From Allobosea sp. (GTDB taxonomy: Bacteria; Pseudomonadota; Alphaproteobacteria; Rhizobiales; Beijerinckiaceae), in assembly GCF_017308015.1 (NCBI RefSeq), contig NZ_JAFKFW010000002.1:496001-560000 (forward strand): a stretch of 64,000 bases of DNA. The letters are read 5' to 3'. Positions 1 through 64,000 of the stretch are shown here, piece after piece; position 1 is the first letter of the stretch, and each line of letters begins with the position of its first letter. Below the pieces are notes generated by a model, which saw nothing but the letters and a program-made list of their open reading frames with translations, had not been told where the DNA came from and made no database searches. A program made the position numbers and the translations under genes.

Positions 1-27
1 GATCGTCGGCGGCTTTTTCTACACGGC

Positions 28-46
28 GGCGCGTTCATTCCGCGCC
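28..46 (-). terminator. weak hairpin downstream of mucR
   Basis: GGCGCG and CGCGCC arms (28-33 and 41-46) flank a 7-nt loop just after the mucR stop. There is no adjacent T-run, so this may be only a GC-rich inverted repeat. Bases 1-57 hold nothing else I can call. Confidence 0.25.
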
Positions 47-57
47 GGGCCGATCAC

Positions 58-474
58 TCAGCGGCGCTTGCGGCGCTGCTGGCCCAGACCCATTTTCTTC
101 GCCAGTTGAGAGCGCGCCTCGGCATAGTTCGGCGCGACCATCGGATAGTCCGGCGGCAGGCCCCACTTCTCGCGATACTGCTCGGGCGACATGTTGTACT
201 GCGTGCGCAGGTGCCGCTTCAGCGACTTGAACTTCTTGCCGTCCTCAAGGCAGATCAGGAAATCGGCCGTGATCGACTTCTTGACTGGAATCGCCGGCTT
301 GGGAGCCTCGACCTGAACCACCGGTGCAGCGCCACCGATCACGCGGCTCAGCGCCGAGTGAACTTCGCTGATCAGAGCCGGCAGATCGGAGGCAGGCACG
401 GAATTGTTGGAGACATAAGCGGAAACGATATCCGCCGTCAGTTCGATGAAATCCGCTCCGTCGTTCTCGGTCAT
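58..474 (-). CDS. mucR: MucR/Ros family transcriptional regulator, zinc-site variant
   Basis: 138 aa. Ros/MucR proteins are DNA-binding regulators of exopolysaccharide, motility and cell-cycle genes in rhizobia, Brucella and Caulobacter. The C-terminal zinc-finger-like domain is clear ([15 protein letters not shown], residues 75-89, then [12 protein letters not shown]) and the tail is very basic (QQRRKRR). The start was set at the ATG at 474 because a GGAGAG ribosome site lies 8 nt upstream; a longer reading to 525 has no such support. Odd point: the finger keeps C75, D78 and H88, but the position of the second histidine is Q92 followed by Y93, so a normal C-D-H-H zinc site cannot form. Zinc-independent MucR homologues are known from Mesorhizobium. 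Family assignment is firm; the target genes are not visible. Confidence 0.92.
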
Positions 475-803
475 GGCGATGTCTCTCCTTATCGTTCTTG
501 GTAGCGATTTGCGCTGATCGTCCACCGCCTCGTATCCGATAGCCTGATTAATATTACCAATAGTGGGTCAAGCACCATCGGCTCAGAATCGGACAACGCG
601 GACTGATCAAGATATGCGTTTATTCGATACCGTTTATTCGTGCAAGTCAGCAATTCCCAACAATTGATGAATGCAAAGCTCAACAATTCGCCGGCAGGAA
701 TTTGCGTTGAACTGAACGACGAAATCAAATCCGTAGCGTCCCCGCTATCTTGCAAGCTGTTGCCGCCACCTCTACCTGTCGGCTCCCAATGCCGGAGATC
801 GCC
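475..803. promoter_or_regulatory. divergent intergenic region between mucR and ptrB, AT-rich core
   Basis: 329 bases without a convincing gene. About 536-665 is markedly AT-rich against the surrounding GC-rich DNA, with TpA steps such as ATTAATATTACC. MucR proteins bind AT-rich sites with T-A steps and commonly repress their own gene, so this is the likely mucR promoter and autoregulatory region (inference). A GGAG ribosome site for ptrB is at 794-797. Confidence 0.4.
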
Positions 804-2975
804 ATGCGCCTGGATCAGAACTCTCGCTCCTCAAGCACTGCAGCAGGCCGGCGCCGCCGCGTGCCGGCTCCGCCGAGAGCCCAGATCCGCTCGACGGAAA
901 AACAGATCCACGGCGTCACGCTGCGCGACGACTATGACTGGTTGCGCGCCGCCAACTGGAAGGACGTCCTGCGCGAGCCCGACGTCCTCCCCGCCGATAT
1001 CCGCCGCTATCTCGAGGCCGAGAACGCCTATTGCAAGGCCCTGATGGGGCCGACCCGGGCGTTGCAGAAGGAGCTGGTCAAGGAGATGCGCGGGCGGATC
1101 AAGGAAGACGATTCGAGCGTACCGCAGCCCGATGGGCCGTTCCTGTACTATTCGCGCTACCGCAAAGGCGCGGAGCATCCCCTGATCTGCCGCAAGCCGC
1201 GCAGCAAGGCGGACGGAAGCGGACGGGCGGGCGAACAGATCATGCTCGATGCCGACGCACTGGCAGATGGCAAGGATTTCTTCGATCTCGGCGATGCAGA
1301 GCACAGTCCCGATCACCGTCTGCTCGCCTGGAGCGCCGACGAGGCCGGCTCGGAACTGCACACGATCCACGTCCGCGACCTGGAGACCGGCGGCGCCCTG
1401 CCGGACCTCGTCAAGGACACGACCGGCGAGATCATCTGGGCCCGCGACTCCCGCTCGTTCTTCTACGTCGCGCTCGATGACGACCATCGCCCGTCACGGG
1501 TGAAACGTCACCGGCTGGGAGAGCCCGCCGAGACTGACGAATTGCTGCACGACGAGGCCGATGCCGGCATGTTCGTCGATATCGACAAGACCCAGTCCGG
1601 CCGCTTCCTGCTGATCACGATCAGCGATCACGAGACCTCGGAAACGCGCATCCTCGATCTCGACCGGCCGGAGGCGCAGCCGATGCTCGTCGCGGCGCGC
1701 GATCCGGGGCGCCAGTACAGCATCGAACATCACGGCGATGTATTCGCGATCCTGACCAATGCGGACGGCGCCGAAGACTTCAAGATCGTCACGGCCCCCG
1801 TAGATGCGCCCGATCCGGCGAACTGGCGCGATCTGATCGCACACAAGCAGGGGCGCCTGATCCTCGACCATATCTGCCTGAAGGGGCGCCTGATCCGGCT
1901 GGAGCGCGAGGACGGACTGCCGCGCATCGTCATCCGCGATCTCTCCCAAGGCGCGGAGAGCAGCATCGCCTTCGACGAGGAGGCATACGGCCTCGGCATG
2001 GATGCGGGCTACGAATTCGAGACGAATACGCTGCGCTTCATCTACGCCTCGATGGCGAGGCCCGCCGAAACCTATGACTACGACCTCGACACCAGCGCGA
2101 GAACCTTGCTGAAGCGGCAAGAAGTGCCCTCCGGCCATGATCCGGCCAGCTACAAGGTACGCCGCATCTTCGCCACTGCATCGGACGGCGCGCGCGTGCC
2201 GATCTCGATCCTGCATCGGGCCGATCTCGTGCTCGATGGCAGCGCGCCCTGCCTGCTCTACGGGTACGGCTCCTACGGCTCTGCGATGTCGGCCTCGTTC
2301 CGCACGCGACCGCTCAGCCTGGTCGATCGCGGCTTCGTCTATGCGATCGCGCATGTGCGCGGGGGCACCGACAAGGGCTGGCGCTGGTATCTCGACGGCA
2401 AGCGCGAGAACAAGCGCAACACCTTCACCGATTTCATCGCCGTCGCGGAGGCGCTGGCCGATACCGGCTTCACCGGTCGCGGGCGCATCGTCGCCGAGGG
2501 CGGCAGCGCCGGCGGCATGCTGATGGGCGCGGCCGCCAACATGGCGCCGGAGCTCTTCGCCGGCATCGTCGCCGAAGTACCTTTCGTCGACGTGCTCAAT
2601 ACGATCCTGGACGACACCCTGCCGCTGACCCCACCGGAATGGCCGGAATGGGGCGACCCGATCCGGGATGCGAAGGCGTTCGAGACGATCCGCAGCTACT
2701 CGCCCTATGACAACGTCACAGCGCAAACTTATCCGCCGATCCTCGCCATGGCGGGGCTCACCGATCCGCGCGTGACCTACTGGGAACCGGCGAAATGGGT
2801 CGCGCGATTGCGCGCGACGATGACCGGCGGCGGGCCTGTGTTGCTGCACACCAATATGGAAGCCGGCCATGCCGGATCAGCCGGGCGCTTCGACTCGTTG
2901 AAGGAGACGGCGCTGGCCTACGCTTTCGCCATCCATACGGTCGGCGAGGGCTGGGATGCGGCAAAGGGCGACTGA
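804..2975 (+). CDS. ptrB: oligopeptidase B (S9A serine peptidase)
   Basis: 723 aa. Cytosolic serine peptidase that cleaves short peptides after Arg or Lys. An N-terminal beta-propeller (about residues 75-430) precedes an alpha/beta-hydrolase catalytic domain. The triad can be placed: S568 in GGSAGGMLMG, D654 in GLTDPRV and H689 in EAGHAG. The spacings of 86 and 35 residues match E. coli oligopeptidase B (S532, D617, H652). The acidic stretch LPLTPPEWPEWGDP is typical of the family. The start is the ATG with GGAG 6 nt upstream. The stop is immediately adjacent to that of the convergent gene at 2976. Confidence 0.93.
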   Translation: MRLDQNSRSSSTAAGRRRRVPAPPRAQIRSTEKQIHGVTLRDDYDWLRAANWKDVLREPDVLPADIRRYLEAENAYCKALMGPTRALQKELVKEMRGRIKEDDSSVPQPDGPFLYYSRYRKGAEHPLICRKPRSKADGSGRAGEQIMLDADALADGKDFFDLGDAEHSPDHRLLAWSADEAGSELHTIHVRDLETGGALPDLVKDTTGEIIWARDSRSFFYVALDDDHRPSRVKRHRLGEPAETDELLHDEADAGMFVDIDKTQSGRFLLITISDHETSETRILDLDRPEAQPMLVAARDPGRQYSIEHHGDVFAILTNADGAEDFKIVTAPVDAPDPANWRDLIAHKQGRLILDHICLKGRLIRLEREDGLPRIVIRDLSQGAESSIAFDEEAYGLGMDAGYEFETNTLRFIYASMARPAETYDYDLDTSARTLLKRQEVPSGHDPASYKVRRIFATASDGARVPISILHRADLVLDGSAPCLLYGYGSYGSAMSASFRTRPLSLVDRGFVYAIAHVRGGTDKGWRWYLDGKRENKRNTFTDFIAVAEALADTGFTGRGRIVAEGGSAGGMLMGAAANMAPELFAGIVAEVPFVDVLNTILDDTLPLTPPEWPEWGDPIRDAKAFETIRSYSPYDNVTAQTYPPILAMAGLTDPRVTYWEPAKWVARLRATMTGGGPVLLHTNMEAGHAGSAGRFDSLKETALAYAFAIHTVGEGWDAAKGD

Positions 2976-4403
2976 TCAGACGCCCAGCCGGCTCTTTTCG
3001 CTGGCTAGATAGACCTTGAGTTCATCCATCGAGGCGAAGCTGTATTCGCCGTCGGGCGTACGCGCCCGGATTGAGCCGTCGGCGAAGATAGTGAAATGTG
3101 CGTCGCCGACCTGATAGGCGCCGACGATGCCCTCGTCCGAAGCGGCGCGAGCCTCCGGGACGGCCGGCGCATCCTCGGCCGGCGGCTCGGCGGGTTCCGC
3201 CTGAACGGCCACCGGCTCCGCCTCCGGGCTCCCGGCATCCGGCCGTTCACCCTGATGCGGCGGCTCGGCGGCGCCGGCCATCGCCGCAGCCTCGGCCGCG
3301 TCGTTCACGGGCTCCCCCGGAGCGTCGAAGGCATGAGCCTCAGTGCGCGGCGGCCAGACCAGAGGCTCCGCTTCGGCGGCAGCCTGTTCCTCGGCCGGCG
3401 GCGTGTCGAGCCAGGGTTCACGGCGCGGCGACGCGCGATCCATCCAGGATTCCGCCGCAGCGAAAGGATCCGGCTCCGGGGAGAAGGATGGCTCGATGCG
3501 GCCGGCTCCGGGTTCCGGCTCGTTCAAATGCCCGGCAAGGCTCGCACGCAGGGCGCTGAACTCGTCGAGTTCGTCGTCTGTATGGATCCCAACCAATGTT
3601 TCCGCCGTCTCGTCATGCCGCGCCGGCTGTTCGTCTCCAACGTGCTCATCCGAGGCCTGATCGTCGACAGGCACCTGCCCGTCATGCTGTCTGAAGGCCC
3701 AATCCTCATCCGAAAGCCGTATTCTGGCCGGGGCGGGTTCGACCGGCTCATGCGCTTCGGCCTCGATCTCGGCCGGCATTTCAGCCGGCTTCTCAGACGG
3801 CGCCGATAGCTCTTCCGGTGGCGTCGAAAGCGCTTCGTCGAACATGTCGGGCAGCGGCTCGGCCGTTTCGACCGGGGCTGGAAAGGACTGCTGAGCGTCC
3901 TCGGGCTCATGCCCGGCAACCGGCTCCTGGTCCTCAAGGCTGCGCGTCACGAGCGCGCCGAACAGGTCCCTGTCCCCGGACGCGGGCGGCTCCTCGGCGG
4001 ATGCACCGGCCTTCTCATCGTCGGAAGACGGCAGCGCATGTGCAAGGGCACCCGTCGCCATTGCGCCGGCCACCGCACCGAGCGCAGCCGGAGCTGCCTT
4101 GTCCGAGAAGGACGGGAGTTCAGGCCGCACAGGCATGACCGGCTGCGGCTCCGTCGGCACAGCCGCCGGAACCGGCTCCTCCGGACGGAACGCCATTGCT
4201 TCGACCAGTGCGCGCCGGGTCGCCTTGACTTCCTTCAGGACCCAGGCAAGCGACAGCATGACCAGGCCGGCGCTGCTCGCGATCGAGCCGATGATGACCT
4301 GCGTGAAGCCGCGCTCAAGCACGAGATAGGGCCAGCCGTCATAGACAGCGTAGCCGCCTCCGCCTAACAAAAGCAGGCCCAGAACAGTAAAAATCGCGAT
4401 CAA
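2976..4403 (-). CDS. uncharacterised membrane-anchored protein with long acidic Pro/Glu/Ala-rich region
   Basis: 475 aa, TTG start supported by AAGGA 7 nt upstream. Two hydrophobic helices lie at the N-terminus (about residues 2-20 and 34-58). A basic segment (KEVKATRR) follows, then some 350 residues rich in Pro, Glu and Ala with low complexity, expected to be disordered and cytoplasmic. The last about 50 residues look folded (VGDAHFTIFADGSIRARTPD, then EYSFASMDELKVYLASEK). The layout is that of a membrane tether with a small C-terminal module. I do not recognise the family and propose no function. The gene is convergent with ptrB with no gap. Confidence 0.75.
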   Translation of the reverse strand: MIAIFTVLGLLLLGGGGYAVYDGWPYLVLERGFTQVIIGSIASSAGLVMLSLAWVLKEVKATRRALVEAMAFRPEEPVPAAVPTEPQPVMPVRPELPSFSDKAAPAALGAVAGAMATGALAHALPSSDDEKAGASAEEPPASGDRDLFGALVTRSLEDQEPVAGHEPEDAQQSFPAPVETAEPLPDMFDEALSTPPEELSAPSEKPAEMPAEIEAEAHEPVEPAPARIRLSDEDWAFRQHDGQVPVDDQASDEHVGDEQPARHDETAETLVGIHTDDELDEFSALRASLAGHLNEPEPGAGRIEPSFSPEPDPFAAAESWMDRASPRREPWLDTPPAEEQAAAEAEPLVWPPRTEAHAFDAPGEPVNDAAEAAAMAGAAEPPHQGERPDAGSPEAEPVAVQAEPAEPPAEDAPAVPEARAASDEGIVGAYQVGDAHFTIFADGSIRARTPDGEYSFASMDELKVYLASEKSRLGV

Positions 4404-4691
4404 TTCAGTATCCTTGGCAGGGCCGTGCCAGCGCTGGGCTGAGGCGACCGTCGCGTGATTATCTAACGTATTGAATAAGGGAGAGTTTCCAATCCAGGCC
4501 GCTTAGAGCGAGAAATCTGGCGCGATTGTGGCGACCTGTCGAGAAGACATATGCTTTTCGCAGCCGGAGCGGTTGTCGACCGGCGCGGAGACGCTTAACT
4601 ATCGCAGGGAATGACAGGGCCGCCACGGCCCCGCCTGCCCCGGGCAGGCCATTCTCATTTCAAGCGATTTCACAGCCCGAGGAGAGGCCTG

Positions 4692-5288
4692 ATGTCCTTT
4701 ACCCTTCCCGATCTTCCCTACGCGCATGATGCGCTCCAGCCCTTCATGTCGAAGGAGACGCTCGAGTACCATCACGACAAGCACCATCTCGCCTACGTGA
4801 CCAACGGCAACAATGCCATCAAGGGCACGGAGTTCGAGGGCAAATCGCTGGAGGAGATCGTCAAGGGCTCCTACGGCAAGAACCCGGCCGTCTTCAACAA
4901 TGCCGGCCAGCATTACAACCACCTCCATTTCTGGAAGTGGATGAAGCCGAATGGCGGCGGCAAGATTCCGGGCGCGCTCGAGAAGGCGATCGTCGACTCG
5001 TTCGGCTCGGTCGACAAGTTCAAGGAAGACTTCGTCGCCGCCGGCGTCGGCCAGTTCGGCTCGGGCTGGGCCTGGCTCGAGGTCAAGGGCGGCAAGCTCG
5101 CCGTCAGCAAGACCCCGAACGGCGAGAGCCCGCTCGTCCATGGCGCCACACCGATCCTGGGCGTCGACGTCTGGGAGCACTCCTACTACATCGACTACCG
5201 CAACCGTCGCCCCGACTATCTCAAGGCCTTCCTGGAGAGCCTGGTTAACTGGGACTACGTGGCCGAACGCTTCGACGCCGCCAAGTAA
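4692..5288 (+). CDS. sodB: iron superoxide dismutase
   Basis: 198 aa, the normal length. Converts superoxide to oxygen and hydrogen peroxide in the cytoplasm. Metal ligands by comparison with E. coli SodB are H27, H77, D159 and H163 (DVWEHSYYIDYRN). Q73 in FNNAGQHYNH sits where Fe-type enzymes carry their active-site glutamine, favouring an iron or cambialistic enzyme over a Mn-type one. The start was chosen at 4692 for the AGGAGAGG site 4-5 nt upstream. The 288 bases before it hold the promoter region but no recognisable operator. A strong terminator follows, so it is probably monocistronic. Confidence 0.96.
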   Translation: MSFTLPDLPYAHDALQPFMSKETLEYHHDKHHLAYVTNGNNAIKGTEFEGKSLEEIVKGSYGKNPAVFNNAGQHYNHLHFWKWMKPNGGGKIPGALEKAIVDSFGSVDKFKEDFVAAGVGQFGSGWAWLEVKGGKLAVSKTPNGESPLVHGATPILGVDVWEHSYYIDYRNRRPDYLKAFLESLVNWDYVAERFDAAK

Positions 5289-5310
5289 TCGACCGATAGT
5301 GGATACGAAA

Positions 5311-5335
5311 ACGGGGCCTCACGGCCCCGTTTTTT
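5311..5335 (+). terminator. Rho-independent terminator of sodB
   Basis: 8-bp stem ACGGGGCC/GGCCCCGT with a 4-nt loop, followed by six T residues. Confidence 0.9.
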
Positions 5336-5356
5336 ATTGTCTCGTCCGTGGCTCCC

Positions 5357-7054
5357 TCAGGCGGCGACGTTGCGGAGAAACTGGTCGACGGTCGAATCCA
5401 GACGCTGCGCCTGACCTGCGACCTCGCCAGCCGCGCCACGCACCTGCTCGGCCGAACGACCGGTTTCCTCGACGCTGTCGGCCAGCACGCTGAGGTCGCT
5501 CGATACCGAGAGGGCCGAGGTGCTCGCCATGGCAACGCCGCTGGCAATCTCGCCGGTCGCGATGGCCTGCTGCTCGATCGAGGCGGCGACCGAGTTCGCA
5601 AATTTCTCGATGGCGTTCATGCGCTCGGCGATATTCTGGATGGAGCCGACGACCTGGCCGGTCGCTCCCTGGATCGCGGCGACCTGCGCCACGATCCGGT
5701 CGGTCGCGTCAGCGGTCTGGGCCGCCAGAGATTTGACCTCCGAGGCCACGACCGCGAAGCCGCGGCCCGCCTCGCCCGCACGCGCCGCCTCGATGGTGGC
5801 GTTGAGGGCGAGCAGATTGGTCTGGGAGGCGATGTCGCGGATCAGATTGACGACCTCCCCGATGGCGCGGGCTGTCTCGTCGAGCGCCTGCACGGAACCC
5901 GCCGTATCGCGCGAGACGGAGGCAGCCTCGACGATCTCGGTGCGGACGCGGCGGACCTGGAACTCGACCTCGCGAATGGCCGCCCCCATCTCTTCGGCAG
6001 CCTGCGCGGCATTCTCGACGTTGCCCGACGCGCCATGGGCATTGTCGGCGGCACGCGCTGCGCGCTCGGAGGATTCGGCGGCGACGTGGGCAAGTCCGTC
6101 GGAGGCCTCACGCATGCGCTCGGCATTGCTCTTGAACGCTTCCAGCGCGAGACCAACCTCGGAGCGGAACAGGGTGATCGCATGGTCGACGCTCTGCTGG
6201 CGCGAGCGCCGCTCGATCTCGGCCACGCTCTGCTTCTCCTCCAGGGTCGCACGCTCGGCGAGGCGGACCTTGAGGACGCTGAGCGCGCGAGCGATCGCAC
6301 CGATCTCATCGCTCCGGTCCAATGCGTCGATCGGCGTCGAGAGATTGCCATCGGAGATGCTGACGATCGCCTTGGTCATACTGCGCAGCGGCCGCATCGC
6401 CCGCGACAGCGAGAACCAGAGCACCGGACCGAGCACGAGCAGGATGAGCAGGCCGAACCCCATGGTCACGAACTGCTCCCAGGCGGCGCGCGCCACCAGG
6501 CGCGACTTGTCGAAGCGCAGCGCGACATAGCCGATCTGCGAATGCTGGGTGCCGACGCGCACGGCATGGAGCTTCGTCAGGTAAGTATCGTCCTCGATAT
6601 CGATCTCGGTCCGGCTCTCCAGCGCCTTCCAGGGCTGTTCGCCGATCGCGGCGGCCAGCCAACGCGGTGTCAGCGACAGGCGGGCTTCCATGGTACGCCC
6701 CGCAGAGGCCAGAGCGACGATATCATCCCCGACGATGCCCGCATCGAAATCGGGGTCGCGTTCCAGCGAAGCGAGAATGGACCCTAGCGTACTGTTGTCC
6801 CGCGACAGGATCAGGGACGGCGCGGCGTTGACCACCATCAAGGTCAGTGCCGTGACCCTCTGATCGAGATCGGCACGTGTGCGGGCGTCATTGTAACGGG
6901 CGACCGCCAGCACCACCAAGATGATCGCGACAGCAACGATCGCGACTGCGGCCATGGCGATCTGCCGGCTGAGCGAGCCCAGGCCCTGCCCGCCCGGCTG
7001 CGCCGGCTCTCCCGCCCCGGCGGCGCGCCTGAACACCCTCATCGAGCCGATCAT
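5357..7054 (-). CDS. methyl-accepting chemotaxis protein
   Basis: About 565 aa. Inner-membrane chemoreceptor: TM1 at about residues 32-54, an external sensing domain of about 140 residues, TM2 at about 195-216, a HAMP linker, then a long coiled-coil signalling domain. The conserved hairpin tip is seen as [20 protein letters not shown], which contacts CheA and CheW. The periplasmic region is not one I can assign to a ligand-binding family. No other chemotaxis gene is nearby. The start is uncertain: ATGs at 7054 and 7042 and a GTG at 7108 are possible and none has an ideal ribosome site. Confidence 0.93.
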
Positions 7055-7154
7055 CTCCGAAACCGGCGCATGCTTCTGCAAGGAGCGGCGCCTCCAATTC
7101 GCCGCCACAATGACCGAATCCGGTAAACAAATCGCTTGCGGTAGCCGCTCGCGC

Positions 7155-7988
7155 TCAGCCTTCCAACGCGCCGAAACGGCTCAGCGGCAAGCCTCGCGGC
7201 GGCACGAAGGTAGCGATCGCGGCGTGCTCGACGGGGCGCGACGCGACAACGGGATCGAGCGTGGCGAGTTCGTCATCGAGGAAGCCCGGATGGCACATCA
7301 CGAGATGGCATGGCCCCGGCGCGATCAGGAAGCTGGTCAGGTCAGCAGCGAAATCCCGCTGCGGATCGAACGGCGCCACACCGGAAAAGCCGCGGTTGAC
7401 GCGCAGGCCCCGCTTCAGCGCCGCACTGCGGAAGCCGGTGGCGAGGCCCGCGATGACCAAGGCCTTGCCGACAGCCACGCCCCGCGCGCGAATCGCGGAA
7501 AGACGATCCGCCGGATCGCGCACATAAAGAGAGCCTGCCGGATAGCGCCGGGCCAAGGTATCGAGCAGCACGTGCCGCACGCCGGGCAGCACATGCACGT
7601 GCTGGTGACCATCGACGAAATCCGGCGACCGGCCGAGAGCATCCTCGAAGGCGTCGAGCTGGCGCACGATCTCCACCGCGATATCCGCACGCGCCGCGGG
7701 GGAAACCGCGGCGGCACGCGCAACCGCCTTCAAGCCCGGGAGGGCACCGGCGGGAGCAAGCCGCGGCATGGCCGAAAGCGGCGCGGCACAGGTCAGGTTG
7801 AGATGCAGCCCGAGATCGGCCCTGCCGGCGAAGGCGCCGAGCTCCGGTGCCAGCCGGCGCCAGTGCGGACGATTGGTCATCGCGCCCGTTGCGGTGAGTT
7901 TGCCGCGCTCGAGAAGGTCCAGGATCGCGCGGCTGACGCCGTCCGTCAGGGCGAAATCATCGGCGCACAGGATGAAGCCCTTCGCCAT
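7155..7988 (-). CDS. YdjC/ChbG/HpnK-type carbohydrate deacetylase
   Basis: 277 aa. YdjC-family metal-dependent N-deacetylases remove acetyl groups from amino sugars, including lipid-linked ones. Active-site features seen: FILCADDF with D10/D11, GLHLN with H62, and [11 protein letters not shown] with H128/H130/H132, which together should hold the catalytic Asp and the metal. The gene is divergent from a polyprenyl-phosphate-type GT2 (8180-9211). The same enzyme pair, NaxD and FlmF2, makes deacetylated amino-sugar donors for lipid A in Francisella, so a role in envelope glycolipid modification is plausible (inference). Alternatives are hopanoid-linked HpnK or a diacetylchitobiose deacetylase; no hopanoid or chitin genes are nearby. 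Confidence 0.85.
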
Positions 7989-8179
7989 CGCGCGTGTCGT
8001 TCCTCGTTGACCCGGCTCGCGCTATAGCGCGACGCCTCGGCGATGGGAACGCGCGGCCATGAAGCCGCACGCTTTACCAGGGCCGTTTTGTCGCGCCGGG
8101 CTTGTCGCCCGGCAAGCTTTGCGGTTCTGTGCGTCGCGCATCGCTCCGAAGCGATGCGTATCAGGTCGAAAGGTCGTTC
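7989..8179. promoter_or_regulatory. divergent promoter region, deacetylase / GT2
   Basis: 191 bases between divergent genes. It must hold promoters for both directions, but I see no clear operator. AAAGG at 8169-8173 is the ribosome site for the GT2 GTG start. Confidence 0.35.
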
Positions 8180-9211
8180 GTGTCGGATATCGGGTCCCAG
8201 CCGGTTCAGCATGCGCCTCGGGCTTCGCACAGGCCCGAGCTTTCCGTTGTCGTGCCGGTGCATAATGAAGCCGACAATCTGCCCCGGCTCGTCGAACGCC
8301 TGCGGACGGCCCTGACCGGGGAAGTCGCCTCTTGGGAGGTCGTCTTCGTCGACGACGGCAGCGGCGACGGAACGCTGGCCGTGATCCGCGGCCTCAATGC
8401 GGCCGATCCCCGGATCAGTGCCGTTTCTTTCAGCCGCAATTTCGGCAAGGAGATCGCGATTGCGGCCGGGCTCGATCACGCACTGGGCGACGCCGTCGTC
8501 ATCATGGACGCCGATCTCCAGCACCCGCCGGAGACGATCCCCGCCTTCCTCGCCAAATGGCGCGAGGGCTATCTCAACGTCTACGGCCAGCGTACGGATC
8601 GCGCGGGCGAGACCCGGATGAAGCGCGGCTTCGCCAAGATATTCTATCGCATCTTCGGTTATTTCGGCGAAACGCCGCTGCCTGAAGGCGCCGGTGATTT
8701 CCGCCTGCTCGACCGCAAGGCCGTCGACGCGCTGCGGGCCCTGCCGGAGCGCGCGCGCTTCTCGAAGGGGCTCTATGCCTGGGTCGGCTTCCGCTCGGCA
8801 GGCGTGCCTTTCCATGTCGCGGAGCGCGAGCACGGCCAGTCCAAGTTCAAGTATCGCAAGCTGTTCTCCTTCGCCTTCGACGGCCTCTCGTCCTTCTCGA
8901 CCGTGCCGTTGAAGATCGCGACCTGGTCAGGAGCCATCATCGCCGTCATCGCAACGTTCTCGGCGCTCTACTTCATGCTGCGGACGCTGCTCTTCGGCAC
9001 CGACCTGCCCGGCTTCCCGTCGCTGATCGTCTCGATCATGTTCTTCTCCGGCATCCAGCTCGTCTCACTCGGCATGATCGGTGAGTATGTCGGACGCATC
9101 TTCGCCGAGGTGAAGCGCCGGCCGCTTTACCTGATCGGCGAGCGCGTCGGCTTCGACGCCCGCACCGTCGACCACCCGCGCGGCGACGCCCTGCCGCCGC
9201 TGATCCGCTAG
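8180..9211 (+). CDS. family 2 glycosyltransferase, polyprenyl-phosphate sugar synthase type
   Basis: 343 aa. The GT-A domain has VVVPVHNEADN, VDDGSGDGT and the DAD metal site in MDADLQHPPE, followed by two C-terminal transmembrane helices (about residues 240-310). This is the layout of ArnC, GtrB and FlmF2 enzymes that load a sugar onto undecaprenyl phosphate at the inner membrane. The GTG at 8180 was chosen because AAAGG lies 6 nt upstream and the protein then begins shortly before the catalytic domain. It is divergent from a YdjC deacetylase and followed 9 bp later by murJ, so it may share a transcript with a lipid II flippase. The sugar is unknown. Confidence 0.88.
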   Translation: MSDIGSQPVQHAPRASHRPELSVVVPVHNEADNLPRLVERLRTALTGEVASWEVVFVDDGSGDGTLAVIRGLNAADPRISAVSFSRNFGKEIAIAAGLDHALGDAVVIMDADLQHPPETIPAFLAKWREGYLNVYGQRTDRAGETRMKRGFAKIFYRIFGYFGETPLPEGAGDFRLLDRKAVDALRALPERARFSKGLYAWVGFRSAGVPFHVAEREHGQSKFKYRKLFSFAFDGLSSFSTVPLKIATWSGAIIAVIATFSALYFMLRTLLFGTDLPGFPSLIVSIMFFSGIQLVSLGMIGEYVGRIFAEVKRRPLYLIGERVGFDARTVDHPRGDALPPLIR

Positions 9212-9220
9212 ACCGCGTCC

Positions 9221-10747
9221 ATGCTGAAAAACATCCTGTCGGTCGGCGGCTATACGCTGATCTCGCGCATCACCGGCTTCGTGCGCGACATCGTGCTGGC
9301 CGCGGTACTGGGCGCCGGCGCGACGATGGACGCTTTTTCAGTCGCGCTGCGCCTGCCCAACCACTTCCGCGCCATCTTCGGCGAAGGCGCGGTCAATCAG
9401 GCCTATGTGCCGACCTACGCCCAGATCGCCGAGAAGGAGGGGTCGGCGGCGGCCAGTCTCTTCGCCGACCGGCTCTTCACCGTGCAATTGATCGTGCAGG
9501 TCGTGCTGCTCGCCCTGGCGCTGCCGCTGATGCCCTGGCTGGTCCGGCTGCTGGCACCCGGCTTCAGCGCGGACCCCGCGGTCTTCGAACTCGCGGTCGC
9601 GCTGACGCGGATCACCTTCCCCTATCTGCTGTTCGTGACCATGGTCACCTTTCTCGGCGCGACGCTGAATGCCGTGGAGCGCTATGCCGCCTTCGCCGCG
9701 GCGCCGATCCTGCTCAACGTCTTCATCGTCGCGGCGCTGGCCGTGCCCTTCCTGTTTCCAAGTGCGGCTCATGCTGCAGCCTGGGGCGTGGCAATCTCGG
9801 GGGTGGCGCAATGGATCCTGCTCTACGTTGCCGCCCGGCGGGCCGGGGTATCGAGCAAGCTGGTTCGCCCGCGCGCGGATGCCGGCGTCCGGCGCTTCCT
9901 CAAGATGTTCGGACCGGCCGTGATCGGCTCGGCCGGCGTGCAGATCGCGATCTTCGCCGACACGATCATCGCCTCGCTTTTACCCCGCGGCGGCTATGCG
10001 GCGCTCTACTATGCAGAGCGGCTCTATCAGTTGCCCCTCGGGCTGATCGCGATCGCGGTCGGCACCGTCGCGCTCTCCGCGATGAGCCGCGCCATCGCCC
10101 GGGGCGACGAGGCCGCCGCCAACCGCGCGCAGAATCGCGCCATCGCGATCTCGCTCGTCGCCAGTGCGCCCTTCGTCGCCGCCTTCGTCGCCGTGCCGGA
10201 ACTGATGGTAGCGGGCCTGTTCCAGCGCGGAGCCTTCGACGCATCAGCGAGCGCCGCGGCAGGTTCCGTGCTCTTCGCCTATGCGCTCGGCCTGCCGGCG
10301 ATCGTGATGATACGCGCGCAGGTCTCGGCCTTTCAGGCACGCGGCGACACGACGACGCCGATGCTGGTCGCCCTCGCGGCCATCGCCTGCAATCTCCTGC
10401 TGAAGCTGCTGCTCTGGCGCGACTGGGGCGCGCCGGGACTGGCACTCGCGACCGCTGCCGGCGCCTGGGTCAACCTGTTGACGCTGTTCGTGCTGGCGCG
10501 CCGCCGCCGCTGGACCGAGCCAGACCGGCGCCTGCCAGGCTTTGCGGGCATCGTCTGCGGTGCTGCGGCGATCTGCGGATTTCTGGCCTGGTGGGGCAAA
10601 CCTCTGGCGCTGAAGTTCACGGCCGCCCTGCCCTTCGAGCCGCTTCTGATGACAGTGCTGCTGGTGTCCGGCGTCGCGGCCATCGTCTATGCCGTGCTTG
10701 CCGGCGGACTGTTGAAGGTGACGGGACTGCTCAGGCTGCTGCGCTAG
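9221..10747 (+). CDS. murJ: lipid II flippase MurJ
   Basis: 508 aa of repeated hydrophobic helices, consistent with the 14-TM MOP-superfamily MurJ that moves lipid II across the inner membrane for peptidoglycan synthesis. The N-terminus (SRITGFVRDIVLAAVLGAG, then DAFSVALRLPNHFRAIFGEG) is diagnostic. Nine bases separate it from the GT2 gene, suggesting co-transcription. Confidence 0.95.
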   Translation: MLKNILSVGGYTLISRITGFVRDIVLAAVLGAGATMDAFSVALRLPNHFRAIFGEGAVNQAYVPTYAQIAEKEGSAAASLFADRLFTVQLIVQVVLLALALPLMPWLVRLLAPGFSADPAVFELAVALTRITFPYLLFVTMVTFLGATLNAVERYAAFAAAPILLNVFIVAALAVPFLFPSAAHAAAWGVAISGVAQWILLYVAARRAGVSSKLVRPRADAGVRRFLKMFGPAVIGSAGVQIAIFADTIIASLLPRGGYAALYYAERLYQLPLGLIAIAVGTVALSAMSRAIARGDEAAANRAQNRAIAISLVASAPFVAAFVAVPELMVAGLFQRGAFDASASAAAGSVLFAYALGLPAIVMIRAQVSAFQARGDTTTPMLVALAAIACNLLLKLLLWRDWGAPGLALATAAGAWVNLLTLFVLARRRRWTEPDRRLPGFAGIVCGAAAICGFLAWWGKPLALKFTAALPFEPLLMTVLLVSGVAAIVYAVLAGGLLKVTGLLRLLR

Positions 10748-10764
10748 GAGAGCTTGAACCTCAG

Positions 10765-10808
10765 CCGTCATTCTCGGACGCAGCGAAGCGCAGACGCGAG
10801 CATGACGG
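10765..10808. repeat. small intergenic palindromic element
   Basis: Arms CCGTCATTCTCG (10765-10776) and CGAGCATGACGG (10797-10808) match at 11 of 12 positions in inverted orientation around a GC-rich centre. It fills the gap between convergent murJ and the nitronate monooxygenase gene. A related sequence with CCGTCATGCTCG is at about 18206, so a dispersed family is likely. Confidence 0.6.
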
Positions 10809-10818
10809 AGGGTGTCCT

Positions 10819-11796
10819 TCAGGCCAGGAAGCGCCCCGCCCCACCAAGCAACGCCGCCGCCTCCGCCACCATGCGCTCGACGAGCTCGCCGGCGCTGGGA
10901 ATATCGGAGATCAAGCCGGCAGCCTCGCCAAAAATGACAGCGGCCTTGTCGGGATCGCCAGCCATGAAGGCTTCGCGATAGGCCGGGCCTTCGACGGCAA
11001 TGGCCTCCTTGAGCGCAGCGTCGCGGCCGGCCCAGCTTGCAATGAAAGCGTTATCCGAGACGCGGATGTCGAAGGGACTCGGCCAGTCGAGCTGGCGGGC
11101 GATGTCCGGCAGCGACGATCGCACGGTCTGGTCGCCGGTTGCGGCGACGGCTGCTGCGTGGTGGCGCTCATGCACCATCGCCTCGCGGCTCGCCCAGAAG
11201 CGCGTCCCGGCGAGCACGCCATCGGCGCCGAGCATCAACGCCGCAGCCAATCCGCGGCCATCGGCGATGCCGCCGGCAGCGACGAGCAGCGTATCGGGAC
11301 TTTCGCGGGCGATCAGGTCAGCCGCTTCAGGAACGAAGGGCAGCGTCGCGCGGCTGGCACCATGCCCGCCAGCTTCGGAGCCCTGTGCGACGACGATCGC
11401 AGCGCCGGCTTCAAGCGCCTGCCGGACATGGACGAGCGACTGGCACTGGCAGATCAGCGGCACGCCGGCAGCCGCGATCTCGACGGCGAAGGGGCGCGGG
11501 TCGCCGAAGGAGAGCATCAGCGCGGCCGGCTTATGAGCCAGCGCCTGCGTCAGAAGCTCCGGCTTCTTCGCCATCGACCAGGTGATGAAACCGCAGCCGA
11601 CCTGCGTATTGCCGGCAGCGGCGAATTGCTGCGCGATCCAGGCCTCATCGCCATAGCCTCCGCCGATGAGGCCGAGGCCGCCGGCGCGCGTGACCGCCGC
11701 GGCCAGCGCCCCGCCGCCTGCCAGCGCCATCGGCGCCGACAGGATGGGATGGGCGATGCCGAGGCGTTCGGTCAGTCGCGTGGCGAGGCGCGCCAT
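10819..11796 (-). CDS. nitronate monooxygenase (NPD family, FMN-dependent)
   Basis: 325 aa. TIM-barrel flavoenzyme of the 2-nitropropane dioxygenase family, which oxidises alkyl nitronates. Seen are the N-terminal PILSAPMALAGGGALAAAV, the FMN-phosphate region VAAGGIADGRGLAAALMLGA and the histidine-bearing AQGSEAGGHG typical of the family. AAGG 8 nt before the ATG at 11796 fixes the start. It lies 17 bp downstream of an aminotransferase gene in the same direction, so the two are probably one operon. The physiological substrate is not evident; some members act as other FMN oxidoreductases. Confidence 0.88.
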   Translation of the reverse strand: MARLATRLTERLGIAHPILSAPMALAGGGALAAAVTRAGGLGLIGGGYGDEAWIAQQFAAAGNTQVGCGFITWSMAKKPELLTQALAHKPAALMLSFGDPRPFAVEIAAAGVPLICQCQSLVHVRQALEAGAAIVVAQGSEAGGHGASRATLPFVPEAADLIARESPDTLLVAAGGIADGRGLAAALMLGADGVLAGTRFWASREAMVHERHHAAAVAATGDQTVRSSLPDIARQLDWPSPFDIRVSDNAFIASWAGRDAALKEAIAVEGPAYREAFMAGDPDKAAVIFGEAAGLISDIPSAGELVERMVAEAAALLGGAGRFLA

Positions 11797-11813
11797 GGAT
11801 CGGGCCTTCAGAC

Positions 11814-12686
11814 TCAGGCGGCCTTCGGCTTGCTGTGAGCGTAATCCATGTAGAGTTCGCGAGCGCGGCGGAAGAGCGGGCCGGGCTGGAGCGTGCGGTT
11901 GTCGATGCGGGTCACCGGCATGCACTTGGAGTAGTTGCCGGACATGAAGATCTCGTCGGCCTGCTCGAAATCCTCGTAGCGCAGGCTGCATTCCTCGACC
12001 GGAATGCCGCTCTCGCGCATCAGCTTGATGACGCGCTGGCGGGTGATGCCGTTCAGGAAGGTGCCGTTCGGAACAGGGGTCTTCACGACGCCGTCCTTGG
12101 CGAGGAAGATATTCGAGGTCGCGGTCTCCGCGACATTACCCTGCATGTCGAGCACCAGCGCGTTGTCGAAGCCGGCAGCCTTCGCCACCTTCAGCACGCG
12201 GGCATTGTTCGGGTAGAGGCAGCCCGCCTTAGCGTCGGTCGGAGCGGTCTCATAGCTCGGGCGGCGGAAGGCGCCCTTGGTCACCGAGAAGCCGGCGGTC
12301 GGCTGCGGCATCGCCGCCTCGAACAGGCAGAGCGCGAACTGGGTGGATTCCGGATCGGGCATGATGGTGGACGGGCCGTCCGCCTCGCCCCAGTACATCG
12401 GCTTGACATAGATCGCCGTGCCGGGCGCGAATTTCTTGACGCCCTCGAACATCTTGCCGACGATGAAATCCGCCTCGACGGTCGGCTTCAGGCCGAGCGC
12501 CGTCGCCGAGCGATTCACGCGGGCGGCGTGCAGGTCGATATCGGGCGCAACGCCGTCGAAATAGCGGCCGCCGTCGAAGACCGAGGAGCTCTGCCAGAGC
12601 ACATGGCTGCGCGGACCGACGATGCCGGGGTTGCCCTCATGCCAGGCGCCATCGAACCAGGTCCACGTCTGAGAATACCATGCCAT
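11814..12686 (-). CDS. branched-chain-amino-acid aminotransferase family protein (fold IV)
   Basis: 290 aa, PLP-dependent class IV. It would interconvert Leu/Ile/Val and their 2-oxo acids with glutamate as partner. Catalytic lysine K153 is in TDAKAGCLYPN, and GNVAETATSNIF is the cofactor-phosphate motif. GGAG 7 nt before the ATG supports the start. Upstream in the same direction are azlCD branched-chain amino acid exporter genes, which supports a branched-chain role over the related D-amino-acid transaminase or aminodeoxychorismate lyase activities. Confidence 0.9.
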   Translation of the reverse strand: MAWYSQTWTWFDGAWHEGNPGIVGPRSHVLWQSSSVFDGGRYFDGVAPDIDLHAARVNRSATALGLKPTVEADFIVGKMFEGVKKFAPGTAIYVKPMYWGEADGPSTIMPDPESTQFALCLFEAAMPQPTAGFSVTKGAFRRPSYETAPTDAKAGCLYPNNARVLKVAKAAGFDNALVLDMQGNVAETATSNIFLAKDGVVKTPVPNGTFLNGITRQRVIKLMRESGIPVEECSLRYEDFEQADEIFMSGNYSKCMPVTRIDNRTLQPGPLFRRARELYMDYAHSKPKAA

Positions 12687-12812
12687 GACGGCGCTCCATT
12701 GTAGGCGATTTAACTCCGCCGCACCGTCCTCCCCTCACCGCTCGCCGTCAACATGCGGCGATGCATATCGGGATGACGTGATGTGATGGAAGCAATCGGC
12801 CCGCGTGATGGA

Positions 12813-13130
12813 TCAGAAGCCCAGCGCGCGCAGGCCCGAGATTGCGGCCATGCCGACGAGCAGAGCCAGCAACTCGCTGCGCCGCAGGATCATGGTGCCG
12901 ATCGCCGCCAGCAATGCGATCGCAGCCGCCGCACCCAGCCGCTCGATCAGGGGCAAGACGGTCGCCACGACGATGGAGCCCGGCAGGGCCGCGAGCCCGC
13001 GCCGGACATGCGGCGTCAGCGGGATGATACTCATCAGAGCCACGCCGGAGATGCGGCAGAGATAGGTCGCCGCCGCCATCGCAGTGATGGCGATGATCGC
13101 GCCCCAGGTGCCGGGATCAGGCAGCGTCAT
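12813..13130 (-). CDS. azlD: AzlD family branched-chain amino acid exporter, small subunit
   Basis: 105 aa with three to four hydrophobic helices (TYLCRISGVALM, LPGSIVVATVLPLIERLG, then a C-terminal helix). It partners AzlC to export branched-chain amino acids across the inner membrane. Its start overlaps the azlC stop by 14 bases, implying translational coupling. The 126 bases downstream, before the aminotransferase gene, show no terminator I would call. Confidence 0.88.
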   Translation of the reverse strand: MTLPDPGTWGAIIAITAMAAATYLCRISGVALMSIIPLTPHVRRGLAALPGSIVVATVLPLIERLGAAAAIALLAAIGTMILRRSELLALLVGMAAISGLRALGF

Positions 13131-13848
13131 CGCGGAACGCTCCCGTGATCGCGCCGGCAAGCGAGCCGACGATGATGAAGGCATAGCCGTCGACCAGCCG
13201 GGCCGTGACCAATGCGACGAGGCCGGCGACGACCCAGGGCACCATGCCCCGCTTGCCGCGCCAGAGCGGCACGATCATCGCGGCGAAGAAGATCGGCATG
13301 ACGAGGTCGATACCGTAGCGGCGGGGGTCGCTGACGAGCGCGCCGAGCATGTAGCCGCCTCCCGTCGCGACGATCCAGACCAGCCAGAGCGTCAGCCCCG
13401 CCCCGATCAGCACGCCGAGATCGCGTCCGCCCTCGGCCCGGTAGCGCGTGCCGATCAGCCAGTTGGCATCGGTGAAGAAGAAGAGGTGGAAGGCGTTGAG
13501 TATCTTGGGGTATTTCGCAAACCAGGGCTGCAGCGAGGCGCCCTGCAGCACCATCCGCGCATTGACGGTTGCGGTGACCACCGCGATGCCGGCAATCGCA
13601 CCCCAGCTCCATTCCGGACGCCAGAGCTCCAGCGAGACCAGTTGCGCGACGCCGGCATAGACGAAGCCGCTCATCAGCATGGTTTCAAAGAAAGACAGCC
13701 CCTTGGCTGCAGCGGCTGCACCGAAGGCAACGGCGAAGACGATGATCCCAGGCACCAGCACCGCGACCTTGCGCAAGCCGAGCATCATGCCGGCGGCAGT
13801 GATCGGCGCCTCCGAGGCGACCGGTTGCATGTTCGGATCGGCTGACAT
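13117..13848 (-). CDS. azlC: AzlC family branched-chain amino acid exporter, large subunit
   Basis: 243 aa, about six to seven TM helices. The family signature region is GLSFFETMLMSGFVYAGVAQ. The start at 13848 (MSADPNMQ) has GGAG close upstream; extending further would only add a non-hydrophobic leader. It forms the exporter with azlD, which overlaps its 3' end. Confidence 0.9.
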   Translation of the reverse strand: MSADPNMQPVASEAPITAAGMMLGLRKVAVLVPGIIVFAVAFGAAAAAKGLSFFETMLMSGFVYAGVAQLVSLELWRPEWSWGAIAGIAVVTATVNARMVLQGASLQPWFAKYPKILNAFHLFFFTDANWLIGTRYRAEGGRDLGVLIGAGLTLWLVWIVATGGGYMLGALVSDPRRYGIDLVMPIFFAAMIVPLWRGKRGMVPWVVAGLVALVTARLVDGYAFIIVGSLAGAITGAFRDDAA

Positions 13849-13959
13849 CACTCTCCACAAGCGGAATGCCTGCACGAACGTCAACGCGCAGGAACGGCGC
13901 GCCCGCATGAATTCCGTGCAGGGCGCGACAGTATCCGGCAGGAGTTCTAGAGACGGGCC

Positions 13960-14610
13960 ATGCACTGGTTTGACAATGCCGACGCCATCGCGCCAGCCCT
14001 GCCCGCGACCTGGCTCATCCGCACGGATGCTGCTCCACGCAACCTGACGGAGCGTTCCGCGCTGCGGCGCAGCCTCGCGCGGCGGCTCGTGGCGCGCCAG
14101 CTCGGGCGCCAGGAGGAGGAGGTCGCCATCGCCCATGACGCGGCCGGACGCCCGCGGCTCGATCTCCCCGGAGGAACCGGCCTCCATCTTTCACTGGCCA
14201 CGCGGACCGGGGTCGTGGCCGTCGGCCTGGCACGCCAACCCCTCGGGGTCGACGTCGAACAGGTCGATGAACGGGCAACGCCGCCATTCGCCCTGCTGCA
14301 CCCGGTCGAGCGAGAAGTGCTCGCAGCAGCGGATGCTGCCCAGCGATGCTCGCTCTTTGCCCGCCTCTGGGCCGCGAAGGAGGCCTATGTGAAGGCGCTG
14401 GGAACGGGCTTTCGGCGGGCGCCGGAGAGTTTCGCGATATCGCTTCTGTCGGAAACGGCGTTTCGGGTAACCGACGCCTCTATACCCGCCGAGTCCACCG
14501 GCACGCTTCGCATCATGAGAAACGGCGGCCATGAGATCATGGCCGCCGCGATCGTCGTTGCCGGCCAGGCTGCAGCCATCAGCCCGCCTGATCGATCGGC
14601 TTCCTCTTGA
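13960..14610 (+). CDS. 4'-phosphopantetheinyl transferase (Sfp type)
   Basis: 216 aa. Transfers phosphopantetheine from CoA to carrier-protein serines. Motifs: GVDVEQVD (Mg-binding) and WAAKEAYVKALG (catalytic Glu/Lys). No polyketide or nonribosomal synthetase lies in the window, so its carrier protein is elsewhere; the length suits a broad-specificity enzyme rather than AcpS. Its last 32 bases overlap the 3' end of the convergent TerC gene. Confidence 0.9.
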   Translation: MHWFDNADAIAPALPATWLIRTDAAPRNLTERSALRRSLARRLVARQLGRQEEEVAIAHDAAGRPRLDLPGGTGLHLSLATRTGVVAVGLARQPLGVDVEQVDERATPPFALLHPVEREVLAAADAAQRCSLFARLWAAKEAYVKALGTGFRRAPESFAISLLSETAFRVTDASIPAESTGTLRIMRNGGHEIMAAAIVVAGQAAAISPPDRSASS

Positions 14611-15322
14611 GGGCGTAGGCTACGATGCAGACGAAGGCCGCGCCGAGCACCGCTGCAGTGTAGAACGGCACCTTTGCAGGCATAAGCCCGGCCGGGTTCG
14701 TGTCTGAGACCGGCACGCTTTGGACCCAGCTCGGCATGTTGACCTGGAGCCACTGCATCACCGCCATATCGCTGAGCAGCATCTCGCCCGCGATCCAGCC
14801 GAGGAGCGCCGCACCGAACCAGATCAGGATCGGGAAGCGCTCGAGGACCGACGACAGCAGGCGGGCGCCGAAGATGATCAGCGGGATCGTCAGCAGCAGG
14901 CCGAACACAAACAGCTCGAAATGGCCGCGGGCCGCCGCCGCGATCGCGAGCACGTTGTCGAGGCTCATCACCGCGTCCGCAATGGCGATCGTGCGTACCG
15001 CCTTCCAGAGACTGTCGCTGGCTGCGATGTCGCCATGCGCCTCTTCCTCACCCTTAGCGAGCTTGATCGCGATCCAGAACAGGAGCAGCGCGCCGACAAC
15101 CTTCAGGAAGGGGATATTCAGGAGGTAGCTGACGACCACCGCGAAGATGATGCGCAGGCCCACTGCCGCACCGGCGCCGAGCCAGATGCCGACCTTGCGC
15201 TGCTTCTCCGGCAGCGAACGCACGGCGAGCGCGATCACCACCGCGTTGTCGCCCGACAGCAGCAGGTCGATCCAGATGATCTGGAGCAGCGATGTCCAGA
15301 AGGCGGAAGATGCGAAATCCAT
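14579..15322 (-). CDS. TerC family integral membrane protein (copy 1)
   Basis: 247 aa, about seven TM helices. The TerC hallmark LLSGDNAVVIALAVRSLP near the N-terminus and MSLDNVLAIAAAA in the middle carry the conserved Asp/Asn pairs believed to bind metal. TerC proteins are linked to tellurite resistance and Mn export or metal loading of secreted proteins. It lies 26-29 bp downstream of a paralogue (15349-16053), giving a tandem pair likely on one transcript. Confidence 0.9.
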   Translation of the reverse strand: MDFASSAFWTSLLQIIWIDLLLSGDNAVVIALAVRSLPEKQRKVGIWLGAGAAVGLRIIFAVVVSYLLNIPFLKVVGALLLFWIAIKLAKGEEEAHGDIAASDSLWKAVRTIAIADAVMSLDNVLAIAAAARGHFELFVFGLLLTIPLIIFGARLLSSVLERFPILIWFGAALLGWIAGEMLLSDMAVMQWLQVNMPSWVQSVPVSDTNPAGLMPAKVPFYTAAVLGAAFVCIVAYALKRKPIDQAG

Positions 15323-15348
15323 CGGTCAGGTTGCCCCTTTTCGGTTTG

Positions 15349-16053
15349 TCAGAGAGCCGGGTCGGGCCGGCGTGACTTGATGAAGTAGCCGAGGCCGAGC
15401 ACGAGCAGCGCGCCCAGGACCGCAGCCGGGTATTCCAGCTTGTGCAGCAGTTCCTCTCCGAAGCGGGCGATCAGCCATGGATCGCTCTCGAACATCTCGC
15501 CAGCGACCCAGCCGAGCAGGGCCGCTCCGGCCCAGACCAGGATCGGGAAACGCGTCAGCAGGTTCGTGATCAGCGAAGCACCGAGCACGATCAGCGGAAT
15601 CGAAATGACAAGGCCGGCGATCAGCAGCGGGATCGAATCCTTGGCGACGGCCGCGATGGCCAGCACGTTGTCGAGGCTCATCACGATGTCCGCAATGGCC
15701 ACCGTCTGCACTGCCTTCCAGAGCTTGCTGCTGGCCGCGATCGAATCCTCGTCCTGGCCCTCGTCCTCGACGATCAGCTTCACCGCGATCCAGATGAGCA
15801 AGCCGGCGCCGACAATCCGCAGGAAAGGCGTGTTCAGGAGCGAAGCGATCAGCACCGTGAAGAGCACACGCAGGACGACCGCAACACCGGCGCCGAGCGC
15901 GATGCCCTTGGTCCGCTGCGCGGGCGCCAACGCGCGACAGGCGAGCGCGATGACAACGGCGTTGTCGCCAGAAAGCACGATATTGAGCAGCACGATCTCG
16001 GCCAGCTTGCCCCAGGCCAGGGGATCGACGAAGGACACCGACGACAGATCCAT
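15349..16053 (-). CDS. TerC family integral membrane protein (copy 2)
   Basis: 234 aa. Same architecture as its downstream neighbour: VLSGDNAVVIALACRAL and MSLDNVLAIAAVA. It differs in the cytoplasmic loop (VEDEGQDEDSIAASSK). AAGGA lies upstream of both a GTG at 16056 and the adjacent ATG at 16053, so the exact start is open by one codon. The paralogues have diverged enough to suggest an old duplication. Confidence 0.9.
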   Translation of the reverse strand: MDLSSVSFVDPLAWGKLAEIVLLNIVLSGDNAVVIALACRALAPAQRTKGIALGAGVAVVLRVLFTVLIASLLNTPFLRIVGAGLLIWIAVKLIVEDEGQDEDSIAASSKLWKAVQTVAIADIVMSLDNVLAIAAVAKDSIPLLIAGLVISIPLIVLGASLITNLLTRFPILVWAGAALLGWVAGEMFESDPWLIARFGEELLHKLEYPAAVLGALLVLGLGYFIKSRRPDPAL

Positions 16054-16105
16054 CACTTCAAATCCTTGCCTTCACATCACCTTGCGGCAGCCGGCCGGGG
16101 CCACG

Positions 16106-17182
16106 CTAGAGCGCCTGCTCGACCGCCCTGCCTGCGGCTTCCGTGCCGAGCGAGCCGCCGAGATCGCGGGTCCGGGTCCGGGCATCGCCGAGCGCGCGCT
16201 CGATCGCGGCCTCGATGCCCTTGGCGGCCTCGTGCTCGCCGAGATGGTCCAGCATCATCGCGCCCGACCAGATCATGCCGACGGGGTTGGCGATGCCCTG
16301 CCCGGCGATGTCTGGCGCCGAGCCGTGGACCGGCTCGAACAGCGAGGGATAGTCGCCGGTCGGGTTGATATTGCCGGACGGAGCGATGCCGATCGTGCCG
16401 GTGCAGGCCGGGCCGAGATCGGAGAGAATATCGCCGAACAGATTGGAAGCGACGACCACGTCGAAACGGTCCGGGTTCAGCACGAAATGCGCGGTCAGGA
16501 TGTCGATATGGTACTGGTCGACGGCGACGCCCGGATAGTTCTTCGCCATCTCCTTCACCCGCTCGTCCCAATAGGGCATGGTGATCGAGATCCCGTTCGA
16601 CTTGGTGGCGGAGGTCAGCTTCTTGCGCGGGCGGCGCTGGGCCAGCTCGAAGGCGTATTTCAGCACGCGGTCGACACCGACGCGGCTCATCACCGTCTCC
16701 TGGATGACGATCTCGCGCTCGGTGCCGGCATACATGCGCCCGCCGACCGAAGAATACTCGCCCTCGGTGTTCTCGCGCACGACGAAGAAGTCGATGTCAC
16801 CCGGCTTGCGGTTGGCGAGCGGGCCCGGCACACCCGGCATCAGCCGGACCGGGCGCAGGTTGACATACTGGTCGAACTCGCGCCGGAACAGCAGCAGCGA
16901 CCCCCAGAGCGAAATATGGTCCGGCACCTGATGGGGCATGCCGACGGCGCCGAAATAGATCGCGTCGTGGCCGCCGATCGCTTCCTTCCAGTCGTCCGGC
17001 AGCATCTTGCCGTGCTTGGCGTAGTAGTCGCAGGAGGAGAAATCGAACTCGTCGAGGCGCAGTTCGAAGCCGTATTTCTTGGAGGCTGCAGCAAGCACGC
17101 GCAGGCCCTCGGGCATCACTTCCTTGCCGATGCCGTCGCCGGGGATCACGGCGATGCGGTAAACGCGATTGGTCCTGGTCAT
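16106..17182 (-). CDS. tartrate dehydrogenase-like isocitrate/isopropylmalate family enzyme
   Basis: 358 aa. NAD- and metal-dependent beta-decarboxylating dehydrogenase. VIPGDGIGKEV, VVRENTEGEYSSVGG, NLFGDILSDLGP and EPVHGSAPDIAGQGIANP mark the fold and the substrate and NAD sites. The overall sequence is closest to what I know of tartrate dehydrogenase/D-malate decarboxylase rather than LeuB or Icd. GGAG 7 nt before the ATG. Its ATG overlaps the stop of the upstream dehalogenase-like gene (ATGA), so the two are translationally coupled. D-malate, tartrate and isopropylmalate remain possible substrates. Confidence 0.85.
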   Translation of the reverse strand: MTRTNRVYRIAVIPGDGIGKEVMPEGLRVLAAASKKYGFELRLDEFDFSSCDYYAKHGKMLPDDWKEAIGGHDAIYFGAVGMPHQVPDHISLWGSLLLFRREFDQYVNLRPVRLMPGVPGPLANRKPGDIDFFVVRENTEGEYSSVGGRMYAGTEREIVIQETVMSRVGVDRVLKYAFELAQRRPRKKLTSATKSNGISITMPYWDERVKEMAKNYPGVAVDQYHIDILTAHFVLNPDRFDVVVASNLFGDILSDLGPACTGTIGIAPSGNINPTGDYPSLFEPVHGSAPDIAGQGIANPVGMIWSGAMMLDHLGEHEAAKGIEAAIERALGDARTRTRDLGGSLGTEAAGRAVEQAL

Positions 17183-18081
17183 GCGGTTTCTCCGAAGAAA
17201 GCCTCGAACTCCGCGGCGACGAGATCGGGAACCTCCTCCGCGAGATAATGTCCGCCCGGCAGGGCACGGCCGCGCACATCCTGCACACGCTCGCGCCACA
17301 AGGTCAGAGGGTCGAAACACTTGCCGATGATGCCGCGCTCGCCCCAGAGCGCGAGCAGCGGACAGGCGAGCTTCCGGCCGGCATCGCCATCGTCGTGGGC
17401 GATGTCGATCGTCGCGGCGGCGCGATAGTCCTCGCAGCTCGCATGGATCATCGCGGGATCGCGGAAGCAGCGCAGGTATTCCTGCAGCGCCTCGGGCTCG
17501 AACAGGCGCATGTCGGAGGCGCGCCGGCTCGTCCAGTAGAAATCCGGATCGCTCCCGATCATCCGCTCCGGCAGCGGCGCAGGCTGGATCAGGAAGAACC
17601 AGTGCCAGTAGGCGCGGGCGAAGGAATCGGTCGCGTCGCGATACATCTCGCGCGTCGGTGCGATGTCGAGGGTCGCGAGCTTCAGCACCCGCTCGCCATG
17701 ATCGAGCGCCAGCCGATGCGCGACACGGGCGCCGCGATCATGCGAGCCGACGAAGAAGCGCGCATACCCAAGCGCGCTCATGACCTCGGCCATGTCCTGC
17801 GCCATGGCGCGTTTCGCATAGGGCGAGTGCTCGGTGTCGCTCGGCGGCTTGTCGGAATCGCCGTAGCCGCGCAGGTCCGGGCAGATCAGGGTGAAGCGCT
17901 CGGCCAATCGCGGGGCAATCCGGCGCCACATCACATGGGTCTGCGGATAGCCGTGCAGCAGCAGGAGCGGCGGCCCCTCTCCACCCGCCCGCACGCGAAT
18001 CCGCGGCCCTGACGTCTGAACGTCGAGCAGGCGAAAACCGGGGAACAGATTGTCCCTGACGGGACGTTCGGTGAGGCTCAT
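17179..18081 (-). CDS. haloacetate (fluoroacetate) dehalogenase-like alpha/beta hydrolase
   Basis: 300 aa. Fluoroacetate dehalogenases displace halide with a nucleophilic Asp, giving glycolate. All signature residues of the Rhodopseudomonas RPA1163 enzyme can be placed: D115 in GSHDRGAR (nucleophile) with R116 and R119 (carboxylate binding), D139, H278 in GGHYLAEE, and the halide pocket H160, W161 (AYWHWFF) and Y219 (CEDYR). The HGYPQTH oxyanion strand is at 43-49. The ATG at 18081 has a weak ribosome site; a TTG at 18099 is possible. It is coupled to the downstream tartrate-dehydrogenase-like gene. Real substrates could be other 2-haloacids or esters. Confidence 0.85.
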   Translation of the reverse strand: MSLTERPVRDNLFPGFRLLDVQTSGPRIRVRAGGEGPPLLLLHGYPQTHVMWRRIAPRLAERFTLICPDLRGYGDSDKPPSDTEHSPYAKRAMAQDMAEVMSALGYARFFVGSHDRGARVAHRLALDHGERVLKLATLDIAPTREMYRDATDSFARAYWHWFFLIQPAPLPERMIGSDPDFYWTSRRASDMRLFEPEALQEYLRCFRDPAMIHASCEDYRAAATIDIAHDDGDAGRKLACPLLALWGERGIIGKCFDPLTLWRERVQDVRGRALPGGHYLAEEVPDLVAAEFEAFFGETA

Positions 18082-18204
18082 AGGACCGCGAAGATGCAAG
18101 AATGCGCAGCGGATACCCCGAAAACTCCGGGATTGCTCGCACGGATTATTACATAATGTCGATCAATGGTGAGTCCGGTTTAAGTGGCGCACGCACCAAA
18201 GCCC

Positions 18205-18302
18205 CGCCGTCATGCTCGCCCTTGTGACAAGCATCCCGTCGTGGACGCAGCCTTCGGCCGGCGAAGACATGGTCGGGACAAGCCCGACCGTGACGACGTA
18301 GC
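18205..18302. repeat. intergenic palindromic repeat region
   Basis: Between the dehalogenase-like gene and pheT lie several short hairpins: CTTCG-GCCGG-CGAAG (18252-18266) and GTCGGG-ACAAG-CCCGAC (18272-18288). The arm CCGTCATGCTCG also occurs in the element at 10765-10808. It probably belongs to the same dispersed repeat family and may also help end transcription of pheT. Confidence 0.5.
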
Positions 18303-18306
18303 GTTG

Positions 18307-20730
18307 TCAGCCGCGCAGCGTCGCGCCGTAGCGCTTGCCGATCTCGGCGACAATCTTGCTGCCGACAGCCTCGATCTCGGCCTCGGTCAGCGTCTTCTCG
18401 GTCGGCTGGAGCGTGACCGCCAAGGCGACCGACTTCTTGCCGGCATCGACGCCCGCGCCCTCATAGAGATCGAAGACGCCGACATTGGCGACGAGCGCGC
18501 GATCAGCGCCCTGCGCCGTCTTGACCATGTCGCCCGCTGCCACCGCCTTGTCGACGATAAAGGCGAAGTCGCGCGTCACCGGCTGGAAGTCGGAGAGAGC
18601 GAGCTTCGGCCTCACCTTGGTCGGCTTGGCCTTGGGCAGAGGCAGCGCGTCGAGATGGATCTCGAAGGCGACCAGCGGCCCCTTGACGTCCAGTGCCTTG
18701 AGGATCTTGGGATGGACCTCGCCGAAGGCGCCGATCACACCCCTGGGGCCGAACTGGAGCGTGGCCGAGCGGCCGGGATGAGCCCAGGCCGGGCCGCCCG
18801 CGACGATCTGGAGGCCGCCCGTCGGGATGCCCAGCCCCGAAAGCAGACCGAGCACGTCCGCCTTGGCGTCGAAAACGTCGACATTCTTCGCCCCGCCATC
18901 CCAGCGACGGCCAGTGCCGTCCAGGCGGGCGGTTCCGCGGCGCAGGCCGGCCGCGGCGATGAGCTGTCCTTCCGGCTCGTCGCTCCTGAAGACCTGCCCG
19001 ACCTCGAACAGTGCGATATCGGGGAAGCCGCGATCGGCATTGCTCTGCGCGGCGCGGATCAGGCCGGGCAACAGCGAGGGCCGCATATCCGAGAGATCGG
19101 CCGCGATCGGGTTGGCAAGCGCGAGCCTGGGCGAGCCGCCGCCGAAGAGTTTCGCCTGATCATGCGAGATGAAGGACCAGGTCACAGCCTCGACGAGGCC
19201 ACGTGCCGCAAGCGTGCGCTTGGCCATGCGAGTGCGCTTCTGAAGCACGGTCAGAACCGGCTTGACGACCTCGCCCTTGATGCGCGGCAGCGGCGTCGAG
19301 GCGACGCGGTCGAGGCCGGCGATGCGGACGATCTCTTCGACGAGATCGGCCTTGCCGCCGACGTCGGCACGCCAGGACGGCGGAGCAACCTTGACCCGGT
19401 CACCCACACCCGAGACGTGGAAGCCGAGTGAGGTCAGCGCCAGCTTCATCTCAGCCTGCGGCAGGTCAAGCCCGGTGAGGCGCTTGACCTCGGACCAGGG
19501 GAAGTCGATCGCGGCCGGGCTGTCGGGCAGGTCACCGACAAACTCCATCTCGGACGCCTCGCCGCCGCAGAGTTCGATCACCAGCGCGGTGGCGAGATCG
19601 AGGCCGAGACGCGCGAAATCGGGATCGACGCCGCGCTCGAAGCGATAGCGGGCGTCGGAATTGATGCCGAGAGCCCGCCCGGAGCGAGCGATGTTCAGCG
19701 GGTCCCAGAGCGCGCTCTCGATCAGCACGTCGGTGGTCGTCTCGCTGCTGCCCGAGGCCTCGCCGCCCATGATGCCGGCGAGCGACTCGACGCCATGCTC
19801 GTCGGCGATCACGACCTGCTCGTCGGTCAGCGTATAAGTCTTGCCGTCGAGGGCGAGGATCGTCTCGCCCGCCTTGGCGCGGCGGACGGTCAGATTGCCC
19901 TTCACCTTGGCGGCATCGAAGACGTGCAGGGGCCGGTTGCGATCGAGCGTCATGAAATTGGTGATGTCGACCAGCGCGTTGATGGGGCGCAGGCCGACAG
20001 CGCGCAGGCGCGCCTGCAACCAGTCCGGCGAGGGGCCGTTCCTGACGCCGCGCACCAGGCGCAGCGCGAAGGCCGGGCAGAGCCTCCGATCGTCCTCGGC
20101 GAAATCGAGCGTGACCTTGACCGGGCACGGGAAGGAGCCGCGAACCGGCTGGACCGCCTGCGACTTGAGCTTGCCGAGGCCGGCGGCGGCAAGATCGCGG
20201 GCAATACCGGCAACGCCGAGCGCGTCGGCGCGGTTCGGCGTCACGGCGATCTCGATCACGGCATCGTCGAGACCGGCATAGAGGGCGTAGGGCTTGCCCA
20301 CGGGCGCATCCGCCGGCAGTTCGATGATGCCGTCATGGTCGTCGGACAATTCGAGTTCGGCCTCCGAGACCAGCATGCCGTTCGATTCGACGCCGCGGAT
20401 GACGCCCTTGCCGAGCGTGACCTTCTTGCCGGGGATGTAGCTGCCCGGCGGCGAGAACACGCCCTTCATGCCGGTGCGGGCGTTCGGCGCGCCGCAAACC
20501 ACCTGCACAGGCTCACCGGCGCCGGTATCGACCATGCAGACGCGCAGGCGGTCGGCATTCGGATGCTGCTTCGCCTCGATGACATAGGCGATGGTGAAGG
20601 CCGAGAGCGCGGCGGCGCGATCCTCGATCGCCTCGACCTCGAGGCCGACACGGGTCAGGGTTTCGGCGATCTCCGTAACGGAGGCGTCGGTGTCGAGATG
20701 CTCTTTGAGCCAGGAGATCGTGAACTTCAT
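18307..20730 (-). CDS. pheT: phenylalanine--tRNA ligase beta subunit
   Basis: 807 aa, normal length. Together with PheS it charges tRNA-Phe. N-terminal [12 protein letters not shown], then a tRNA-binding OB domain (about 40-150), B3/B4 editing and B5 domains, a catalytic-like core, and a C-terminal anticodon-binding FDX-ACB domain ([14 protein letters not shown]). Its ATG overlaps the stop of the preceding ASCH gene (ATGA). pheS is upstream but separated by two unrelated genes. Confidence 0.97.
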
Positions 20731-21152
20731 GCGTCTACGTCCATCGGGGCGAGAACTTCCACCAGACGGAAGCGTTCGCAAAGCAAGGGCATGTCGGGGC
20801 TGAAGACACCGGCGCGCCGGAAATAGGATTCGTGGGCGTCCCGCCAGAAGGCCAGGGAGCGGTCTCCCTCCCCTTCGTCGAAGGCGAAGGCCTCGTCAAC
20901 TTCGTCGAAGCGGCGGGGGATGAGTTCGAGCGTCTCGATGACGCAGACGGGCCGCCCCGTGCCGTCGAGCACGATCCAAAGCTCATTGAGCTTGGGGCAG
21001 TCGGGCGCATCGAGCGTGTTCACCGTCGCGATCTTGCGGCCGCTGACGACCAGCGCCGCGAGTTCCGTCGCCAGTTCTGGACTGTCGCCGAAGGAGAAGC
21101 TCGGGCAATCGCGATAGCGTTCGGGCACGGATGCGTTCAGGTCAGCGGCCAT
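20727..21152 (-). CDS. ASCH domain protein
   Basis: 141 aa. ASCH domains are PUA-like beta-barrels thought to bind RNA; some hydrolyse N4-acetylcytidine. Seen: [27 protein letters not shown], a family-like entry segment (quoted only in part here as [19 protein letters not shown]), then [19 protein letters not shown] and ESYFRR. It overlaps the glucosyltransferase gene upstream by 11 bases and pheT downstream by 4, so it is translated within one operon with a tRNA synthetase. Function beyond the domain is unknown. Confidence 0.8.
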
Positions 21153-22323
21153 CGCGCCCCGCCTGTGCCGGCGCCGACGGCAGCGCATCGTTGAGCTGGT
21201 TGGCGCCGTCCGTACGGATCTTCATCGCGTTGCCGCGCCAGCTCACCTCGCCGCCGATGAAGGCGTAGGCCCAGATGCCGGGGAAGGCAATGTCACGCGC
21301 CAGCATGGCGAAAGGCGAGCGCCAGTTCAGGAACCAACCGAGACTGGCCGAGAGCAGAATGTCGCCGACATACCAGACGAGCACCACGAGGAGCGGCGCA
21401 AGCCAGACTGACAGGCCAAACGCCGAAGCGCCGCACGCGGCGAGCACAGCGGCGAGGAACGGCGTGGAGAGGATCTCCAGCGCGAAGAAGGGCAGGAAGG
21501 TCACGCGCCGCAGACGCGCCCAGCGGAACTGGCGCTGGACGGCGTCCCTCAGTCGGCGCCGGCCAAGCGGCTGCTCGAAGGGCTGACCGACGAGATGGAC
21601 CTGCCGGCCGGTATTGCGCACCAGCTTGGTCGAGGCGGCATCCTCGGCGATCTCGGCGCCGAGCGCGGCAATGCCGCCATTGGCGTCGAGGAAGGGCTTG
21701 TTCCAGAGCATCGACTTGCCCTGCGCGAAGCCGAGACCGAGCGCCTCGCCGACATATTGCCAGCGCGCCTGGAAGGCATTGAGGAAGGCGCACTCGACCT
21801 CGGCACCGAAGCACAGCGGCCGGGAGCCGGCCGGCGTCGAGCAGACAAGACCGGTCGTCGGCTGCCACGCCGCGAGCATCCGCTGGATATAGTCCCGGGG
21901 CATCAGCACGTTGGAATCGGCGAGGATGACCCAGTCGGTCGGAGCCGCCTCCCAGCCGCGCACGCAGTTGTTGAGCTTGGGATTGGCGCTGACCGGCACG
22001 TCGCCGACGATCAGGCGGACCTTCTCGGCGCCGTAGATGCTGATCAGTTCCTTGATCAGCGGGATGATCGGGTCATTCGCGTCGGCAACGCAGAAGATCG
22101 TGCTGTAGCGGGGATAGTCGAGCTCGAGGCCCGAAACCGCGGTCTCGCGACTGAAGGCCTCGATGCCGCGCACGGGCCGGACGATCGTGACCGGCGGCAA
22201 TTCGTCGAGCAGGGCTGAGCGCTGCAGGGGCCGGCGCAGCCGCCAGAGCGCGATGACCTGGCTCGCCAGGTTCATCACGACCAGCAGCACGGCGATCGCC
22301 GCCGCCCAGCCCGCAGGCGTCAT
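21142..22323 (-). CDS. GT21 ceramide glucosyltransferase-type membrane glycosyltransferase
   Basis: 393 aa. Family 21 enzymes put glucose on ceramide or, in HpnI, a sugar on hopanoids. It has an N-terminal TM anchor (about 4-22), a catalytic domain with TIVRPVRGIE, the Asp motifs VADAND and LADSNV, and the QRQFRW motif replacing QxxRW, then C-terminal TM helices. Alphaproteobacterial ceramide glucosyltransferases are known from Agrobacterium. It lies 28 bp after pheS and overlaps the ASCH gene, inside the pheS-pheT interval. The acceptor (ceramide, hopanoid or diacylglycerol) cannot be settled here. Confidence 0.85.
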   Translation of the reverse strand: MTPAGWAAAIAVLLVVMNLASQVIALWRLRRPLQRSALLDELPPVTIVRPVRGIEAFSRETAVSGLELDYPRYSTIFCVADANDPIIPLIKELISIYGAEKVRLIVGDVPVSANPKLNNCVRGWEAAPTDWVILADSNVLMPRDYIQRMLAAWQPTTGLVCSTPAGSRPLCFGAEVECAFLNAFQARWQYVGEALGLGFAQGKSMLWNKPFLDANGGIAALGAEIAEDAASTKLVRNTGRQVHLVGQPFEQPLGRRRLRDAVQRQFRWARLRRVTFLPFFALEILSTPFLAAVLAACGASAFGLSVWLAPLLVVLVWYVGDILLSASLGWFLNWRSPFAMLARDIAFPGIWAYAFIGGEVSWRGNAMKIRTDGANQLNDALPSAPAQAGRDGR

Positions 22324-22351
22324 CGCGCCCTCCCTTGCCCGATCGATGCCG

Positions 22352-23434
22352 TCATGAGGAGAGACCGCCCGTCAGCGTCGGCAGGTCGAGCGGGCGGAAG
22401 CCGTAATGCGCGAGCCAGCGCACATCAGCCTCGAAGAAGGGGCGAAGGTCCGGCATGCCGTATTTCAGCATGGCGATACGGTCGATGCCCATGCCCCAGG
22501 CGAAGCCCTGATAGACCTCCGGGTCGAGCCCGCAATTCTTCAGCACGTTCGGGTGAACCATGCCGCAGCCGAGGATCTCCAGCCAGTCGTCCCCCTCGCC
22601 GAAGCGGATTTCGCCGCCCTTGCGCGAGCACTGGATGTCGACCTCCATGGAGGGCTCGGTGAAGGGGAAGAAGGACGGACGGAAGCGCATCTTCACGTCG
22701 TCGATCTCGAAGAACGACTTGCAGAATTCTTCCAGAATCCACTTGAGGTGGCCGAGATTGGCCGATTTGTCGATGACAAGCCCCTCGACCTGATGGAACA
22801 TCGGGGTGTGGGTCTGGTCGGAATCGTTGCGATAGGTCCGGCCCGGGCAGATCACGCGGATCGGCGGCTCCTGCACCAGCATGGTGCGGACCTGGACCGG
22901 CGAGGTATGAGTGCGCAGGAGCTTGCGCTCGCCATTGGCATCCGGCGCGAAGAAGAAGGTGTCGTGCATCTCGCGGGCGGGGTGGCCGACCGGGAAATTC
23001 AGCCTGGTGAAGTTGAGGTCGTCGGTTTCGACGTCCGGCCCTTCGGCGATAGCGAAGCCCATGTCGCCGAAGATCGCGGTGATCTCATCGATGACCTGGC
23101 TGATCGGATGGATGCGGCCGCGCGCCTCCGGGCCGTCCTGCACCGGCAGCGACACGTCGACGCGCTCCGCGGCGAGCCGGGCTTCGAGAGCAGCCTCGCC
23201 CAGCGCCTCCTTGCGAGCCGCGATCGCGCTCTGAACCCGATCGCGCAGACCGTTGATCTGCGGGCCTTTCTCCTTGCGCTCATCCGGCGTCATCGCGCCC
23301 AGCGTCTTCAGCAGCGCTGAGATCGAGCCGGACTTGCCGAGGGCTGCGATGCGCACATCCTCGACGGCGGCTTCATCGGCGGCAGTATCGATCGCGGCGA
23401 GAACGTCGCGTTCCAGGGTGACGATATCGGTCAT
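22352..23434 (-). CDS. pheS: phenylalanine--tRNA ligase alpha subunit
   Basis: 360 aa. Catalytic subunit of the alpha2-beta2 enzyme. N-terminal coiled coil (about 1-90), then class II motifs: motif 2 in [20 protein letters not shown] and motif 3 in [20 protein letters not shown]. The ATG at 23434 gives the usual length, although the ribosome site is weak. It is followed by the GT21 and ASCH genes rather than directly by pheT. Confidence 0.97.
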
Positions 23435-23530
23435 GAATGGGTCGCATGCTTCCGGGGCGTGGGAACGGGCGCGTTCTAGCGGGAACGGCCGGGTTATGCC
23501 AGAGCCAAGCGACGACATGAGGAGGATGCC

Positions 23531-24292
23531 TTGCCCGACAACACTCGCCAGAAAGAATCGCCCTCTTACCGGATGGCTGCGCTCGACCCGGATTTCATCC
23601 TCGGGGATTCGATGCGCGGCGCGCGCTTCATGCTGGAGTACCAGAAGGCGGAGGACAGCCTCAGGGCGCGCGGCGTCGTCTCGACCATCGTGGTCTTCGG
23701 CTCGGCCCGCGTGCACGAGGGCAATCCATGGTACGAAGCGGCCCGCACCTTCGGCCGCATCGCCTCGGAACGCGGCGGCGCGCTGCGCGACGGCGATACC
23801 GGCCGCCATCACGTCATCGCCACCGGCGGTGGGCCTGGCATCATGGAAGCGGCCAATCGCGGCGCGACCGAAGCCGGCGCCATCTCGATCGGCTTCAACA
23901 TCACCCTGCCGCACGAGCAGGAGCCGAATGCCTGGTCGACGCCGGACCTGACCTTCCTCTTCCACTATTTCGCGATGCGGAAGATGCATCTGGCGATGCG
24001 TGCGGCGGCGCTGGTGGTCTTCCCCGGCGGCTTCGGCACACTCGACGAATTGTTCGAGATCATGACGCTGGTACAGACCGGCAAGATGGGCCCGGTGCCG
24101 ATCGTGCTCTACGATTCCGCCTACTGGAAGGGCCTGCTCAATCTCGACGCGATGGCGGCGGCGGGCTTTATCCGGCCTGACGATCTCAAGCTGTACAGTT
24201 ATGCGGACTCGCCGGAGGAGGCCTATGAACGGATCGTCGAAGACGCCGGCGAAGACTGGCACCCGCCGAAGAACGGCAGCGTGCAGACGTAA
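23531..24292 (+). CDS. LOG family (lysine-decarboxylase-like) nucleotide phosphoribohydrolase
   Basis: 253 aa, TTG start with GGAGG 5 nt upstream. LOG proteins hydrolyse nucleoside 5'-monophosphates (cytokinin or AMP type) to base and ribose phosphate. Both signatures are present: [14 protein letters not shown] and [12 protein letters not shown]. The Rossmann strand begins at [11 protein letters not shown]. The N-terminal about 45 residues extend beyond the minimal LOG fold, as in the larger TIGR00730-like group. It lies on the opposite strand to the pheS and rplT blocks and is likely transcribed alone. Confidence 0.88.
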
Positions 24293-24306
24293 GGGCGCCG
24301 ACAGAG

Positions 24307-24463
24307 AACCCCTCTCCCGTAAGGAGAGGGGTAGCGGCAGGTGTAGGCCTTTGGACCGATAGAATTTCGCCATCACCGCAGCAGCAGGGTCATGGCCAAA
24401 GCGTCCAACGGCCTAACCCTCACCCTGCCCTCTCCCTCCGGAAGAGGATCCCCCGCGCTGTCC
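24307..24463. repeat. long hairpin intergenic repeat, copy A
   Basis: A 10-bp hairpin (ACCCCTCTCC at 24308-24317 with its inverse at 24323-24332) is followed by GTGTAGGCC, a variable middle, then GGCCTAACCCTCACCCTGCC and CTCTCCCTCCGGAAGAGG. The left and right blocks are inverse-related, so the whole forms an imperfect long palindrome. The same blocks recur at 47982-48171. It lies between the LOG gene and the rplT terminator. I see no gene in it. Confidence 0.8.
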
Positions 24464-24537
24464 GCATCATTTCCCGCATGAGATCCTCGGGTCTCCATTG
24501 GGTCGCCCGAGAATGAAGCCCGGCTTCGACACAACGA

Positions 24538-24565
24538 AAAAGGCCGGCGTCACCGCCGGCCTTTT
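24538..24565 (-). terminator. Rho-independent terminator after rplT
   Basis: Stem of about 12 bp around AGGCCGGCG/CGCCGGCCT with a 4-nt loop. On the minus strand the second arm runs into TTTTT. It ends the rpmI-rplT transcript. Confidence 0.85.
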
Positions 24566-24588
24566 CCAATTCAGCATCGCAAGGCCGA

Positions 24589-24963
24589 TCAGGCGGCCTT
24601 GGCTTCGGCGCCCAGCACGCCCTTGACCGTCTCGACCACGGCAGCGAACGAGGCTGCGTCGTCAATGGCCATGGCCGACAGGGTCTTACGGTCGAGCTCG
24701 ATGCCCGACTTGATCAGGCCGCCCATGAAGACCGAATAGGTCAAGCCGTGCTCGCGAACCGCAGCGTTGAGACGCTGGATCCAGAGAGCGCGGAAGGTGC
24801 GCTTCTTGTTCTTGCGGTCGCGATAGGCGTACTGCATCGAGCGATCGACGGCCGCCTTGGCGGCACGGATCGTATTCTTGCGGCGGCCATAGAAGCCCTT
24901 GGCGGCCTTAAAAGTCTTCTTGTGCTTGGCGTGGGCCGTAACGCCCCGTTTCACGCGAGCCAT
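24589..24963 (-). CDS. rplT: 50S ribosomal protein L20
   Basis: 124 aa, full length. [16 protein letters not shown] and the basic [11 protein letters not shown] region are diagnostic. An early-assembly 23S rRNA binder, 28 bp downstream of rpmI in the usual order. Confidence 0.98.
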
Positions 24964-24991
24964 GTCATGATCTCCGGACTATCAGGTGGCG

Positions 24992-25192
24992 TCAGCCGTT
25001 GGGAAGGAAGAACTTCTTCACGTTGGCAGCATCGCCCTCGAAGAGGGTCGTGGTGCCGCGGTGATTGCGGATCTGCTTGTTGGTCCGCTTGATCATCCCG
25101 TGACGCTTGCCGGCCTGGGCATAGAGCACCTTGCCGGTTCCGGTGATCTTGAACCGCTTTTTAGCGGCCGATTTCGTCTTGATCTTGGGCAT
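24992..25192 (-). CDS. rpmI: 50S ribosomal protein L35
   Basis: 66 aa, full length ([20 protein letters not shown]). GAGGAG ribosome site just upstream. In many bacteria infC-rpmI-rplT is one operon; here infC is 2.2 kb away with the MFS and TetR genes in between. The 192 bases upstream show nothing beyond a presumed promoter. Confidence 0.97.
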
Positions 25193-25384
25193 TTCAGCTC
25201 CTCAATGGTCGTGGCTGCACGTCTTGTGAACGCGTTGCCAATGTCTTGCTTTCGGGAAGCAAAGCACGATCGCCACGGCAGCCCTTATCAGCCGGGCGAT
25301 CGAAGGCGGGCCTATCGCAGAAATTGGCGGCTTTTGCAAGTGCGAAGCCGGCAATGTCCCACGAGGTGTGGCCTCCTGCGTCCC

Positions 25385-26593
25385 TCAGGCGGCTTCGCAG
25401 ACAAGAGTTTCGGCCCGCGCGTCGAGAAGACGACCATAGCCTGCAAGCACGACCAGCAAGGCGGCAGCACCCGCTCCCACCGAAATCCAGAAGCCGCCAT
25501 GAGCGCCGAAGGCGTCGATCAGCAGGCCCGCAGCCGAGGCGCCGGCAGCCATTCCAATGCCAATGCCGGTGATCGCCCAGGTCATGCCTTCGGTGAGCTG
25601 GCGCGCCGGTACCAGACGCTCGACCAGGCCCATCGCGATGATGATCGTCGGCGAAACCGCCGCGCCGGCCATGAAGAAGACCAGTGCCAGCGAGCCGAGC
25701 CCCGTCACCGCCAGCAGCGGCAAGGTCGTCGCCCCCGCCAGCGCGACCGCCGCGAGGAATTGCGTGGCGAGCGAAGCCTTGAGCTTCAATGTTCCGAAGA
25801 CGAGACCGACGATCAGCGAGCCCGCCGCGTAGATGGCAAGAACGAAGCTCGCAGCGGCCTTCTGGCCCTGCGCTTCCGCAAAGGCAACGGCTGTGATCTC
25901 GGCCGTGCCGAAGATCGCACCGATGGCGACCATCGCGAGCACGACGACCTGGACGCCACCGAGGCCTATGACCGAGATATCAGCCCCCGCAGCATGGATG
26001 CGGACCGGCGGCTCCGTCCGCCTTTGCGCACATAACAAGGGAACGCCGACGACGAGGAAGATCAGGGCGGCAAGCGGCCCGGCTTCAGGAAACAGACTGA
26101 CACTGAGCCCGATCGCCACGATCGGCCCGACGATGAAGATGACCTCGTCGACCACCGATTCGAAGGCGAAGGCAGTGCGCAGTTGCGGAGTGTCGCGATA
26201 GAACTCGGTCCAGCGCGCCCGGACCATCGCGCCGATGCTCGGCATCAGACCGGCGAGCAGCGCGAAGACGAAGAGCAGCCAGTTCGGCGCACCCGTCCAG
26301 GTCGCGACCATCAGACCGCTCAATGCAAGCGCCCCGGCGGCGGCCGCCGGCAGCAGCACGCGGCGCTGCCCATAGCGATCGACGAGGCGTGAGACCTGCG
26401 GCGTGATCAGCGCGCTGGCGAGCGCGAAGGTCGCGGCGACGGCGCCAGCGATCGCATATTCCCCTCGCCGCTCGGACAGCATGGTGACGATGCCGAGGCC
26501 GACCATCGAGGCCGGCAGGCGGGCGATGAAGCCGGCGGAGGAGAAGGCGACGGCTCCAGGCGCCCGGAAGATCTCGCGATAGGGATTGGGCAT
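25385..26593 (-). CDS. MFS transporter
   Basis: 402 aa with about 12 TM helices and the MFS loop motif VDRYGQRR after TM2. Probably a drug or metabolite exporter. The ATG at 26593 was chosen; a longer reading would start at 26647 inside the TetR operator, which is unlikely. It is divergent from the TetR gene and about 50 bp from the paired operators, so the regulator very likely represses it. The substrate is unknown. Confidence 0.88.
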   Translation of the reverse strand: MPNPYREIFRAPGAVAFSSAGFIARLPASMVGLGIVTMLSERRGEYAIAGAVAATFALASALITPQVSRLVDRYGQRRVLLPAAAAGALALSGLMVATWTGAPNWLLFVFALLAGLMPSIGAMVRARWTEFYRDTPQLRTAFAFESVVDEVIFIVGPIVAIGLSVSLFPEAGPLAALIFLVVGVPLLCAQRRTEPPVRIHAAGADISVIGLGGVQVVVLAMVAIGAIFGTAEITAVAFAEAQGQKAAASFVLAIYAAGSLIVGLVFGTLKLKASLATQFLAAVALAGATTLPLLAVTGLGSLALVFFMAGAAVSPTIIIAMGLVERLVPARQLTEGMTWAITGIGIGMAAGASAAGLLIDAFGAHGGFWISVGAGAAALLVVLAGYGRLLDARAETLVCEAA

Positions 26594-26644
26594 GGTTCGG
26601 ACCGGACAAGGCGGAGAGGGGCCGCGGGTGAAAGCGGATAATTG

Positions 26645-26682
26645 CATACGTTGCGTATGTCAATTAACATACGCAACGTATG
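26645..26682. promoter_or_regulatory. double palindromic operator between MFS and tetR genes
   Basis: Two 15-bp palindromes, CATACGTTGCGTATG (26645-26659) and CATACGCAACGTATG (26668-26682), are each of the form CATACG-N3-CGTATG. They are exact inverse copies of each other around an AT-rich 8-bp spacer. Centre-to-centre distance is 23 bp. They overlap the divergent promoter region and end 13 bp before the tetR start. This is the expected binding site for two TetR dimers. Confidence 0.88.
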
Positions 26683-26695
26683 TGAAGAGGATATG

Positions 26696-27283
26696 ATGGC
26701 TCGCCGACTTCGTGCAGACATGGTCGCGGAGACTCGCGCCCGCCTGATCGCCGCCGCGCGGGAGGCGTTCGGCACGGTCGGCTATGCGGCGGCCTCGATG
26801 GACGAAATGACCGCGACGGCTGGGCTGACCCGCGGCGCGCTCTATCACCATTTCGGTGACAAGAAGGGGCTCTTTTCCGCTGTCATCGACCAGATCGATG
26901 CTGAGATGACCGTGCGGCTGCGCGCTGTCTCGGCCGAAGCGGAGGATCGCTGGACCGGGTTCCGCGACTCATGTGTCGCCTATCTCGCGATGGCGCGAGA
27001 GGCGGAAATCCAGCGCATCATGTTGCGTGACGGCCCGGCCGTGCTGGGCGATCCCTGGAGCTGGCCAACCCAGAACGACTGCATCCGGATGATGGCCCTA
27101 GGACTGGACGAACTCGTTACCGAAGGCGTGCTGACACCGCTCGATCCGGAAGCCATCGCCCGGCTGATCTTCGGCGCGACCCAGCATGCAGCGCAGTGGA
27201 TCGCGCATGCGCCCGATCCGGGAGCGGCGCTCAAGGCCGCGACCGACGCCTTCGACGCGATGCTCGCCGGCCTGTTGCGGTAG
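26696..27283 (+). CDS. TetR family transcriptional repressor
   Basis: 195 aa. The HTH is in the N-terminal 50 residues (TRARLIAAAREAFGTVGYAA, then GLTRGALYHHFGDKKGLF); the rest is a helical ligand-binding domain. The ATG at 26696 has GAAGAGG 5 nt upstream; an ATG one codon earlier is also possible. A double palindrome immediately upstream suggests it represses both itself and the divergent MFS transporter until an inducer binds. Confidence 0.93.
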   Translation: MARRLRADMVAETRARLIAAAREAFGTVGYAAASMDEMTATAGLTRGALYHHFGDKKGLFSAVIDQIDAEMTVRLRAVSAEAEDRWTGFRDSCVAYLAMAREAEIQRIMLRDGPAVLGDPWSWPTQNDCIRMMALGLDELVTEGVLTPLDPEAIARLIFGATQHAAQWIAHAPDPGAALKAATDAFDAMLAGLLR

Positions 27284-27349
27284 TTCGCTTATCGTATCTT
27301 CTTCACGCGAACCGGCATCCGCTTCGGTCGAAAATGTTTCCGCGACATG

Positions 27350-27376
27350 AAAAAGGGCGCCGTCGGCGCCCTTTTT
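27350..27376. terminator. bidirectional terminator between tetR and infC
   Basis: Perfect 12-bp stem AAAAAGGGCGCC/GGCGCCCTTTTT with a 3-nt loop. The A-run and T-run allow it to end both the plus-strand tetR and minus-strand infC transcripts. Confidence 0.92.
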
Positions 27377-27409
27377 CCGATCCGCAAGGAACCGCCGACG
27401 ACGCGCGCC

Positions 27410-27952
27410 TCAGCGCGGCGCGAGCACCATCACCATCTGGCGACCTTCGAGCTGCCAGTCGCTCTCGACCTTGGCGATCTCGGCGGTATCGACCTTGACC
27501 CGCTCGAGCACCTTCACGCCGAGGTCCTGGTGCGCCATTTCGCGGCCGCGGAAGCGCAGGGTGACCTTCACCTTGTCGCCTTCCTCGAAGAAGCCGTGCA
27601 TGGCCTTCATCTTCACGTCGTAGTCATGCTTGTCGATGCCGGGGCGCAGCTTGATTTCCTTGATCTCGATGGTGCGCTGCTTCTTGCGCGCCTCCGAAGC
27701 CTTCTTCTGCTCGAGAAAGCGGAAGCGACCGTAATCAAGGATCTTGCAGACCGGCGGAACGGAGTTCGGGGCAATCTCGACGAGGTCGAGACCGGCATCC
27801 TCGGCGAGCTTCAACGCATCGAAGAACGAGACCACGCCACGGTTGGCACCGGTATCGTCGATGAGCTGGACTTCGCGAACTCCGCGAATGTCGCGGTTCG
27901 AGCGGGGACCTTCCTTGGTCGGGGTCGGGGCAGCGCGGTAAGGACGACGAAT
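27410..27952 (-). CDS. infC: translation initiation factor IF-3, AUU start
   Basis: 180 aa from an ATT codon at 27952-27950, the same length as E. coli IF3. The N-domain ([35 protein letters not shown]) and C-domain ([19 protein letters not shown]) are complete. IF3 binds the 30S subunit and rejects non-standard start codons. The ATT was chosen because AGGAG lies 9 nt upstream; the alternative ATG at 28009 would place that Shine-Dalgarno inside the gene and add 19 residues. AUU initiation of infC is the classic autoregulatory device. Confidence 0.96.
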
Positions 27953-27966
27953 GGGGGTATTCTCCT
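27950..27966 (-). promoter_or_regulatory. Shine-Dalgarno and AUU start codon of infC
   Basis: On the minus strand AGGAG (27966-27962) is followed by 9 nt and ATT (27952-27950), continuing CGTCGTCCT. This site decides the infC start. Confidence 0.8.
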
Positions 27967-28069
27967 GTACTTGGCGCCTTCGCGCCGTTGTTGCAGACAC
28001 ATTGCACAAAGATGGGCGATGTCAATGCATGACACCGCGATGGCGGTCATCTCCCACCGGAGAGGCCGG

Positions 28070-29287
28070 TCAGCGACCCAGCAACGCGCAATAAACGTCG
28101 AGGGTTTCCGCAACCATCGCTTCGAGCGAGAAATGCCGCTCGACATGGACGCGCGCGCGCCGTGCCAGGGCATCGCGGGCGGAAGGACGCAAAGCCAACG
28201 CCTCGTTGAGGCCGGCAGCCAGCGCCGCGGCATCGCCCGGAGGTATGCGCCAGCCGGTGCGCTCGCCGGGCTGAACCTGCGGCGGGGCCAGAACGGTTTC
28301 GGGCACGGCACCGAGATCGGAGACGACGACGGGCGTACCCATCGCCTGCGCCTCCACTGCGACGCGCCCGAAAGCTTCCGGATCGGTCGAGGGCACGGCG
28401 ACCACCGCGGCCGAGAGCATCGCTGCCGGCATGTCCGAGCAGTGGCCGACACGCTTTACGCGGCCTTCCAGCCCGGCCTTGGCGATCAGCGCATCGAGTT
28501 CCTTGACGTAGCCGTCCCTGCCCTGCGCATCGCCGGCGAGGATGAAGGCCGTGTCGGTATCCCCGCTATCGCGCATCAGGCGCGCGGCTTCGATCAGCAC
28601 GCGTTGGCCCTTCCAGTTGGTCAGGCGGCCGGGCAGAAGCACGATGCGTTGATGAGGCTCGACGCCCCAGGCTTTGCGCAGGGCCTGTACGCGCTCCGCG
28701 CCAACCGCAGCCGGCGCGAAGGCCGAGAAATTGGTGCCGCGATTGACGACCCTGACCCTGTCGCCGGCGACAGGGTGCTTCGCCTGGATCAGGCCGGCCG
28801 TGTAGTGGGAATTGGCGATGACGACATCGCCGCGCGCCATCACCGAATTATAGAGCGTCTTCACCGACGAGCGGCTGTTATAGGAGCCGTGATAGGTGGT
28901 GACGAAGGGCAGCTTCAAAAGCCGAGCCGCGCCGAGCGCGACCCAAGCCGGGGCGCGCGAGCGGGCATGGATCAGTTCGACCCCCTCCTGCCTGCAGAGC
29001 CGCGCGAGCTTGCGGATGTTGAAGAGCATCGAGAGAGGGTTCTTGGAGGCAGCCGGAAACGGCAACCAGACCCCGCCCTTGGCCTGCAACTCGGCGACGA
29101 GGCGCCCGCCTTCGGTCGCGACCAGCGCGCGCGCGCCGGCATCTGTCAGTCCCTTGGCGATATCGACGGCGGTGCGCTCGGCCCCGCCGGCTTCTAGCTC
29201 GGGAATGATCTGCAGGATCGTCCGCCCCGCCAGCGGATGCGTTTCGGTCGACGGCAGAGAAAGATGGGCACCCGGCTTGAAGGACAT
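28070..29287 (-). CDS. family 4 glycosyltransferase
   Basis: 405 aa, GT-B fold. The N-terminal ILQIIPELEAGGAERTAVDI and C-terminal PSTDPEAFGRVAVEAQAMG (donor nucleotide-sugar site with the EX7E-like Glu pair) are typical of retaining GT4 enzymes that build lipopolysaccharide or exopolysaccharide. It ends 60 bp upstream of the infC region in the same direction. No polysaccharide cluster surrounds it, so donor and acceptor are unknown. Confidence 0.9.
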   Translation of the reverse strand: MSFKPGAHLSLPSTETHPLAGRTILQIIPELEAGGAERTAVDIAKGLTDAGARALVATEGGRLVAELQAKGGVWLPFPAASKNPLSMLFNIRKLARLCRQEGVELIHARSRAPAWVALGAARLLKLPFVTTYHGSYNSRSSVKTLYNSVMARGDVVIANSHYTAGLIQAKHPVAGDRVRVVNRGTNFSAFAPAAVGAERVQALRKAWGVEPHQRIVLLPGRLTNWKGQRVLIEAARLMRDSGDTDTAFILAGDAQGRDGYVKELDALIAKAGLEGRVKRVGHCSDMPAAMLSAAVVAVPSTDPEAFGRVAVEAQAMGTPVVVSDLGAVPETVLAPPQVQPGERTGWRIPPGDAAALAAGLNEALALRPSARDALARRARVHVERHFSLEAMVAETLDVYCALLGR

Positions 29288-29394
29288 TCGCTCTCGGTCT
29301 GGAATTTCGTTAACAGGGGCGAATATGCCCCCATCGGATAGACGTCGCAGCCCTTAATCGCCGCGGCGCCCTGATTCGTCACAGGAGATTTGCC

Positions 29395-30171
29395 TTGGAG
29401 CACCAGCCGCCGCAATGGCTCGAGGTCGGAGACGGCCCCTCAAGACGCCGCCTCGCCTACCTCCTGCAGGAGGGAAGCGGCGCACCGGTGGTCTGGCTCG
29501 GCGGCTTCCGCTCGGACATGCGCGCGACCAAGGCCGAGGCGTTGGCCGACTGGGCACGCGGTGCCGGCCGTGCCTGCCTGCGCTTCGACTATGGCGGCCA
29601 TGGCGAGAGCGACGGCGATTTCGGCAGCTTCACCCTGTCGGACTGGCTCGCCGACGCGCTCGCTGCGATCGAAAGCCAGTGCCGCCAGCGACCGATCCTC
29701 GTCGGTTCCTCGATGGGCGGCTGGCTGGCCCTGCTCGCGGCGCGCAAGCTGTTCGGCTCAGCCTTGCAGCCTGCGGGTCTCGTCCTGATCGCGCCCGCCG
29801 TCGATTTCTCCGAGGATCTGATGTGGGCGCAGATGCCCGATTCGATCCGCCAGACGATCCTCGAAGAGGGCGTCTGGTTGCGGCCTTCGGAGTATTCGCC
29901 GGAACCGACACCGATCACCCGCGCGCTGATCGAGGACGGGCGCCGGCACCTGCTCTTCGGCGGCGAAATCAGGACCGGCTGCCCTGTGCATATCTTGCAG
30001 GGCATGCGCGATCCAGACGTGCCCTGGCGCCAGGCGCTGAAGCTCGTCGAGCATCTCAGCGGCGACCCGGTCGTGCTGACGCTGATCAAGGACGGCGATC
30101 ACCGCCTGTCCACGCCGGACGATATCGAGAGGCTGCAATCGGCGGTCGCCGGAATGGCGACCGCACCCTGA
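29395..30171 (+). CDS. alpha/beta hydrolase
   Basis: 258 aa, TTG start supported by AGGAG 7 nt upstream. Nucleophile S106 is in GSSMGGW; likely acid D206 or D208 is in GMRDPDVPW and base H236 in DGDHRLS. The GGFRSDM strand provides the oxyanion hole. Small serine hydrolases of this kind (ABHD10-like) act as esterases or thioesterases. Divergent from the GT4 gene and convergent with DUF1150; no pathway context. Confidence 0.88.
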   Translation: MEHQPPQWLEVGDGPSRRRLAYLLQEGSGAPVVWLGGFRSDMRATKAEALADWARGAGRACLRFDYGGHGESDGDFGSFTLSDWLADALAAIESQCRQRPILVGSSMGGWLALLAARKLFGSALQPAGLVLIAPAVDFSEDLMWAQMPDSIRQTILEEGVWLRPSEYSPEPTPITRALIEDGRRHLLFGGEIRTGCPVHILQGMRDPDVPWRQALKLVEHLSGDPVVLTLIKDGDHRLSTPDDIERLQSAVAGMATAP

Positions 30172-30189
30172 GTACGGAAATGACCGGCG

Positions 30190-30456
30190 TCAGTGGACGC
30201 TGACCATCCTGAGATCGTGCTCCCAGGCATTGGCCGTAGCGGCCTCGCGCGAATCCGTGACGAGGATCGGAGCGCCGTCGGCCGAAAGCAGGGTGAAGAG
30301 CTGCAAGCCGGACTCGATCTTGGGAGCCTGCGGGAAGATCCGCATCAACTCGTCCGAGCTCATCGACTTGAGATAGGCGACCTCGCCGGTGCCGAGCGCG
30401 GCGAATTCCGCGGGGGTCAGCGGGTTGGTCTGGATGAGATTCCTGTCCTGTTTCAT
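30190..30456 (-). CDS. DUF1150 family protein
   Basis: 88 aa, start fixed by GGAGG 5 nt upstream. Small soluble alphaproteobacterial protein (LTPAEFAALGTGEVAYLK, GLQLFTLLSADGAPILVTDS). In rhizobia DUF1150 genes commonly sit beside small heat-shock genes, as here: hsp20 ends 110 bp upstream. The function is unknown; a role in the heat response is inferred from context. Confidence 0.9.
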   Translation of the reverse strand: MKQDRNLIQTNPLTPAEFAALGTGEVAYLKSMSSDELMRIFPQAPKIESGLQLFTLLSADGAPILVTDSREAATANAWEHDLRMVSVH

Positions 30457-30566
30457 CGCGCCCTCCTTCAGAGCAGTGCGAATGCGGTTCTGATACTGCG
30501 CCTTCAATTATGAACAGATGCGAAAACCGCGACCGCATCCTTCAAAGCTGGACGGGAGCCCGTCCT

Positions 30567-30995
30567 CTACTCACGGCTCATGATATCGATACGCCGGATG
30601 AGCCGTTCCGGTTCCGGCCTGACCAGATCAATCGCGAGCAGGCCGTTCGACAGATCAGCGCCCAGGACCTGCATTCCGTCTGCCAGCAGGAAGCTGCGCT
30701 GGAACTGGCGGGCGGCGATGCCGCGATGCAGGAACTGGCGATTCTTGTCGTCGCTCTGGCGGCCCCGGATCGTGAGCTGGTTCTCTTCCAGCGTGATCTC
30801 GAGCTGTTCCCGAGCAAAGCCCGCGACGGCCAGGGTGATGCGCAGGCGGTCCGGCTCATCCTCCGTCCGGGTCAACCGCTCGATATTGTAGGGCGGGTAA
30901 CCCTCGCTCGCGCCCTTGGCGACACGATCGAGCGCACGCTCGATATCGTCGAAGCCGAGCAGGAACGGGTGGGACAAGCTAGGCGTACGCGTCAT
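30567..30995 (-). CDS. Hsp20 small heat-shock protein
   Basis: 142 aa. ATP-independent holdase. N-terminal TPSLSHPFLLGFDDIERAL, alpha-crystallin domain (about 40-130, with AVAGFAREQLEITLEENQL) and a C-terminal IDI tripeptide that matches the IxI oligomerisation motif. The ATG at 30995 follows GAGGG; an ATG 33 bp further up is possible. I looked for a ROSE-type RNA thermometer in the leader but cannot demonstrate one by eye. Confidence 0.93.
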   Translation of the reverse strand: MTRTPSLSHPFLLGFDDIERALDRVAKGASEGYPPYNIERLTRTEDEPDRLRITLAVAGFAREQLEITLEENQLTIRGRQSDDKNRQFLHRGIAARQFQRSFLLADGMQVLGADLSNGLLAIDLVRPEPERLIRRIDIMSRE

Positions 30996-31178
30996 CTTCC
31001 AGGCCCTCGAAAGGCGCCTCATGGACATCGGGACCCGCCGCCGGGCAGCATCCCGCAGGCGAAAGGCGAACCCTTCCGCTTGAGCCAGATATGGCGAAGC
31101 GCGGAGGCTGCTTCAAGGGGCGACGTCTAGCCAGCACGTTTGCGGGGCGGAGTGTGCCGACGATGCCTGGAAGGAGAA

Positions 31179-31255
31179 TGGTACAGCCACCCCGGCTTGA
31201 ACGGGGGACCTCTAGATCCACAATCTAGCGCTCTAACCAACTGAGCTATGGCTGC
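31179..31255 (-). tRNA. tRNA-His (GTG)
   Basis: 77 nt with CCA encoded. Anticodon loop TTGTGGA gives GTG. D-arm GCTCAGTTGGTTAGAGC and T-arm CCCCGTTCAAGCCGGGG are standard. The acceptor stem GCAGCCA/TGGCTGT starts with a G1-U72 wobble and the discriminator is A73, not the usual C73 paired to G-1. This is the special alphaproteobacterial tRNA-His type. Confidence 0.95.
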
Positions 31256-31404
31256 CCAAACCAGGCTTCGCGACCGGCCGCCGTGGCGGGGGTCGTCAGC
31301 GGCGCGGACCCTAGTGCCGAGTTTCCGCTTTTGCAACCGCGTAATTCAACTCCGGCCATGGAATTTCGGCGAGGCCTGCGCGCGCGCCGAATCCGGCCGC
31401 TCGA

Positions 31405-32229
31405 TCAGTCCTTGCGCAGGGCCGCATTGGCCGTGCGCGCCAGCTCCTTGAGATGCTCGGCATAGGATTCGTAGCTGCGGCGCACCGCCTTGGCCTGCAA
31501 AGCGATAGCCTCTGAGGCGCTGCTGCTGCGCGCGAGCGACTGCGCATCGCCGAGCGTCGCCTCCAGTTCGGCGCAGGCATGGTCGAGCATGCGGGCCTGT
31601 AAGGCACCGAAGGCACGCGCCATGGTCAGCGCCTGGCTCATCGCCGTAGCCGTGACGACAGCAGCGGCCTCGGGCGGGCGCGGCAGGGGCAGCGAATCGA
31701 GGGTTGCGGATTGCGGCGGAGGCGCCTTTGCGGCCGGCACAGGAGCGGATTCCGCCGGTCTGGCGACAGGTGCGACCGGCTCGGGCTTGGCGGGCGCAGG
31801 CTTGACAGGCGTCGATTCGACGACGGTCGGCTTGACCGGGACCGGCTTCTTCTCGGCAGGAACGGGGCTGGACACCGCTGAGGCAGGTTTGACAGCCTTG
31901 GCGGCAACCTTCGGCCCCGCGACCTTCGCCGCAGGCTTCCCAACCCGAATCTTGACCGGGGCTGCCTTCTTCGGGAGGTCGGCAGCGATGGGGTTACTGG
32001 GGGGAGCCGACTTGGTCATAGCGACGGAAGCCGACGAGGGCGCCGGAGCCGCGATCTTGACAGGCGGGGGCTTGACCGGAGCCGCGGCGGCGGACGGCGC
32101 GGGAGTCGTCGGCTTCTCGGGCGCGGTGGCGGATGGGGGCGTCGCGGTGGGTGCGGGTGTCAGCGCCTTCACCGGGGACAGGCTGACCGGAACCTTGGAC
32201 TTGATCCGGGTCGGAGTGGGCTTGACCAT
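31405..32229 (-). CDS. phasin-like protein with Pro/Ala/Lys-rich N-terminal region
   Basis: 274 aa. Residues 1-180 are dominated by Pro, Ala, Lys and Val (KPVPVKPTVVESTPVKPAP and similar), expected to be disordered and basic, reminiscent of histone-H1-like tails. The C-terminal about 90 residues are helical (TMARAFGALQARMLDHACAE, AVRRSYESYAEHLKELARTA) and resemble phasin domains that coat polyhydroxyalkanoate granules. It lies 95 bp downstream of a standard phasin gene in the same direction. The combination recalls PhaF-type phasins that tether granules to DNA, but the order is reversed and the match is by composition only. Confidence 0.65.
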   Translation of the reverse strand: MVKPTPTRIKSKVPVSLSPVKALTPAPTATPPSATAPEKPTTPAPSAAAAPVKPPPVKIAAPAPSSASVAMTKSAPPSNPIAADLPKKAAPVKIRVGKPAAKVAGPKVAAKAVKPASAVSSPVPAEKKPVPVKPTVVESTPVKPAPAKPEPVAPVARPAESAPVPAAKAPPPQSATLDSLPLPRPPEAAAVVTATAMSQALTMARAFGALQARMLDHACAELEATLGDAQSLARSSSASEAIALQAKAVRRSYESYAEHLKELARTANAALRKD

Positions 32230-32259
32230 GACAGCTCTCCTTCAGCGGCAAACGACAAA

Positions 32260-32282
32260 GGCCGGACTCAGAAAGCCCGGCC
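32260..32282 (-). terminator. hairpin between the two phasin genes
   Basis: GGCCGG/CCGGCC arms with an 11-nt loop, followed on the minus strand by TTTGTCG. It may be a leaky terminator reducing expression of the downstream gene. Confidence 0.4.
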
Positions 32283-32324
32283 GAAGACAGCGCCGGCGCA
32301 TCGATGCGCCGGATCGACCAGGCT

Positions 32325-32720
32325 TCAACGGCCCTTGGCCGCCTTGCTGACGGTCTCGGCGGCCTTGGTGGCGGCGTCCTGCGCGGCGGTGCCCAGGTCC
32401 TTGATCTGGCTCTGGAGCGCGGCGACCTGCGACTTCAGGAACTCGGACTGATGCTGCATCACCTCGGTCAGGTCCTTCGACTTCACCAGCTTCTGAGCGA
32501 AATCGAACGCAGCCGCGACGTTGTTCTCGGCATAGGCGATGGCCTTGCGGGTCGCTTCCTGAGTGTTGGCGCGGGCACTCTCGGCCGAGCCATGGGCATT
32601 GTCCACAGCCTTATGGGCCGCGCCCATGAAGCCGTCGAACGCCTTGCGGGCCTGCTCCACACTGCGCTCGGCGAACTCACGCATTTCGGTGGGCACTTCA
32701 TAAGGCAGCTTGCCGTTCAT
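32325..32720 (-). CDS. phasin (polyhydroxyalkanoate granule protein)
   Basis: 131 aa, amphipathic helical protein (VPTEMREFAERSVEQARKAF, KLVKSKDLTEVMQHQSEFLK). Phasin-2 family proteins coat PHA granules. AGGAGG ribosome site before the ATG. A TGC-rich near-palindrome lies just upstream at 32757-32793, the kind of sequence PhaR repressors bind in related bacteria. No PHA synthase or depolymerase is in the window. Confidence 0.9.
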   Translation of the reverse strand: MNGKLPYEVPTEMREFAERSVEQARKAFDGFMGAAHKAVDNAHGSAESARANTQEATRKAIAYAENNVAAAFDFAQKLVKSKDLTEVMQHQSEFLKSQVAALQSQIKDLGTAAQDAATKAAETVSKAAKGR

Positions 32721-32756
32721 CGAATCCTCCTGTCGTGTAGTGATCCATCCCTAGAT

Positions 32757-32793
32757 CATTGTGCACTGCAATATCATTGTTGCATCGCAATGA
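32757..32793. promoter_or_regulatory. TGC-rich near-palindrome upstream of the phasin gene
   Basis: AT-rich against its surroundings, with ATTGTGCACTGCAA on the left and TTGCATCGCAAT on the right in rough inverse symmetry. PhaR regulators of alphaproteobacteria bind TGC-rich sites ahead of phasin genes. A PhaR site is an inference; no phaR gene is in view. Confidence 0.45.
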
Positions 32794-32944
32794 CAACAGC
32801 GTGACAACTGGTGACGTCGGCCATGTTAACGCTGTTTCGATGAGAAGCGGGAGAGTGATCTTCGGTTCCATGGATTTGCCGCCGTTTGGGGTCTATTAAG
32901 GCTTTGTTAGGCATAACAGGCGCGGATCGAGCGAGCAGGCGGGC

Positions 32945-35896
32945 ATGAGCGAGGCCGGAGAGGACTGGGCGAAGTGGAGCGTGGCGGCGGCTGAGGACGC
33001 CGCCCTTGCATCCTTTGCTGCCGGCGGCGCCCTGCTGCTGTGGGATCCCGCCACCGAGAAACCCCATTTCGTCAATGCGGCAGCCGAAGCGCTGCTCGGC
33101 GGACAGGCGAGCCTGCCGGCGCCGACCCGGCAGCGCCTGAACGTGCTGGCCGGCGGCGTCGCCTCGGCCAGCGGCATTCGCCTGGAACGCCTGCGCCTGA
33201 TCGCAAGCTTCGCGGCCGTTCCGGTCACCTGCGGCAGCAAGCTGGTGTCGCTGGCCGAGGGCCGCTCCGCCCTGGCCATCGCCGTGCAGGCCTCCGAACT
33301 ACGCCGCCTCGGCATCACCGTTCCGCAGACCACCGTCGCCGAAACGGCGCCGACCGTGGCCCGGCCTCGCCACGAAACCCCCTCGCCCGCCAAACCGTCC
33401 ATGGTCCGCTTCCTCTGGCAGAGCGACCGCGAGGGCAAGCTGACGAAGCTCTCGGACAATATCGCAGCCCTGACCGGGGAAGCGGCAGCGGCCAGCCTCG
33501 TCGGCCAGCGTTGGCAGGACTTGCTCGGCTCCAGCCTCGCCGACTGCGATGGCGGGCTGACCGACCGGTTTGCCAAGGCCGCGACCTGGAGCGGCCATAG
33601 CCTGCTGTGGCGCACCGCTTCTCCCGATGAGGCGGCGCCGGTCGAGCTCTCCGGCATGCCGGTGCTCGACGCCGCGCGCCAGCTCACCGGCTTCCGTGGC
33701 TTCGGGATCGCACGCCTGAACGAGCTCTCCCCGTTCCCTATGGCCGATGCCGCGGCGCCGGATGCCGCGGCTGCTGCTGAACAGATTGCCCCGGCCGTCG
33801 AAAGCGTATCGGAAGACGCGTTGCGGCCGGCCGCCGATCGCGTGACCATGGAGGAGATCGCTTCGGACACGGCGCCTATCACCGAGGACCTGAATGCGCC
33901 GGCCACATCGGCAGCGAGTGCGGAAACTCCCACTGCCGATGGATCCGAAGCAACCGAACTCTCGGATCTGCCGGAGGATGACCAGGAGGACGGGGAAGAT
34001 GCCGCCGCCCTGGCCGCTCTCGATCAGACGGCGGATGAGCCCGCGCAGGGGCACGCTGCCGAGGCGCCGATCGCGCCCGAACCCGATGAGGTGCAAGGCA
34101 AGATCGTGCCGCTGCGCAACGGCCATCTGACGGCGATCCGGCCAGTGCTTGAACCGTCTAAGTCGCATCTGAGCTCGGCCGAGCGCAACGCCTTCCGCGA
34201 GATCGCCAAGGCCCTGGGCGCCAGGCTGGCCGGCGACGACGAGCCGAGCACGCCGCGCCTGCCGCCGGTGGCACCGTTGCAGGTCAGGGACAAGGAAGAG
34301 GCCTCGGCGGCGAATCTCGCCATGGAGACCGAGGCCACGACACCGGCCCGGCAACGCAATTCCCATGCGGACGTGCTCGACCGGCTGCCGATCGCCGTTC
34401 TGGTCAATCGCGGTGACGAAGCGCTCTATGCCAACCGCACGCTGCTGCAACTGCTGGACTATGCCGATCTCGCCGATCTGAAGGCCGGCGGCAAGGTCAG
34501 CCGGCTGATCAAGGACGCCGCGCGCACCGATGGCGGCACGATGACGCTGCTCGACCGGCTCGGCCATCTCGTTCATGTCGATGCCGTGCTGTCGAGCGTG
34601 AGCTGGCAGGACGAGCCGGCGACGCTGATGGCCTTCCGCCATCCCAATGGCGATGGCGGCGACGTGCCGGTGCTGACGCCGGAAGAGGCGGAGGAAGCCG
34701 AGCTCGCGGCCGAATTCGCGGCGGAGGAAGCCGAATCGGCGGCCCGCGTCGAGGCGCTTCGGCTCGATGCCGATGCGCGCGATGCCCGCATCGGCGAGCT
34801 CACCGCCATGCTCGACACCGCGACGGACGGCGTCGTCACCATCGATGACCGCGGACGCATCCTGTCGCTGAACAAGGCGGCCGAGGCACTGTTCGGCTAT
34901 GACCAGCGCGAGGTCACCGGCGAGTTGTTCACCCTTCTCTTCGCCGGCGAGAGCCATGCCCCGGCGCTCGACTATCTCGAAGGACTGAAGGGCGGCGGCG
35001 TCGCCTCGGTGCTCAACGATGGACGCGAGGTGCAGGGCCGCGTACGCCAGGGCGGCAAGATCGCACTGTTCATGACGATGGGCCAGATCGCCCATGGCAG
35101 CGAGCCGCGCTTCTGCGCCGTACTGCGCGACATCACCGCCTGGAAAAAGACCGAAGGCGAACTGGTCGACGCGCGCAAGGCTGCCGAGATGGCGAGCGCC
35201 CAGAAATCGGACGTGCTCGCCAAGATCAGCCATGAGATCCGCACCCCGCTCAACGCGATCATCGGTTTCGCCGAGGTTATGGCGGAGGAGCGCTTCGGGC
35301 CCATCGCCAACGAGCGCTACAAGGAATATCTGCGCGACATCCACCAGTCCGGCGGCTACGTCATCAGCCTCGTCAACGACCTGCTCGACCTGGCCAAGAT
35401 CGAGGCCGGCAAGCTCGATCTCGACTTCGTCAGCGTCAACCTGAACGAGATCGCGCTGTCGACCGTGTCGCTGCTCCAGCCGGAGGCGCAGCGCGGTCGC
35501 GTCGTGCTGCGCTCGGGGCTCTCGCCGAAGCTGCCGCCGGTCGTCGCCGACGAGCGCTCCATCCGCCAGATCGCGATCAATCTGCTCTCAAACGCGGTGA
35601 AGTTCACCGATGCCGGCGGGCAGGTCATCATCTCGACCGCACTCGGCGACCAGGGCGAGGCGATCCTGCGGGTCCGCGACACCGGCATCGGCATGGATGA
35701 CGACGAGCTTCGCCTCGCGCTCGAACCTTTCCGCCAGGTGCCGACGACGCGCCGCGCAGGCGGCACGGGCCTCGGTCTGCCGCTGACCAAGGCTCTGGTC
35801 GAGGCGAACCGCGCCGCCATGGCGATCACCAGCGTCAAGAAAGAAGGCACGCTGGTCGAGATCACCTTCCCGCCGCAGCGCGTGCTGGCGAGCTGA
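32945..35896 (+). CDS. PdhS-like cytoplasmic PAS sensor histidine kinase
   Basis: 983 aa with no transmembrane segment. An N-terminal sensor-like region (about 1-125), a second module (about 150-260), a very acidic Ala/Glu linker (about 265-390), two PAS-like modules (about 470-570 and 615-740), then the kinase. H763 is in SHEIRTPLNAI, the N box in NLLSNAVKFTD, and ATP-lid glycines in DTGIGMDD and GGTGLGLPL. The catalytic part closely resembles PdhS/PleC/DivJ kinases that act on DivK in Brucella and Caulobacter cell-cycle control. No cognate regulator is adjacent, as expected for DivK-linked kinases. A strong terminator follows. Confidence 0.88.
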   Translation: MSEAGEDWAKWSVAAAEDAALASFAAGGALLLWDPATEKPHFVNAAAEALLGGQASLPAPTRQRLNVLAGGVASASGIRLERLRLIASFAAVPVTCGSKLVSLAEGRSALAIAVQASELRRLGITVPQTTVAETAPTVARPRHETPSPAKPSMVRFLWQSDREGKLTKLSDNIAALTGEAAAASLVGQRWQDLLGSSLADCDGGLTDRFAKAATWSGHSLLWRTASPDEAAPVELSGMPVLDAARQLTGFRGFGIARLNELSPFPMADAAAPDAAAAAEQIAPAVESVSEDALRPAADRVTMEEIASDTAPITEDLNAPATSAASAETPTADGSEATELSDLPEDDQEDGEDAAALAALDQTADEPAQGHAAEAPIAPEPDEVQGKIVPLRNGHLTAIRPVLEPSKSHLSSAERNAFREIAKALGARLAGDDEPSTPRLPPVAPLQVRDKEEASAANLAMETEATTPARQRNSHADVLDRLPIAVLVNRGDEALYANRTLLQLLDYADLADLKAGGKVSRLIKDAARTDGGTMTLLDRLGHLVHVDAVLSSVSWQDEPATLMAFRHPNGDGGDVPVLTPEEAEEAELAAEFAAEEAESAARVEALRLDADARDARIGELTAMLDTATDGVVTIDDRGRILSLNKAAEALFGYDQREVTGELFTLLFAGESHAPALDYLEGLKGGGVASVLNDGREVQGRVRQGGKIALFMTMGQIAHGSEPRFCAVLRDITAWKKTEGELVDARKAAEMASAQKSDVLAKISHEIRTPLNAIIGFAEVMAEERFGPIANERYKEYLRDIHQSGGYVISLVNDLLDLAKIEAGKLDLDFVSVNLNEIALSTVSLLQPEAQRGRVVLRSGLSPKLPPVVADERSIRQIAINLLSNAVKFTDAGGQVIISTALGDQGEAILRVRDTGIGMDDDELRLALEPFRQVPTTRRAGGTGLGLPLTKALVEANRAAMAITSVKKEGTLVEITFPPQRVLAS

Positions 35897-35917
35897 TCCG
35901 GCAGAAACCGCAATACC

Positions 35918-35949
35918 AAAACGCCCCGAGCGGATGCTCCGGGCGTTTT
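35918..35949. terminator. bidirectional terminator between kinase and mgtE genes
   Basis: 14-bp stem with one mismatch (AAAACGCCC...GGGCGTTTT) and a GGAT loop. A- and T-runs on both sides fit both convergent transcripts. Confidence 0.9.
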
Positions 35950-35956
35950 CGTCTGG

Positions 35957-37324
35957 TCAGAGCAACGTACCGCTCAGGATCACGGCTGCGACGCCGAAAT
36001 AGATCACCAGGCCGGTGACATCGACCAGCGTCGCGACGAAGGGGGCCGAAGCGCTGGCAGGGTCGAAGCCGAGCCGTTTCAGGGCGAAGGGCAGCATCGA
36101 GCCGGCAAGCGAACCGAAGGTGACGATGCCGAGAAGAGCGCCGCCGACCGTCGCGGCCACCAGCATCCAGTGCGGCCCATAGTCATAGAAGCCAGCCCAT
36201 TGCCAGAGCGTGACACGCGTCACGCCGATGGCCCCGAGGATCACGCCGAGCGTGATGCCGGTCGGCAGCTCGCGCAGGGCGATCCGCCACCAGTCCTTCA
36301 GCGCGATCTCGCGCAGCGCCAGCGCCCGGATGATCAGCGAAGTCGCCTGCGAACCGGAGTTGCCGCCCGAGCTCATGATCAGCGGAATGAAGAGCGTCAG
36401 CACGATCGCCTTCTCAAGCTCGCCCTCGAAGAACTGCATGACGGAGGCGGTCAGCATCTCGCCGAGCAGCAGGATCGAGAGCCAGCCGGCGCGCTTGCGG
36501 ATCATCGAGACGAAACCGATCTCGTTATAAGGCTTATCGAGCGCCTCCATGCCGCCGAGCTTCTGCACGTCCTCGGTCGTCTCGGCGATCATCGCATCGA
36601 TGACGTCGTCGAAGGTGACGATGCCGAGGAGCTGCTGCTCGGCATCCACGACAGGCACCGCGAGCAGATCGTATTTCGTGATGAAGCGGGCCACTTCCTC
36701 GCGATCGGTCTCGGGGGTGACACAGATCGGCTTGTGCGCTGGGACGACCGATTCGACCGGTGCTTCCGGGTCCCCGCTGATCAGGCGCCGCAGCGAGACC
36801 GCGCGCACGAGCCGGTGCGTCACGGTATCGAGCACGTAGATCGCATAGACCGTTTCACGCGTGCGCTCGACGCGTCGGATATGGTCGAGCGCCTGCTGCA
36901 CAGTCCAGTTCGAGGGCACGCTGACGAACTCGGTCGTCATGATCGAGCCGGCGCTGTGTTCGGGATAGGCCAGCAGCTTCTTGAGGTCGGAGCGGGTCTG
37001 GCGGTCGAGGCGGCCGCTCAGCCGCGCCCGCGTATCCTCGTCGAGCTTCTGGAAGACGTCGGCCGCCCGGTCCGGCGCCATGGCGGAGAGCAGCGCGCCG
37101 GCGCGCTGATCCGGCAGCAGCGCCATCACCGCGGGGGCCGTGGTGAGTTCGGGCTGGTCGAGGACTTCTACGGCACGCTCGAACGGCAATTCGGCCAGAA
37201 CATGCGCGATGGTCGCGTCATCCTGGTCGTTCAGCGTCTCGACGATGTCGGCGACGTGTTCCTGCGTCAGCCTCTGGGCCAGCGTCGCGGCAAGGAGGTG
37301 CGTCGTGGCGGCGGTATCGTTCAT
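35957..37324 (-). CDS. mgtE: magnesium transporter MgtE
   Basis: 455 aa, full length. Mg2+ channel: N domain of helical repeats (about 20-130), two CBS domains (about 135-260) that sense Mg2+, a plug helix and five TM helices (about 285-455). The pore-lining Asp is in APFVATLVDVTGLV near residue 432, and SSGGNSGSQAT is characteristic. AAGGA 8 nt before the ATG. Confidence 0.95.
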   Translation of the reverse strand: MNDTAATTHLLAATLAQRLTQEHVADIVETLNDQDDATIAHVLAELPFERAVEVLDQPELTTAPAVMALLPDQRAGALLSAMAPDRAADVFQKLDEDTRARLSGRLDRQTRSDLKKLLAYPEHSAGSIMTTEFVSVPSNWTVQQALDHIRRVERTRETVYAIYVLDTVTHRLVRAVSLRRLISGDPEAPVESVVPAHKPICVTPETDREEVARFITKYDLLAVPVVDAEQQLLGIVTFDDVIDAMIAETTEDVQKLGGMEALDKPYNEIGFVSMIRKRAGWLSILLLGEMLTASVMQFFEGELEKAIVLTLFIPLIMSSGGNSGSQATSLIIRALALREIALKDWWRIALRELPTGITLGVILGAIGVTRVTLWQWAGFYDYGPHWMLVAATVGGALLGIVTFGSLAGSMLPFALKRLGFDPASASAPFVATLVDVTGLVIYFGVAAVILSGTLL

Positions 37325-37646
37325 AGCTCTATTCCTTGCGATCGGGCCGTCTTGGCCGGACCGCAGGCGAGCCGGGTAACCCGGTCAGGCGCGCGCGGCG
37401 GCGGACGGCTTCGACTGTCGGCTGGGACTGTCGCTTGGCATCGGGTCGGGGTTTCCTGTGGGCAACCGGCCGCAGAGGCCGGGAGCAGAAGGCCAATGCA
37501 CGGCTAAAGCGCTCGCGTCAAACGGTTTCTGCGCCGCGCATCATTGGCATTGGCTGATGCAACTGGCCCGGCCTATTGTCGCGATGACGGACCGGTACCC
37601 GCTACCGGCTTCGTCGTCGTTTGCACTCTCTCGCTGGATCCCGCCG
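37325..37646. promoter_or_regulatory. divergent region between mgtE and a GST gene
   Basis: 322 bases. It includes the palindrome CCGGGTAACCCGG at about 37370 and otherwise GC-rich sequence. I looked for a magnesium M-box fold and do not see one. No ORF here has coding support. Confidence 0.3.
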
Positions 37647-38309
37647 ATGTCCCTGACCATCTATGGCTGTTACCGTTCGCGCGCGACGCGCGTCATCTGG
37701 CTCGCCAACGAACTCGGCCTGCCCTTCAACCATGTGCCGGTGATCCAGGCCTATCGCCTGCCCGACCCGAACGCGCCAGGCGTGCCGCTGCATACCCGCA
37801 GTGCGGACTTCCTCAAGATCAACCCGAACGGCCACATCCCCAGCATCGACGACAACGGCTTCAAGCTGCACGAATCGCTGGCGATCAACCTCTATCTCGC
37901 CCGCAAGCATGGCGGCCCGCTCGCGCCGAAGGATGCGCAGGAGGAGGGGCTCGCGATCATGTGGTCGCTCTGGGCCGCGACCGAATGCGAGAGCCATGCG
38001 CTCAACCTGCAGTTCCATCTCGCCGCCTATCCACCGGAGAAGCGCAAGCCGGAACTGGTCGAGGCCGCGCTCGCCGCCCTGCCCGGCCCCTTCGCAGTGC
38101 TCGACAGGACGATTGCCGAGAATGGCGGCTATGTCATGGGCAACCGCTTCACCGTCGCCGACATCAACGTCGCGGAAGTCATTCGCTACGCCAAGCCGGC
38201 GACGCAGCTCTTCGATGCCAATCCGCACGTGAAGGCCTGGCTCGACGCCTGCCATGCGCGCCCGGCCTTCCAGGCGATGTGGCAGGCGCGCGACGCGGAA
38301 GCCGCCTGA
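37647..38309 (+). CDS. glutathione S-transferase family protein
   Basis: 220 aa. Thioredoxin-like N-terminal domain (MSLTIYGCYRSRATRVIW, with the cis-Pro/ESLAI glutathione site in IPSIDDNGFKLHESLAINLY, quoted only to 20 residues) and a helical C-terminal domain (NRFTVADINVAEV). Start at MSLTIYG to match the family; longer readings add unconserved residues. Substrate unknown. It is followed 91 bp later by a DMT exporter gene. Confidence 0.88.
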   Translation: MSLTIYGCYRSRATRVIWLANELGLPFNHVPVIQAYRLPDPNAPGVPLHTRSADFLKINPNGHIPSIDDNGFKLHESLAINLYLARKHGGPLAPKDAQEEGLAIMWSLWAATECESHALNLQFHLAAYPPEKRKPELVEAALAALPGPFAVLDRTIAENGGYVMGNRFTVADINVAEVIRYAKPATQLFDANPHVKAWLDACHARPAFQAMWQARDAEAA

Positions 38310-38400
38310 GCAGGACAGGCTGCATGGAAACCGGGTGGCCGGACCTCGTCCGGCCACCTACTGACGCGGAATGACCCAGCCAGCGAGCAGAGCTTCCGCC

Positions 38401-39336
38401 ATGACCCAGCCGACCTCCGTTCCCGCGCTGCGCATGGGGCCGCTCGAATGGCTCCTGCTGATCGTCCTGTCGATCCTGTGGGGCGGCTCGTTCTTCTTCA
38501 ACAAGCTGACCGTCGCCGAATGGCCGCCTTTCGCGGTGGTGCAGGTGCGCGTCGGCCTCGCAGCTCTGGCACTGCTCCTGGTGGTACGGATCGCCGGGCA
38601 GTCGATGGCGGTCGGGCGCAAGCTCTGGCTCGCCTTCTTCGGAATGGGCATCCTCAACAACCTGATCCCGTTCAGCCTGTTCCTCTGGGGCCAGCAGCAG
38701 ATCGCGAGCGGGCTCGCATCGATCCTGAACGCGACCACGCCGATCTTCGCCGTGCTGGTGATGCATTGCTTCGGCGACGAGAGGGCGACGGGCCTGAAGC
38801 TCGGCGGCGTGCTGGCCGGCCTCCTCGGCGTCGCCATCCTGATGGGACCTGACGCGATCAGCGGCCTGGGCACCAATCTGGCGGCACAGCTCGCCTGTAT
38901 CCTGGCAGCGGTCTCCTACGCCTTCTCCGGCCTGCTCGGCCGGCGCTTCCGCGGCGTGTCGCCGCTGGTTGCTGCCACCGGCCAGCTCTCGGCCTCGACA
39001 CTGATGATGATCCCGATCGTCTTCGTGATGCATCCGCCCTGGACGCTGCCGATGCCGTCCCGGCAGGCCATGCTCGCCCTTGTCGGGCTGGCTCTGATCT
39101 CGACGGCTCTGGCCTATCTCCTGTTCTTCCGGATCATGCGCGCGGCTGGCCCGAGCAACGTCATGCTCGTCACCTTCCTGATTCCGGTCAGTGCGATCGT
39201 GCTCGGCTCCGGGCTGCTGGGCGAGGCTCTGCTGCCGCGCCATATCGCCGGGATGGCCGCGATCTTCGTCGGGCTTGCGCTCATCGATGGCCGCATCGTG
39301 CACATGGCCCGGACAAGCCCCGCGCCAACCTCCTGA
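38401..39336 (+). CDS. EamA/DMT family transporter
   Basis: 311 aa, ten predicted TM helices in two EamA repeats (SILWGGSFFFNKLTVAEWPP; ISTALAYLLFFRIMRAAGP). Probably a metabolite or amino acid exporter. Two in-frame ATGs, 38371 and 38401, are each followed by the identical 11 bases ATGACCCAGCC; I take the second, with AGAG about 8 nt upstream, but either may be used. Confidence 0.85.
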   Translation: MTQPTSVPALRMGPLEWLLLIVLSILWGGSFFFNKLTVAEWPPFAVVQVRVGLAALALLLVVRIAGQSMAVGRKLWLAFFGMGILNNLIPFSLFLWGQQQIASGLASILNATTPIFAVLVMHCFGDERATGLKLGGVLAGLLGVAILMGPDAISGLGTNLAAQLACILAAVSYAFSGLLGRRFRGVSPLVAATGQLSASTLMMIPIVFVMHPPWTLPMPSRQAMLALVGLALISTALAYLLFFRIMRAAGPSNVMLVTFLIPVSAIVLGSGLLGEALLPRHIAGMAAIFVGLALIDGRIVHMARTSPAPTS

Positions 39337-39515
39337 CCCGCCGCCGTTATCCTGTGTCTCGTGCGGCCGGCGCACGCCGCCGCGCTGAGCCGAAAGGCTT
39401 TGTTGCCAAAAGATTATGAATTTCGATAGGATCGACACCTTGGCGGGAACCGCTATTGGCCACGGCCACCAATAGAGATATCGCGGCAAGCGATACACGG
39501 GACAGGGGACGGCTT

Positions 39516-40499
39516 ATGGATGTGCGGCAACTGCGATGTTTCATCGCGGTGGCAGAAGAGCTGCATTTCGGCCGCGCTGCCGAGCGGCTCGGCGTAGCGC
39601 CCCCCGCGCTATCGCGCCAGATCAGCGCTCTCGAGGACGAACTCGGCGTCGCCCTTCTGACCCGCACCACCCGGCAGGTCGCGATGACGCGTGCCGGGTT
39701 GATCATGCTGGAGGAAGCCAAGGGCATTCTCGTCAAGATGGAGCACGCGTCGCGCTCGGTGCGCGAGGCCTCGCTGGCGTCCGGCAAGGTCCTGCGCGTC
39801 GGCGCAATCGATGCGGCCTCGTCGAGCTTCGTGCCGGAGGCGCTGATGGCGTTCCGCGCCGGTTTTCCGGGCATCGAGATCAAGTTCGTCGAGGCGATGA
39901 CGGCAGCGCTCGTGCAGATGCTCGAAGCCGGCAAGCTCGACCTCGCGCTGACCCGCCCGCCACGCAAGCCGACAGACTGCGCCTTCGAAATTCTGCGTGT
40001 CGAGCGCCCCATCGTGGTGCTGAACGAGAATCATCCGCTCGCCGCGCGCGAGCATCTGACCATGCTCGACCTCGTGGGCGAGCCCTTCGTCGTGCCGTCC
40101 AAGCGTATCCGCCCCTATGCCTACGATCTGGTCATGGCCTATTTCGAGAGCGTCGGAGCGGTGCCGAACGTCACCATCGAGGCCACCGAAAAACCGGCGA
40201 TGATGTCAGCGGTCGCCGCCGGGCTCGGGATGGCGCTGGCTCCGGACTGGGTCTCGCGGCTGTCCTTTCCCGGCGTGACCATGCGGCGCCTGCGCGGCGC
40301 CATGCTGGATCCGCCGCCGCCGGGCGCGCTTGTCGGCGTATCCTGGCGCCCGCAGCAGAAGCTGTCGTCCCGCGACGATTTTCTCGCGATTCTCAGGGAA
40401 AGCGTGACCCTGCTCGACGACCGCCACGTCCTGCCCTTCGTTGCACCGAAACCGCAGAAACGAACCGCCCGCACCGAGTCGCCAGTCGGAGGAGCTTGA
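39516..40499 (+). CDS. LysR family transcriptional regulator
   Basis: 327 aa. N-terminal winged HTH (MDVRQLRCFIAVAEELHFGR, LGVAPPALSRQISALEDELG) and a periplasmic-binding-protein-like effector domain. AGGGGA 6 nt before the ATG sets the start. Its TGA overlaps the ATG of tctB, so it is co-translated with the transporter it probably regulates; LysR proteins next to tct genes usually respond to the transported carboxylate. Confidence 0.93.
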   Translation: MDVRQLRCFIAVAEELHFGRAAERLGVAPPALSRQISALEDELGVALLTRTTRQVAMTRAGLIMLEEAKGILVKMEHASRSVREASLASGKVLRVGAIDAASSSFVPEALMAFRAGFPGIEIKFVEAMTAALVQMLEAGKLDLALTRPPRKPTDCAFEILRVERPIVVLNENHPLAAREHLTMLDLVGEPFVVPSKRIRPYAYDLVMAYFESVGAVPNVTIEATEKPAMMSAVAAGLGMALAPDWVSRLSFPGVTMRRLRGAMLDPPPPGALVGVSWRPQQKLSSRDDFLAILRESVTLLDDRHVLPFVAPKPQKRTARTESPVGGA

Positions 40500-41017
40500 T
40501 GAGTTTGAACCAGATAGAGCGGGCGCAGGGCCTGCGCGTAAGGTCAACGCAGGATCTGGCCGGCGGCCTGTTCATGATCCTGCTCGCGCTCGGCGCCTTC
40601 GTCTTCTCCTGGGAACTGCCGGCCGGCACGCTGCGTCAGCTCGGGCCCGGCATGCTGCCCAAGGCCTTCGCGGTGATCTGCGGCGCGCTCGGCCTCATGC
40701 TCGCGCTGGCCTCGCTACGCTACAATGGCGAAAAGCTCGAGGGCTGGTCGTGGAAGGGCATCTTCTTCGCACTCGGCGGCGCCTGCCTGTTCGGGCTGAC
40801 CATCCGCGGCTTCGAATTCGGTCCGATCCAGGTACCGGCGCTCGGCCTTCTGGTCTCAGGCCCATTGCTGATCTTCTTCTCCGGGCTTGCCGCCGATGAC
40901 CGCAAGCTCAAGGAGCTGCTGATTTTCGCCGTGGCCATGTCGCTCGGTTGCATCCTGCTGTTCAAATATGCGCTGAGCCTGCCGATCCCGCTCGCGCCCT
41001 GGCTGCTGGGTATCTGA
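40499..41017 (+). CDS. tctB: tripartite tricarboxylate transporter, small membrane subunit TctB
   Basis: 172 aa, four TM helices. Start overlaps the lysR stop (TGATG), with GGAGG upstream. TctB pairs with TctA in a secondary transporter that works with the binding protein TctC. Confidence 0.9.
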   Translation: MSLNQIERAQGLRVRSTQDLAGGLFMILLALGAFVFSWELPAGTLRQLGPGMLPKAFAVICGALGLMLALASLRYNGEKLEGWSWKGIFFALGGACLFGLTIRGFEFGPIQVPALGLLVSGPLLIFFSGLAADDRKLKELLIFAVAMSLGCILLFKYALSLPIPLAPWLLGI

Positions 41018-41020
41018 GCG

Positions 41021-42523
41021 ATGATGGAGACCCTTTCCCACCTCTCGCTCGGCTTCGGCGTCGCGCTCACCTTCAAGAACATCGCGCTCTGCTTCGCCGG
41101 CTGCCTCGTCGGCACGCTGATCGGCGTGCTCCCCGGCGTCGGGCCAATCGCGACGATCTCGATCCTGCTGCCGATCACCTTCGGCCTCGACCCGACCGGC
41201 GCGCTGATCATGCTCGCCGGCATCTATTACGGCGCGCAGTACGGCGGCTCGACCACGGCGATCCTGGTCAACATTCCCGGCGAGGCGACCTCGGTCGTCA
41301 CCACGCTGGACGGCCACCAGATGGCCAAGCAGGGCCGTGCCGGCGTCGCGCTCGGCACCGCCGCGATCGGCTCCTTCTTCGCCGGCTGCGTCGCGACCGT
41401 GATCATCGCCGCGCTCGGCGCGCCGCTGACCAAGATGGCACTGCTCTTCGGTCCGGCCGAGTATTTCTCGCTGATGGTAATGGGCCTGTGCTTTGCCGTG
41501 GTGCTGGCGCGCGGCTCGATCCTGAAGGCCTTCTGCATGATCATGCTGGGCCTGCTGTTCTCGACCGTCGGCACCGACCTCGAGACTGGCCAGGAGCGCC
41601 TGACCTTCGGCGTCGCCTCCCTCTCCGACGGCATCGACTTCTCGGTGCTGGCGATGGGCGTGTTCGGCTTCGCCGAGGTGCTTCGCAATCTCGAAAGCCC
41701 GGAGGCGCGCGACGTCGTCAAGGGCAAGATCGGCCGGCTCCTGCCCGGCTGGGAGGATCTCAAGCAATCCGCGGCACCGGTGCTGCGCGGAACCTTCATC
41801 GGCGGCATCCTCGGCATCCTGCCGGGCAATGGTGCGGTGCTCGGCCCCTTCGCCAGCTATACCGTCGAAAAGAAGATCGCCAAGGACCCTTCGCGGTTCG
41901 GCAAGGGCGCGATCGAAGGCGTGGCCGGGCCGGAATCGGCCAATAATGCCGGCGCACAGACCGCGTTCATCCCGCTGCTCACGCTCGGCATCCCGCCGAA
42001 TGCGGTGATGGCGCTGATGGTCGGCGCGATGACGATCCACGGCATCATCCCCGGCCCGCAGGTGATGACCCGCAACCCCGAACTGTTCTGGGGCATGGTG
42101 GCCTCGATGTGGATCGGCAACCTGATGCTGCTGGTCATCAACCTGCCGCTGGTCGGCATGTGGGTGAAGCTGCTGCAGGTGCCCTACCGGCTGATGTTCC
42201 CGGCGATCCTGATCTTCTGCTGCATCGGCATCTACTCGGTGAACAACCAGCCGCTCGACGTCGCCTTCACGGCGCTGTTCGGCCTGTTCGGCTACCTGCT
42301 GATCAAGCTCGGCTTCGAGCCGGCGCCCATGCTGCTCGGCTTCGTGCTGGGCAAGCTGATGGAGGAAAAGCTGCGGCAGGCGCTGATCATCTCGCGTGGC
42401 TCGTTCTGGACCTTCGTCGAGCGGCCAATCTCGGCTGGCCTGCTCGTCGTCGCAGTCCTGGTGCTCGTCATCGCGCTTCTGCCCTCGATCTCGAAGAAAC
42501 GCGACGAGGTCTTCACCGAATGA
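41021..42523 (+). CDS. tctA: tripartite tricarboxylate transporter, large membrane subunit TctA
   Basis: 500 aa, about 12 TM helices. Family motifs: GVLPGVGPIATISILLPITF and YYGAQYGGSTTAILVNIPGE, and GPESANNAGAQTAFIPLLTL in the second half. Lies 3 bp after tctB. Two adjacent ATG codons, 41021 and 41024, can serve as start. Confidence 0.95.
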   Translation: MMETLSHLSLGFGVALTFKNIALCFAGCLVGTLIGVLPGVGPIATISILLPITFGLDPTGALIMLAGIYYGAQYGGSTTAILVNIPGEATSVVTTLDGHQMAKQGRAGVALGTAAIGSFFAGCVATVIIAALGAPLTKMALLFGPAEYFSLMVMGLCFAVVLARGSILKAFCMIMLGLLFSTVGTDLETGQERLTFGVASLSDGIDFSVLAMGVFGFAEVLRNLESPEARDVVKGKIGRLLPGWEDLKQSAAPVLRGTFIGGILGILPGNGAVLGPFASYTVEKKIAKDPSRFGKGAIEGVAGPESANNAGAQTAFIPLLTLGIPPNAVMALMVGAMTIHGIIPGPQVMTRNPELFWGMVASMWIGNLMLLVINLPLVGMWVKLLQVPYRLMFPAILIFCCIGIYSVNNQPLDVAFTALFGLFGYLLIKLGFEPAPMLLGFVLGKLMEEKLRQALIISRGSFWTFVERPISAGLLVVAVLVLVIALLPSISKKRDEVFTE

Positions 42524-42587
42524 CGGGGTTGCCGCCCCGGCGGCGCCCCTCCAGTCTCACCTTCAATCGTCTCTGGGAGGAATACGC

Positions 42588-43562
42588 ATGAAGAAGCTTG
42601 TTCTCGGCCTTGCCGCAGCCGCCACGCTGGCTCTCGCCGGCGGTGCGCAGGCACAGGGCTATCCGACAAAGCCGATCACGATGATCGTGCCGTTCGCGGC
42701 CGGCGGCCCGACGGACATCATCGCCCGCATCGTCGCCGACAACATGTCCAAGACGCTTGGCCAGCAGATCGTCATCGAAAACGTCGCCGGCGCTGGCGGA
42801 ACGACCGGCATCACCCGCGCGGTTACCGCAGCGCCCGATGGCTACACCATCGCGATGGGGCATCTGGGCACTTTCTCGGCCGCACCTGCCACCTATCCCG
42901 GCCTGAAATACGACCCGATCAACGGCATGCAGACCATCGGCCTGGCCGGCGGCACCCCGATCCTGATCGTGGCCCGCAAGAACCTCGAGGCGCCTGACCT
43001 CAAGGGCTTTGTCGCCGCCATGAAGGCCAACCCGGACAAATTCAACGAGGCCCATGCCGGCCTCGGCTCGGTTTCCTGGACCACCTGCACCCTGCTGAAG
43101 GGCATTCTCGGCACGCCGAAGATCAATGCCGTCGCCTATCGCGGTACCGGCCCCGCACTGAACGATCTCGTCTCGGGCCAGGTCGACTTCATGTGCGACC
43201 AGATCGTCTCGGTCGCCGAGCAGGTCCGCGCCAACACGATCAAGGCTTATGCCATCGCCTCGGCCCAACGCTCGCCCGCGCTGCCCGACGTGCCCACCAC
43301 CAAGGAGGCCGGCCTGCCCGACTACCAGATCGAGGCCTGGAACGGCATCGCAGGTCCGAAGGGCATGCCGAAGGAGGCCGTGGACAAGCTGGTCGACGCG
43401 CTGAACAAGGCGCTCAACGACGAAGGCACCAAGAAGCGCCTGCTCGATCTCGGCACCGTGCTGCCGACCGCCGAGGAGCGCACGCCTGCCGGCTTCGCCG
43501 CTCTGATCAAGCGCGATGCCGACAAGCTGACGCCGGCACTCTCGGCCGCACCGAAGCAGTAA
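42588..43562 (+). CDS. tctC: tripartite tricarboxylate transporter substrate-binding protein TctC (Bug family)
   Basis: 324 aa. Signal peptide of about 23 residues ending AQA, then YPTKPITMIVPFAAGGPTD, the Bug-family ligand loop. GGGAGGA before the ATG. The periplasmic receptor of the system. The family binds many carboxylates (citrate, tartrate, phthalates, nicotinate), so the ligand is not predicted. A terminator follows. Confidence 0.95.
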   Translation: MKKLVLGLAAAATLALAGGAQAQGYPTKPITMIVPFAAGGPTDIIARIVADNMSKTLGQQIVIENVAGAGGTTGITRAVTAAPDGYTIAMGHLGTFSAAPATYPGLKYDPINGMQTIGLAGGTPILIVARKNLEAPDLKGFVAAMKANPDKFNEAHAGLGSVSWTTCTLLKGILGTPKINAVAYRGTGPALNDLVSGQVDFMCDQIVSVAEQVRANTIKAYAIASAQRSPALPDVPTTKEAGLPDYQIEAWNGIAGPKGMPKEAVDKLVDALNKALNDEGTKKRLLDLGTVLPTAEERTPAGFAALIKRDADKLTPALSAAPKQ

Positions 43563-43587
43563 CAGACGCCTGAACAGAACGATCATG

Positions 43588-43614
43588 CGGCGGGCCCTCG
43601 GGTCCGCCGTTTTC
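43588..43614 (+). terminator. Rho-independent terminator after tctC
   Basis: 9-bp stem CGGCGGGCC/GGTCCGCCG (one G-T pair), loop of 4, then TTTT. Confidence 0.75.
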
Positions 43615-43750
43615 GTTTCCGGATCCAGCGGCGTCCCGCAGGATCATGGGCCGGCTGCTGCCATGACCCGCATAACCTGACAAATCACTGATCCCAAATG
43701 CGTTTCTTCCACAGATTGCGGAACGTTAACATCTCGTGACCCGAAATCCG

Positions 43751-43775
43751 GGAACCGTTCCGGCACGTTGCGGTT
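43751..43775 (+). promoter_or_regulatory. EcfG-type stress promoter upstream of the DUF1236 gene
   Basis: GGAAC at 43751-43755 and GGTT at 43772-43775, spacing 16. Matches the alphaproteobacterial general-stress sigma consensus GGAAC-N16/17-CGTT except for one base. The start codon is about 38 bp further on. Confidence 0.65.
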
Positions 43776-43812
43776 GTCCTCGCCGAAGGTTCGCTTCGAA
43801 AGGAGACATACC

Positions 43813-44244
43813 ATGTTGAAGAAGCTTGCACTTGTTGCCGCCCTGACCGTGACCCCGGCGATCGCTTTCGCCCAGAACCAGCCCTCGGGCGGGGCGGTCG
43901 GCGGAGCGACAAGCGGTGCCGCAGCCGGCGCGGTCGGCGGCGCGGTTGTCGGTGGGCCGGTCGGCGCGGTGGTCGGCGGTGTCGGCGGCGCCGTAGTCGG
44001 CGCGATCGTCGGCGATGCGGCCGAGCCGAAGTTCCGCACCTATGTCGTTCAGCAGCGTGTTCCGTCCTATACCTATGCCGAGCCTGTGGCGGTCGGCACG
44101 GTGCTTCCGGCGCAGGGCGTCGTCTATCATCGTCTGCCGGCGGAATATGGCCCGAACGCCCCGAATTACAGCTATACGGTGGTGAATGACCGCACAGTCA
44201 TCGTCGAGCCGCAGACGCGCCGCGTCGTGCAGATCATCGAGTGA
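43813..44244 (+). CDS. DUF1236 family glycine-rich exported protein
   Basis: 143 aa. Signal peptide of about 20 residues ending AFA, then a glycine-zipper region (GGAVGGATSGAAAGAVGG and further repeats, about 25-75) that could insert in or stick to membranes. The C-terminal DUF1236 module is YTVVNDRTVIVEPQTRRVVQ. AGGAG before the ATG. The promoter upstream is of EcfG type, suggesting a general stress response protein. Molecular function unknown. Confidence 0.88.
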   Translation: MLKKLALVAALTVTPAIAFAQNQPSGGAVGGATSGAAAGAVGGAVVGGPVGAVVGGVGGAVVGAIVGDAAEPKFRTYVVQQRVPSYTYAEPVAVGTVLPAQGVVYHRLPAEYGPNAPNYSYTVVNDRTVIVEPQTRRVVQIIE

Positions 44245-44304
44245 CACGGCTCACGAGCCGAACGGCGGATGGTTTAACCCCGGGCCATCCGGCCTCTCAC
44301 GACA

Positions 44305-44330
44305 GGCCCGCTCCGGAAACGGGGCGGGCC
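44305..44330 (+). terminator. hairpin after the DUF1236 gene
   Basis: 11-bp stem (one T-G pair) starting GGCCCGC with a GAAA loop; no T-run. It may protect or end the transcript. Confidence 0.45.
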
Positions 44331-44349
44331 GCCTTGTGTCAGGGAGAGT

Positions 44350-44991
44350 TCAGCGTGTGCCGAACATGCGGTCCCCGGCATCTCCAAGGCCAGGCACGAT
44401 ATAACCGTGATCGTTCAATCGCTCGTCGATCGCAGCCGTCCAGATGCGGACATCGGGATGGGCCCCGCGCAAGCGGGCGACGCCTTCCGGCGAAGCCAGC
44501 AGGCAGACGAAGCGCAGATCCCTGGCGCCACGCTCCTTCAGGCGCTCGACCGCCGCCACGGCTGAGTTCGCGGTCGCCAGCATCGGGTCCATCACCACGA
44601 TCATGCGGTCGGCGATGTCGGACGGTGCCTTGAAATAATACTCGACGGCCTGCAGTGTGTCGGGATCGCGATAAAGTCCGATATGGGCGACGCGTGCAGC
44701 CGGGACTAGCTCCAGCATGCCGTCGAGGAAGCCGACGCCGGCCCGCAGGATCGGAGCGAAGACCAGTTTCTTGCCGGAGATGACCGGCTGCATCGATTTC
44801 TGCAACGGCGTCTCGATCTCGATCATCTCGGTCGGCAGGTCGCGCGTCACCTCGTAGCAGAGCAGCATGCCGATCTCGTTCAGGAGCTGGCGGAAGCTCT
44901 TGGTCGAGCGGTCCTTCTCGCGCATCAGCGTGAGCTTGTGCTGGACCAGCGGGTGGTCGACGACGGTGACGCCGTCCTGGCTCGAAGTCAT
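44350..44991 (-). CDS. upp: uracil phosphoribosyltransferase (URC6-type context)
   Basis: 213 aa. Makes UMP from uracil and PRPP. PRPP loop in [20 protein letters not shown]; the C-terminal uracil site is in [17 protein letters not shown]. Last gene of a three-gene run with a DUF1688/URC4 gene (39 bp upstream) and a URC1-type gene. In yeast, a UPRT-like enzyme (Urc6) works with Urc1 and Urc4 in uracil degradation, so here Upp may serve catabolism as well as salvage. Confidence 0.95.
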
Positions 44992-45030
44992 ACGCCGGGT
45001 ATCCCTCTATCTCTCGGACTTGGCTTACCC

Positions 45031-46248
45031 TCAAAATACCGTGCCATCGCTGACGATGGTCAAGGGCGGACCGCCATCCACACGCTTTTCGCGCGCGATC
45101 CGGCGCCCGGCCGCCCAGGTCCCGCCTTCCAGCACCTTGGCGAGCGGGAGTTCATCGCGCGAGCGGCCAAGCCGCTGGCGGATCAGCGCCGCGACTTCGT
45201 CGAGCAGAGCCACGGTCAGCGCCCGCCACTCCACGACGAGCGGCGATGAGACCTCATGCGCCTTCGTCCGGTCCGCCTCGTCCTTCAGCGCGATGACGCC
45301 GCTGTCGAGGAAGAGCCCGCCATTGCGGTATTCCGGCAGGCCGGTCATCTCGTCGATATCGACCACGGCGATACCGGCCCATTCCAGCGGCTCGATCAGC
45401 GAATAGGTCAGCCATTGCGAGAGCTTGTGGAAGGGTACGAGCCCCTCTGTCGGCTTACCCGGCGCGATCAGGGGATGGCGCCAGGTGTCGCCGAGGGCCA
45501 CGCCGGCCAGCGTCAATCGCGAGGGCCATATTCCGCCAAAGGTGCCGAGCACCTCGGCGAGCATGTGGGGAGCCCGCAGCGAGCCGGTATCGGCAGACGC
45601 GGCGAAGCGGTCGAACAGCGCGCCGGGACGAGAAAGCCCCTGCCGCTCCAGCTCTTCTCCAAGGCGGTTGAGCAGAGCAGCGCGGCCTTCGAGCGCCAGG
45701 AGAGGATTGTCCGGCCCGGCCTGGAAGCCGCGCGCCAGCGCGGCCGCGTCGAGCCGCTTCAAACCGGTCGCATCAGCCTGCAAAGGTCGAGCGGGGTCGC
45801 TGGAGAACAGGCCGTCGGCGAACATGTCGAGCGAGGCGAGCGCAAGCCCCTCCGAGCGCCCGATCTCGCGACCGGTCGCGGCATCGCGATAGCGCCAGTC
45901 CCGCCCGGCGCCGGCATCGAGCAGGACGCTGACGACCGCGAGATCATAGGCAGCGCGCCCCCGCGCCGCGGGGTTGGCGAAGCCGGCAGACTGATCGAGC
46001 TTGTGCCAGCGATCCTCGCCATCGACAGCGAAATGACGCCAACGCGCGTGGAAGGGGATATCGAACGCCGGATAGTTCGCGCGGATCGTCTCCAGCACGT
46101 AGTCGGCGCAGGCTTCGAGCCGCTCCGGGTGAACGCTGAAATGGAGCAGCTTGCCCGCGAGCCCGAGCTCCAGCATCTCCTGCGCGCGCTCGCGCACGGC
46201 CGTGGGTTTCAACAGGGTGCGGAAGGCCTCGGGATCGCGGTCGGACAT
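45031..46248 (-). CDS. DUF1688 protein, URC4/Urg3 homologue
   Basis: 405 aa. The DUF1688 family includes yeast Urc4 and fungal Urg3, required for uracil catabolism by the URC route; the chemistry of the protein is not established. Typical regions: LLHFSVHPERLEACADYVLE, FHARWRHFAVDG, EWAGIAVVDIDEMTGLPEYR and LPEYRNGGLFLDSGVI. It lies between the URC1-type gene and upp, all in one direction with short gaps (25 and 39 bp). Start is one of two adjacent ATGs (46251/46248). Confidence 0.88.
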   Translation of the reverse strand: MSDRDPEAFRTLLKPTAVRERAQEMLELGLAGKLLHFSVHPERLEACADYVLETIRANYPAFDIPFHARWRHFAVDGEDRWHKLDQSAGFANPAARGRAAYDLAVVSVLLDAGAGRDWRYRDAATGREIGRSEGLALASLDMFADGLFSSDPARPLQADATGLKRLDAAALARGFQAGPDNPLLALEGRAALLNRLGEELERQGLSRPGALFDRFAASADTGSLRAPHMLAEVLGTFGGIWPSRLTLAGVALGDTWRHPLIAPGKPTEGLVPFHKLSQWLTYSLIEPLEWAGIAVVDIDEMTGLPEYRNGGLFLDSGVIALKDEADRTKAHEVSSPLVVEWRALTVALLDEVAALIRQRLGRSRDELPLAKVLEGGTWAAGRRIAREKRVDGGPPLTIVSDGTVF

Positions 46249-46273
46249 CATCTACTCGGTGAGCGTGGCGGAA

Positions 46274-47536
46274 TCAGAATTTGTCGAGGTCGCGGCCGAC
46301 GGTGGTTTTCAGGGCGTTGTCACCGGGCGCGCCGTCCGGCGCATAGTAGCCGGCCGCCTTCTTGGCCTCGATCTCGACGGAAGCATCGGGCGGGATCAAT
46401 TCGGGCGGGATCGCGACGCGCTCGCCGATGGCGATGCCGCTTTCGACCATGGCGTCGTATTTCATGTTCGACATCGACATCAGCCGGTCGATATGGGTGA
46501 CGCCGAGCCAGTGCAGCACATCCGGCATGAGCTGCTGGAAGCGGGCATCCTGCACGCCGGCGACGCATTCGGTGCGCTCGAAATAGGTCGCGGCGGAATC
46601 GCCGCCCTCCTGACGCTTGCGGGCGTTGTAGACGAGGAACTTGGTGACCTCGCCGAGCGCCCTGCCCTCCTTGCGATTGTAGACGATCAGGCCGACCCCG
46701 CCGCTCTGGGCCTCCTTCACGCATTCCTCGATGCCATGCGTGAGATAGGGCCGGCAGGTGCAGATGTCGGAGCCGAACACGTCCGAGCCGTTGCATTCGT
46801 CATGGACGCGGCAGGCGATGCGCGTCTTCGGGTCGGCGAGCCGCGAGGCGTCGCCCATGACGTAAGCCGTGATCGAGCCGATCGGCGGCAGGAAGACCTT
46901 GAGGTCCGGCCGCGTGACGAGCTCGGGATACATGCCGCCGGTCTGCTCGAACAGCGTGCGACGCAGGTCGCTCTCGGTGGTGCCGAAGCGTTCGGCGATA
47001 CCCGGCAGATACCAGACCGGATCGACCGCGATCTTGGTGACGCTGATATCGCCGGACGCGTGCAGGATGTGGCCGTCCGCGGCGAGGCGATGCGCGCCCA
47101 TCGCGGCGAGGATCTCGGGCAGGTTGAGCCTGGCCTTGGTGATCGCGATCGAGGGGCGGATGTCGATGCCCTCGCCGATCAGCTTGCCGAAATCCTGCGC
47201 GACGGTGTGGCCGAAGGGATCGAGCGAGACGATTCTTTTCGGGTCTGCCCATTGCGGCTGCGGCAGGATTTCCGCCGTCGGATGGGTGTTTGTCAGGTCC
47301 GGGCGCTGCTGCGGATTCATCGTGCGGGCGGAGATCGCGAGCGCCCGATAGACCGAATAGGAGCCGCCATGGGCGCCGATGACGTTGCGGTCCGCCGGGT
47401 TGGTGGTCGAGGCGATGATCGGGCCGCGCTCGGCGGCGGTCGGTGCGCCCCATCGGATCGGGAAACGCGCGGCGGCGCTGCCCGGCTCGGGATGGGAGGT
47501 CAGCCTGATATGGCCGTTGCGGTTCGGCGCATTCAT
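46274..47536 (-). CDS. GTP cyclohydrolase II-like protein, URC1 type
   Basis: 420 aa. The C-terminal half has the GCH-II zinc site: C in CRVHDECNGSD and C-T-C in GSDICTCRPYL, spaced as in RibA (C-x10-C-x-C), plus the catalytic segment YNRKEGRALGEVTK. The N-terminal about 200 residues are an extension absent from RibA but present in yeast Urc1. Urc1 acts on a uracil-derived nucleotide in uracil degradation rather than on GTP. ATG at 47536 chosen (AGGA 10 nt upstream) over a GTG at 47545. First gene of the putative URC operon. Confidence 0.88.
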   Translation of the reverse strand: MNAPNRNGHIRLTSHPEPGSAAARFPIRWGAPTAAERGPIIASTTNPADRNVIGAHGGSYSVYRALAISARTMNPQQRPDLTNTHPTAEILPQPQWADPKRIVSLDPFGHTVAQDFGKLIGEGIDIRPSIAITKARLNLPEILAAMGAHRLAADGHILHASGDISVTKIAVDPVWYLPGIAERFGTTESDLRRTLFEQTGGMYPELVTRPDLKVFLPPIGSITAYVMGDASRLADPKTRIACRVHDECNGSDVFGSDICTCRPYLTHGIEECVKEAQSGGVGLIVYNRKEGRALGEVTKFLVYNARKRQEGGDSAATYFERTECVAGVQDARFQQLMPDVLHWLGVTHIDRLMSMSNMKYDAMVESGIAIGERVAIPPELIPPDASVEIEAKKAAGYYAPDGAPGDNALKTTVGRDLDKF

Positions 47537-47560
47537 CGCGGTCACGTCCTGAAAACGGAA

Positions 47561-47593
47561 GAAGGCCCCGGGACGGGATCGTCCGGGGCCTTC
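47561..47593 (-). terminator. hairpin after the small membrane protein gene
   Basis: 11-bp perfect stem GAAGGCCCCGG/CCGGGGCCTTC with an 11-nt loop; the minus-strand 3' side continues TTCC. It separates the 53-aa gene from the URC run. Confidence 0.6.
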
Positions 47594-47639
47594 TGGACCT
47601 CACGAAGTCTGAACCAGCGCGGCGGCGCCGTCAATCGCC

Positions 47640-47801
47640 TTAGAAAACAGCAAGATAGCGCAGCAGCGAGATGATACCGATCACGATCACGATGATCTGC
47701 ACGACGTTCTTGATCTGCCCGTCGAGCGGCAGCATGCGCACGAGATAGAGCACGAGGCCGATGACGAGAACGGTGATCAGCAGCGAAATCAGAATGGACA
47801 T
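47640..47801 (-). CDS. Thivi_2564-like small membrane protein
   Basis: 53 aa. Two hydrophobic helices (SILISLLITVLVIGLVLYLV and NVVQIIVIVIGIISLLRYLA) joined by a short polar turn MLPLDGQIK. Length and pattern match the small Thivi_2564 family of unknown function. AAAGG 9 nt upstream of the ATG. An EcfG-type promoter lies about 85 bp upstream, pointing to induction in general stress. Confidence 0.8.
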   Translation of the reverse strand: MSILISLLITVLVIGLVLYLVRMLPLDGQIKNVVQIIVIVIGIISLLRYLAVF

Positions 47802-47885
47802 GCTTGCAGCCCTTTATCTCGGCCGGTAGCCGGCCCCCCGGAGCCCAGCCGCGACGCATTCGCGGCCTGTCAGCCCCGGCGAAAG

Positions 47886-47911
47886 AACGTCGCGGGGCGG
47901 GAATAGGTTCC
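47886..47911 (-). promoter_or_regulatory. EcfG-type stress promoter for the small membrane protein
   Basis: On the minus strand GGAAC (47911-47907), 17 nt, then CGTT (47889-47886). Full match to GGAAC-N16/17-CGTT. Confidence 0.75.
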
Positions 47912-47981
47912 GGGGTGGGATTTTGGGGGCGAAAGGGGGTGGCTGCGGTTTTCAGGGAGCGTGTGGGAGCCGCAAACAGAA

Positions 47982-48171
47982 TACCCCTCTCCTGCATCGA
48001 AGTCAGCTGTTGCCGACTTCGATGCAGGAGAGGGGTAGGGGTGAGGTGTAGGCCGCTGGACCAGTCTGGCGCGGAACCAACCGCAGCCGCGGTGAGGGCA
48101 CAGCAAGGGCGACCAACGGCCTACCCCTCACCCTGCCCTCTCCCTCCGGGAGAGGGTTTCCAGCGCTGTCC
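47982..48171. repeat. long hairpin intergenic repeat, copy B
   Basis: Same outer blocks as copy A at 24307-24463: GTGTAGGCC on the left, GGCCTACCCCTCACCCTGCC and CTCTCCCTCCGGGAGAGGG on the right, then a shared GCGCTGTCC. The left hairpin is extended to a perfect 22-bp stem (47983-48004 with 48015-48036) by an extra 12-bp arm ending TCGAAGTC/GACTTCGA. The right end overlaps the last 17 codons and stop of glyS. Confidence 0.85.
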
Positions 48172-50298
48172 TCGCCTCAGCAGGCGATGCGGTCGATTGT
48201 CGAAGAAGGCATCGACCGCCGGGCGGATTTCGGCGAGCGCGGCCATGGCGCCCTCGTAATCCTCGGCGGCGACGGAGGCTTGCGCCTTCGGTGTCGCCTG
48301 CGCGAGTGCGACGGCAAGCGCCTTCTCCTCGATCAGGCCGGCCTCGGCGATGAGATGGAGGTCCGGAGCCTCGGCGAAAGCACCCTCCCCATCCTTCTTC
48401 TCCTCGACCTTGAGGATATTGGCGGCGCGCTTGTAGCCGGCGAGTAGGTTCTTGCCGTCCTCGGTGTCGAGGAAGCGGCCGAGCGCATCTGCCGTTCTAA
48501 CGATGATCGAAATGACCCTAACGTTGGCCATGCCCGGCATCATCGCCTCGCGTCGAATGCCTTGACGCGCAACCGCATCGACTACGTCGTGAGCAATTCC
48601 GCGATCACGCAACATGACCTTCAGACGCTCGAGGATGAAGTCGATCAGGTCGAACGCTGCAATCGGTGCGTCCACATTTGGCCACTTGTCGAATAGGGGC
48701 GTCAGGATCTGTTCGAGCTGAAGACGGTTCAGATTGTTTTCATCGCAGATTCGGCAAATGCCCAACGCCGCGCGACGCAGCGCATAGGGGTCCTTGCTCC
48801 CGGTCGGCTTCTCATCGATCGCCCAGAAACCGACGAGCGTGTCGAGCTTGTCGGCGAGCGCGACCGCGACCGAAACCGGATCGTTCGGCACGCGATCCGA
48901 AGGCCCGAGCGGCTTGTAATGCTCCTCGACCGCCGCGGCGACGGATGCATCCTCGCCCTGAAGCTCGGCATATTTCCGGCCCATCAGGCCCTGCAGTTCC
49001 GGGAACTCGCCGACCATCTCGGTCGGCAGGTCGGCCTTGGCGAGCCTGGCGGCGCGCTCGGCCTTCTCGGGATCGGCCCCGACGATCGGTGCCAGTTCCC
49101 GCGCCAGCGCGGCGATGCGCTGAACGCGCTCACCTTGCGTGCCGAGCTTGGCGTGGAAGACGACGCCGAGCTTGTCGAGCTTGGCCATGCGCTGGTCGAG
49201 CGGCTTGGCGAGATCGAGCCCGAGCTTCTCCGCGCTGTCCTTGAAAGTGTCGAGGTCCGGCAGCGCGCCGCGATCGGTCTGCCAGAAATAGGCGGCGTCC
49301 GAGAGGCGCGCGCGCACGACGCGGCCATTGCCGGCGGTGATCGCCACGCCGCCGTCGCTGGCGGCGAGGTTCGAGACCAGGATGAAGCGGTTGGCGATGT
49401 TACCGGTCGCGGGATCGCGCAGCACGAAGCATTTCTGGTTGGCGCGGATGGTGGCGCGGATCGCTTCGCCGGGAATGTCGAGGAAGCGCTCCTCGAAGGA
49501 GCCCATCAGCACGACCGGCCATTCGACGAGGCCGGCGACCTCCTCCAGCAGGCCCTCATCCTCGACGAAGTCGAGCCCCTGCGCGAAGGCGAGGTTGCGG
49601 GCGTCGGTGAGGATGATCTCCTTGCGGCGGTCAGCGTCGAGCACGACCTTCGCTTTTTCGAGCGAGGCGACATAGTCCTCCAGACGCTTCACTGTGATCG
49701 GGCCGGGCTCGTGGAAGCGGTGGCCATGGGTCACGTTGCCGGAGACGATGCCATCGACCTCGAAGGGCACCACTTCCGGGTCCTCGGTCTCGGCGGCGCC
49801 GAAGGTGCAGAGGATCGAATGCAGCGGGCGAACCCAGCGCAAGCTGGCGCCAGCGGCCGAAGCCTTGCCCCAGCGCATCGATTTCGGCCAGGGGAAGGAC
49901 CGGATCACCGCGGGGACGATCTCCGCGATGGCCGCGGCGGTCTCCTGGCCGGGCTTCTCGATGATGGCGACGTAAGAGTCGCCCTTCTTGGGATCGCTGA
50001 CGATAGTTGCCTGATCGATTGACGAAAGGCCGGCGGCCTTGAGGAAGCCCTGCACGGCGGCGTCGGGTGCGCCGACGCGCGGACCTTTTCGCTCCTCGCG
50101 CACGTCGCGGCCGCGCACGGGCAGGCCGGCGATGTGCAGCGCGAGCCGGCGCGGCGTCGCGAAGGCCCTGGCGCCCTCATAGACGAGGCCGCGCTCGACC
50201 AGCGCATCGGTGACGAGCTTCTTCAGGTCTTCAGCCGCCTTGCGCTGCATGCGGGCGGGAATCTCTTCCGAGAACAGTTCAAGCAGAAGATCGGGCAT
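48121..50298 (-). CDS. glyS: glycine--tRNA ligase beta subunit, C-terminal end altered by a repeat
   Basis: 725 aa. [18 protein letters not shown] at the start and the HD-like and anticodon-binding regions are present. Works with GlyQ as an alpha2-beta2 synthetase. The normal family end continues after VDAFFD with some 30-40 residues of anticodon-binding tail; here VDAFFDN is followed by [20 protein letters not shown] and QGEG. These codons and the stop lie in repeat copy B (48121-48171), so the native tail seems to have been replaced. The gene is essential, so the shortened protein is presumably functional. Its ATG overlaps the glyQ stop (TGATG). Confidence 0.93.
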
Positions 50299-51200
50299 CA
50301 GTTCGCTCCCCCGCCGGCGGTCTTCAGCCAGGCCGCGCCGCAGGCCTTGGCGAGCTCGCGCACGCGCAGGATGTAGCTCTGCCGCTCGGTGACCGAGATC
50401 ACGCCGCGCGCATCGAGCAGGTTGAAGGTATGGCCGGCCTTGAGGCACTGATCATAGGCGGGCTGCACCATGAGATGGCGCTCGCCGGCCTCGCCCTTCT
50501 GCAGGAGGGCGCGGCACTCGGCCTCCGCCGCGGCGAAGCGCCGGAACAGGGCATCGGTATCGGCGTACTCGAAATTGTAGCGGGAATATTCCTGCTCGGC
50601 CTGCAGGAAGACGTCGCGATAGGTGACCTTCTCGTCGCCCTCGAGCCCGTTGAAATTGAGCTCCATGATGCTCTCGACATTCTGCAGATAGCAGGCGAGG
50701 CGTTCGAGACCGTAGGTAAGCTCGCCGGAGACCGGCGCGCATTCGATGCCGGCCACCTGCTGGAAATAGGTGAACTGGCTGACTTCCATACCGTCGCACC
50801 AGCATTCCCAGCCGAGGCCCCAGGCACCCAGCGTCGGGTTTTCCCAGTCATCCTCGACGAAGCGGATATCGTGCAGGGCCATGTCGATGCCGATAGCTGC
50901 GAGCGACTGGAGATAGAGCTCCTGCAGGTTCGGCGGGTTCGGCTTCAGGATGACCTGGAACTGGTAATAATGCTGCAGCCGGTTGGGATTCTCGCCATAG
51001 CGGCCGTCCTTGGGCCGGCGCGAGGGCTGGACATAGGCCGCCCGCCAGGGTTTTGGCCCAAGCGAGCGCAGCATCGTGCCGGGATGGGAGGTGCCGGCGC
51101 CGACCTCCATGTCGTAGGGCTGCAGCACCACGCAACCTCGCTCGGCCCAGAAGCGCTGCAAGGTCAGCAGCAGCCCCTGGAAGGAGCGGGTCGGGTCCAT
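50298..51200 (-). CDS. glyQ: glycine--tRNA ligase alpha subunit
   Basis: 300 aa, class II catalytic subunit. [20 protein letters not shown] and [20 protein letters not shown] near the N-terminus; [20 protein letters not shown] is motif 2. Start set at MDPTRSFQG to match family length, although no clear ribosome site is seen. Confidence 0.96.
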
Positions 51201-51329
51201 CGCCGGGGAGGAAGCCGGGATGGATGAATGCGAGAGTGGCGCGGGGGCGGACAAGTGCCTGCAACCTTCCGATAACGAGGGAATGGTGCGGTGATTAGGG
51301 TTCGGGCCTGTCATGGTCAAGCGCGGGCC

Positions 51330-51355
51330 GGAACCGGACGCGGACAGCTTTCGTT
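51330..51355 (+). promoter_or_regulatory. EcfG-type stress promoter upstream of the small exported protein genes
   Basis: GGAAC at 51330-51334, 17 nt, CGTT at 51352-51355. Full consensus match. The first start codon is about 100 bp downstream. Confidence 0.75.
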
Positions 51356-51456
51356 CATAACCGGTCTGATATCGACAAAGGCAACCGCACGGTGCGCGAT
51401 GTTCGGGGCGAGCATTTGATGACGGACCGGCGGCTGTACAACCAAGGAGTAAGCCC

Positions 51457-51729
51457 ATGTTGACAACCCGCATCATTGCCGCCGCCTTCGGCGCAGCAAC
51501 CTTGCTCGGTGCCGCCATGAGCACCGCCCCGGCCTCCGCGGCCCCGATTTCCGCGGGCACGGCCTATGGCGCGGGCGCCGAGACCGGCCTCGTCCAGCAG
51601 GCCTGGCACCATGGACGCCCGCATTACCGCCCGGGCCGCCCGCATTATCGTCCGCGCTGCTGGACCGAGTCCCGCCGCGTTTGGAACGGCTATCGCTGGA
51701 TCAGACGCACGGTGCGCGTCTGCCGCTGA
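51457..51729 (+). CDS. small exported cationic protein, C-x20-C family member 1
   Basis: 90 aa, AGGAG 7 nt upstream. Signal peptide of about 28 residues ending ASA, then a His/Arg/Pro/Tyr-rich stretch ([17 protein letters not shown]) and a C-terminal module starting [17 protein letters not shown] and ending VCR, with two Cys 21 positions apart that could form a disulphide. First of three tandem related genes. Family not recognised by name; similar anonymous proteins are common in rhizobia. Confidence 0.8.
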
Positions 51730-51756
51730 GGCGAACGCCCATTTTCGAAGACGACA

Positions 51757-51780
51757 GAACGGCGCGGTCTCGCGCCGTTC
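51757..51780 (+). terminator. hairpin between small exported protein genes 1 and 2
   Basis: Perfect 10-bp stem GAACGGCGCG/CGCGCCGTTC with GTCT loop, no T-run. It could end or attenuate transcription. Confidence 0.45.
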
Positions 51781-51825
51781 GCGTATCCATCTGCCGAGCC
51801 GACGAAAAGATCCATGGAGACGACG

Positions 51826-52098
51826 ATGTTGCGGGCAGCCATCCTAGCGGCAGCGGCGGCCATGGCTCTCGGCGGTGGCGCCCTGATGACGACATCGGCC
51901 GCCGCAGCGCCGGTCGTCGCCGCGGCGGACCGGCCCGCGCGAGCGGAGCGCGGGCTCATCGCACTGGCCCAGCATTACCGCCCGCGCCGCTACTACCGGG
52001 CGCGCATCTCCTATCCTCGCCCGCTCTGCTTCTGGTCCGACCGCCGCGTCTGGAACGGCTGGCGCTGGGTGGTCCGACCGATGCGCATCTGCCGCTGA
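51826..52098 (+). CDS. small exported cationic protein, C-x20-C family member 2
   Basis: 90 aa from the ATG at 51826 (GGAG 6 nt upstream). Signal peptide of about 28 residues (ending SAAAA), a basic region (AQHYRPRRYYRARISYPRP), and CFWSDRRVWNGWRWVVRP...CR with the same C-x20-C spacing as member 1. Equal length and shared WNGxRW core show the two are paralogues. Function unknown. Confidence 0.8.
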   Translation: MLRAAILAAAAAMALGGGALMTTSAAAAPVVAAADRPARAERGLIALAQHYRPRRYYRARISYPRPLCFWSDRRVWNGWRWVVRPMRICR

Positions 52099-52110
52099 GC
52101 TGAAACAAGG

Positions 52111-52129
52111 ATGGCCGCAATGCGGCCAT
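52111..52129 (+). terminator. short hairpin between small exported protein genes 2 and 3
   Basis: 8-bp stem ATGGCCGC/GCGGCCAT with a 3-nt loop; no T-run. Confidence 0.35.
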
Positions 52130-52253
52130 TGGCTGAAGGCAAGCTGAACGAGGCGCTCCCGTTCCGTTCAGGTTCGGGGGCCTAATGTTCAGTTCAAGGG
52201 CGGCGTTTTCATCCGACGGCAGGGACTGCCGACGCCATCTCATGGAGGTTTTC

Positions 52254-52562
52254 ATGTTTCGGACAATGATCGTCACCATGGCGACCGCCGGCGCGCTCGG
52301 CGTGGCCGGCATCGCCGCCACTCCCGCCTCCGCCGCCCCGATCGGGGCTGGGCCGATCGCAGCCGCTCCTGCGGTCACAAGCGAAGGCATGGTGCAGCAG
52401 GCGCAGTATTATTACGGCCCGCGCCGCTATTACGGGCCGCCGCGCTATTACGGCCCCCGCTATTATGGGCCGCGGCGATATTATGGTCCGCCGCGCTACT
52501 ACGCCCCGCGGCCCTATTACGGCCCGCCGCGGTTCTACGGCCCGCGCCCCTATTACTGGTAA
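52254..52562 (+). CDS. small exported Tyr/Pro/Gly/Arg repeat protein, member 3
   Basis: 102 aa, GGAGG 5 nt before the ATG. Signal peptide of about 26 residues ending ASA, then API.AG and E-G-MVQQAQ, like member 1 (E-T-G-LVQQAW). The mature C-terminal half is a tandem YYGPPR/YYGPR repeat with no Cys. The shared N-terminus with members 1 and 2 suggests one family whose C-terminus was swapped for a repeat. Its last 10 bases overlap the convergent methyltransferase gene. Function unknown; a surface or wall-associated structural protein is possible. Confidence 0.78.
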   Translation: MFRTMIVTMATAGALGVAGIAATPASAAPIGAGPIAAAPAVTSEGMVQQAQYYYGPRRYYGPPRYYGPRYYGPRRYYGPPRYYAPRPYYGPPRFYGPRPYYW

Positions 52563-53338
52563 TCGGGGCCCAGCCTCCCGCGACCGCGATGCACCGCATC
52601 GCTTGCGGGCGACAGCTTGCCGTCGGGGCCATTGATCACGAAAGCCGGCAGCAGCATTGCCGGCTTTCTGCTGTTGAGGATGGCCGTGACGATGATTCGG
52701 ATCGCCGGCCTGTCGGCGAAGGCGTGGACCGGGCGGACCGCGACCGCACCGAAGCCGGTTTCGAGAGCGGCCAGCACCTCAGGCAACGCCTCGACCCGGT
52801 GAATCAGCGCGAGATGGCCACCCGGCCGGAGCAGGCGCCGCGCGGTCCGCAGCCATGGGGCAAGCGCTCCCTCCGCGACATGAGCCGCCTTGCGGTTGGG
52901 AACAGGCGAGGCTTTGCTGCCTCCCGGCGGATAGAAGGGTGGATTCATCGCGACGGCGTCGAAGGAGGCCGGTGCGAGCCCCCGTTCAGATAGGATAGCC
53001 GCCCGCGACGTGACATCCCCGGCCACGACAGTCACCCGCCCGGCGATGTCGTTGAGCCCCGCATTGCGCCCAGCCAGCGCGGCGAGCGCCGGATCGCGTT
53101 CGAGCAGCGTGACACGCAGTTCCGGCTGCATCAACGCCGCCGCGAGGCCAACCGTGCCTACGCCGGCGCCCAGATCGAGCAATGCGCCCTGCTCCAGCCC
53201 CGGAAGGGCTGCGGCGAGCAGAATCGCATCGCTCCCCGCACGGTGCCCCTTGCGTGGCTGAAGCAGCCGCAACCGGCCATCAAGCAAGCGATCCTCCACG
53301 ATCTCGCCGAGCGCAGAGGCCGGGCTGCTCTCACTCAT
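52553..53338 (-). CDS. TrmN6-like N6-adenine methyltransferase
   Basis: 261 aa. Rossmann methyltransferase with SAM motif LLDLGAGVGTVGLAAA and catalytic NPPFYPPGG, the N-P-P-F/Y motif of adenine-N6 enzymes. AGSDAILLAAALPG is typical of the tRNA1(Val) A37 methyltransferase (YfiC/TrmN6) group. It overlaps the DUF2007 gene upstream by 8 bases. The RNA target is inferred. Confidence 0.85.
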   Translation of the reverse strand: MSESSPASALGEIVEDRLLDGRLRLLQPRKGHRAGSDAILLAAALPGLEQGALLDLGAGVGTVGLAAALMQPELRVTLLERDPALAALAGRNAGLNDIAGRVTVVAGDVTSRAAILSERGLAPASFDAVAMNPPFYPPGGSKASPVPNRKAAHVAEGALAPWLRTARRLLRPGGHLALIHRVEALPEVLAALETGFGAVAVRPVHAFADRPAIRIIVTAILNSRKPAMLLPAFVINGPDGKLSPASDAVHRGRGRLGPDYQ

Positions 53339-53555
53339 CGCGCAGTTCTGCGCCGTAGCCGGCCTCGATCAGGAGCGCCCTTGCTCGCCGGCGATCGGCC
53401 TCGCGCACCAGCAGGCGGCGCGGGAAGGCACCGATCATGCCCTCCAGCGAGCTGATATGCTGGTCGGCGATCAGACAATCGAGATCGGCCGAAGCCAGCA
53501 GGGCCTCGACGGCGCCGAGCAGGATGAGATCGTTGGTGCGAATGAGTTCGTGCAT
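53331..53555 (-). CDS. DUF2007 family small protein
   Basis: 74 aa. ACT-like small domain (MHELIRTNDLILLGAVEALL, DQHISSLEGMIGAFPRRLLV). DUF2007 proteins are proposed signal-transducing or regulatory modules without a defined ligand. Coupled to the methyltransferase gene by an 8-base overlap; divergent from the prenyl synthase gene. Confidence 0.88.
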   Translation of the reverse strand: MHELIRTNDLILLGAVEALLASADLDCLIADQHISSLEGMIGAFPRRLLVREADRRRARALLIEAGYGAELRDE

Positions 53556-53728
53556 GGCGCCATGGAGCCCAACCATCGTCGCCTGCGCAAGAGCCGAGGG
53601 CTTTCGGGCCCGTGTTCACGCAAAGGTGCGGCGTCACGGCGGTTTGCAGGGGCTGGCGTCCCATGCGACGGTTGTGGCATGGCACAGGCGCGCCGCTCGG
53701 CGCGAGGATCCGACTCGGAGTGCGTTCA

Positions 53729-54745
53729 GTGGGTGTCGTCGTCTCCCTTGAGGAACGGGAATCGAACCAGGCCAGCATCGAGCCGCTGGTCGCGCTGACG
53801 CGCGCGGACATGGAACGCGTCAACGCGATGATCCTGTCGCGCACCGGCTCGGATGTGACGATGATCCCGGAGGTCGCCAACCACCTGATCTCCTCGGGCG
53901 GCAAGCGTTTGCGGCCGATGCTGACGCTCGCGATGGCCGATCTCTGCGGCTACCAGGGCGAAGGCCATGTCAAGCTCGCGGCCTCGGTCGAGTTCATGCA
54001 CACGGCCACGCTGCTTCACGACGACGTCGTCGACGAGAGCGACATGCGCCGCGGCAAGCTCGCGGCCCGCATGCTCTGGGGCAACGAGGCAAGCGTGCTG
54101 GTGGGCGACTTCCTGCTCGGCCAAGCCTTCAAGATGATGGTCGAGGTCGGCTCACTGCGCGCGCTGGATATCCTGTCGACCGCCGCCTCCGTAATCGCGG
54201 AAGGCGAGGTGCTGCAGCTTTCGGTCGCCAAGAATACGGAAACGACGGAAGACGAGTATCTCTCGGTGATCCGCGGCAAGACGGCCGAGCTCTTCGCCGC
54301 CGCCTGCGAGGTCGGACCGGTGATTGCGGGCTCCTCCAAGGCCGATGCCGCCGCCTGCCGCAGCTATGGCCTCAATCTCGGCATTGCCTTCCAGCTCATC
54401 GACGATGCGCTGGACTATGGCGGCGTCGCGGCCAAGCTCGGCAAGAACACCGGCGACGACTTCCGCGAGGGCAAGATCACCCTGCCGGTCGTGCTCTCCT
54501 TCCGCCGCGGCGACGAGGCCGAGCGCGCCTTCTGGAAACGAACGCTGCAGGACGCCGATGTCCGCGATGGCGATCTGGAGGAAGCCCGGGCGATCATGTT
54601 CCGGCACAAGGCGCTCGACGACACGATCGCCCGCGCCGAGCATTACGCGCGCATGGCCAAGGACGCGCTCGGGTTATTCCCGGCGTCCCCGATGAAGCAG
54701 GCGCTCAACGCCGCAGTCGATTTCTGCGTCGCGCGCGCGCACTGA
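53729..54745 (+). CDS. polyprenyl (octaprenyl/decaprenyl) diphosphate synthase
   Basis: 338 aa, GTG start with GGAG 8 nt upstream. Elongates FPP with IPP to make the ubiquinone side chain. FARM in LLHDDVVDESDMRRG and SARM in LIDDALDYGG; SSGGKRLRP binds IPP. IspB-type; chain length (C40-C50) cannot be read safely. A Nudix gene follows after 8 bp. Confidence 0.93.
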   Translation: MGVVVSLEERESNQASIEPLVALTRADMERVNAMILSRTGSDVTMIPEVANHLISSGGKRLRPMLTLAMADLCGYQGEGHVKLAASVEFMHTATLLHDDVVDESDMRRGKLAARMLWGNEASVLVGDFLLGQAFKMMVEVGSLRALDILSTAASVIAEGEVLQLSVAKNTETTEDEYLSVIRGKTAELFAAACEVGPVIAGSSKADAAACRSYGLNLGIAFQLIDDALDYGGVAAKLGKNTGDDFREGKITLPVVLSFRRGDEAERAFWKRTLQDADVRDGDLEEARAIMFRHKALDDTIARAEHYARMAKDALGLFPASPMKQALNAAVDFCVARAH

Positions 54746-54753
54746 GCGCGACG

Positions 54754-55335
54754 ATGACTTCGGCGGACAAACCGGAGATCGAGACCCTCTCGACTCGGAT
54801 CGTCTACCGGAATCGCTGGATGACCGTCCGCGAAGACGCCATCCGGCGGCAGGATGGCTCCCGGGGCATCTATGGCGTCGTCGAGAAGGTCGATTTCGCC
54901 GCGATTGTTCCCGTCGAGCCCGATGGCAGCATTCATCTCGTCGAACAATATCGCTATCCCGTCCGGGCACGTTTCTGGGAAGTTCCGCAAGGTTCATGGG
55001 AATCGAGCCCGGAGGCAGATCCCCTGACCGTGGCCCAAGGCGAGTTGCGCGAGGAAACCGGCCTTCAGGCGGCCGAGATGGCCAAGCTCGGCTATCTCTT
55101 CGAATGCTATGGCTATTCGAACCAGGGCTGCCATGTCTTCCTGGCGAGGGGGCTGACCCAACAGGCACGCGATCTCGATCACGAGGAGCAAGGCCTGATC
55201 TGCCGCTGTTTTCCGGCGCGAGACGTGATGGCCATGATCCAGAACGGCCAGATCAGAGACGCCACCACGGTCGCCGCCATCGGGATGCTCGTGATGAAGG
55301 GCCTGTTGCCGCAAGCCTTCGCTTCACCTGCCTGA
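54754..55335 (+). CDS. Nudix hydrolase, ADP-ribose pyrophosphatase-like
   Basis: 193 aa. The Nudix box runs from PQGSWESSPEADP through QGELREETGLQAAE, with the REExxEE Mg-binding helix (a longer insertion after the first Gly than usual). YRYPVRARFWEVPQG is typical of ADP-sugar pyrophosphatases. Probably co-transcribed with the prenyl synthase. Confidence 0.88.
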   Translation: MTSADKPEIETLSTRIVYRNRWMTVREDAIRRQDGSRGIYGVVEKVDFAAIVPVEPDGSIHLVEQYRYPVRARFWEVPQGSWESSPEADPLTVAQGELREETGLQAAEMAKLGYLFECYGYSNQGCHVFLARGLTQQARDLDHEEQGLICRCFPARDVMAMIQNGQIRDATTVAAIGMLVMKGLLPQAFASPA

Positions 55336-55353
55336 ACCGGGCGGCAAACCTCT

Positions 55354-56229
55354 TCACCCCAACAGCGTCGGCTTGATCCACCAATCCGGGTGCTCGCGCT
55401 GCAGAGCCTTCGCTGCCGCAGCGCTGACTGTGCAATCGTCGAACAGCGCGTAACAGGTCGCGCCGGAACCCGACATTCGGGCGAACCGGCAGCCGGGCAA
55501 TGCCACAAGCCGCTCCAGAACCTCATTGATCACCGGCGCGATCCGCAGTGCGGGCGCGGCGAGATCATTGGTCGTGGACGTGAGGTAACTGATCAGTTCA
55601 GCAGCCGACCCCGGCGCCGCGAGGCTCCCTGCGCGTGCAGCAGATAGCATCTTCCCGGCCTCAAGTCCGAGCATGCGGAACACGCCGACTGTCTCGACGC
55701 CCACGCCGGGATTGACCAGCAGCGCGAAAAGCGGTGGCAGCCTGAGGACCGGGCCGAGCCTCTCGCCGATGCCCGCCATCAGCCGGGCACGCGAATCGAG
55801 GCAGACCGGCACATCGGCACCGACGCCTGTAGCGACCGCCCGCAGGAGCGGATCGGCTGGCGCGATACCGTTCAGGCGCGCCAGCAGGCGCAACGCTGCA
55901 GCCGCATCGGCCGAGCCGCCGCCGATCCCGGAAGCGATCGGCAAGCGCTTGACGAGATGGAAGCCACCGAGACGAAGGCCCGGGCGTGCGGCAGCGAGCG
56001 CCCGGGCGGCGCGCAGAACGAGGTTATCCTTATCGACGGCGAGCTTTTCGGCCCGCGATCCGGCAAGCGTGAGTGCAAGCGGCGCGTCAGGAGCGAGCGA
56101 GAGCGTGTCGCCCACACCCGCGAAGGCAACAAGGCTTTCGAGTTCGTGATAGCCGTCGGCGCGACGGCCGAGCACGCGCAGGTCGAGATTGACCTTGGCG
56201 CGGGCGCGTGTCGTCAGCGGCAGGACCAT
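55354..56229 (-). CDS. ispE: 4-diphosphocytidyl-2-C-methyl-D-erythritol kinase
   Basis: 291 aa, GHMP kinase of the MEP isoprenoid pathway. ARAKVNLDLRVLGRRADGYH at the start, ATP loop LPIASGIGGGSADAAAALRL and C-terminal MSGSGATCYALF. Convergent with the Nudix gene and 26 bp downstream of a TPR gene. Confidence 0.95.
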   Translation of the reverse strand: MVLPLTTRARAKVNLDLRVLGRRADGYHELESLVAFAGVGDTLSLAPDAPLALTLAGSRAEKLAVDKDNLVLRAARALAAARPGLRLGGFHLVKRLPIASGIGGGSADAAAALRLLARLNGIAPADPLLRAVATGVGADVPVCLDSRARLMAGIGERLGPVLRLPPLFALLVNPGVGVETVGVFRMLGLEAGKMLSAARAGSLAAPGSAAELISYLTSTTNDLAAPALRIAPVINEVLERLVALPGCRFARMSGSGATCYALFDDCTVSAAAAKALQREHPDWWIKPTLLG

Positions 56230-56255
56230 GGCGTCAGGCCGGCAACGCCACGGCG

Positions 56256-58031
56256 TCAGCCGCCATCCTTCTTGGTCTCTTCGACGGCGTTCGCCGAAGG
56301 ATCGTCCATCCCGCGCTCGATCTTGCGGAGAATCTTCTCGAGATCCTCGGGCTCGGGCTTGAGATCGCGGGCGTGATTCCACTGGAACTTCGCCTCGAGC
56401 TGACGTCCCGTCTTCCAATAGACGTCGCCGAGATGGTCGTTGATCACCGGATCGGACGGGCGCAGCTCAGAGGCCCGCTCGATCTCGCGTGAGGCATCCT
56501 CGTAGCGGCCCAGGCGATAGTAAGCCCAGCCGAGCGAATCGATGATGTAGCCGTCGCGGGGCCTGAGCTCGACGGCGCGGCGCAGCATGTCGAGCGCCTC
56601 GTCGAGCTTGAGATGCTTGTCGACCAGCGAATAGCCGAGATAGTTCAGCACCAGCGCGCGCTCGCGACCGAGCGGATCGGGCAGCAACTCCAAGGCCTTG
56701 CGCAAGTCAGCTTCGGCCTCCGGCCAGCGATTGATGCGCTCGCGGGCAATGCCGCGGAAATAGAACAGGTCCCAGTTGGCGCGGCCGGGCGAAGCCAGCT
56801 TGGCGATCGCCTTGTCATACGCGGCAGCCGCCTCGGCGAACTGCTTGCGCGAACGATAGATATTGCCGAGCGCGGAGAGCGCGTCGACATCGTCCGGCCG
56901 CTCGGCAATGACCTTGTCGAGATGTTTCACCGCCTCTTCCGGCTTGCCCAGGTTTTCCAGCGCCAGCCCGGCCTGGATTTCGGCATTCGGGCGCAGCGGC
57001 GAGGAGGCCGGCATCTTGTCGTAGACGGCGACCGCGTCCTCCGGCTGGCGGGCGCGCTCGAGAATATCGCCCAGCGTCAGGATGGCGAGGTCGTGGCCGG
57101 GATCCAGGTAGATCGCCATGCGCAGGTAGAGCAGCGCGGCAGCCTCGTCGCCCTGACGATTGCCGGCGCTGGCGAGGCCGTAGAGCACTTCGGCCGCGCC
57201 CTGCTGCGGCGTCGAGATCTGACGCGGCGGCGCATCCTTCCTGCCGACGAGTGCCATGCCTTCGCGAATGATCGGGTGGTTCGGGAGCAGGCGGTCGAAG
57301 GCGGCATAGGTTTCGGCCGCGCCGGTGAAGTCTCCCGTGCGAGCCTGGAAGCGCGCCCAGAGGTCGACCAACCGGAGCGTGGTCTTCTCGGCGTCATAGG
57401 CCGATTTGAGGCGTTTCGCGGCATCGGCCTTCCGACCGGCGGCGTCGAGGATCAGTCCGGCGTGATAATCACGGAAGAGATTGTAGGAGGGTTCGCCCTT
57501 GAGGCGCTCGAGCGTCTCGATGGCACGGCGCGAGTTGCCCGATCCGAGATAGGACCAGGCCGAAAGCAACGTCGCAGTGATGTCTGCCGCGCGGCCCCGG
57601 CCGCCGCGCTGAAGATGGTTGCGCGCCGTCTGGTAGCTCTTCTGTTTGATCGAGCGGATGCCAATGACGAGCTGGGCCAGACCGTTGCTCGGATCCTGCT
57701 GGATGAGCCTGTCAGCCGCGCGGAAGGCATCCGGCATGGCACCGTCGGCCAGGAAGGCAACGAAGGCGCGCTCGGTCAGGTCGTTGTTCTGCGGATCCTC
57801 CTTGATCGCCTCGCGCAGATAGACGGAGGCCGCGCCGAGATCGCGCGAGGCACCGGCGACGATCGCCGCGAGGTAATTGCCCTCGAGGCTGTCGCCTGGT
57901 TCGAGCGTGTCGGCCGCACGCGGCTGTGTCGCGCCCTGAGCGGCGGCCACGGCTGGCAGGAACATCAACAGCGACAACACAGCAGCCGTGCCGGAGGCAC
58001 GCACCTTCTTCAATAATGTCACGACTGCCAT
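56256..58031 (-). CDS. tetratricopeptide repeat protein, exported
   Basis: 591 aa. N-terminal signal sequence or anchor (about 10-32, LSLLMFLPAVAAAQ), then TPR units over nearly the whole length, clearest at residues 330-560 (DDVDALSALGNIYRSRKQFA; DGYIIDSLGWAYYRLGRYED). A periplasmic scaffold is likely. The last helix pairs end in an acidic tail. Common beside ispE in this order, suggesting one transcript; partner unknown. Confidence 0.88.
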   Translation of the reverse strand: MAVVTLLKKVRASGTAAVLSLLMFLPAVAAAQGATQPRAADTLEPGDSLEGNYLAAIVAGASRDLGAASVYLREAIKEDPQNNDLTERAFVAFLADGAMPDAFRAADRLIQQDPSNGLAQLVIGIRSIKQKSYQTARNHLQRGGRGRAADITATLLSAWSYLGSGNSRRAIETLERLKGEPSYNLFRDYHAGLILDAAGRKADAAKRLKSAYDAEKTTLRLVDLWARFQARTGDFTGAAETYAAFDRLLPNHPIIREGMALVGRKDAPPRQISTPQQGAAEVLYGLASAGNRQGDEAAALLYLRMAIYLDPGHDLAILTLGDILERARQPEDAVAVYDKMPASSPLRPNAEIQAGLALENLGKPEEAVKHLDKVIAERPDDVDALSALGNIYRSRKQFAEAAAAYDKAIAKLASPGRANWDLFYFRGIARERINRWPEAEADLRKALELLPDPLGRERALVLNYLGYSLVDKHLKLDEALDMLRRAVELRPRDGYIIDSLGWAYYRLGRYEDASREIERASELRPSDPVINDHLGDVYWKTGRQLEAKFQWNHARDLKPEPEDLEKILRKIERGMDDPSANAVEETKKDGG

Positions 58032-58303
58032 TCTCCCTCGGTCCGCGGCCTCACCATCTCGGGGCGCACTCTTCCAGCGGACCGTGATCGCTTCGCGTAG
58101 GCCGCCAAGATGGCGGTTTCCGGGCGGGCGGGCAAGCCGGCCGCCTCGTGAATGCGGCGGCTTCGTAGCAGCGGCGCAACACTCGCCGAAATCCGGATGA
58201 CGGAGCGGCCGGCACCGGAAAACAGCGATCATCGCGCAGGAATATCAAGCCTATGATTGCCCTCGTCTGCAGATTACGCAGCGATTCCACTGGGACTATT
58301 CCA

Positions 58304-58414
58304 ATGAAGAAGATCATTCTGAGCGTTGCCGCCGTCGCGCTCCTCGGCGGCTTCGCCGCCGGCTGCGCCAAGGAAGAGACCAAGCCCGTCGCGCCGATCG
58401 TCCGGAAGGGCTGA
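58304..58414 (+). CDS. small lipoprotein
   Basis: 36 aa. MKKIILSVAAVALLGGFAAG followed by C is a short lipoprotein signal with lipobox AAGC, leaving a mature peptide of only about 15 residues (CAKEETKPVAPIVRKG). Size and form resemble entericidin-like or other mini-lipoproteins. The ribosome site is weak. A clear hairpin follows, supporting a real transcription unit. Confidence 0.65.
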   Translation: MKKIILSVAAVALLGGFAAGCAKEETKPVAPIVRKG

Positions 58415-58435
58415 TCGGCTCAAGCCCAGACAACA

Positions 58436-58461
58436 AAGGGCGCGCCCGCCGGCGCGCCCTT
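58436..58461. terminator. hairpin between small lipoprotein and ETF-QO genes
   Basis: 11-bp perfect stem AAGGGCGCGCC/GGCGCGCCCTT with a 4-nt loop; short T-run only. Lies between convergent genes. Confidence 0.65.
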
Positions 58462-58492
58462 CCTGATTCCCGAGACCGCGAATCGAACGCGA

Positions 58493-60172
58493 TCACATAT
58501 TCGCGTAGCCAGGCCCGCCACCGCCTTCCGGCACCGTCCAGGTGATGTTCTGGGCTGGGTCCTTGATGTCGCAGGTCTTGCAGTGGACGCAGTTCTGCGC
58601 GTTGATCACGAAGCGCGGATTGGTCCTGGCCTCCGCGTTCTCATAGACGACCTCGTAGACGCCCGCCGGGCAATAGAGCCGCGCCGGCTCGCCATAGAGC
58701 GGCAGGTTCTGCGTGATCGGGACCGAGGGGTCGGTCAGCTTGAGGTGCGCCGGCTGGTCTTCCTCGTGATTGGTCGAGGACAGGAAGACCGAGGAGAGCT
58801 TGTCGAAGGAGATCTTGCCGTCCGGCTTCGGATAGGCGATCGGCGTGACTTCGGCGAGCGGCTTCAGCGTCGCGAAATCCGGCTTGCCGTGCTTCAGCGT
58901 GCCGAAGGGCGACCAGCCGAAAAGCTGGTTCAGCCACATGTCCATGCCGCCGAGCCCGATGCCGAGGAGCGTGCCGAACTTCGACCAGAGCGGCTTGACG
59001 TTGCGGACGCGCTTCAGATCCTTGCCGATGGCGCTGTCCCGCCAGCTCGTCTCGATCTCGACGACCTCGTCGTGCTGACGACCGGCTTGCAGGGCCGGAA
59101 CCAGCTTTTCGGCGGCTAGCATGCCCGACAGGATGGCGTTGTGGCTGCCCTTGATGCGGGGCACGTTGACGAAGCCCGCCGCGCAGCCGATCAGCGCGCC
59201 GCCCGGGAAGGTCAGCTTCGGCACCGACTGCCAGCCGCCCTCGGTGATCGCGCGCGAGCCATAGGCGATGCGCTTGGCGCCATCGAATGTGTCGCGGATG
59301 AGCGGATGGGTCTTGAAGCGCTGGAACTCATCGAAGGGCGAGAGCGTCGGGTTCTGATAGTTCAGGTGCACGACGAAGCCGACCGACACCAGATTGTCGT
59401 CGAAATGATAAAGGAACGAGCCACCGCCGGTGCTGTTGTCGAGCGGCCAGCCGAAGGAGTGCTGGACGCGGCCCTTGTGGAATTTCTCCGGCTTCACCTG
59501 CCAGAGCTCCTTCAGGCCGATGCCGTATTTCTGGGGTTCGCGGCCCTCGTCCAGCGCAAAGCGCTTGATCGCGATCTTGGAGAGCGAGCCGCGCGCGCCT
59601 TCTCCCAGCAGCGTATAGCGGCCGCGCAGCTCCATGCCGCGCGTGAAGCGGTCGGAGACCGTGCCGTCCTTGGCGATGCCCATGTCGCCGGTCGCGATGC
59701 CCGCGACCGAGCCATCCTCGTTGAAGAGCAGCTCCGCAGCGGCGAAGCCCGGATAGATCTCGACGCCGAGCGCTTCGGCGCGTGCGCCCAGGAACTTGGC
59801 GACCAGCCCGAGCGAGCCGACGAAATTACCGTGATTGTCCATCAGCGAGGGCATGCCGAAATTCGGCAGGCGGATGCCGTTCGGCTGCGTCAGGAGATAG
59901 AAGAGGTCCTCCTTGACCTCGGTGGTCAGGGGGCGCTCGGGATCGTCGCGCCAGTCCGGCACCAGCCTGTCGAGGCCGATCGGGTCGATGACAGCTCCCG
60001 AGAGGATGTGGGCGCCGACCTCTGCGCCCTTCTCGACCACGACGACGGTGAGGTTCTCATCGAGCTGCTTCAGCCGGATCGCGGCAGCCAGGCCCGCAGG
60101 GCCCGCGCCGACGATGACGACGTCATAGTCCATGCTCTCGCGCGGTTCGCTCTGCGCTTCCTTGAGATCCAT
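58493..60172 (-). CDS. electron transfer flavoprotein-ubiquinone oxidoreductase
   Basis: 559 aa. Passes electrons from ETF (fatty acid and amino acid oxidation) to ubiquinone at the inner membrane. FAD motif VVIVGAGPAGLAAAIRL; the C-terminal 4Fe-4S cluster is in NAQNCVHCKTCDIKDPAQNI with a further Cys upstream in LYCPAGVYE. GGAGG 5 nt before the ATG at 60172. A bidirectional stress-type promoter lies in the upstream gap. Confidence 0.95.
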   Translation of the reverse strand: MDLKEAQSEPRESMDYDVVIVGAGPAGLAAAIRLKQLDENLTVVVVEKGAEVGAHILSGAVIDPIGLDRLVPDWRDDPERPLTTEVKEDLFYLLTQPNGIRLPNFGMPSLMDNHGNFVGSLGLVAKFLGARAEALGVEIYPGFAAAELLFNEDGSVAGIATGDMGIAKDGTVSDRFTRGMELRGRYTLLGEGARGSLSKIAIKRFALDEGREPQKYGIGLKELWQVKPEKFHKGRVQHSFGWPLDNSTGGGSFLYHFDDNLVSVGFVVHLNYQNPTLSPFDEFQRFKTHPLIRDTFDGAKRIAYGSRAITEGGWQSVPKLTFPGGALIGCAAGFVNVPRIKGSHNAILSGMLAAEKLVPALQAGRQHDEVVEIETSWRDSAIGKDLKRVRNVKPLWSKFGTLLGIGLGGMDMWLNQLFGWSPFGTLKHGKPDFATLKPLAEVTPIAYPKPDGKISFDKLSSVFLSSTNHEEDQPAHLKLTDPSVPITQNLPLYGEPARLYCPAGVYEVVYENAEARTNPRFVINAQNCVHCKTCDIKDPAQNITWTVPEGGGGPGYANM

Positions 60173-60261
60173 CCTGCCCTCCGCCTCAGCAGCCGCGCCG
60201 CACAATAGTTTATATATGAACTATCTCACCGGCTCATTCAATGCCGGCCTTCGTCCAGTCT

Positions 60262-60289
60262 GGAACCCCTCTATCCAAGCGCGCGTTCC
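60262..60289. promoter_or_regulatory. symmetric EcfG-type promoter between ETF-QO and UDG genes
   Basis: Plus strand: GGAAC (60262-60266), 17 nt, CGTT (60284-60287). Minus strand: GGAAC (60289-60285), 17 nt, GGTT (60267-60264). The element thus reads as an EcfG promoter in both directions, toward the UDG gene (start 60344) and the ETF-QO gene (start 60172). Confidence 0.65.
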
Positions 60290-60343
60290 ATTTTGCAACT
60301 GCGTCGGCTCGCGAATTGGCCTCTCAGGGTATAGGATGTCTCC

Positions 60344-61174
60344 ATGAGCCTGTCCGATGCAGCCGGCCCCGACGCGCCCGATCCTTATGAGCTTTTGAGC
60401 TGGTACGCCGAGATGGGCGTGACCGAGGCGCTCGACGAGACTCCGCGCAATCATTTCGCTGATCCGGCTCCTATCGGCGAGCGCGGCAATGAACAGCCGC
60501 GTTTTCGCTCTCTACCCGGTCGTCCGGTCCCTCCAGCGCGACCGATCGCGGCCGCAGCCACGCCCCCCGACGACGCGACACTCAGTGCCAGGACACTGGC
60601 ACGCGAGGCGCGCACGCTCGATGAGTTGAAGAGCGCACTGGCCAGATTTGAAGGCTGCGCGCTGAAGGCCACCGCCAAGAACCTCGTTTTCGCCGATGGC
60701 AATGCGCAGGGGCGGGTGATGATGGTGGGCGAGGCGCCCGGCGCCGACGAGGACCGGATCGGCCTGCCCTTCGTCGGGCGCTCCGGGCAATTGCTCGACC
60801 GCATGCTCGCCGCGATCGGGCTCAGCCGGAAGGACGACGTCTATATCGCCAATACCGTGCCGTGGCGGCCACCCGGAAACCGCACCCCGACGATACAGGA
60901 AACGGCGATCTGCCTGCCCTTTATCCAGCGCCAGATCGAACTCGCCGACCCCGATATCCTCGTCTGCATCGGCAAGCCCTCCTCACAGGCTCTCCTCGGC
61001 TTCAAGAGCATCACGGCCTCGCGCGGCAAATGGGTTGAATACGACACCGGCACCCGGCGTATCCGTGCGATCGCGACCCTCCACCCGGCCTATCTGCTGC
61101 GCCGCGCGCTCGACAAGCGTCTCGCCTGGCGGGACCTGCGCGCGCTGAGGGCCGCGCTCGACGGGAAGAATTGA
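60344..61174 (+). CDS. uracil-DNA glycosylase, family 4-like
   Basis: 276 aa. Removes uracil from DNA. Motif 1 GEAPGADEDRIGLPFVGRSG, NTVPWRPPGNRTPT and C-terminal ATLHPAYLLR are those of family 4 enzymes. The N-terminal about 95 residues are a variable extension. Three of the four usual Fe-S cysteines are present (FEGC; CLPFIQRQ; LVCIGK), but the first of the CxxC pair is replaced by Phe, and there is no other Cys. An EcfG-type promoter lies upstream. Confidence 0.9.
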   Translation: MSLSDAAGPDAPDPYELLSWYAEMGVTEALDETPRNHFADPAPIGERGNEQPRFRSLPGRPVPPARPIAAAATPPDDATLSARTLAREARTLDELKSALARFEGCALKATAKNLVFADGNAQGRVMMVGEAPGADEDRIGLPFVGRSGQLLDRMLAAIGLSRKDDVYIANTVPWRPPGNRTPTIQETAICLPFIQRQIELADPDILVCIGKPSSQALLGFKSITASRGKWVEYDTGTRRIRAIATLHPAYLLRRALDKRLAWRDLRALRAALDGKN

Positions 61175-61289
61175 CGCAGCGACGTTGCGCGCAGGGGCGT
61201 CGCAAGGCAGACTTGCCTTAGATCGCATCCAGAAATGCCCCAGCGGGCATCACCTAGCGCCTGTGCGGCGTGGCCGACGGAGTTCTGCG

Positions 61290-62720
61290 ATGGTCATCGA
61301 TGCATTTCTGCTCTCACGCATCCAATTCGCCTTCACGGTTTCCTTCCACATCGTCTTCCCCGCCTTCACGATCGGGCTTTCGGCCTATATCGCGACGCTG
61401 CTCGGACTGTGGTTGAAGACGGGCGACGCGAAATTCCATCTCCTGGCGCGCTTCTGGACCAAGATATTCGCCGTCTCCTTCGCCATGGGCGTGGTCTCCG
61501 GCATCGTCTTGTCCTACCAGTTCGGCACCAACTGGAGTCGATTCTCGACCGCGGTCGGCAACGTGGTCGGCCCGCTGATCGGCTACGAAGTGCTTTCCGC
61601 CTTCTTCCTCGAGGCTTCCTTCCTCGGCGTGATGCTGTTCGGATGGAAGCGCGTGCCGCCCTGGCTGCATTTCCTGTCAGCGGTCATCGTCGCAGGCGGC
61701 ACGGCGCTCTCGGGCTTCTGGATCCTCTCGGCCAATAGCTGGATGCAATACCCGGCGGGGCACGAGGTGCGCGACGGCATCGCCTACCCCGTCGACTGGA
61801 TGAAGATCGTCTTCAACCCGACCTTCCCGCTGCGCTTCGCGCATATGATGACGGCCGCCTATCTGACGACCGCCTTCGTCGTGCTGGCGACCGGCGCGCG
61901 CCACCTGCTCGCCGGGCATCGCACCGAATCGGCCAAGACGATGGTCCGGATGGCGATCCTGATGATCGCCCTGACCGCGCCGCTGCAGGCCGTGATCGGC
62001 GACTTCCATGGCCGCGACACCGCGACATATCAGCCGGCCAAGCTCGCCGCGATCGAGGCGCACTGGGATTCATCGAAGCCCGGCGCGCTCGTGCTCTTCG
62101 CCTGGCCCGACGAGAAGGCCGAACTCAACCGCTTCGAGATTTCGATCCCCGGCGTCGCCAGCCTCGTCACCCATGGCAGCATGAACGCGCTCTTCCCGAG
62201 CCTGAAGGATTTCAAGGTCGAGGACCGCCCGCCTGTGCTCATTCCCTTCTTCGCCTTCCGGGCGATGGTCGGGATCGGCGTGCTGATGATCCTGTTCGGC
62301 TGGGCCGGCGCCTGGCTCTGGCGCAAGGGCACCGTCTTCGAAGCGCGGCGCTGGCTCTGGATCGCGCAATACACCTGGCCGGCGGGCTTCATCGCTATCC
62401 TGGCCGGCTGGTTCGTGACCGAAGTCGGGCGCCAGCCCTGGCTGGCGACCGGCATCATCCGCTCGGCCGACGCCGTCTCGCCGGTCACCACGCTGCAGGT
62501 CGCGATCTCGCTCGCTTTGTTCGTCTGCGTCTATTCCGTCGTCTTCACGGCCGGAATCCTGCTGATCAACCGCCTGATCGACAAGGGACCGGACGAGATA
62601 TCCGGCGAGGATGCGCCCGAGCAACCGTCCAAGCGCCCGCTCAAGGCTGCGCAGGGTGAGGCCGCCGCAATCTTCGGCGACGGCAAGCCCGGCGACGACA
62701 AGATTCAACCGGCACTCTGA
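61290..62720 (+). CDS. cydA: cytochrome bd-type quinol oxidase subunit I
   Basis: 476 aa. Heme b/d subunit of a terminal oxidase that reduces oxygen with quinol. H20 (SFHIVFP) and H185 (RFAHMM) match the E. coli heme ligands H19 and H186; GWFVTEVGRQPW is conserved. The Q-loop is short, as in the cyanide-insensitive CIO type. GGAG 7 nt before the ATG at 61290. Confidence 0.95.
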   Translation: MVIDAFLLSRIQFAFTVSFHIVFPAFTIGLSAYIATLLGLWLKTGDAKFHLLARFWTKIFAVSFAMGVVSGIVLSYQFGTNWSRFSTAVGNVVGPLIGYEVLSAFFLEASFLGVMLFGWKRVPPWLHFLSAVIVAGGTALSGFWILSANSWMQYPAGHEVRDGIAYPVDWMKIVFNPTFPLRFAHMMTAAYLTTAFVVLATGARHLLAGHRTESAKTMVRMAILMIALTAPLQAVIGDFHGRDTATYQPAKLAAIEAHWDSSKPGALVLFAWPDEKAELNRFEISIPGVASLVTHGSMNALFPSLKDFKVEDRPPVLIPFFAFRAMVGIGVLMILFGWAGAWLWRKGTVFEARRWLWIAQYTWPAGFIAILAGWFVTEVGRQPWLATGIIRSADAVSPVTTLQVAISLALFVCVYSVVFTAGILLINRLIDKGPDEISGEDAPEQPSKRPLKAAQGEAAAIFGDGKPGDDKIQPAL

Positions 62721-62731
62721 GGAGACAAGCC

Positions 62732-63736
62732 ATGGAATGGTATCTCCCCGTGATCTGGGCCGGGCTGATCGGCACCGCCGTGATGCTCTATGTGGTGCTC
62801 GACGGCTTCGACCTCGGCATCGCCATCCTGTTCCCGACGACGAAGGACGAGAGCGAGCGCGACCAGATGATGAATTCGGTCGCGCCGTTCTGGGACGGCA
62901 ACGAGACGTGGCTTGTCCTCGGCGGCGGCGGGCTCTGGGTCGCCTTCCCGCAAGCCTATGCCATCATCATGCCGGCCTTCTATATCCCGGTCATCCTGAT
63001 GCTGCTGGCACTGATCTTTCGCGGTGTCGCGTTCGAGTTCCGCTGGGTCGCCAAGCCGCATCACCACCGCTGGGACATCGCCTTCTGGCTCGGCTCCACC
63101 GTCGCCGCCTTTTCGCAGGGATTGATCCTCGGCGGCCTGATCCAGGGCGTCACGGTCGCGAACGGCCAATTCGCCGGAGGGCCGTTCGACTGGCTGACGC
63201 CCTTCACCGTGATGTGCGGGATCGGCGTCGTGGTGGGCTATGCCCTGCTCGGCGCGACCTGGCTGATCTTCAAGACCGAAGGCCCGGTCGCGGAACGGGC
63301 CCGTCGGCAGGCCAGGACGCTGCTGCTGGCGCTGATGGGCTTCGCCGCGCTGGTTTCGCTATGGACACCCTTCGCGCATCCGCGAATCGCCGAGCGCTGG
63401 TTCACGCCGGGCAATCTCGTCCTGCTCTGGCCCTTCCCCGCACTGACGGCGTTCTGCGGCTACATGGTCTGGAAGCGGCTCCAGGGTGCGCATGAATTCA
63501 CGCCCTTCGCCTTTACCATCGCGATCTTCCTGCTCTGCTTCCTCGGGCTGTCGATCTCGAACTTCCCCTATCTCGTACCGCCCTCGGTAACGATCTGGGA
63601 CGCGGCGGCCGCCCCCTCCTCCCATGTCTTCGTGCTGATCGGCGTCGCCTTCCTGCTGCCGATGATCCTGTTCTACACGGCCTTCGTGTACTGGACCTTC
63701 CGCGGCAAGGTCAGAGCGGACAGCGGCTACCACTGA
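62732..63736 (+). CDS. cydB: cytochrome bd-type quinol oxidase subunit II
   Basis: 334 aa, about eight to nine TM helices. VVLDGFDLGIAILFP and FWDGNETWLVLGGGGLWVAF are diagnostic. Starts 11 bp after cydA. No cydX-like gene and no cydDC is visible in the remaining sequence. Confidence 0.95.
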   Translation: MEWYLPVIWAGLIGTAVMLYVVLDGFDLGIAILFPTTKDESERDQMMNSVAPFWDGNETWLVLGGGGLWVAFPQAYAIIMPAFYIPVILMLLALIFRGVAFEFRWVAKPHHHRWDIAFWLGSTVAAFSQGLILGGLIQGVTVANGQFAGGPFDWLTPFTVMCGIGVVVGYALLGATWLIFKTEGPVAERARRQARTLLLALMGFAALVSLWTPFAHPRIAERWFTPGNLVLLWPFPALTAFCGYMVWKRLQGAHEFTPFAFTIAIFLLCFLGLSISNFPYLVPPSVTIWDAAAAPSSHVFVLIGVAFLLPMILFYTAFVYWTFRGKVRADSGYH

Positions 63737-63738
63737 GC

Positions 63739-63763
63739 GGAACCAACGCGGTCACGCGACGTT
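63739..63763 (+). promoter_or_regulatory. EcfG-type stress promoter upstream of the YpfJ-type gene
   Basis: GGAAC at 63739-63743, 16 nt, CGTT at 63760-63763. Full consensus match, about 80 bp before the start codon. Confidence 0.75.
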
Positions 63764-63843
63764 CAGGTCCAGCCTGCAAAGACGACTTGAGTTCCCCGCA
63801 TCTCCCGGCGAGATTGCGGGGGAGCTTCGCCGAGGATGCCTTC

Positions 63844-64000
63844 ATGCAATGGGAAGATTACCGCCAGTCCGATAATCTCGAGGACCGGCGCGGCAGTGGC
63901 GGCGGCTTCGCCGGCATGCCCGGTGGACGTGGCGGCGTCGGCATCGGCACGATGGTCGTGCTCGGCCTGCTCGGCTGGGCGCTCGGCATCGATCCCCGCC
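63844..64000 (+). CDS. YpfJ-type neutral zinc metallopeptidase family protein (5' part)
   Basis: The first 52 codons are in the window; the gene runs off the end. MQWEDYRQSDNLEDRRGSGG, then a Gly-rich basic patch and a TM helix (VGIGTMVVLGLLGWALGID) match the N-terminus of the YpfJ family. The HExxH zinc site would lie beyond the edge. GAGGA 7 nt before the ATG. Confidence 0.85.
   Translation, partial: MQWEDYRQSDNLEDRRGSGGGFAGMPGGRGGVGIGTMVVLGLLGWALGIDPR

Follow-up and report, generated by a model that had tools for sequence, protein, structure and literature searches.

Previously described systems

URC4 of the yeast Lachancea kluyveri is stated in print to degrade ribosylurea to urea, and the yeast URC pathway as a whole is described as passing through urea. 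That fungi and bacteria alike have conserved URC1 and URC4 has been noted before (PMC3869809). The name UTP cyclohydrolase is taken here from the title of Zhang et al. (2021), and the PDB entries 7ej3 and 7eev are apparently the enzyme published under it. Qng1 (PDB 7u07, 7u91, 7ulc, 7ugk) is described as freeing queuine from queuosine monophosphate, an intact nucleotide.

A URC operon in a Bosea-like genome

The window studied here, the whole 64,000-nucleotide stretch of DNA that was analysed, comes from a Bosea-like genome. An ORF check places the genes for URC1, URC4 (DUF1688) and uracil phosphoribosyltransferase (upp) head to tail on its minus strand (44350-47536):

46274..47545, minus strand: URC1-type protein, UTP-cyclohydrolase-like, database name 'GTP cyclohydrolase II' (PRK07198); NF005536, 748.5 bits, cut-off 403
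45031..46251, minus strand: URC4/DUF1688, proposed N-ribosylurea(-phosphate) N-glycosidase with a predicted Qng1 fold; PF07958, 481.4 bits, above the cut-off
44350..44991, minus strand: upp, uracil phosphoribosyltransferase (uracil + PRPP -> UMP); NF001097, 295.1 bits, cut-off 114; TIGR01091, 271.7 bits, and UPRTase PF14681, 250.7 bits, both above their cut-offs

The initial annotation had proposed three same-strand genes forming a bacterial URC operon, and both points are borne out by the reading frames, by the Pfam and NCBIfam scores that place all three families above cut-off (URC4 has no NCBIfam match), and by the recurrence of the gene order in other loci. URC1 may start at a GTG (47545) or at the ATG of residue 4 (47536); the ATG, which is preceded by AGGA and coincides with the end coordinate of the initial annotation, is the likelier true start. 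Of the gaps originally given as 25 and 39 bp, the 39 bp between URC4 and upp stand; the gap between URC1 and URC4 is 22 bp, and becomes 25 bp only if the second Met of URC4 is its start.

Both URC1 and upp lie beside URC4 in 77 of the 84 loci that were fetched; URC1 directly precedes URC4 in 80 of them, and upp directly follows it, likewise in 80. Since the identical order recurs in distant bacteria, it is not a product of chance. Of the 199 genomes of the family, 60 carry URC1, and precisely these also carry URC4; the two genes are adjacent in 47, on different contigs in 11, and far apart on one contig in two; one of these distant pairs is separated by 2.6 Mb in a single-contig genome. Neighbors in relatives, named by a model from one representative of each, include a cytosine deaminase in Azospirillum; phosphopentomutase, thymidine phosphorylase and purine-nucleoside phosphorylase in Microvirga and others; and a RutR-like regulator that scores below its cut-offs. 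No RutR-type operator with up to two mismatches occurs in the window.

A TctABC/LysR block (39.5-43.6 kb) was considered as the transporter of the operon and rejected: among the 13 loci of the Bosea group (L066-L078, of which L078 ends 1.2 kb past URC4), 12 have it in this place, and it is not kept there in other genera, where weak matches to TctA and TctC in L065 and to TctC in L123 are 32-34% identical. The label Bosea, as used in the neighbor, leader and hairpin analyses, includes L066, a metagenome-assembled genome (MAG) from the Hyphomicrobiales.

Proposed route of uracil degradation

We regard it as probable that the operon breaks uracil down via its nucleotide and that URC4 is a glycosidase cutting the bond between ribose and urea. 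Upp would convert uracil to UMP, and host kinases would raise UMP to UTP. URC1, with its zinc-type Cys triad, would then open the pyrimidine ring and release a three-carbon fragment, so that the ribose is left carrying urea. Judging from its modeled structure, URC4 may hydrolyze N-ribosylurea, probably as a phosphate, at the ribose-urea N-glycosidic bond with the aid of the Qng1 fold and its acid and lysine positions, so that the pathway would end in urea and ribose (phosphate). We infer the N-glycosidase role of URC4, as well as which of its residues are catalytic, how far its substrate is phosphorylated, and that kinases supply the UTP. The chemistry of URC4, which the initial annotation had left open, is narrowed by the model to this concrete glycosidase hypothesis.

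URC1 belongs to the UTP cyclohydrolase subfamily

The URC1 protein matches the NF005536 model over its full length, and aligns with PDB 7ej3/7eev at 592 bits over residues 7-421 of 423; identity to 7ej3 amounts to 264 of 415 aligned positions (64%), nearly the full length of the protein. It contains a GTP_CH_N domain (PF12471, 267.8 bits) together with GTP_cyclohydro2 (PF00925, 58.2 bits, cut-off 23.3), and its residues C251, C262 and C264 are invariant in all four aligned sequences. Six RibA and RibBA models reach only 34-60 bits, far below their cut-offs (e.g., TIGR00505, 48.3 against 205.85; NF001591, 59.5 against 148). The search for ribA elsewhere that the initial annotation had recommended yielded three further GTP cyclohydrolase II domains in the genome, one in a RibBA protein and two in proteins with a Cys signature of the RibA type.

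URC4 and the Qng1 fold

The first structural model of URC4 has a pLDDT of 91.2 and a pTM of 0.89. In Foldseek searches of the PDB with this and a second, likewise confident model, all 11 matches at E<=0.001 were in each case Qng1/DUF2419 structures, with best E-values of 5.8e-9 and 2.9e-10, respectively, at sequence identities of 14-19% and rmsd values of 4.5-5.7 Å; the two models are not independent, as the 22 sequences behind the second are all among the 32 behind the first. This modeling suggests that URC4 has the Qng1 fold. By sequence, URC4 matches DUF1688 only in Pfam searches up to E 10, and hence not Q_salvage (PF10343), which is the sole Pfam match of two plasmid-borne Qng1 relatives. 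PF10343 had no matches in 398 genomes of the phylum, a count made without a positive control and therefore uninformative. No credible sequence match of URC4 was found in the PDB, one search returning nothing and another a single match to PSMD5 at E 1.2.

Profile alignment of URC4 with Qng1 (hhalign) scored 36.0, where the best of 100 column shuffles reached 23.7 and the reversed profile 18.0, at a probability of 10-32% (2.6% in global mode). Its confident span ends before the D298/W302 motif of Qng1. The following positions stand out:

45424..45426, minus strand: codon of URC4 K276, counterpart of Qng1 K199 by hhalign pairing; invariant in 85 of 85 sequences
45331..45333, minus strand: codon of URC4 E307, counterpart of Qng1 D231 by hhalign pairing; invariant in 85 of 85 sequences
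45115..45129, minus strand: URC4 E375-GGT-W379, matched by eye to Qng1 D298-x3-W302 as a proposed equivalent

The lysine of Qng1 is thus kept in URC4, and the Asp at the D231 position is not, its place being taken by a Glu, also an acid. Y308, R309 and W379 share the invariance of K276 and E307, and E375 is present in 84 of the 85 sequences, with Gln in the Azospirillum locus L062. W379 pairs with W302 only in low-confidence alignments forced to full length, in which E375 is not paired.

Urea and the use of uracil nitrogen

The statement that Rut and reductive genes are missing near the operon extends, for RutA and PreA, to the whole genome: RutA is without a match, and PreA does not exceed its cut-off. 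In searches for these two, no uracil ring-opening route other than URC was found. The suggestion that the organism uses uracil as a nitrogen source is weaker here because enzymes that split urea are lacking above cut-off, be it the alpha or gamma subunit of urease, urea carboxylase or allophanate hydrolase (the last searched for in the window's own genome). As to the benefit of urea release for this organism, no such enzyme is at hand above cut-off to use the urea.

Urease or urea carboxylase is encoded in 48 of the 60 URC4-containing genomes, and both are missing from 12 at a strict E-value threshold, or from 10 by the urease cut-off of the search tool, one of these being the single-contig genome G142. 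URC4 and urease are only weakly associated: urease occurs in 47/60 URC4 genomes vs 89/139 others (Fisher p 0.048), and urease or urea carboxylase in 48/60 vs 97/139 (p 0.17), in both cases among genomes that are not independent. Urease was counted here at strong E-values, which left out 12 of 148 matching genomes (E 8.5e-4 to 1.5e-5); the tool's tally above the Pfam urease cut-off is 144, and by it G122 and G183 are urease-positive. For urea carboxylase the threshold was E<=1e-250, which 18 of the 199 genomes reach (17 over the cut-off). Because some URC genomes have neither a detected urease nor a detected urea carboxylase, the URC genes alone are not proof of growth on uracil nitrogen.

The URC1 leader

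Two candidate elements precede URC1:

47560..47594, minus strand: GC-rich, attenuator-like hairpin (candidate) in the URC1 leader, with a 12-bp stem
47606..47634, minus strand: promoter-like TTGACG - 17 nt - CAGACT (candidate) upstream of the hairpin

Such hairpins were counted in 29 of 79 URC1 leaders vs 19 of 632 control gene starts, under a rule set after the leader hairpins had been seen. None of the 32 Bradyrhizobium leaders has one under the strict rule, and a shorter stem lies near the same place in most Bradyrhizobium loci of the leader comparison. TTGACG is fully conserved in an alignment of the window with 11 Bosea-group loci. A terminator scan did not list the hairpin (two sites vs 2.3 expected), a sigma-70 scan did not list the promoter-like site (one site elsewhere vs 0.7 expected), and Rfam gave no match at gathering score.

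Alternative interpretations

URC4 might instead be a ureidohydrolase or amidase that breaks up the urea moiety of ribosylurea itself, yielding ammonia and carbon dioxide without the need for a urease, which would suit the lack of urea-splitting enzymes above cut-off in the window's genome and the URC4 genomes, G142 included, without urease and urea carboxylase. We consider this unlikely in view of a fold that matches only a nucleotide N-glycosidase at E<=0.001, the yeast pathway's published description as running via urea, and the majority of URC4 genomes with one of the two enzymes. Equally improbable, in our estimate, is an N-glycosidase acting on intact uridine nucleotides or on another base, with URC1 and URC4 working in parallel or in the reverse order. 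The published substrate of Qng1, an intact nucleotide, speaks for such an activity; however, it would undo the Upp reaction, the published statement on URC4 names ribosylurea, and a linear pathway is suited by the finding that, in the sample, neither URC1 nor URC4 occurs without the other. Hydrolysis of queuosine-5'-monophosphate by URC4 is not expected.

That the locus is a riboflavin or salvage operon, with URC1 as GTP cyclohydrolase II and upp serving pyrimidine salvage, would agree with the database name and the retained Cys triad, but we deem it highly improbable and reject the RibA reading: the scores against the RibA and RibBA models stand far behind that of the URC1 subfamily model, RibA-type and RibBA proteins are encoded elsewhere in the genome, and the fixed partner of URC1 is a DUF1688 protein.

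The preferred reading, hydrolysis of the ribose-urea bond by URC4, can be extended, more tentatively, to a version that we hold possible rather than probable. URC4 would represent a second branch of the Qng1 fold with a non-heterocyclic leaving group, expelling urea from the phosphorylated, possibly triphosphorylated, product of URC1; the H68-x-R70-W-R72-H73 motif would hold the phosphates, and the leader attenuator would switch the operon.

Comparison with known systems

The match in fold and active site to Qng1, a nucleotide glycosidase with solved structures, would turn the chemistry of URC4, an enzyme of a pathway known from yeast, into a question of one assay (ribosylurea to urea) and two point changes (K276, E307), and would link DUF1688 of fungi and bacteria to DUF2419. 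The operon in the window comprises the same three activities as the L. kluyveri URC pathway (URC1, URC4, URC6), from which it differs in that the bacterial genes share one operon with upp and in that its genome is without a urea-splitting enzyme above cut-off. Its URC1 resembles the UTP cyclohydrolase of 7ej3 and 7eev over nearly the full length, and the sequence comparison revealed no difference that would be expected to change function. URC4 resembles Qng1/DUF2419 in its predicted fold, in the K199/K276 and D231/E307 positions, and in the T-x4-Y and VExRAxT segments; it differs by its separate Pfam family, its low sequence identity, and a Glu in place of D231 and, by the tentative pairing, of D298, and its invariant H68-x-RWRH73 motif has no Qng1 counterpart in what is a low-confidence part of the alignment.

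The operon and its gene products

The three genes proposed by the initial annotation lie on the minus strand and are borne out by Pfam and NCBIfam, which identify their products as a URC1-type protein (PF12471 and PF00925; NF005536, 748.5 bits), a DUF1688 protein (URC4; 481.4 bits) and the uracil phosphoribosyltransferase Upp. URC1 probably starts at the ATG at 47536. Among the matches listed, the closest relatives of URC4 belong to a Hyphomicrobiales MAG (89%) and to Bosea (up to 84%), and the window can therefore be regarded as Bosea-like. The locus is an ordinary member of an already known operon type; what is new here is a directly testable proposal for URC4, its one unexplained enzyme.

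The URC1 protein is identical to PDB entry 7ej3 at 264 of 415 positions; 7eev and 7ej3 are presumably the entries of the published UTP cyclohydrolase work. A search for ribA elsewhere in the genome, advised by the initial annotation, recovered three further GTP cyclohydrolase II domains outside URC1, one in RibBA and two in proteins bearing a motif that we take to be the RibA signature. Hence, riboflavin synthesis need not rest on URC1.

URC4 is predicted to adopt the Qng1 fold

A PDB sequence search yielded no credible solved relative of URC4. The structure predicted from 32 aligned sequences (pLDDT 91.2, pTM 0.89) was compared with the PDB by Foldseek, and all 11 matches with E ≤ 0.001 are Qng1/DUF2419 queuosine-5'-monophosphate glycosidases (E 5.8e-9 to 1.1e-7; query-normalized TM-scores 0.59-0.63, target-normalized 0.72-0.78), the first other match having an E-value of 0.35. 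A second model, built on an alignment headed by the Phenylobacterium URC4 (pLDDT 89.8, pTM 0.88), again gave 11 of 11 Qng1/DUF2419 matches at this threshold (best E 2.9e-10), followed in twelfth place by an 8-oxoguanine DNA glycosylase (E 0.22, probability 0.63); the two models are not independent, since the second alignment draws its 22 sequences entirely from the 32 used for the first.

For a residue-level comparison, a small Qng1 profile (two PDB sequences and two plasmid relatives) was aligned by hhalign to 36 URC4 sequences, giving a score of 36.0 (E 4.8e-4, probability 32%), as against 23.7 for the best of 100 column shuffles and 18.0 for the reversed profile. The probability fell to 26% and 10% when other alignments were used, and to 2.6% in global mode. 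The alignment pairs Qng1 FYK199RAQ with URC4 FHK276LSQ, TAFAD231YK with TGLPE307YR, and VEIRAATI with VEWRALTV. According to their PDB titles, the Qng1 mutants 7u5a and 7ulc carry changes at K199 and D231; from the D231 mutant solved with substrate, we infer that this residue is catalytic. For the Sphaerobacter protein, D298 and W302 have been named as active-site residues (PMC11592518). We read URC4 E375-x3-W379 as their putative counterpart, W379-W302 being the only pairing in this region and one of low confidence. Residues K276, E307, Y308, R309 and W379 are invariant in all 85 URC4 sequences (84 fetched loci plus the window), and E375 is conserved in 84 of them. URC4 falls outside PF10343 in a Pfam profile search; what we claim from the models is a common fold and not family membership, while a common chemistry is likely.

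Divergent Qng1 relatives were seen on plasmids of Azospira (L146, 2929-3843) and Variovorax (L147, 2821-3774). The former lies near helicase and DNA methyltransferase genes, and its function may thus be DNA-related rather than tRNA salvage.

Distribution and gene neighborhood

The 84 fetched loci comprise the best 80 of at least 573 confirmed genome-scan matches and four plasmid loci, a sample that consequently leans towards close relatives. URC1 adjoins URC4 upstream in 80 of them, upp adjoins it downstream in 80, and both flank it in 77; the order URC1-URC4-upp is kept in Alphaproteobacteria, Cupriavidus and Gordonia. Two Kaistia loci (L087, L133) have the URC1-URC4 pair with no upp match within the fetched stretch. 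URC1 and URC4 were found in the identical 60 of 199 family genomes, spread over 19 of 43 genera. They are adjacent in 47, on separate contigs in 11 (some assemblies being fragmented), and apart on one contig in two (25 kb and 2.6 Mb), so that their association exceeds mere neighborhood.

Neighboring genes in relatives speak for pyrimidine breakdown: genes for cytosine deaminase and for an ABC transporter follow the operon in Azospirillum; phosphopentomutase, thymidine phosphorylase and purine-nucleoside phosphorylase genes form neighboring clusters, one representative of each being named, in Microvirga and in some of the other genera; and Pseudoroseomonas has a RutR-like TetR gene that scores under the cut-offs of both RutR models. 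In the window, a LysR-TctB-TctA-TctC transporter block (39513-43562) has a fixed place beside the operon only in Bosea-group loci.

The URC1 leader

A candidate regulatory region lies directly 5' of URC1:

47560-47634, minus strand, promoter-like TTGACG element and attenuator-type hairpin (candidate)

The TTGACG element is fully conserved in an alignment of the window and 11 Bosea-group loci, and is followed by a 12-bp GC-rich hairpin (47560-47594) with a pyrimidine-rich tail. The window's promoter and terminator scans did not list the element and the hairpin, respectively. Under a counting rule written after hairpins had been seen (no more than 90 nt from the start of URC1), 29 of 79 URC1 leaders, related loci among them not being independent, carry a hairpin, versus 19 of 632 other gene starts, these being ORFs picked by codon composition with unverified start sites. 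The same rule counted no hairpin at any of 84 URC4 starts and hairpins at two of 80 upp starts, and shuffled sequences gave a mean of 4% and a maximum of 9%. Hairpins occur in the Bosea group (10/12, window included), Microvirga (10/10), Methylobacterium (3/3), Chelatococcus (2/2) and four single cases, and in none of 32 Bradyrhizobium leaders. Stem sequences vary among genera at an about constant position and, within Bosea, two stem pairs are changed on both sides as judged by eye. The window's hairpin could also terminate a small upstream ORF (read by eye), but it is kept in Bosea loci L069 and L078, whose upstream gene is divergent by codon composition. From these sequence patterns, the hairpin is a candidate attenuator-type regulator of URC1.

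A 20-bp inverted repeat with an 8-base loop (47986-48033) lies 5' of the small ORF preceding URC1. RutR-like palindromes occur in loci L063 (6628-6641) and L065 (5' of URC1), each two mismatches from a 16-base RutR consensus; TGACCANNTGGTCA is exact in Cupriavidus, and the Pseudoroseomonas palindrome adjoins the divergent RutR-like gene. RutR control of URC operons is thus possible, judging from such motifs.

Fate of urea and the proposed URC4 reaction

In the window's genome, urease alpha and gamma, urea carboxylase, allophanate hydrolase and PreA had no match over the cut-off, and RutA had no match; urease is present in all nine other same-genus genomes of the sample. Either the species has lost urea use, uracil then being a carbon source or being detoxified, or the assembly (56 contigs, estimated 100% complete) misses urease. 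Both urease and urea carboxylase are absent from 12 of 60 URC4 genomes by our count, and from 10 by the tool's urease cut-off.

Yeast urc4 mutants reportedly accumulate ribosylurea. Among the open-access papers listed, we found none joining the URC side (DUF1688, URC4, urg3, ribosylurea) with the Qng1 side (DUF2419, queuosine salvage), subscription journals being mostly outside the scope of the search. Considering Upp and the UTP-type URC1, we suggest that the URC4 substrate is 5'-phosphorylated (phosphate or triphosphate). In L. kluyveri, URC4 is reported to convert ribosylurea to urea (PMC7530994), and Qng1 frees the base from queuosine or queuosine monophosphate. The URC4 step would be hydrolysis of the ribose-urea bond, an N-glycosidase reaction, and would therewith be of the same kind as that catalyzed by Qng1.
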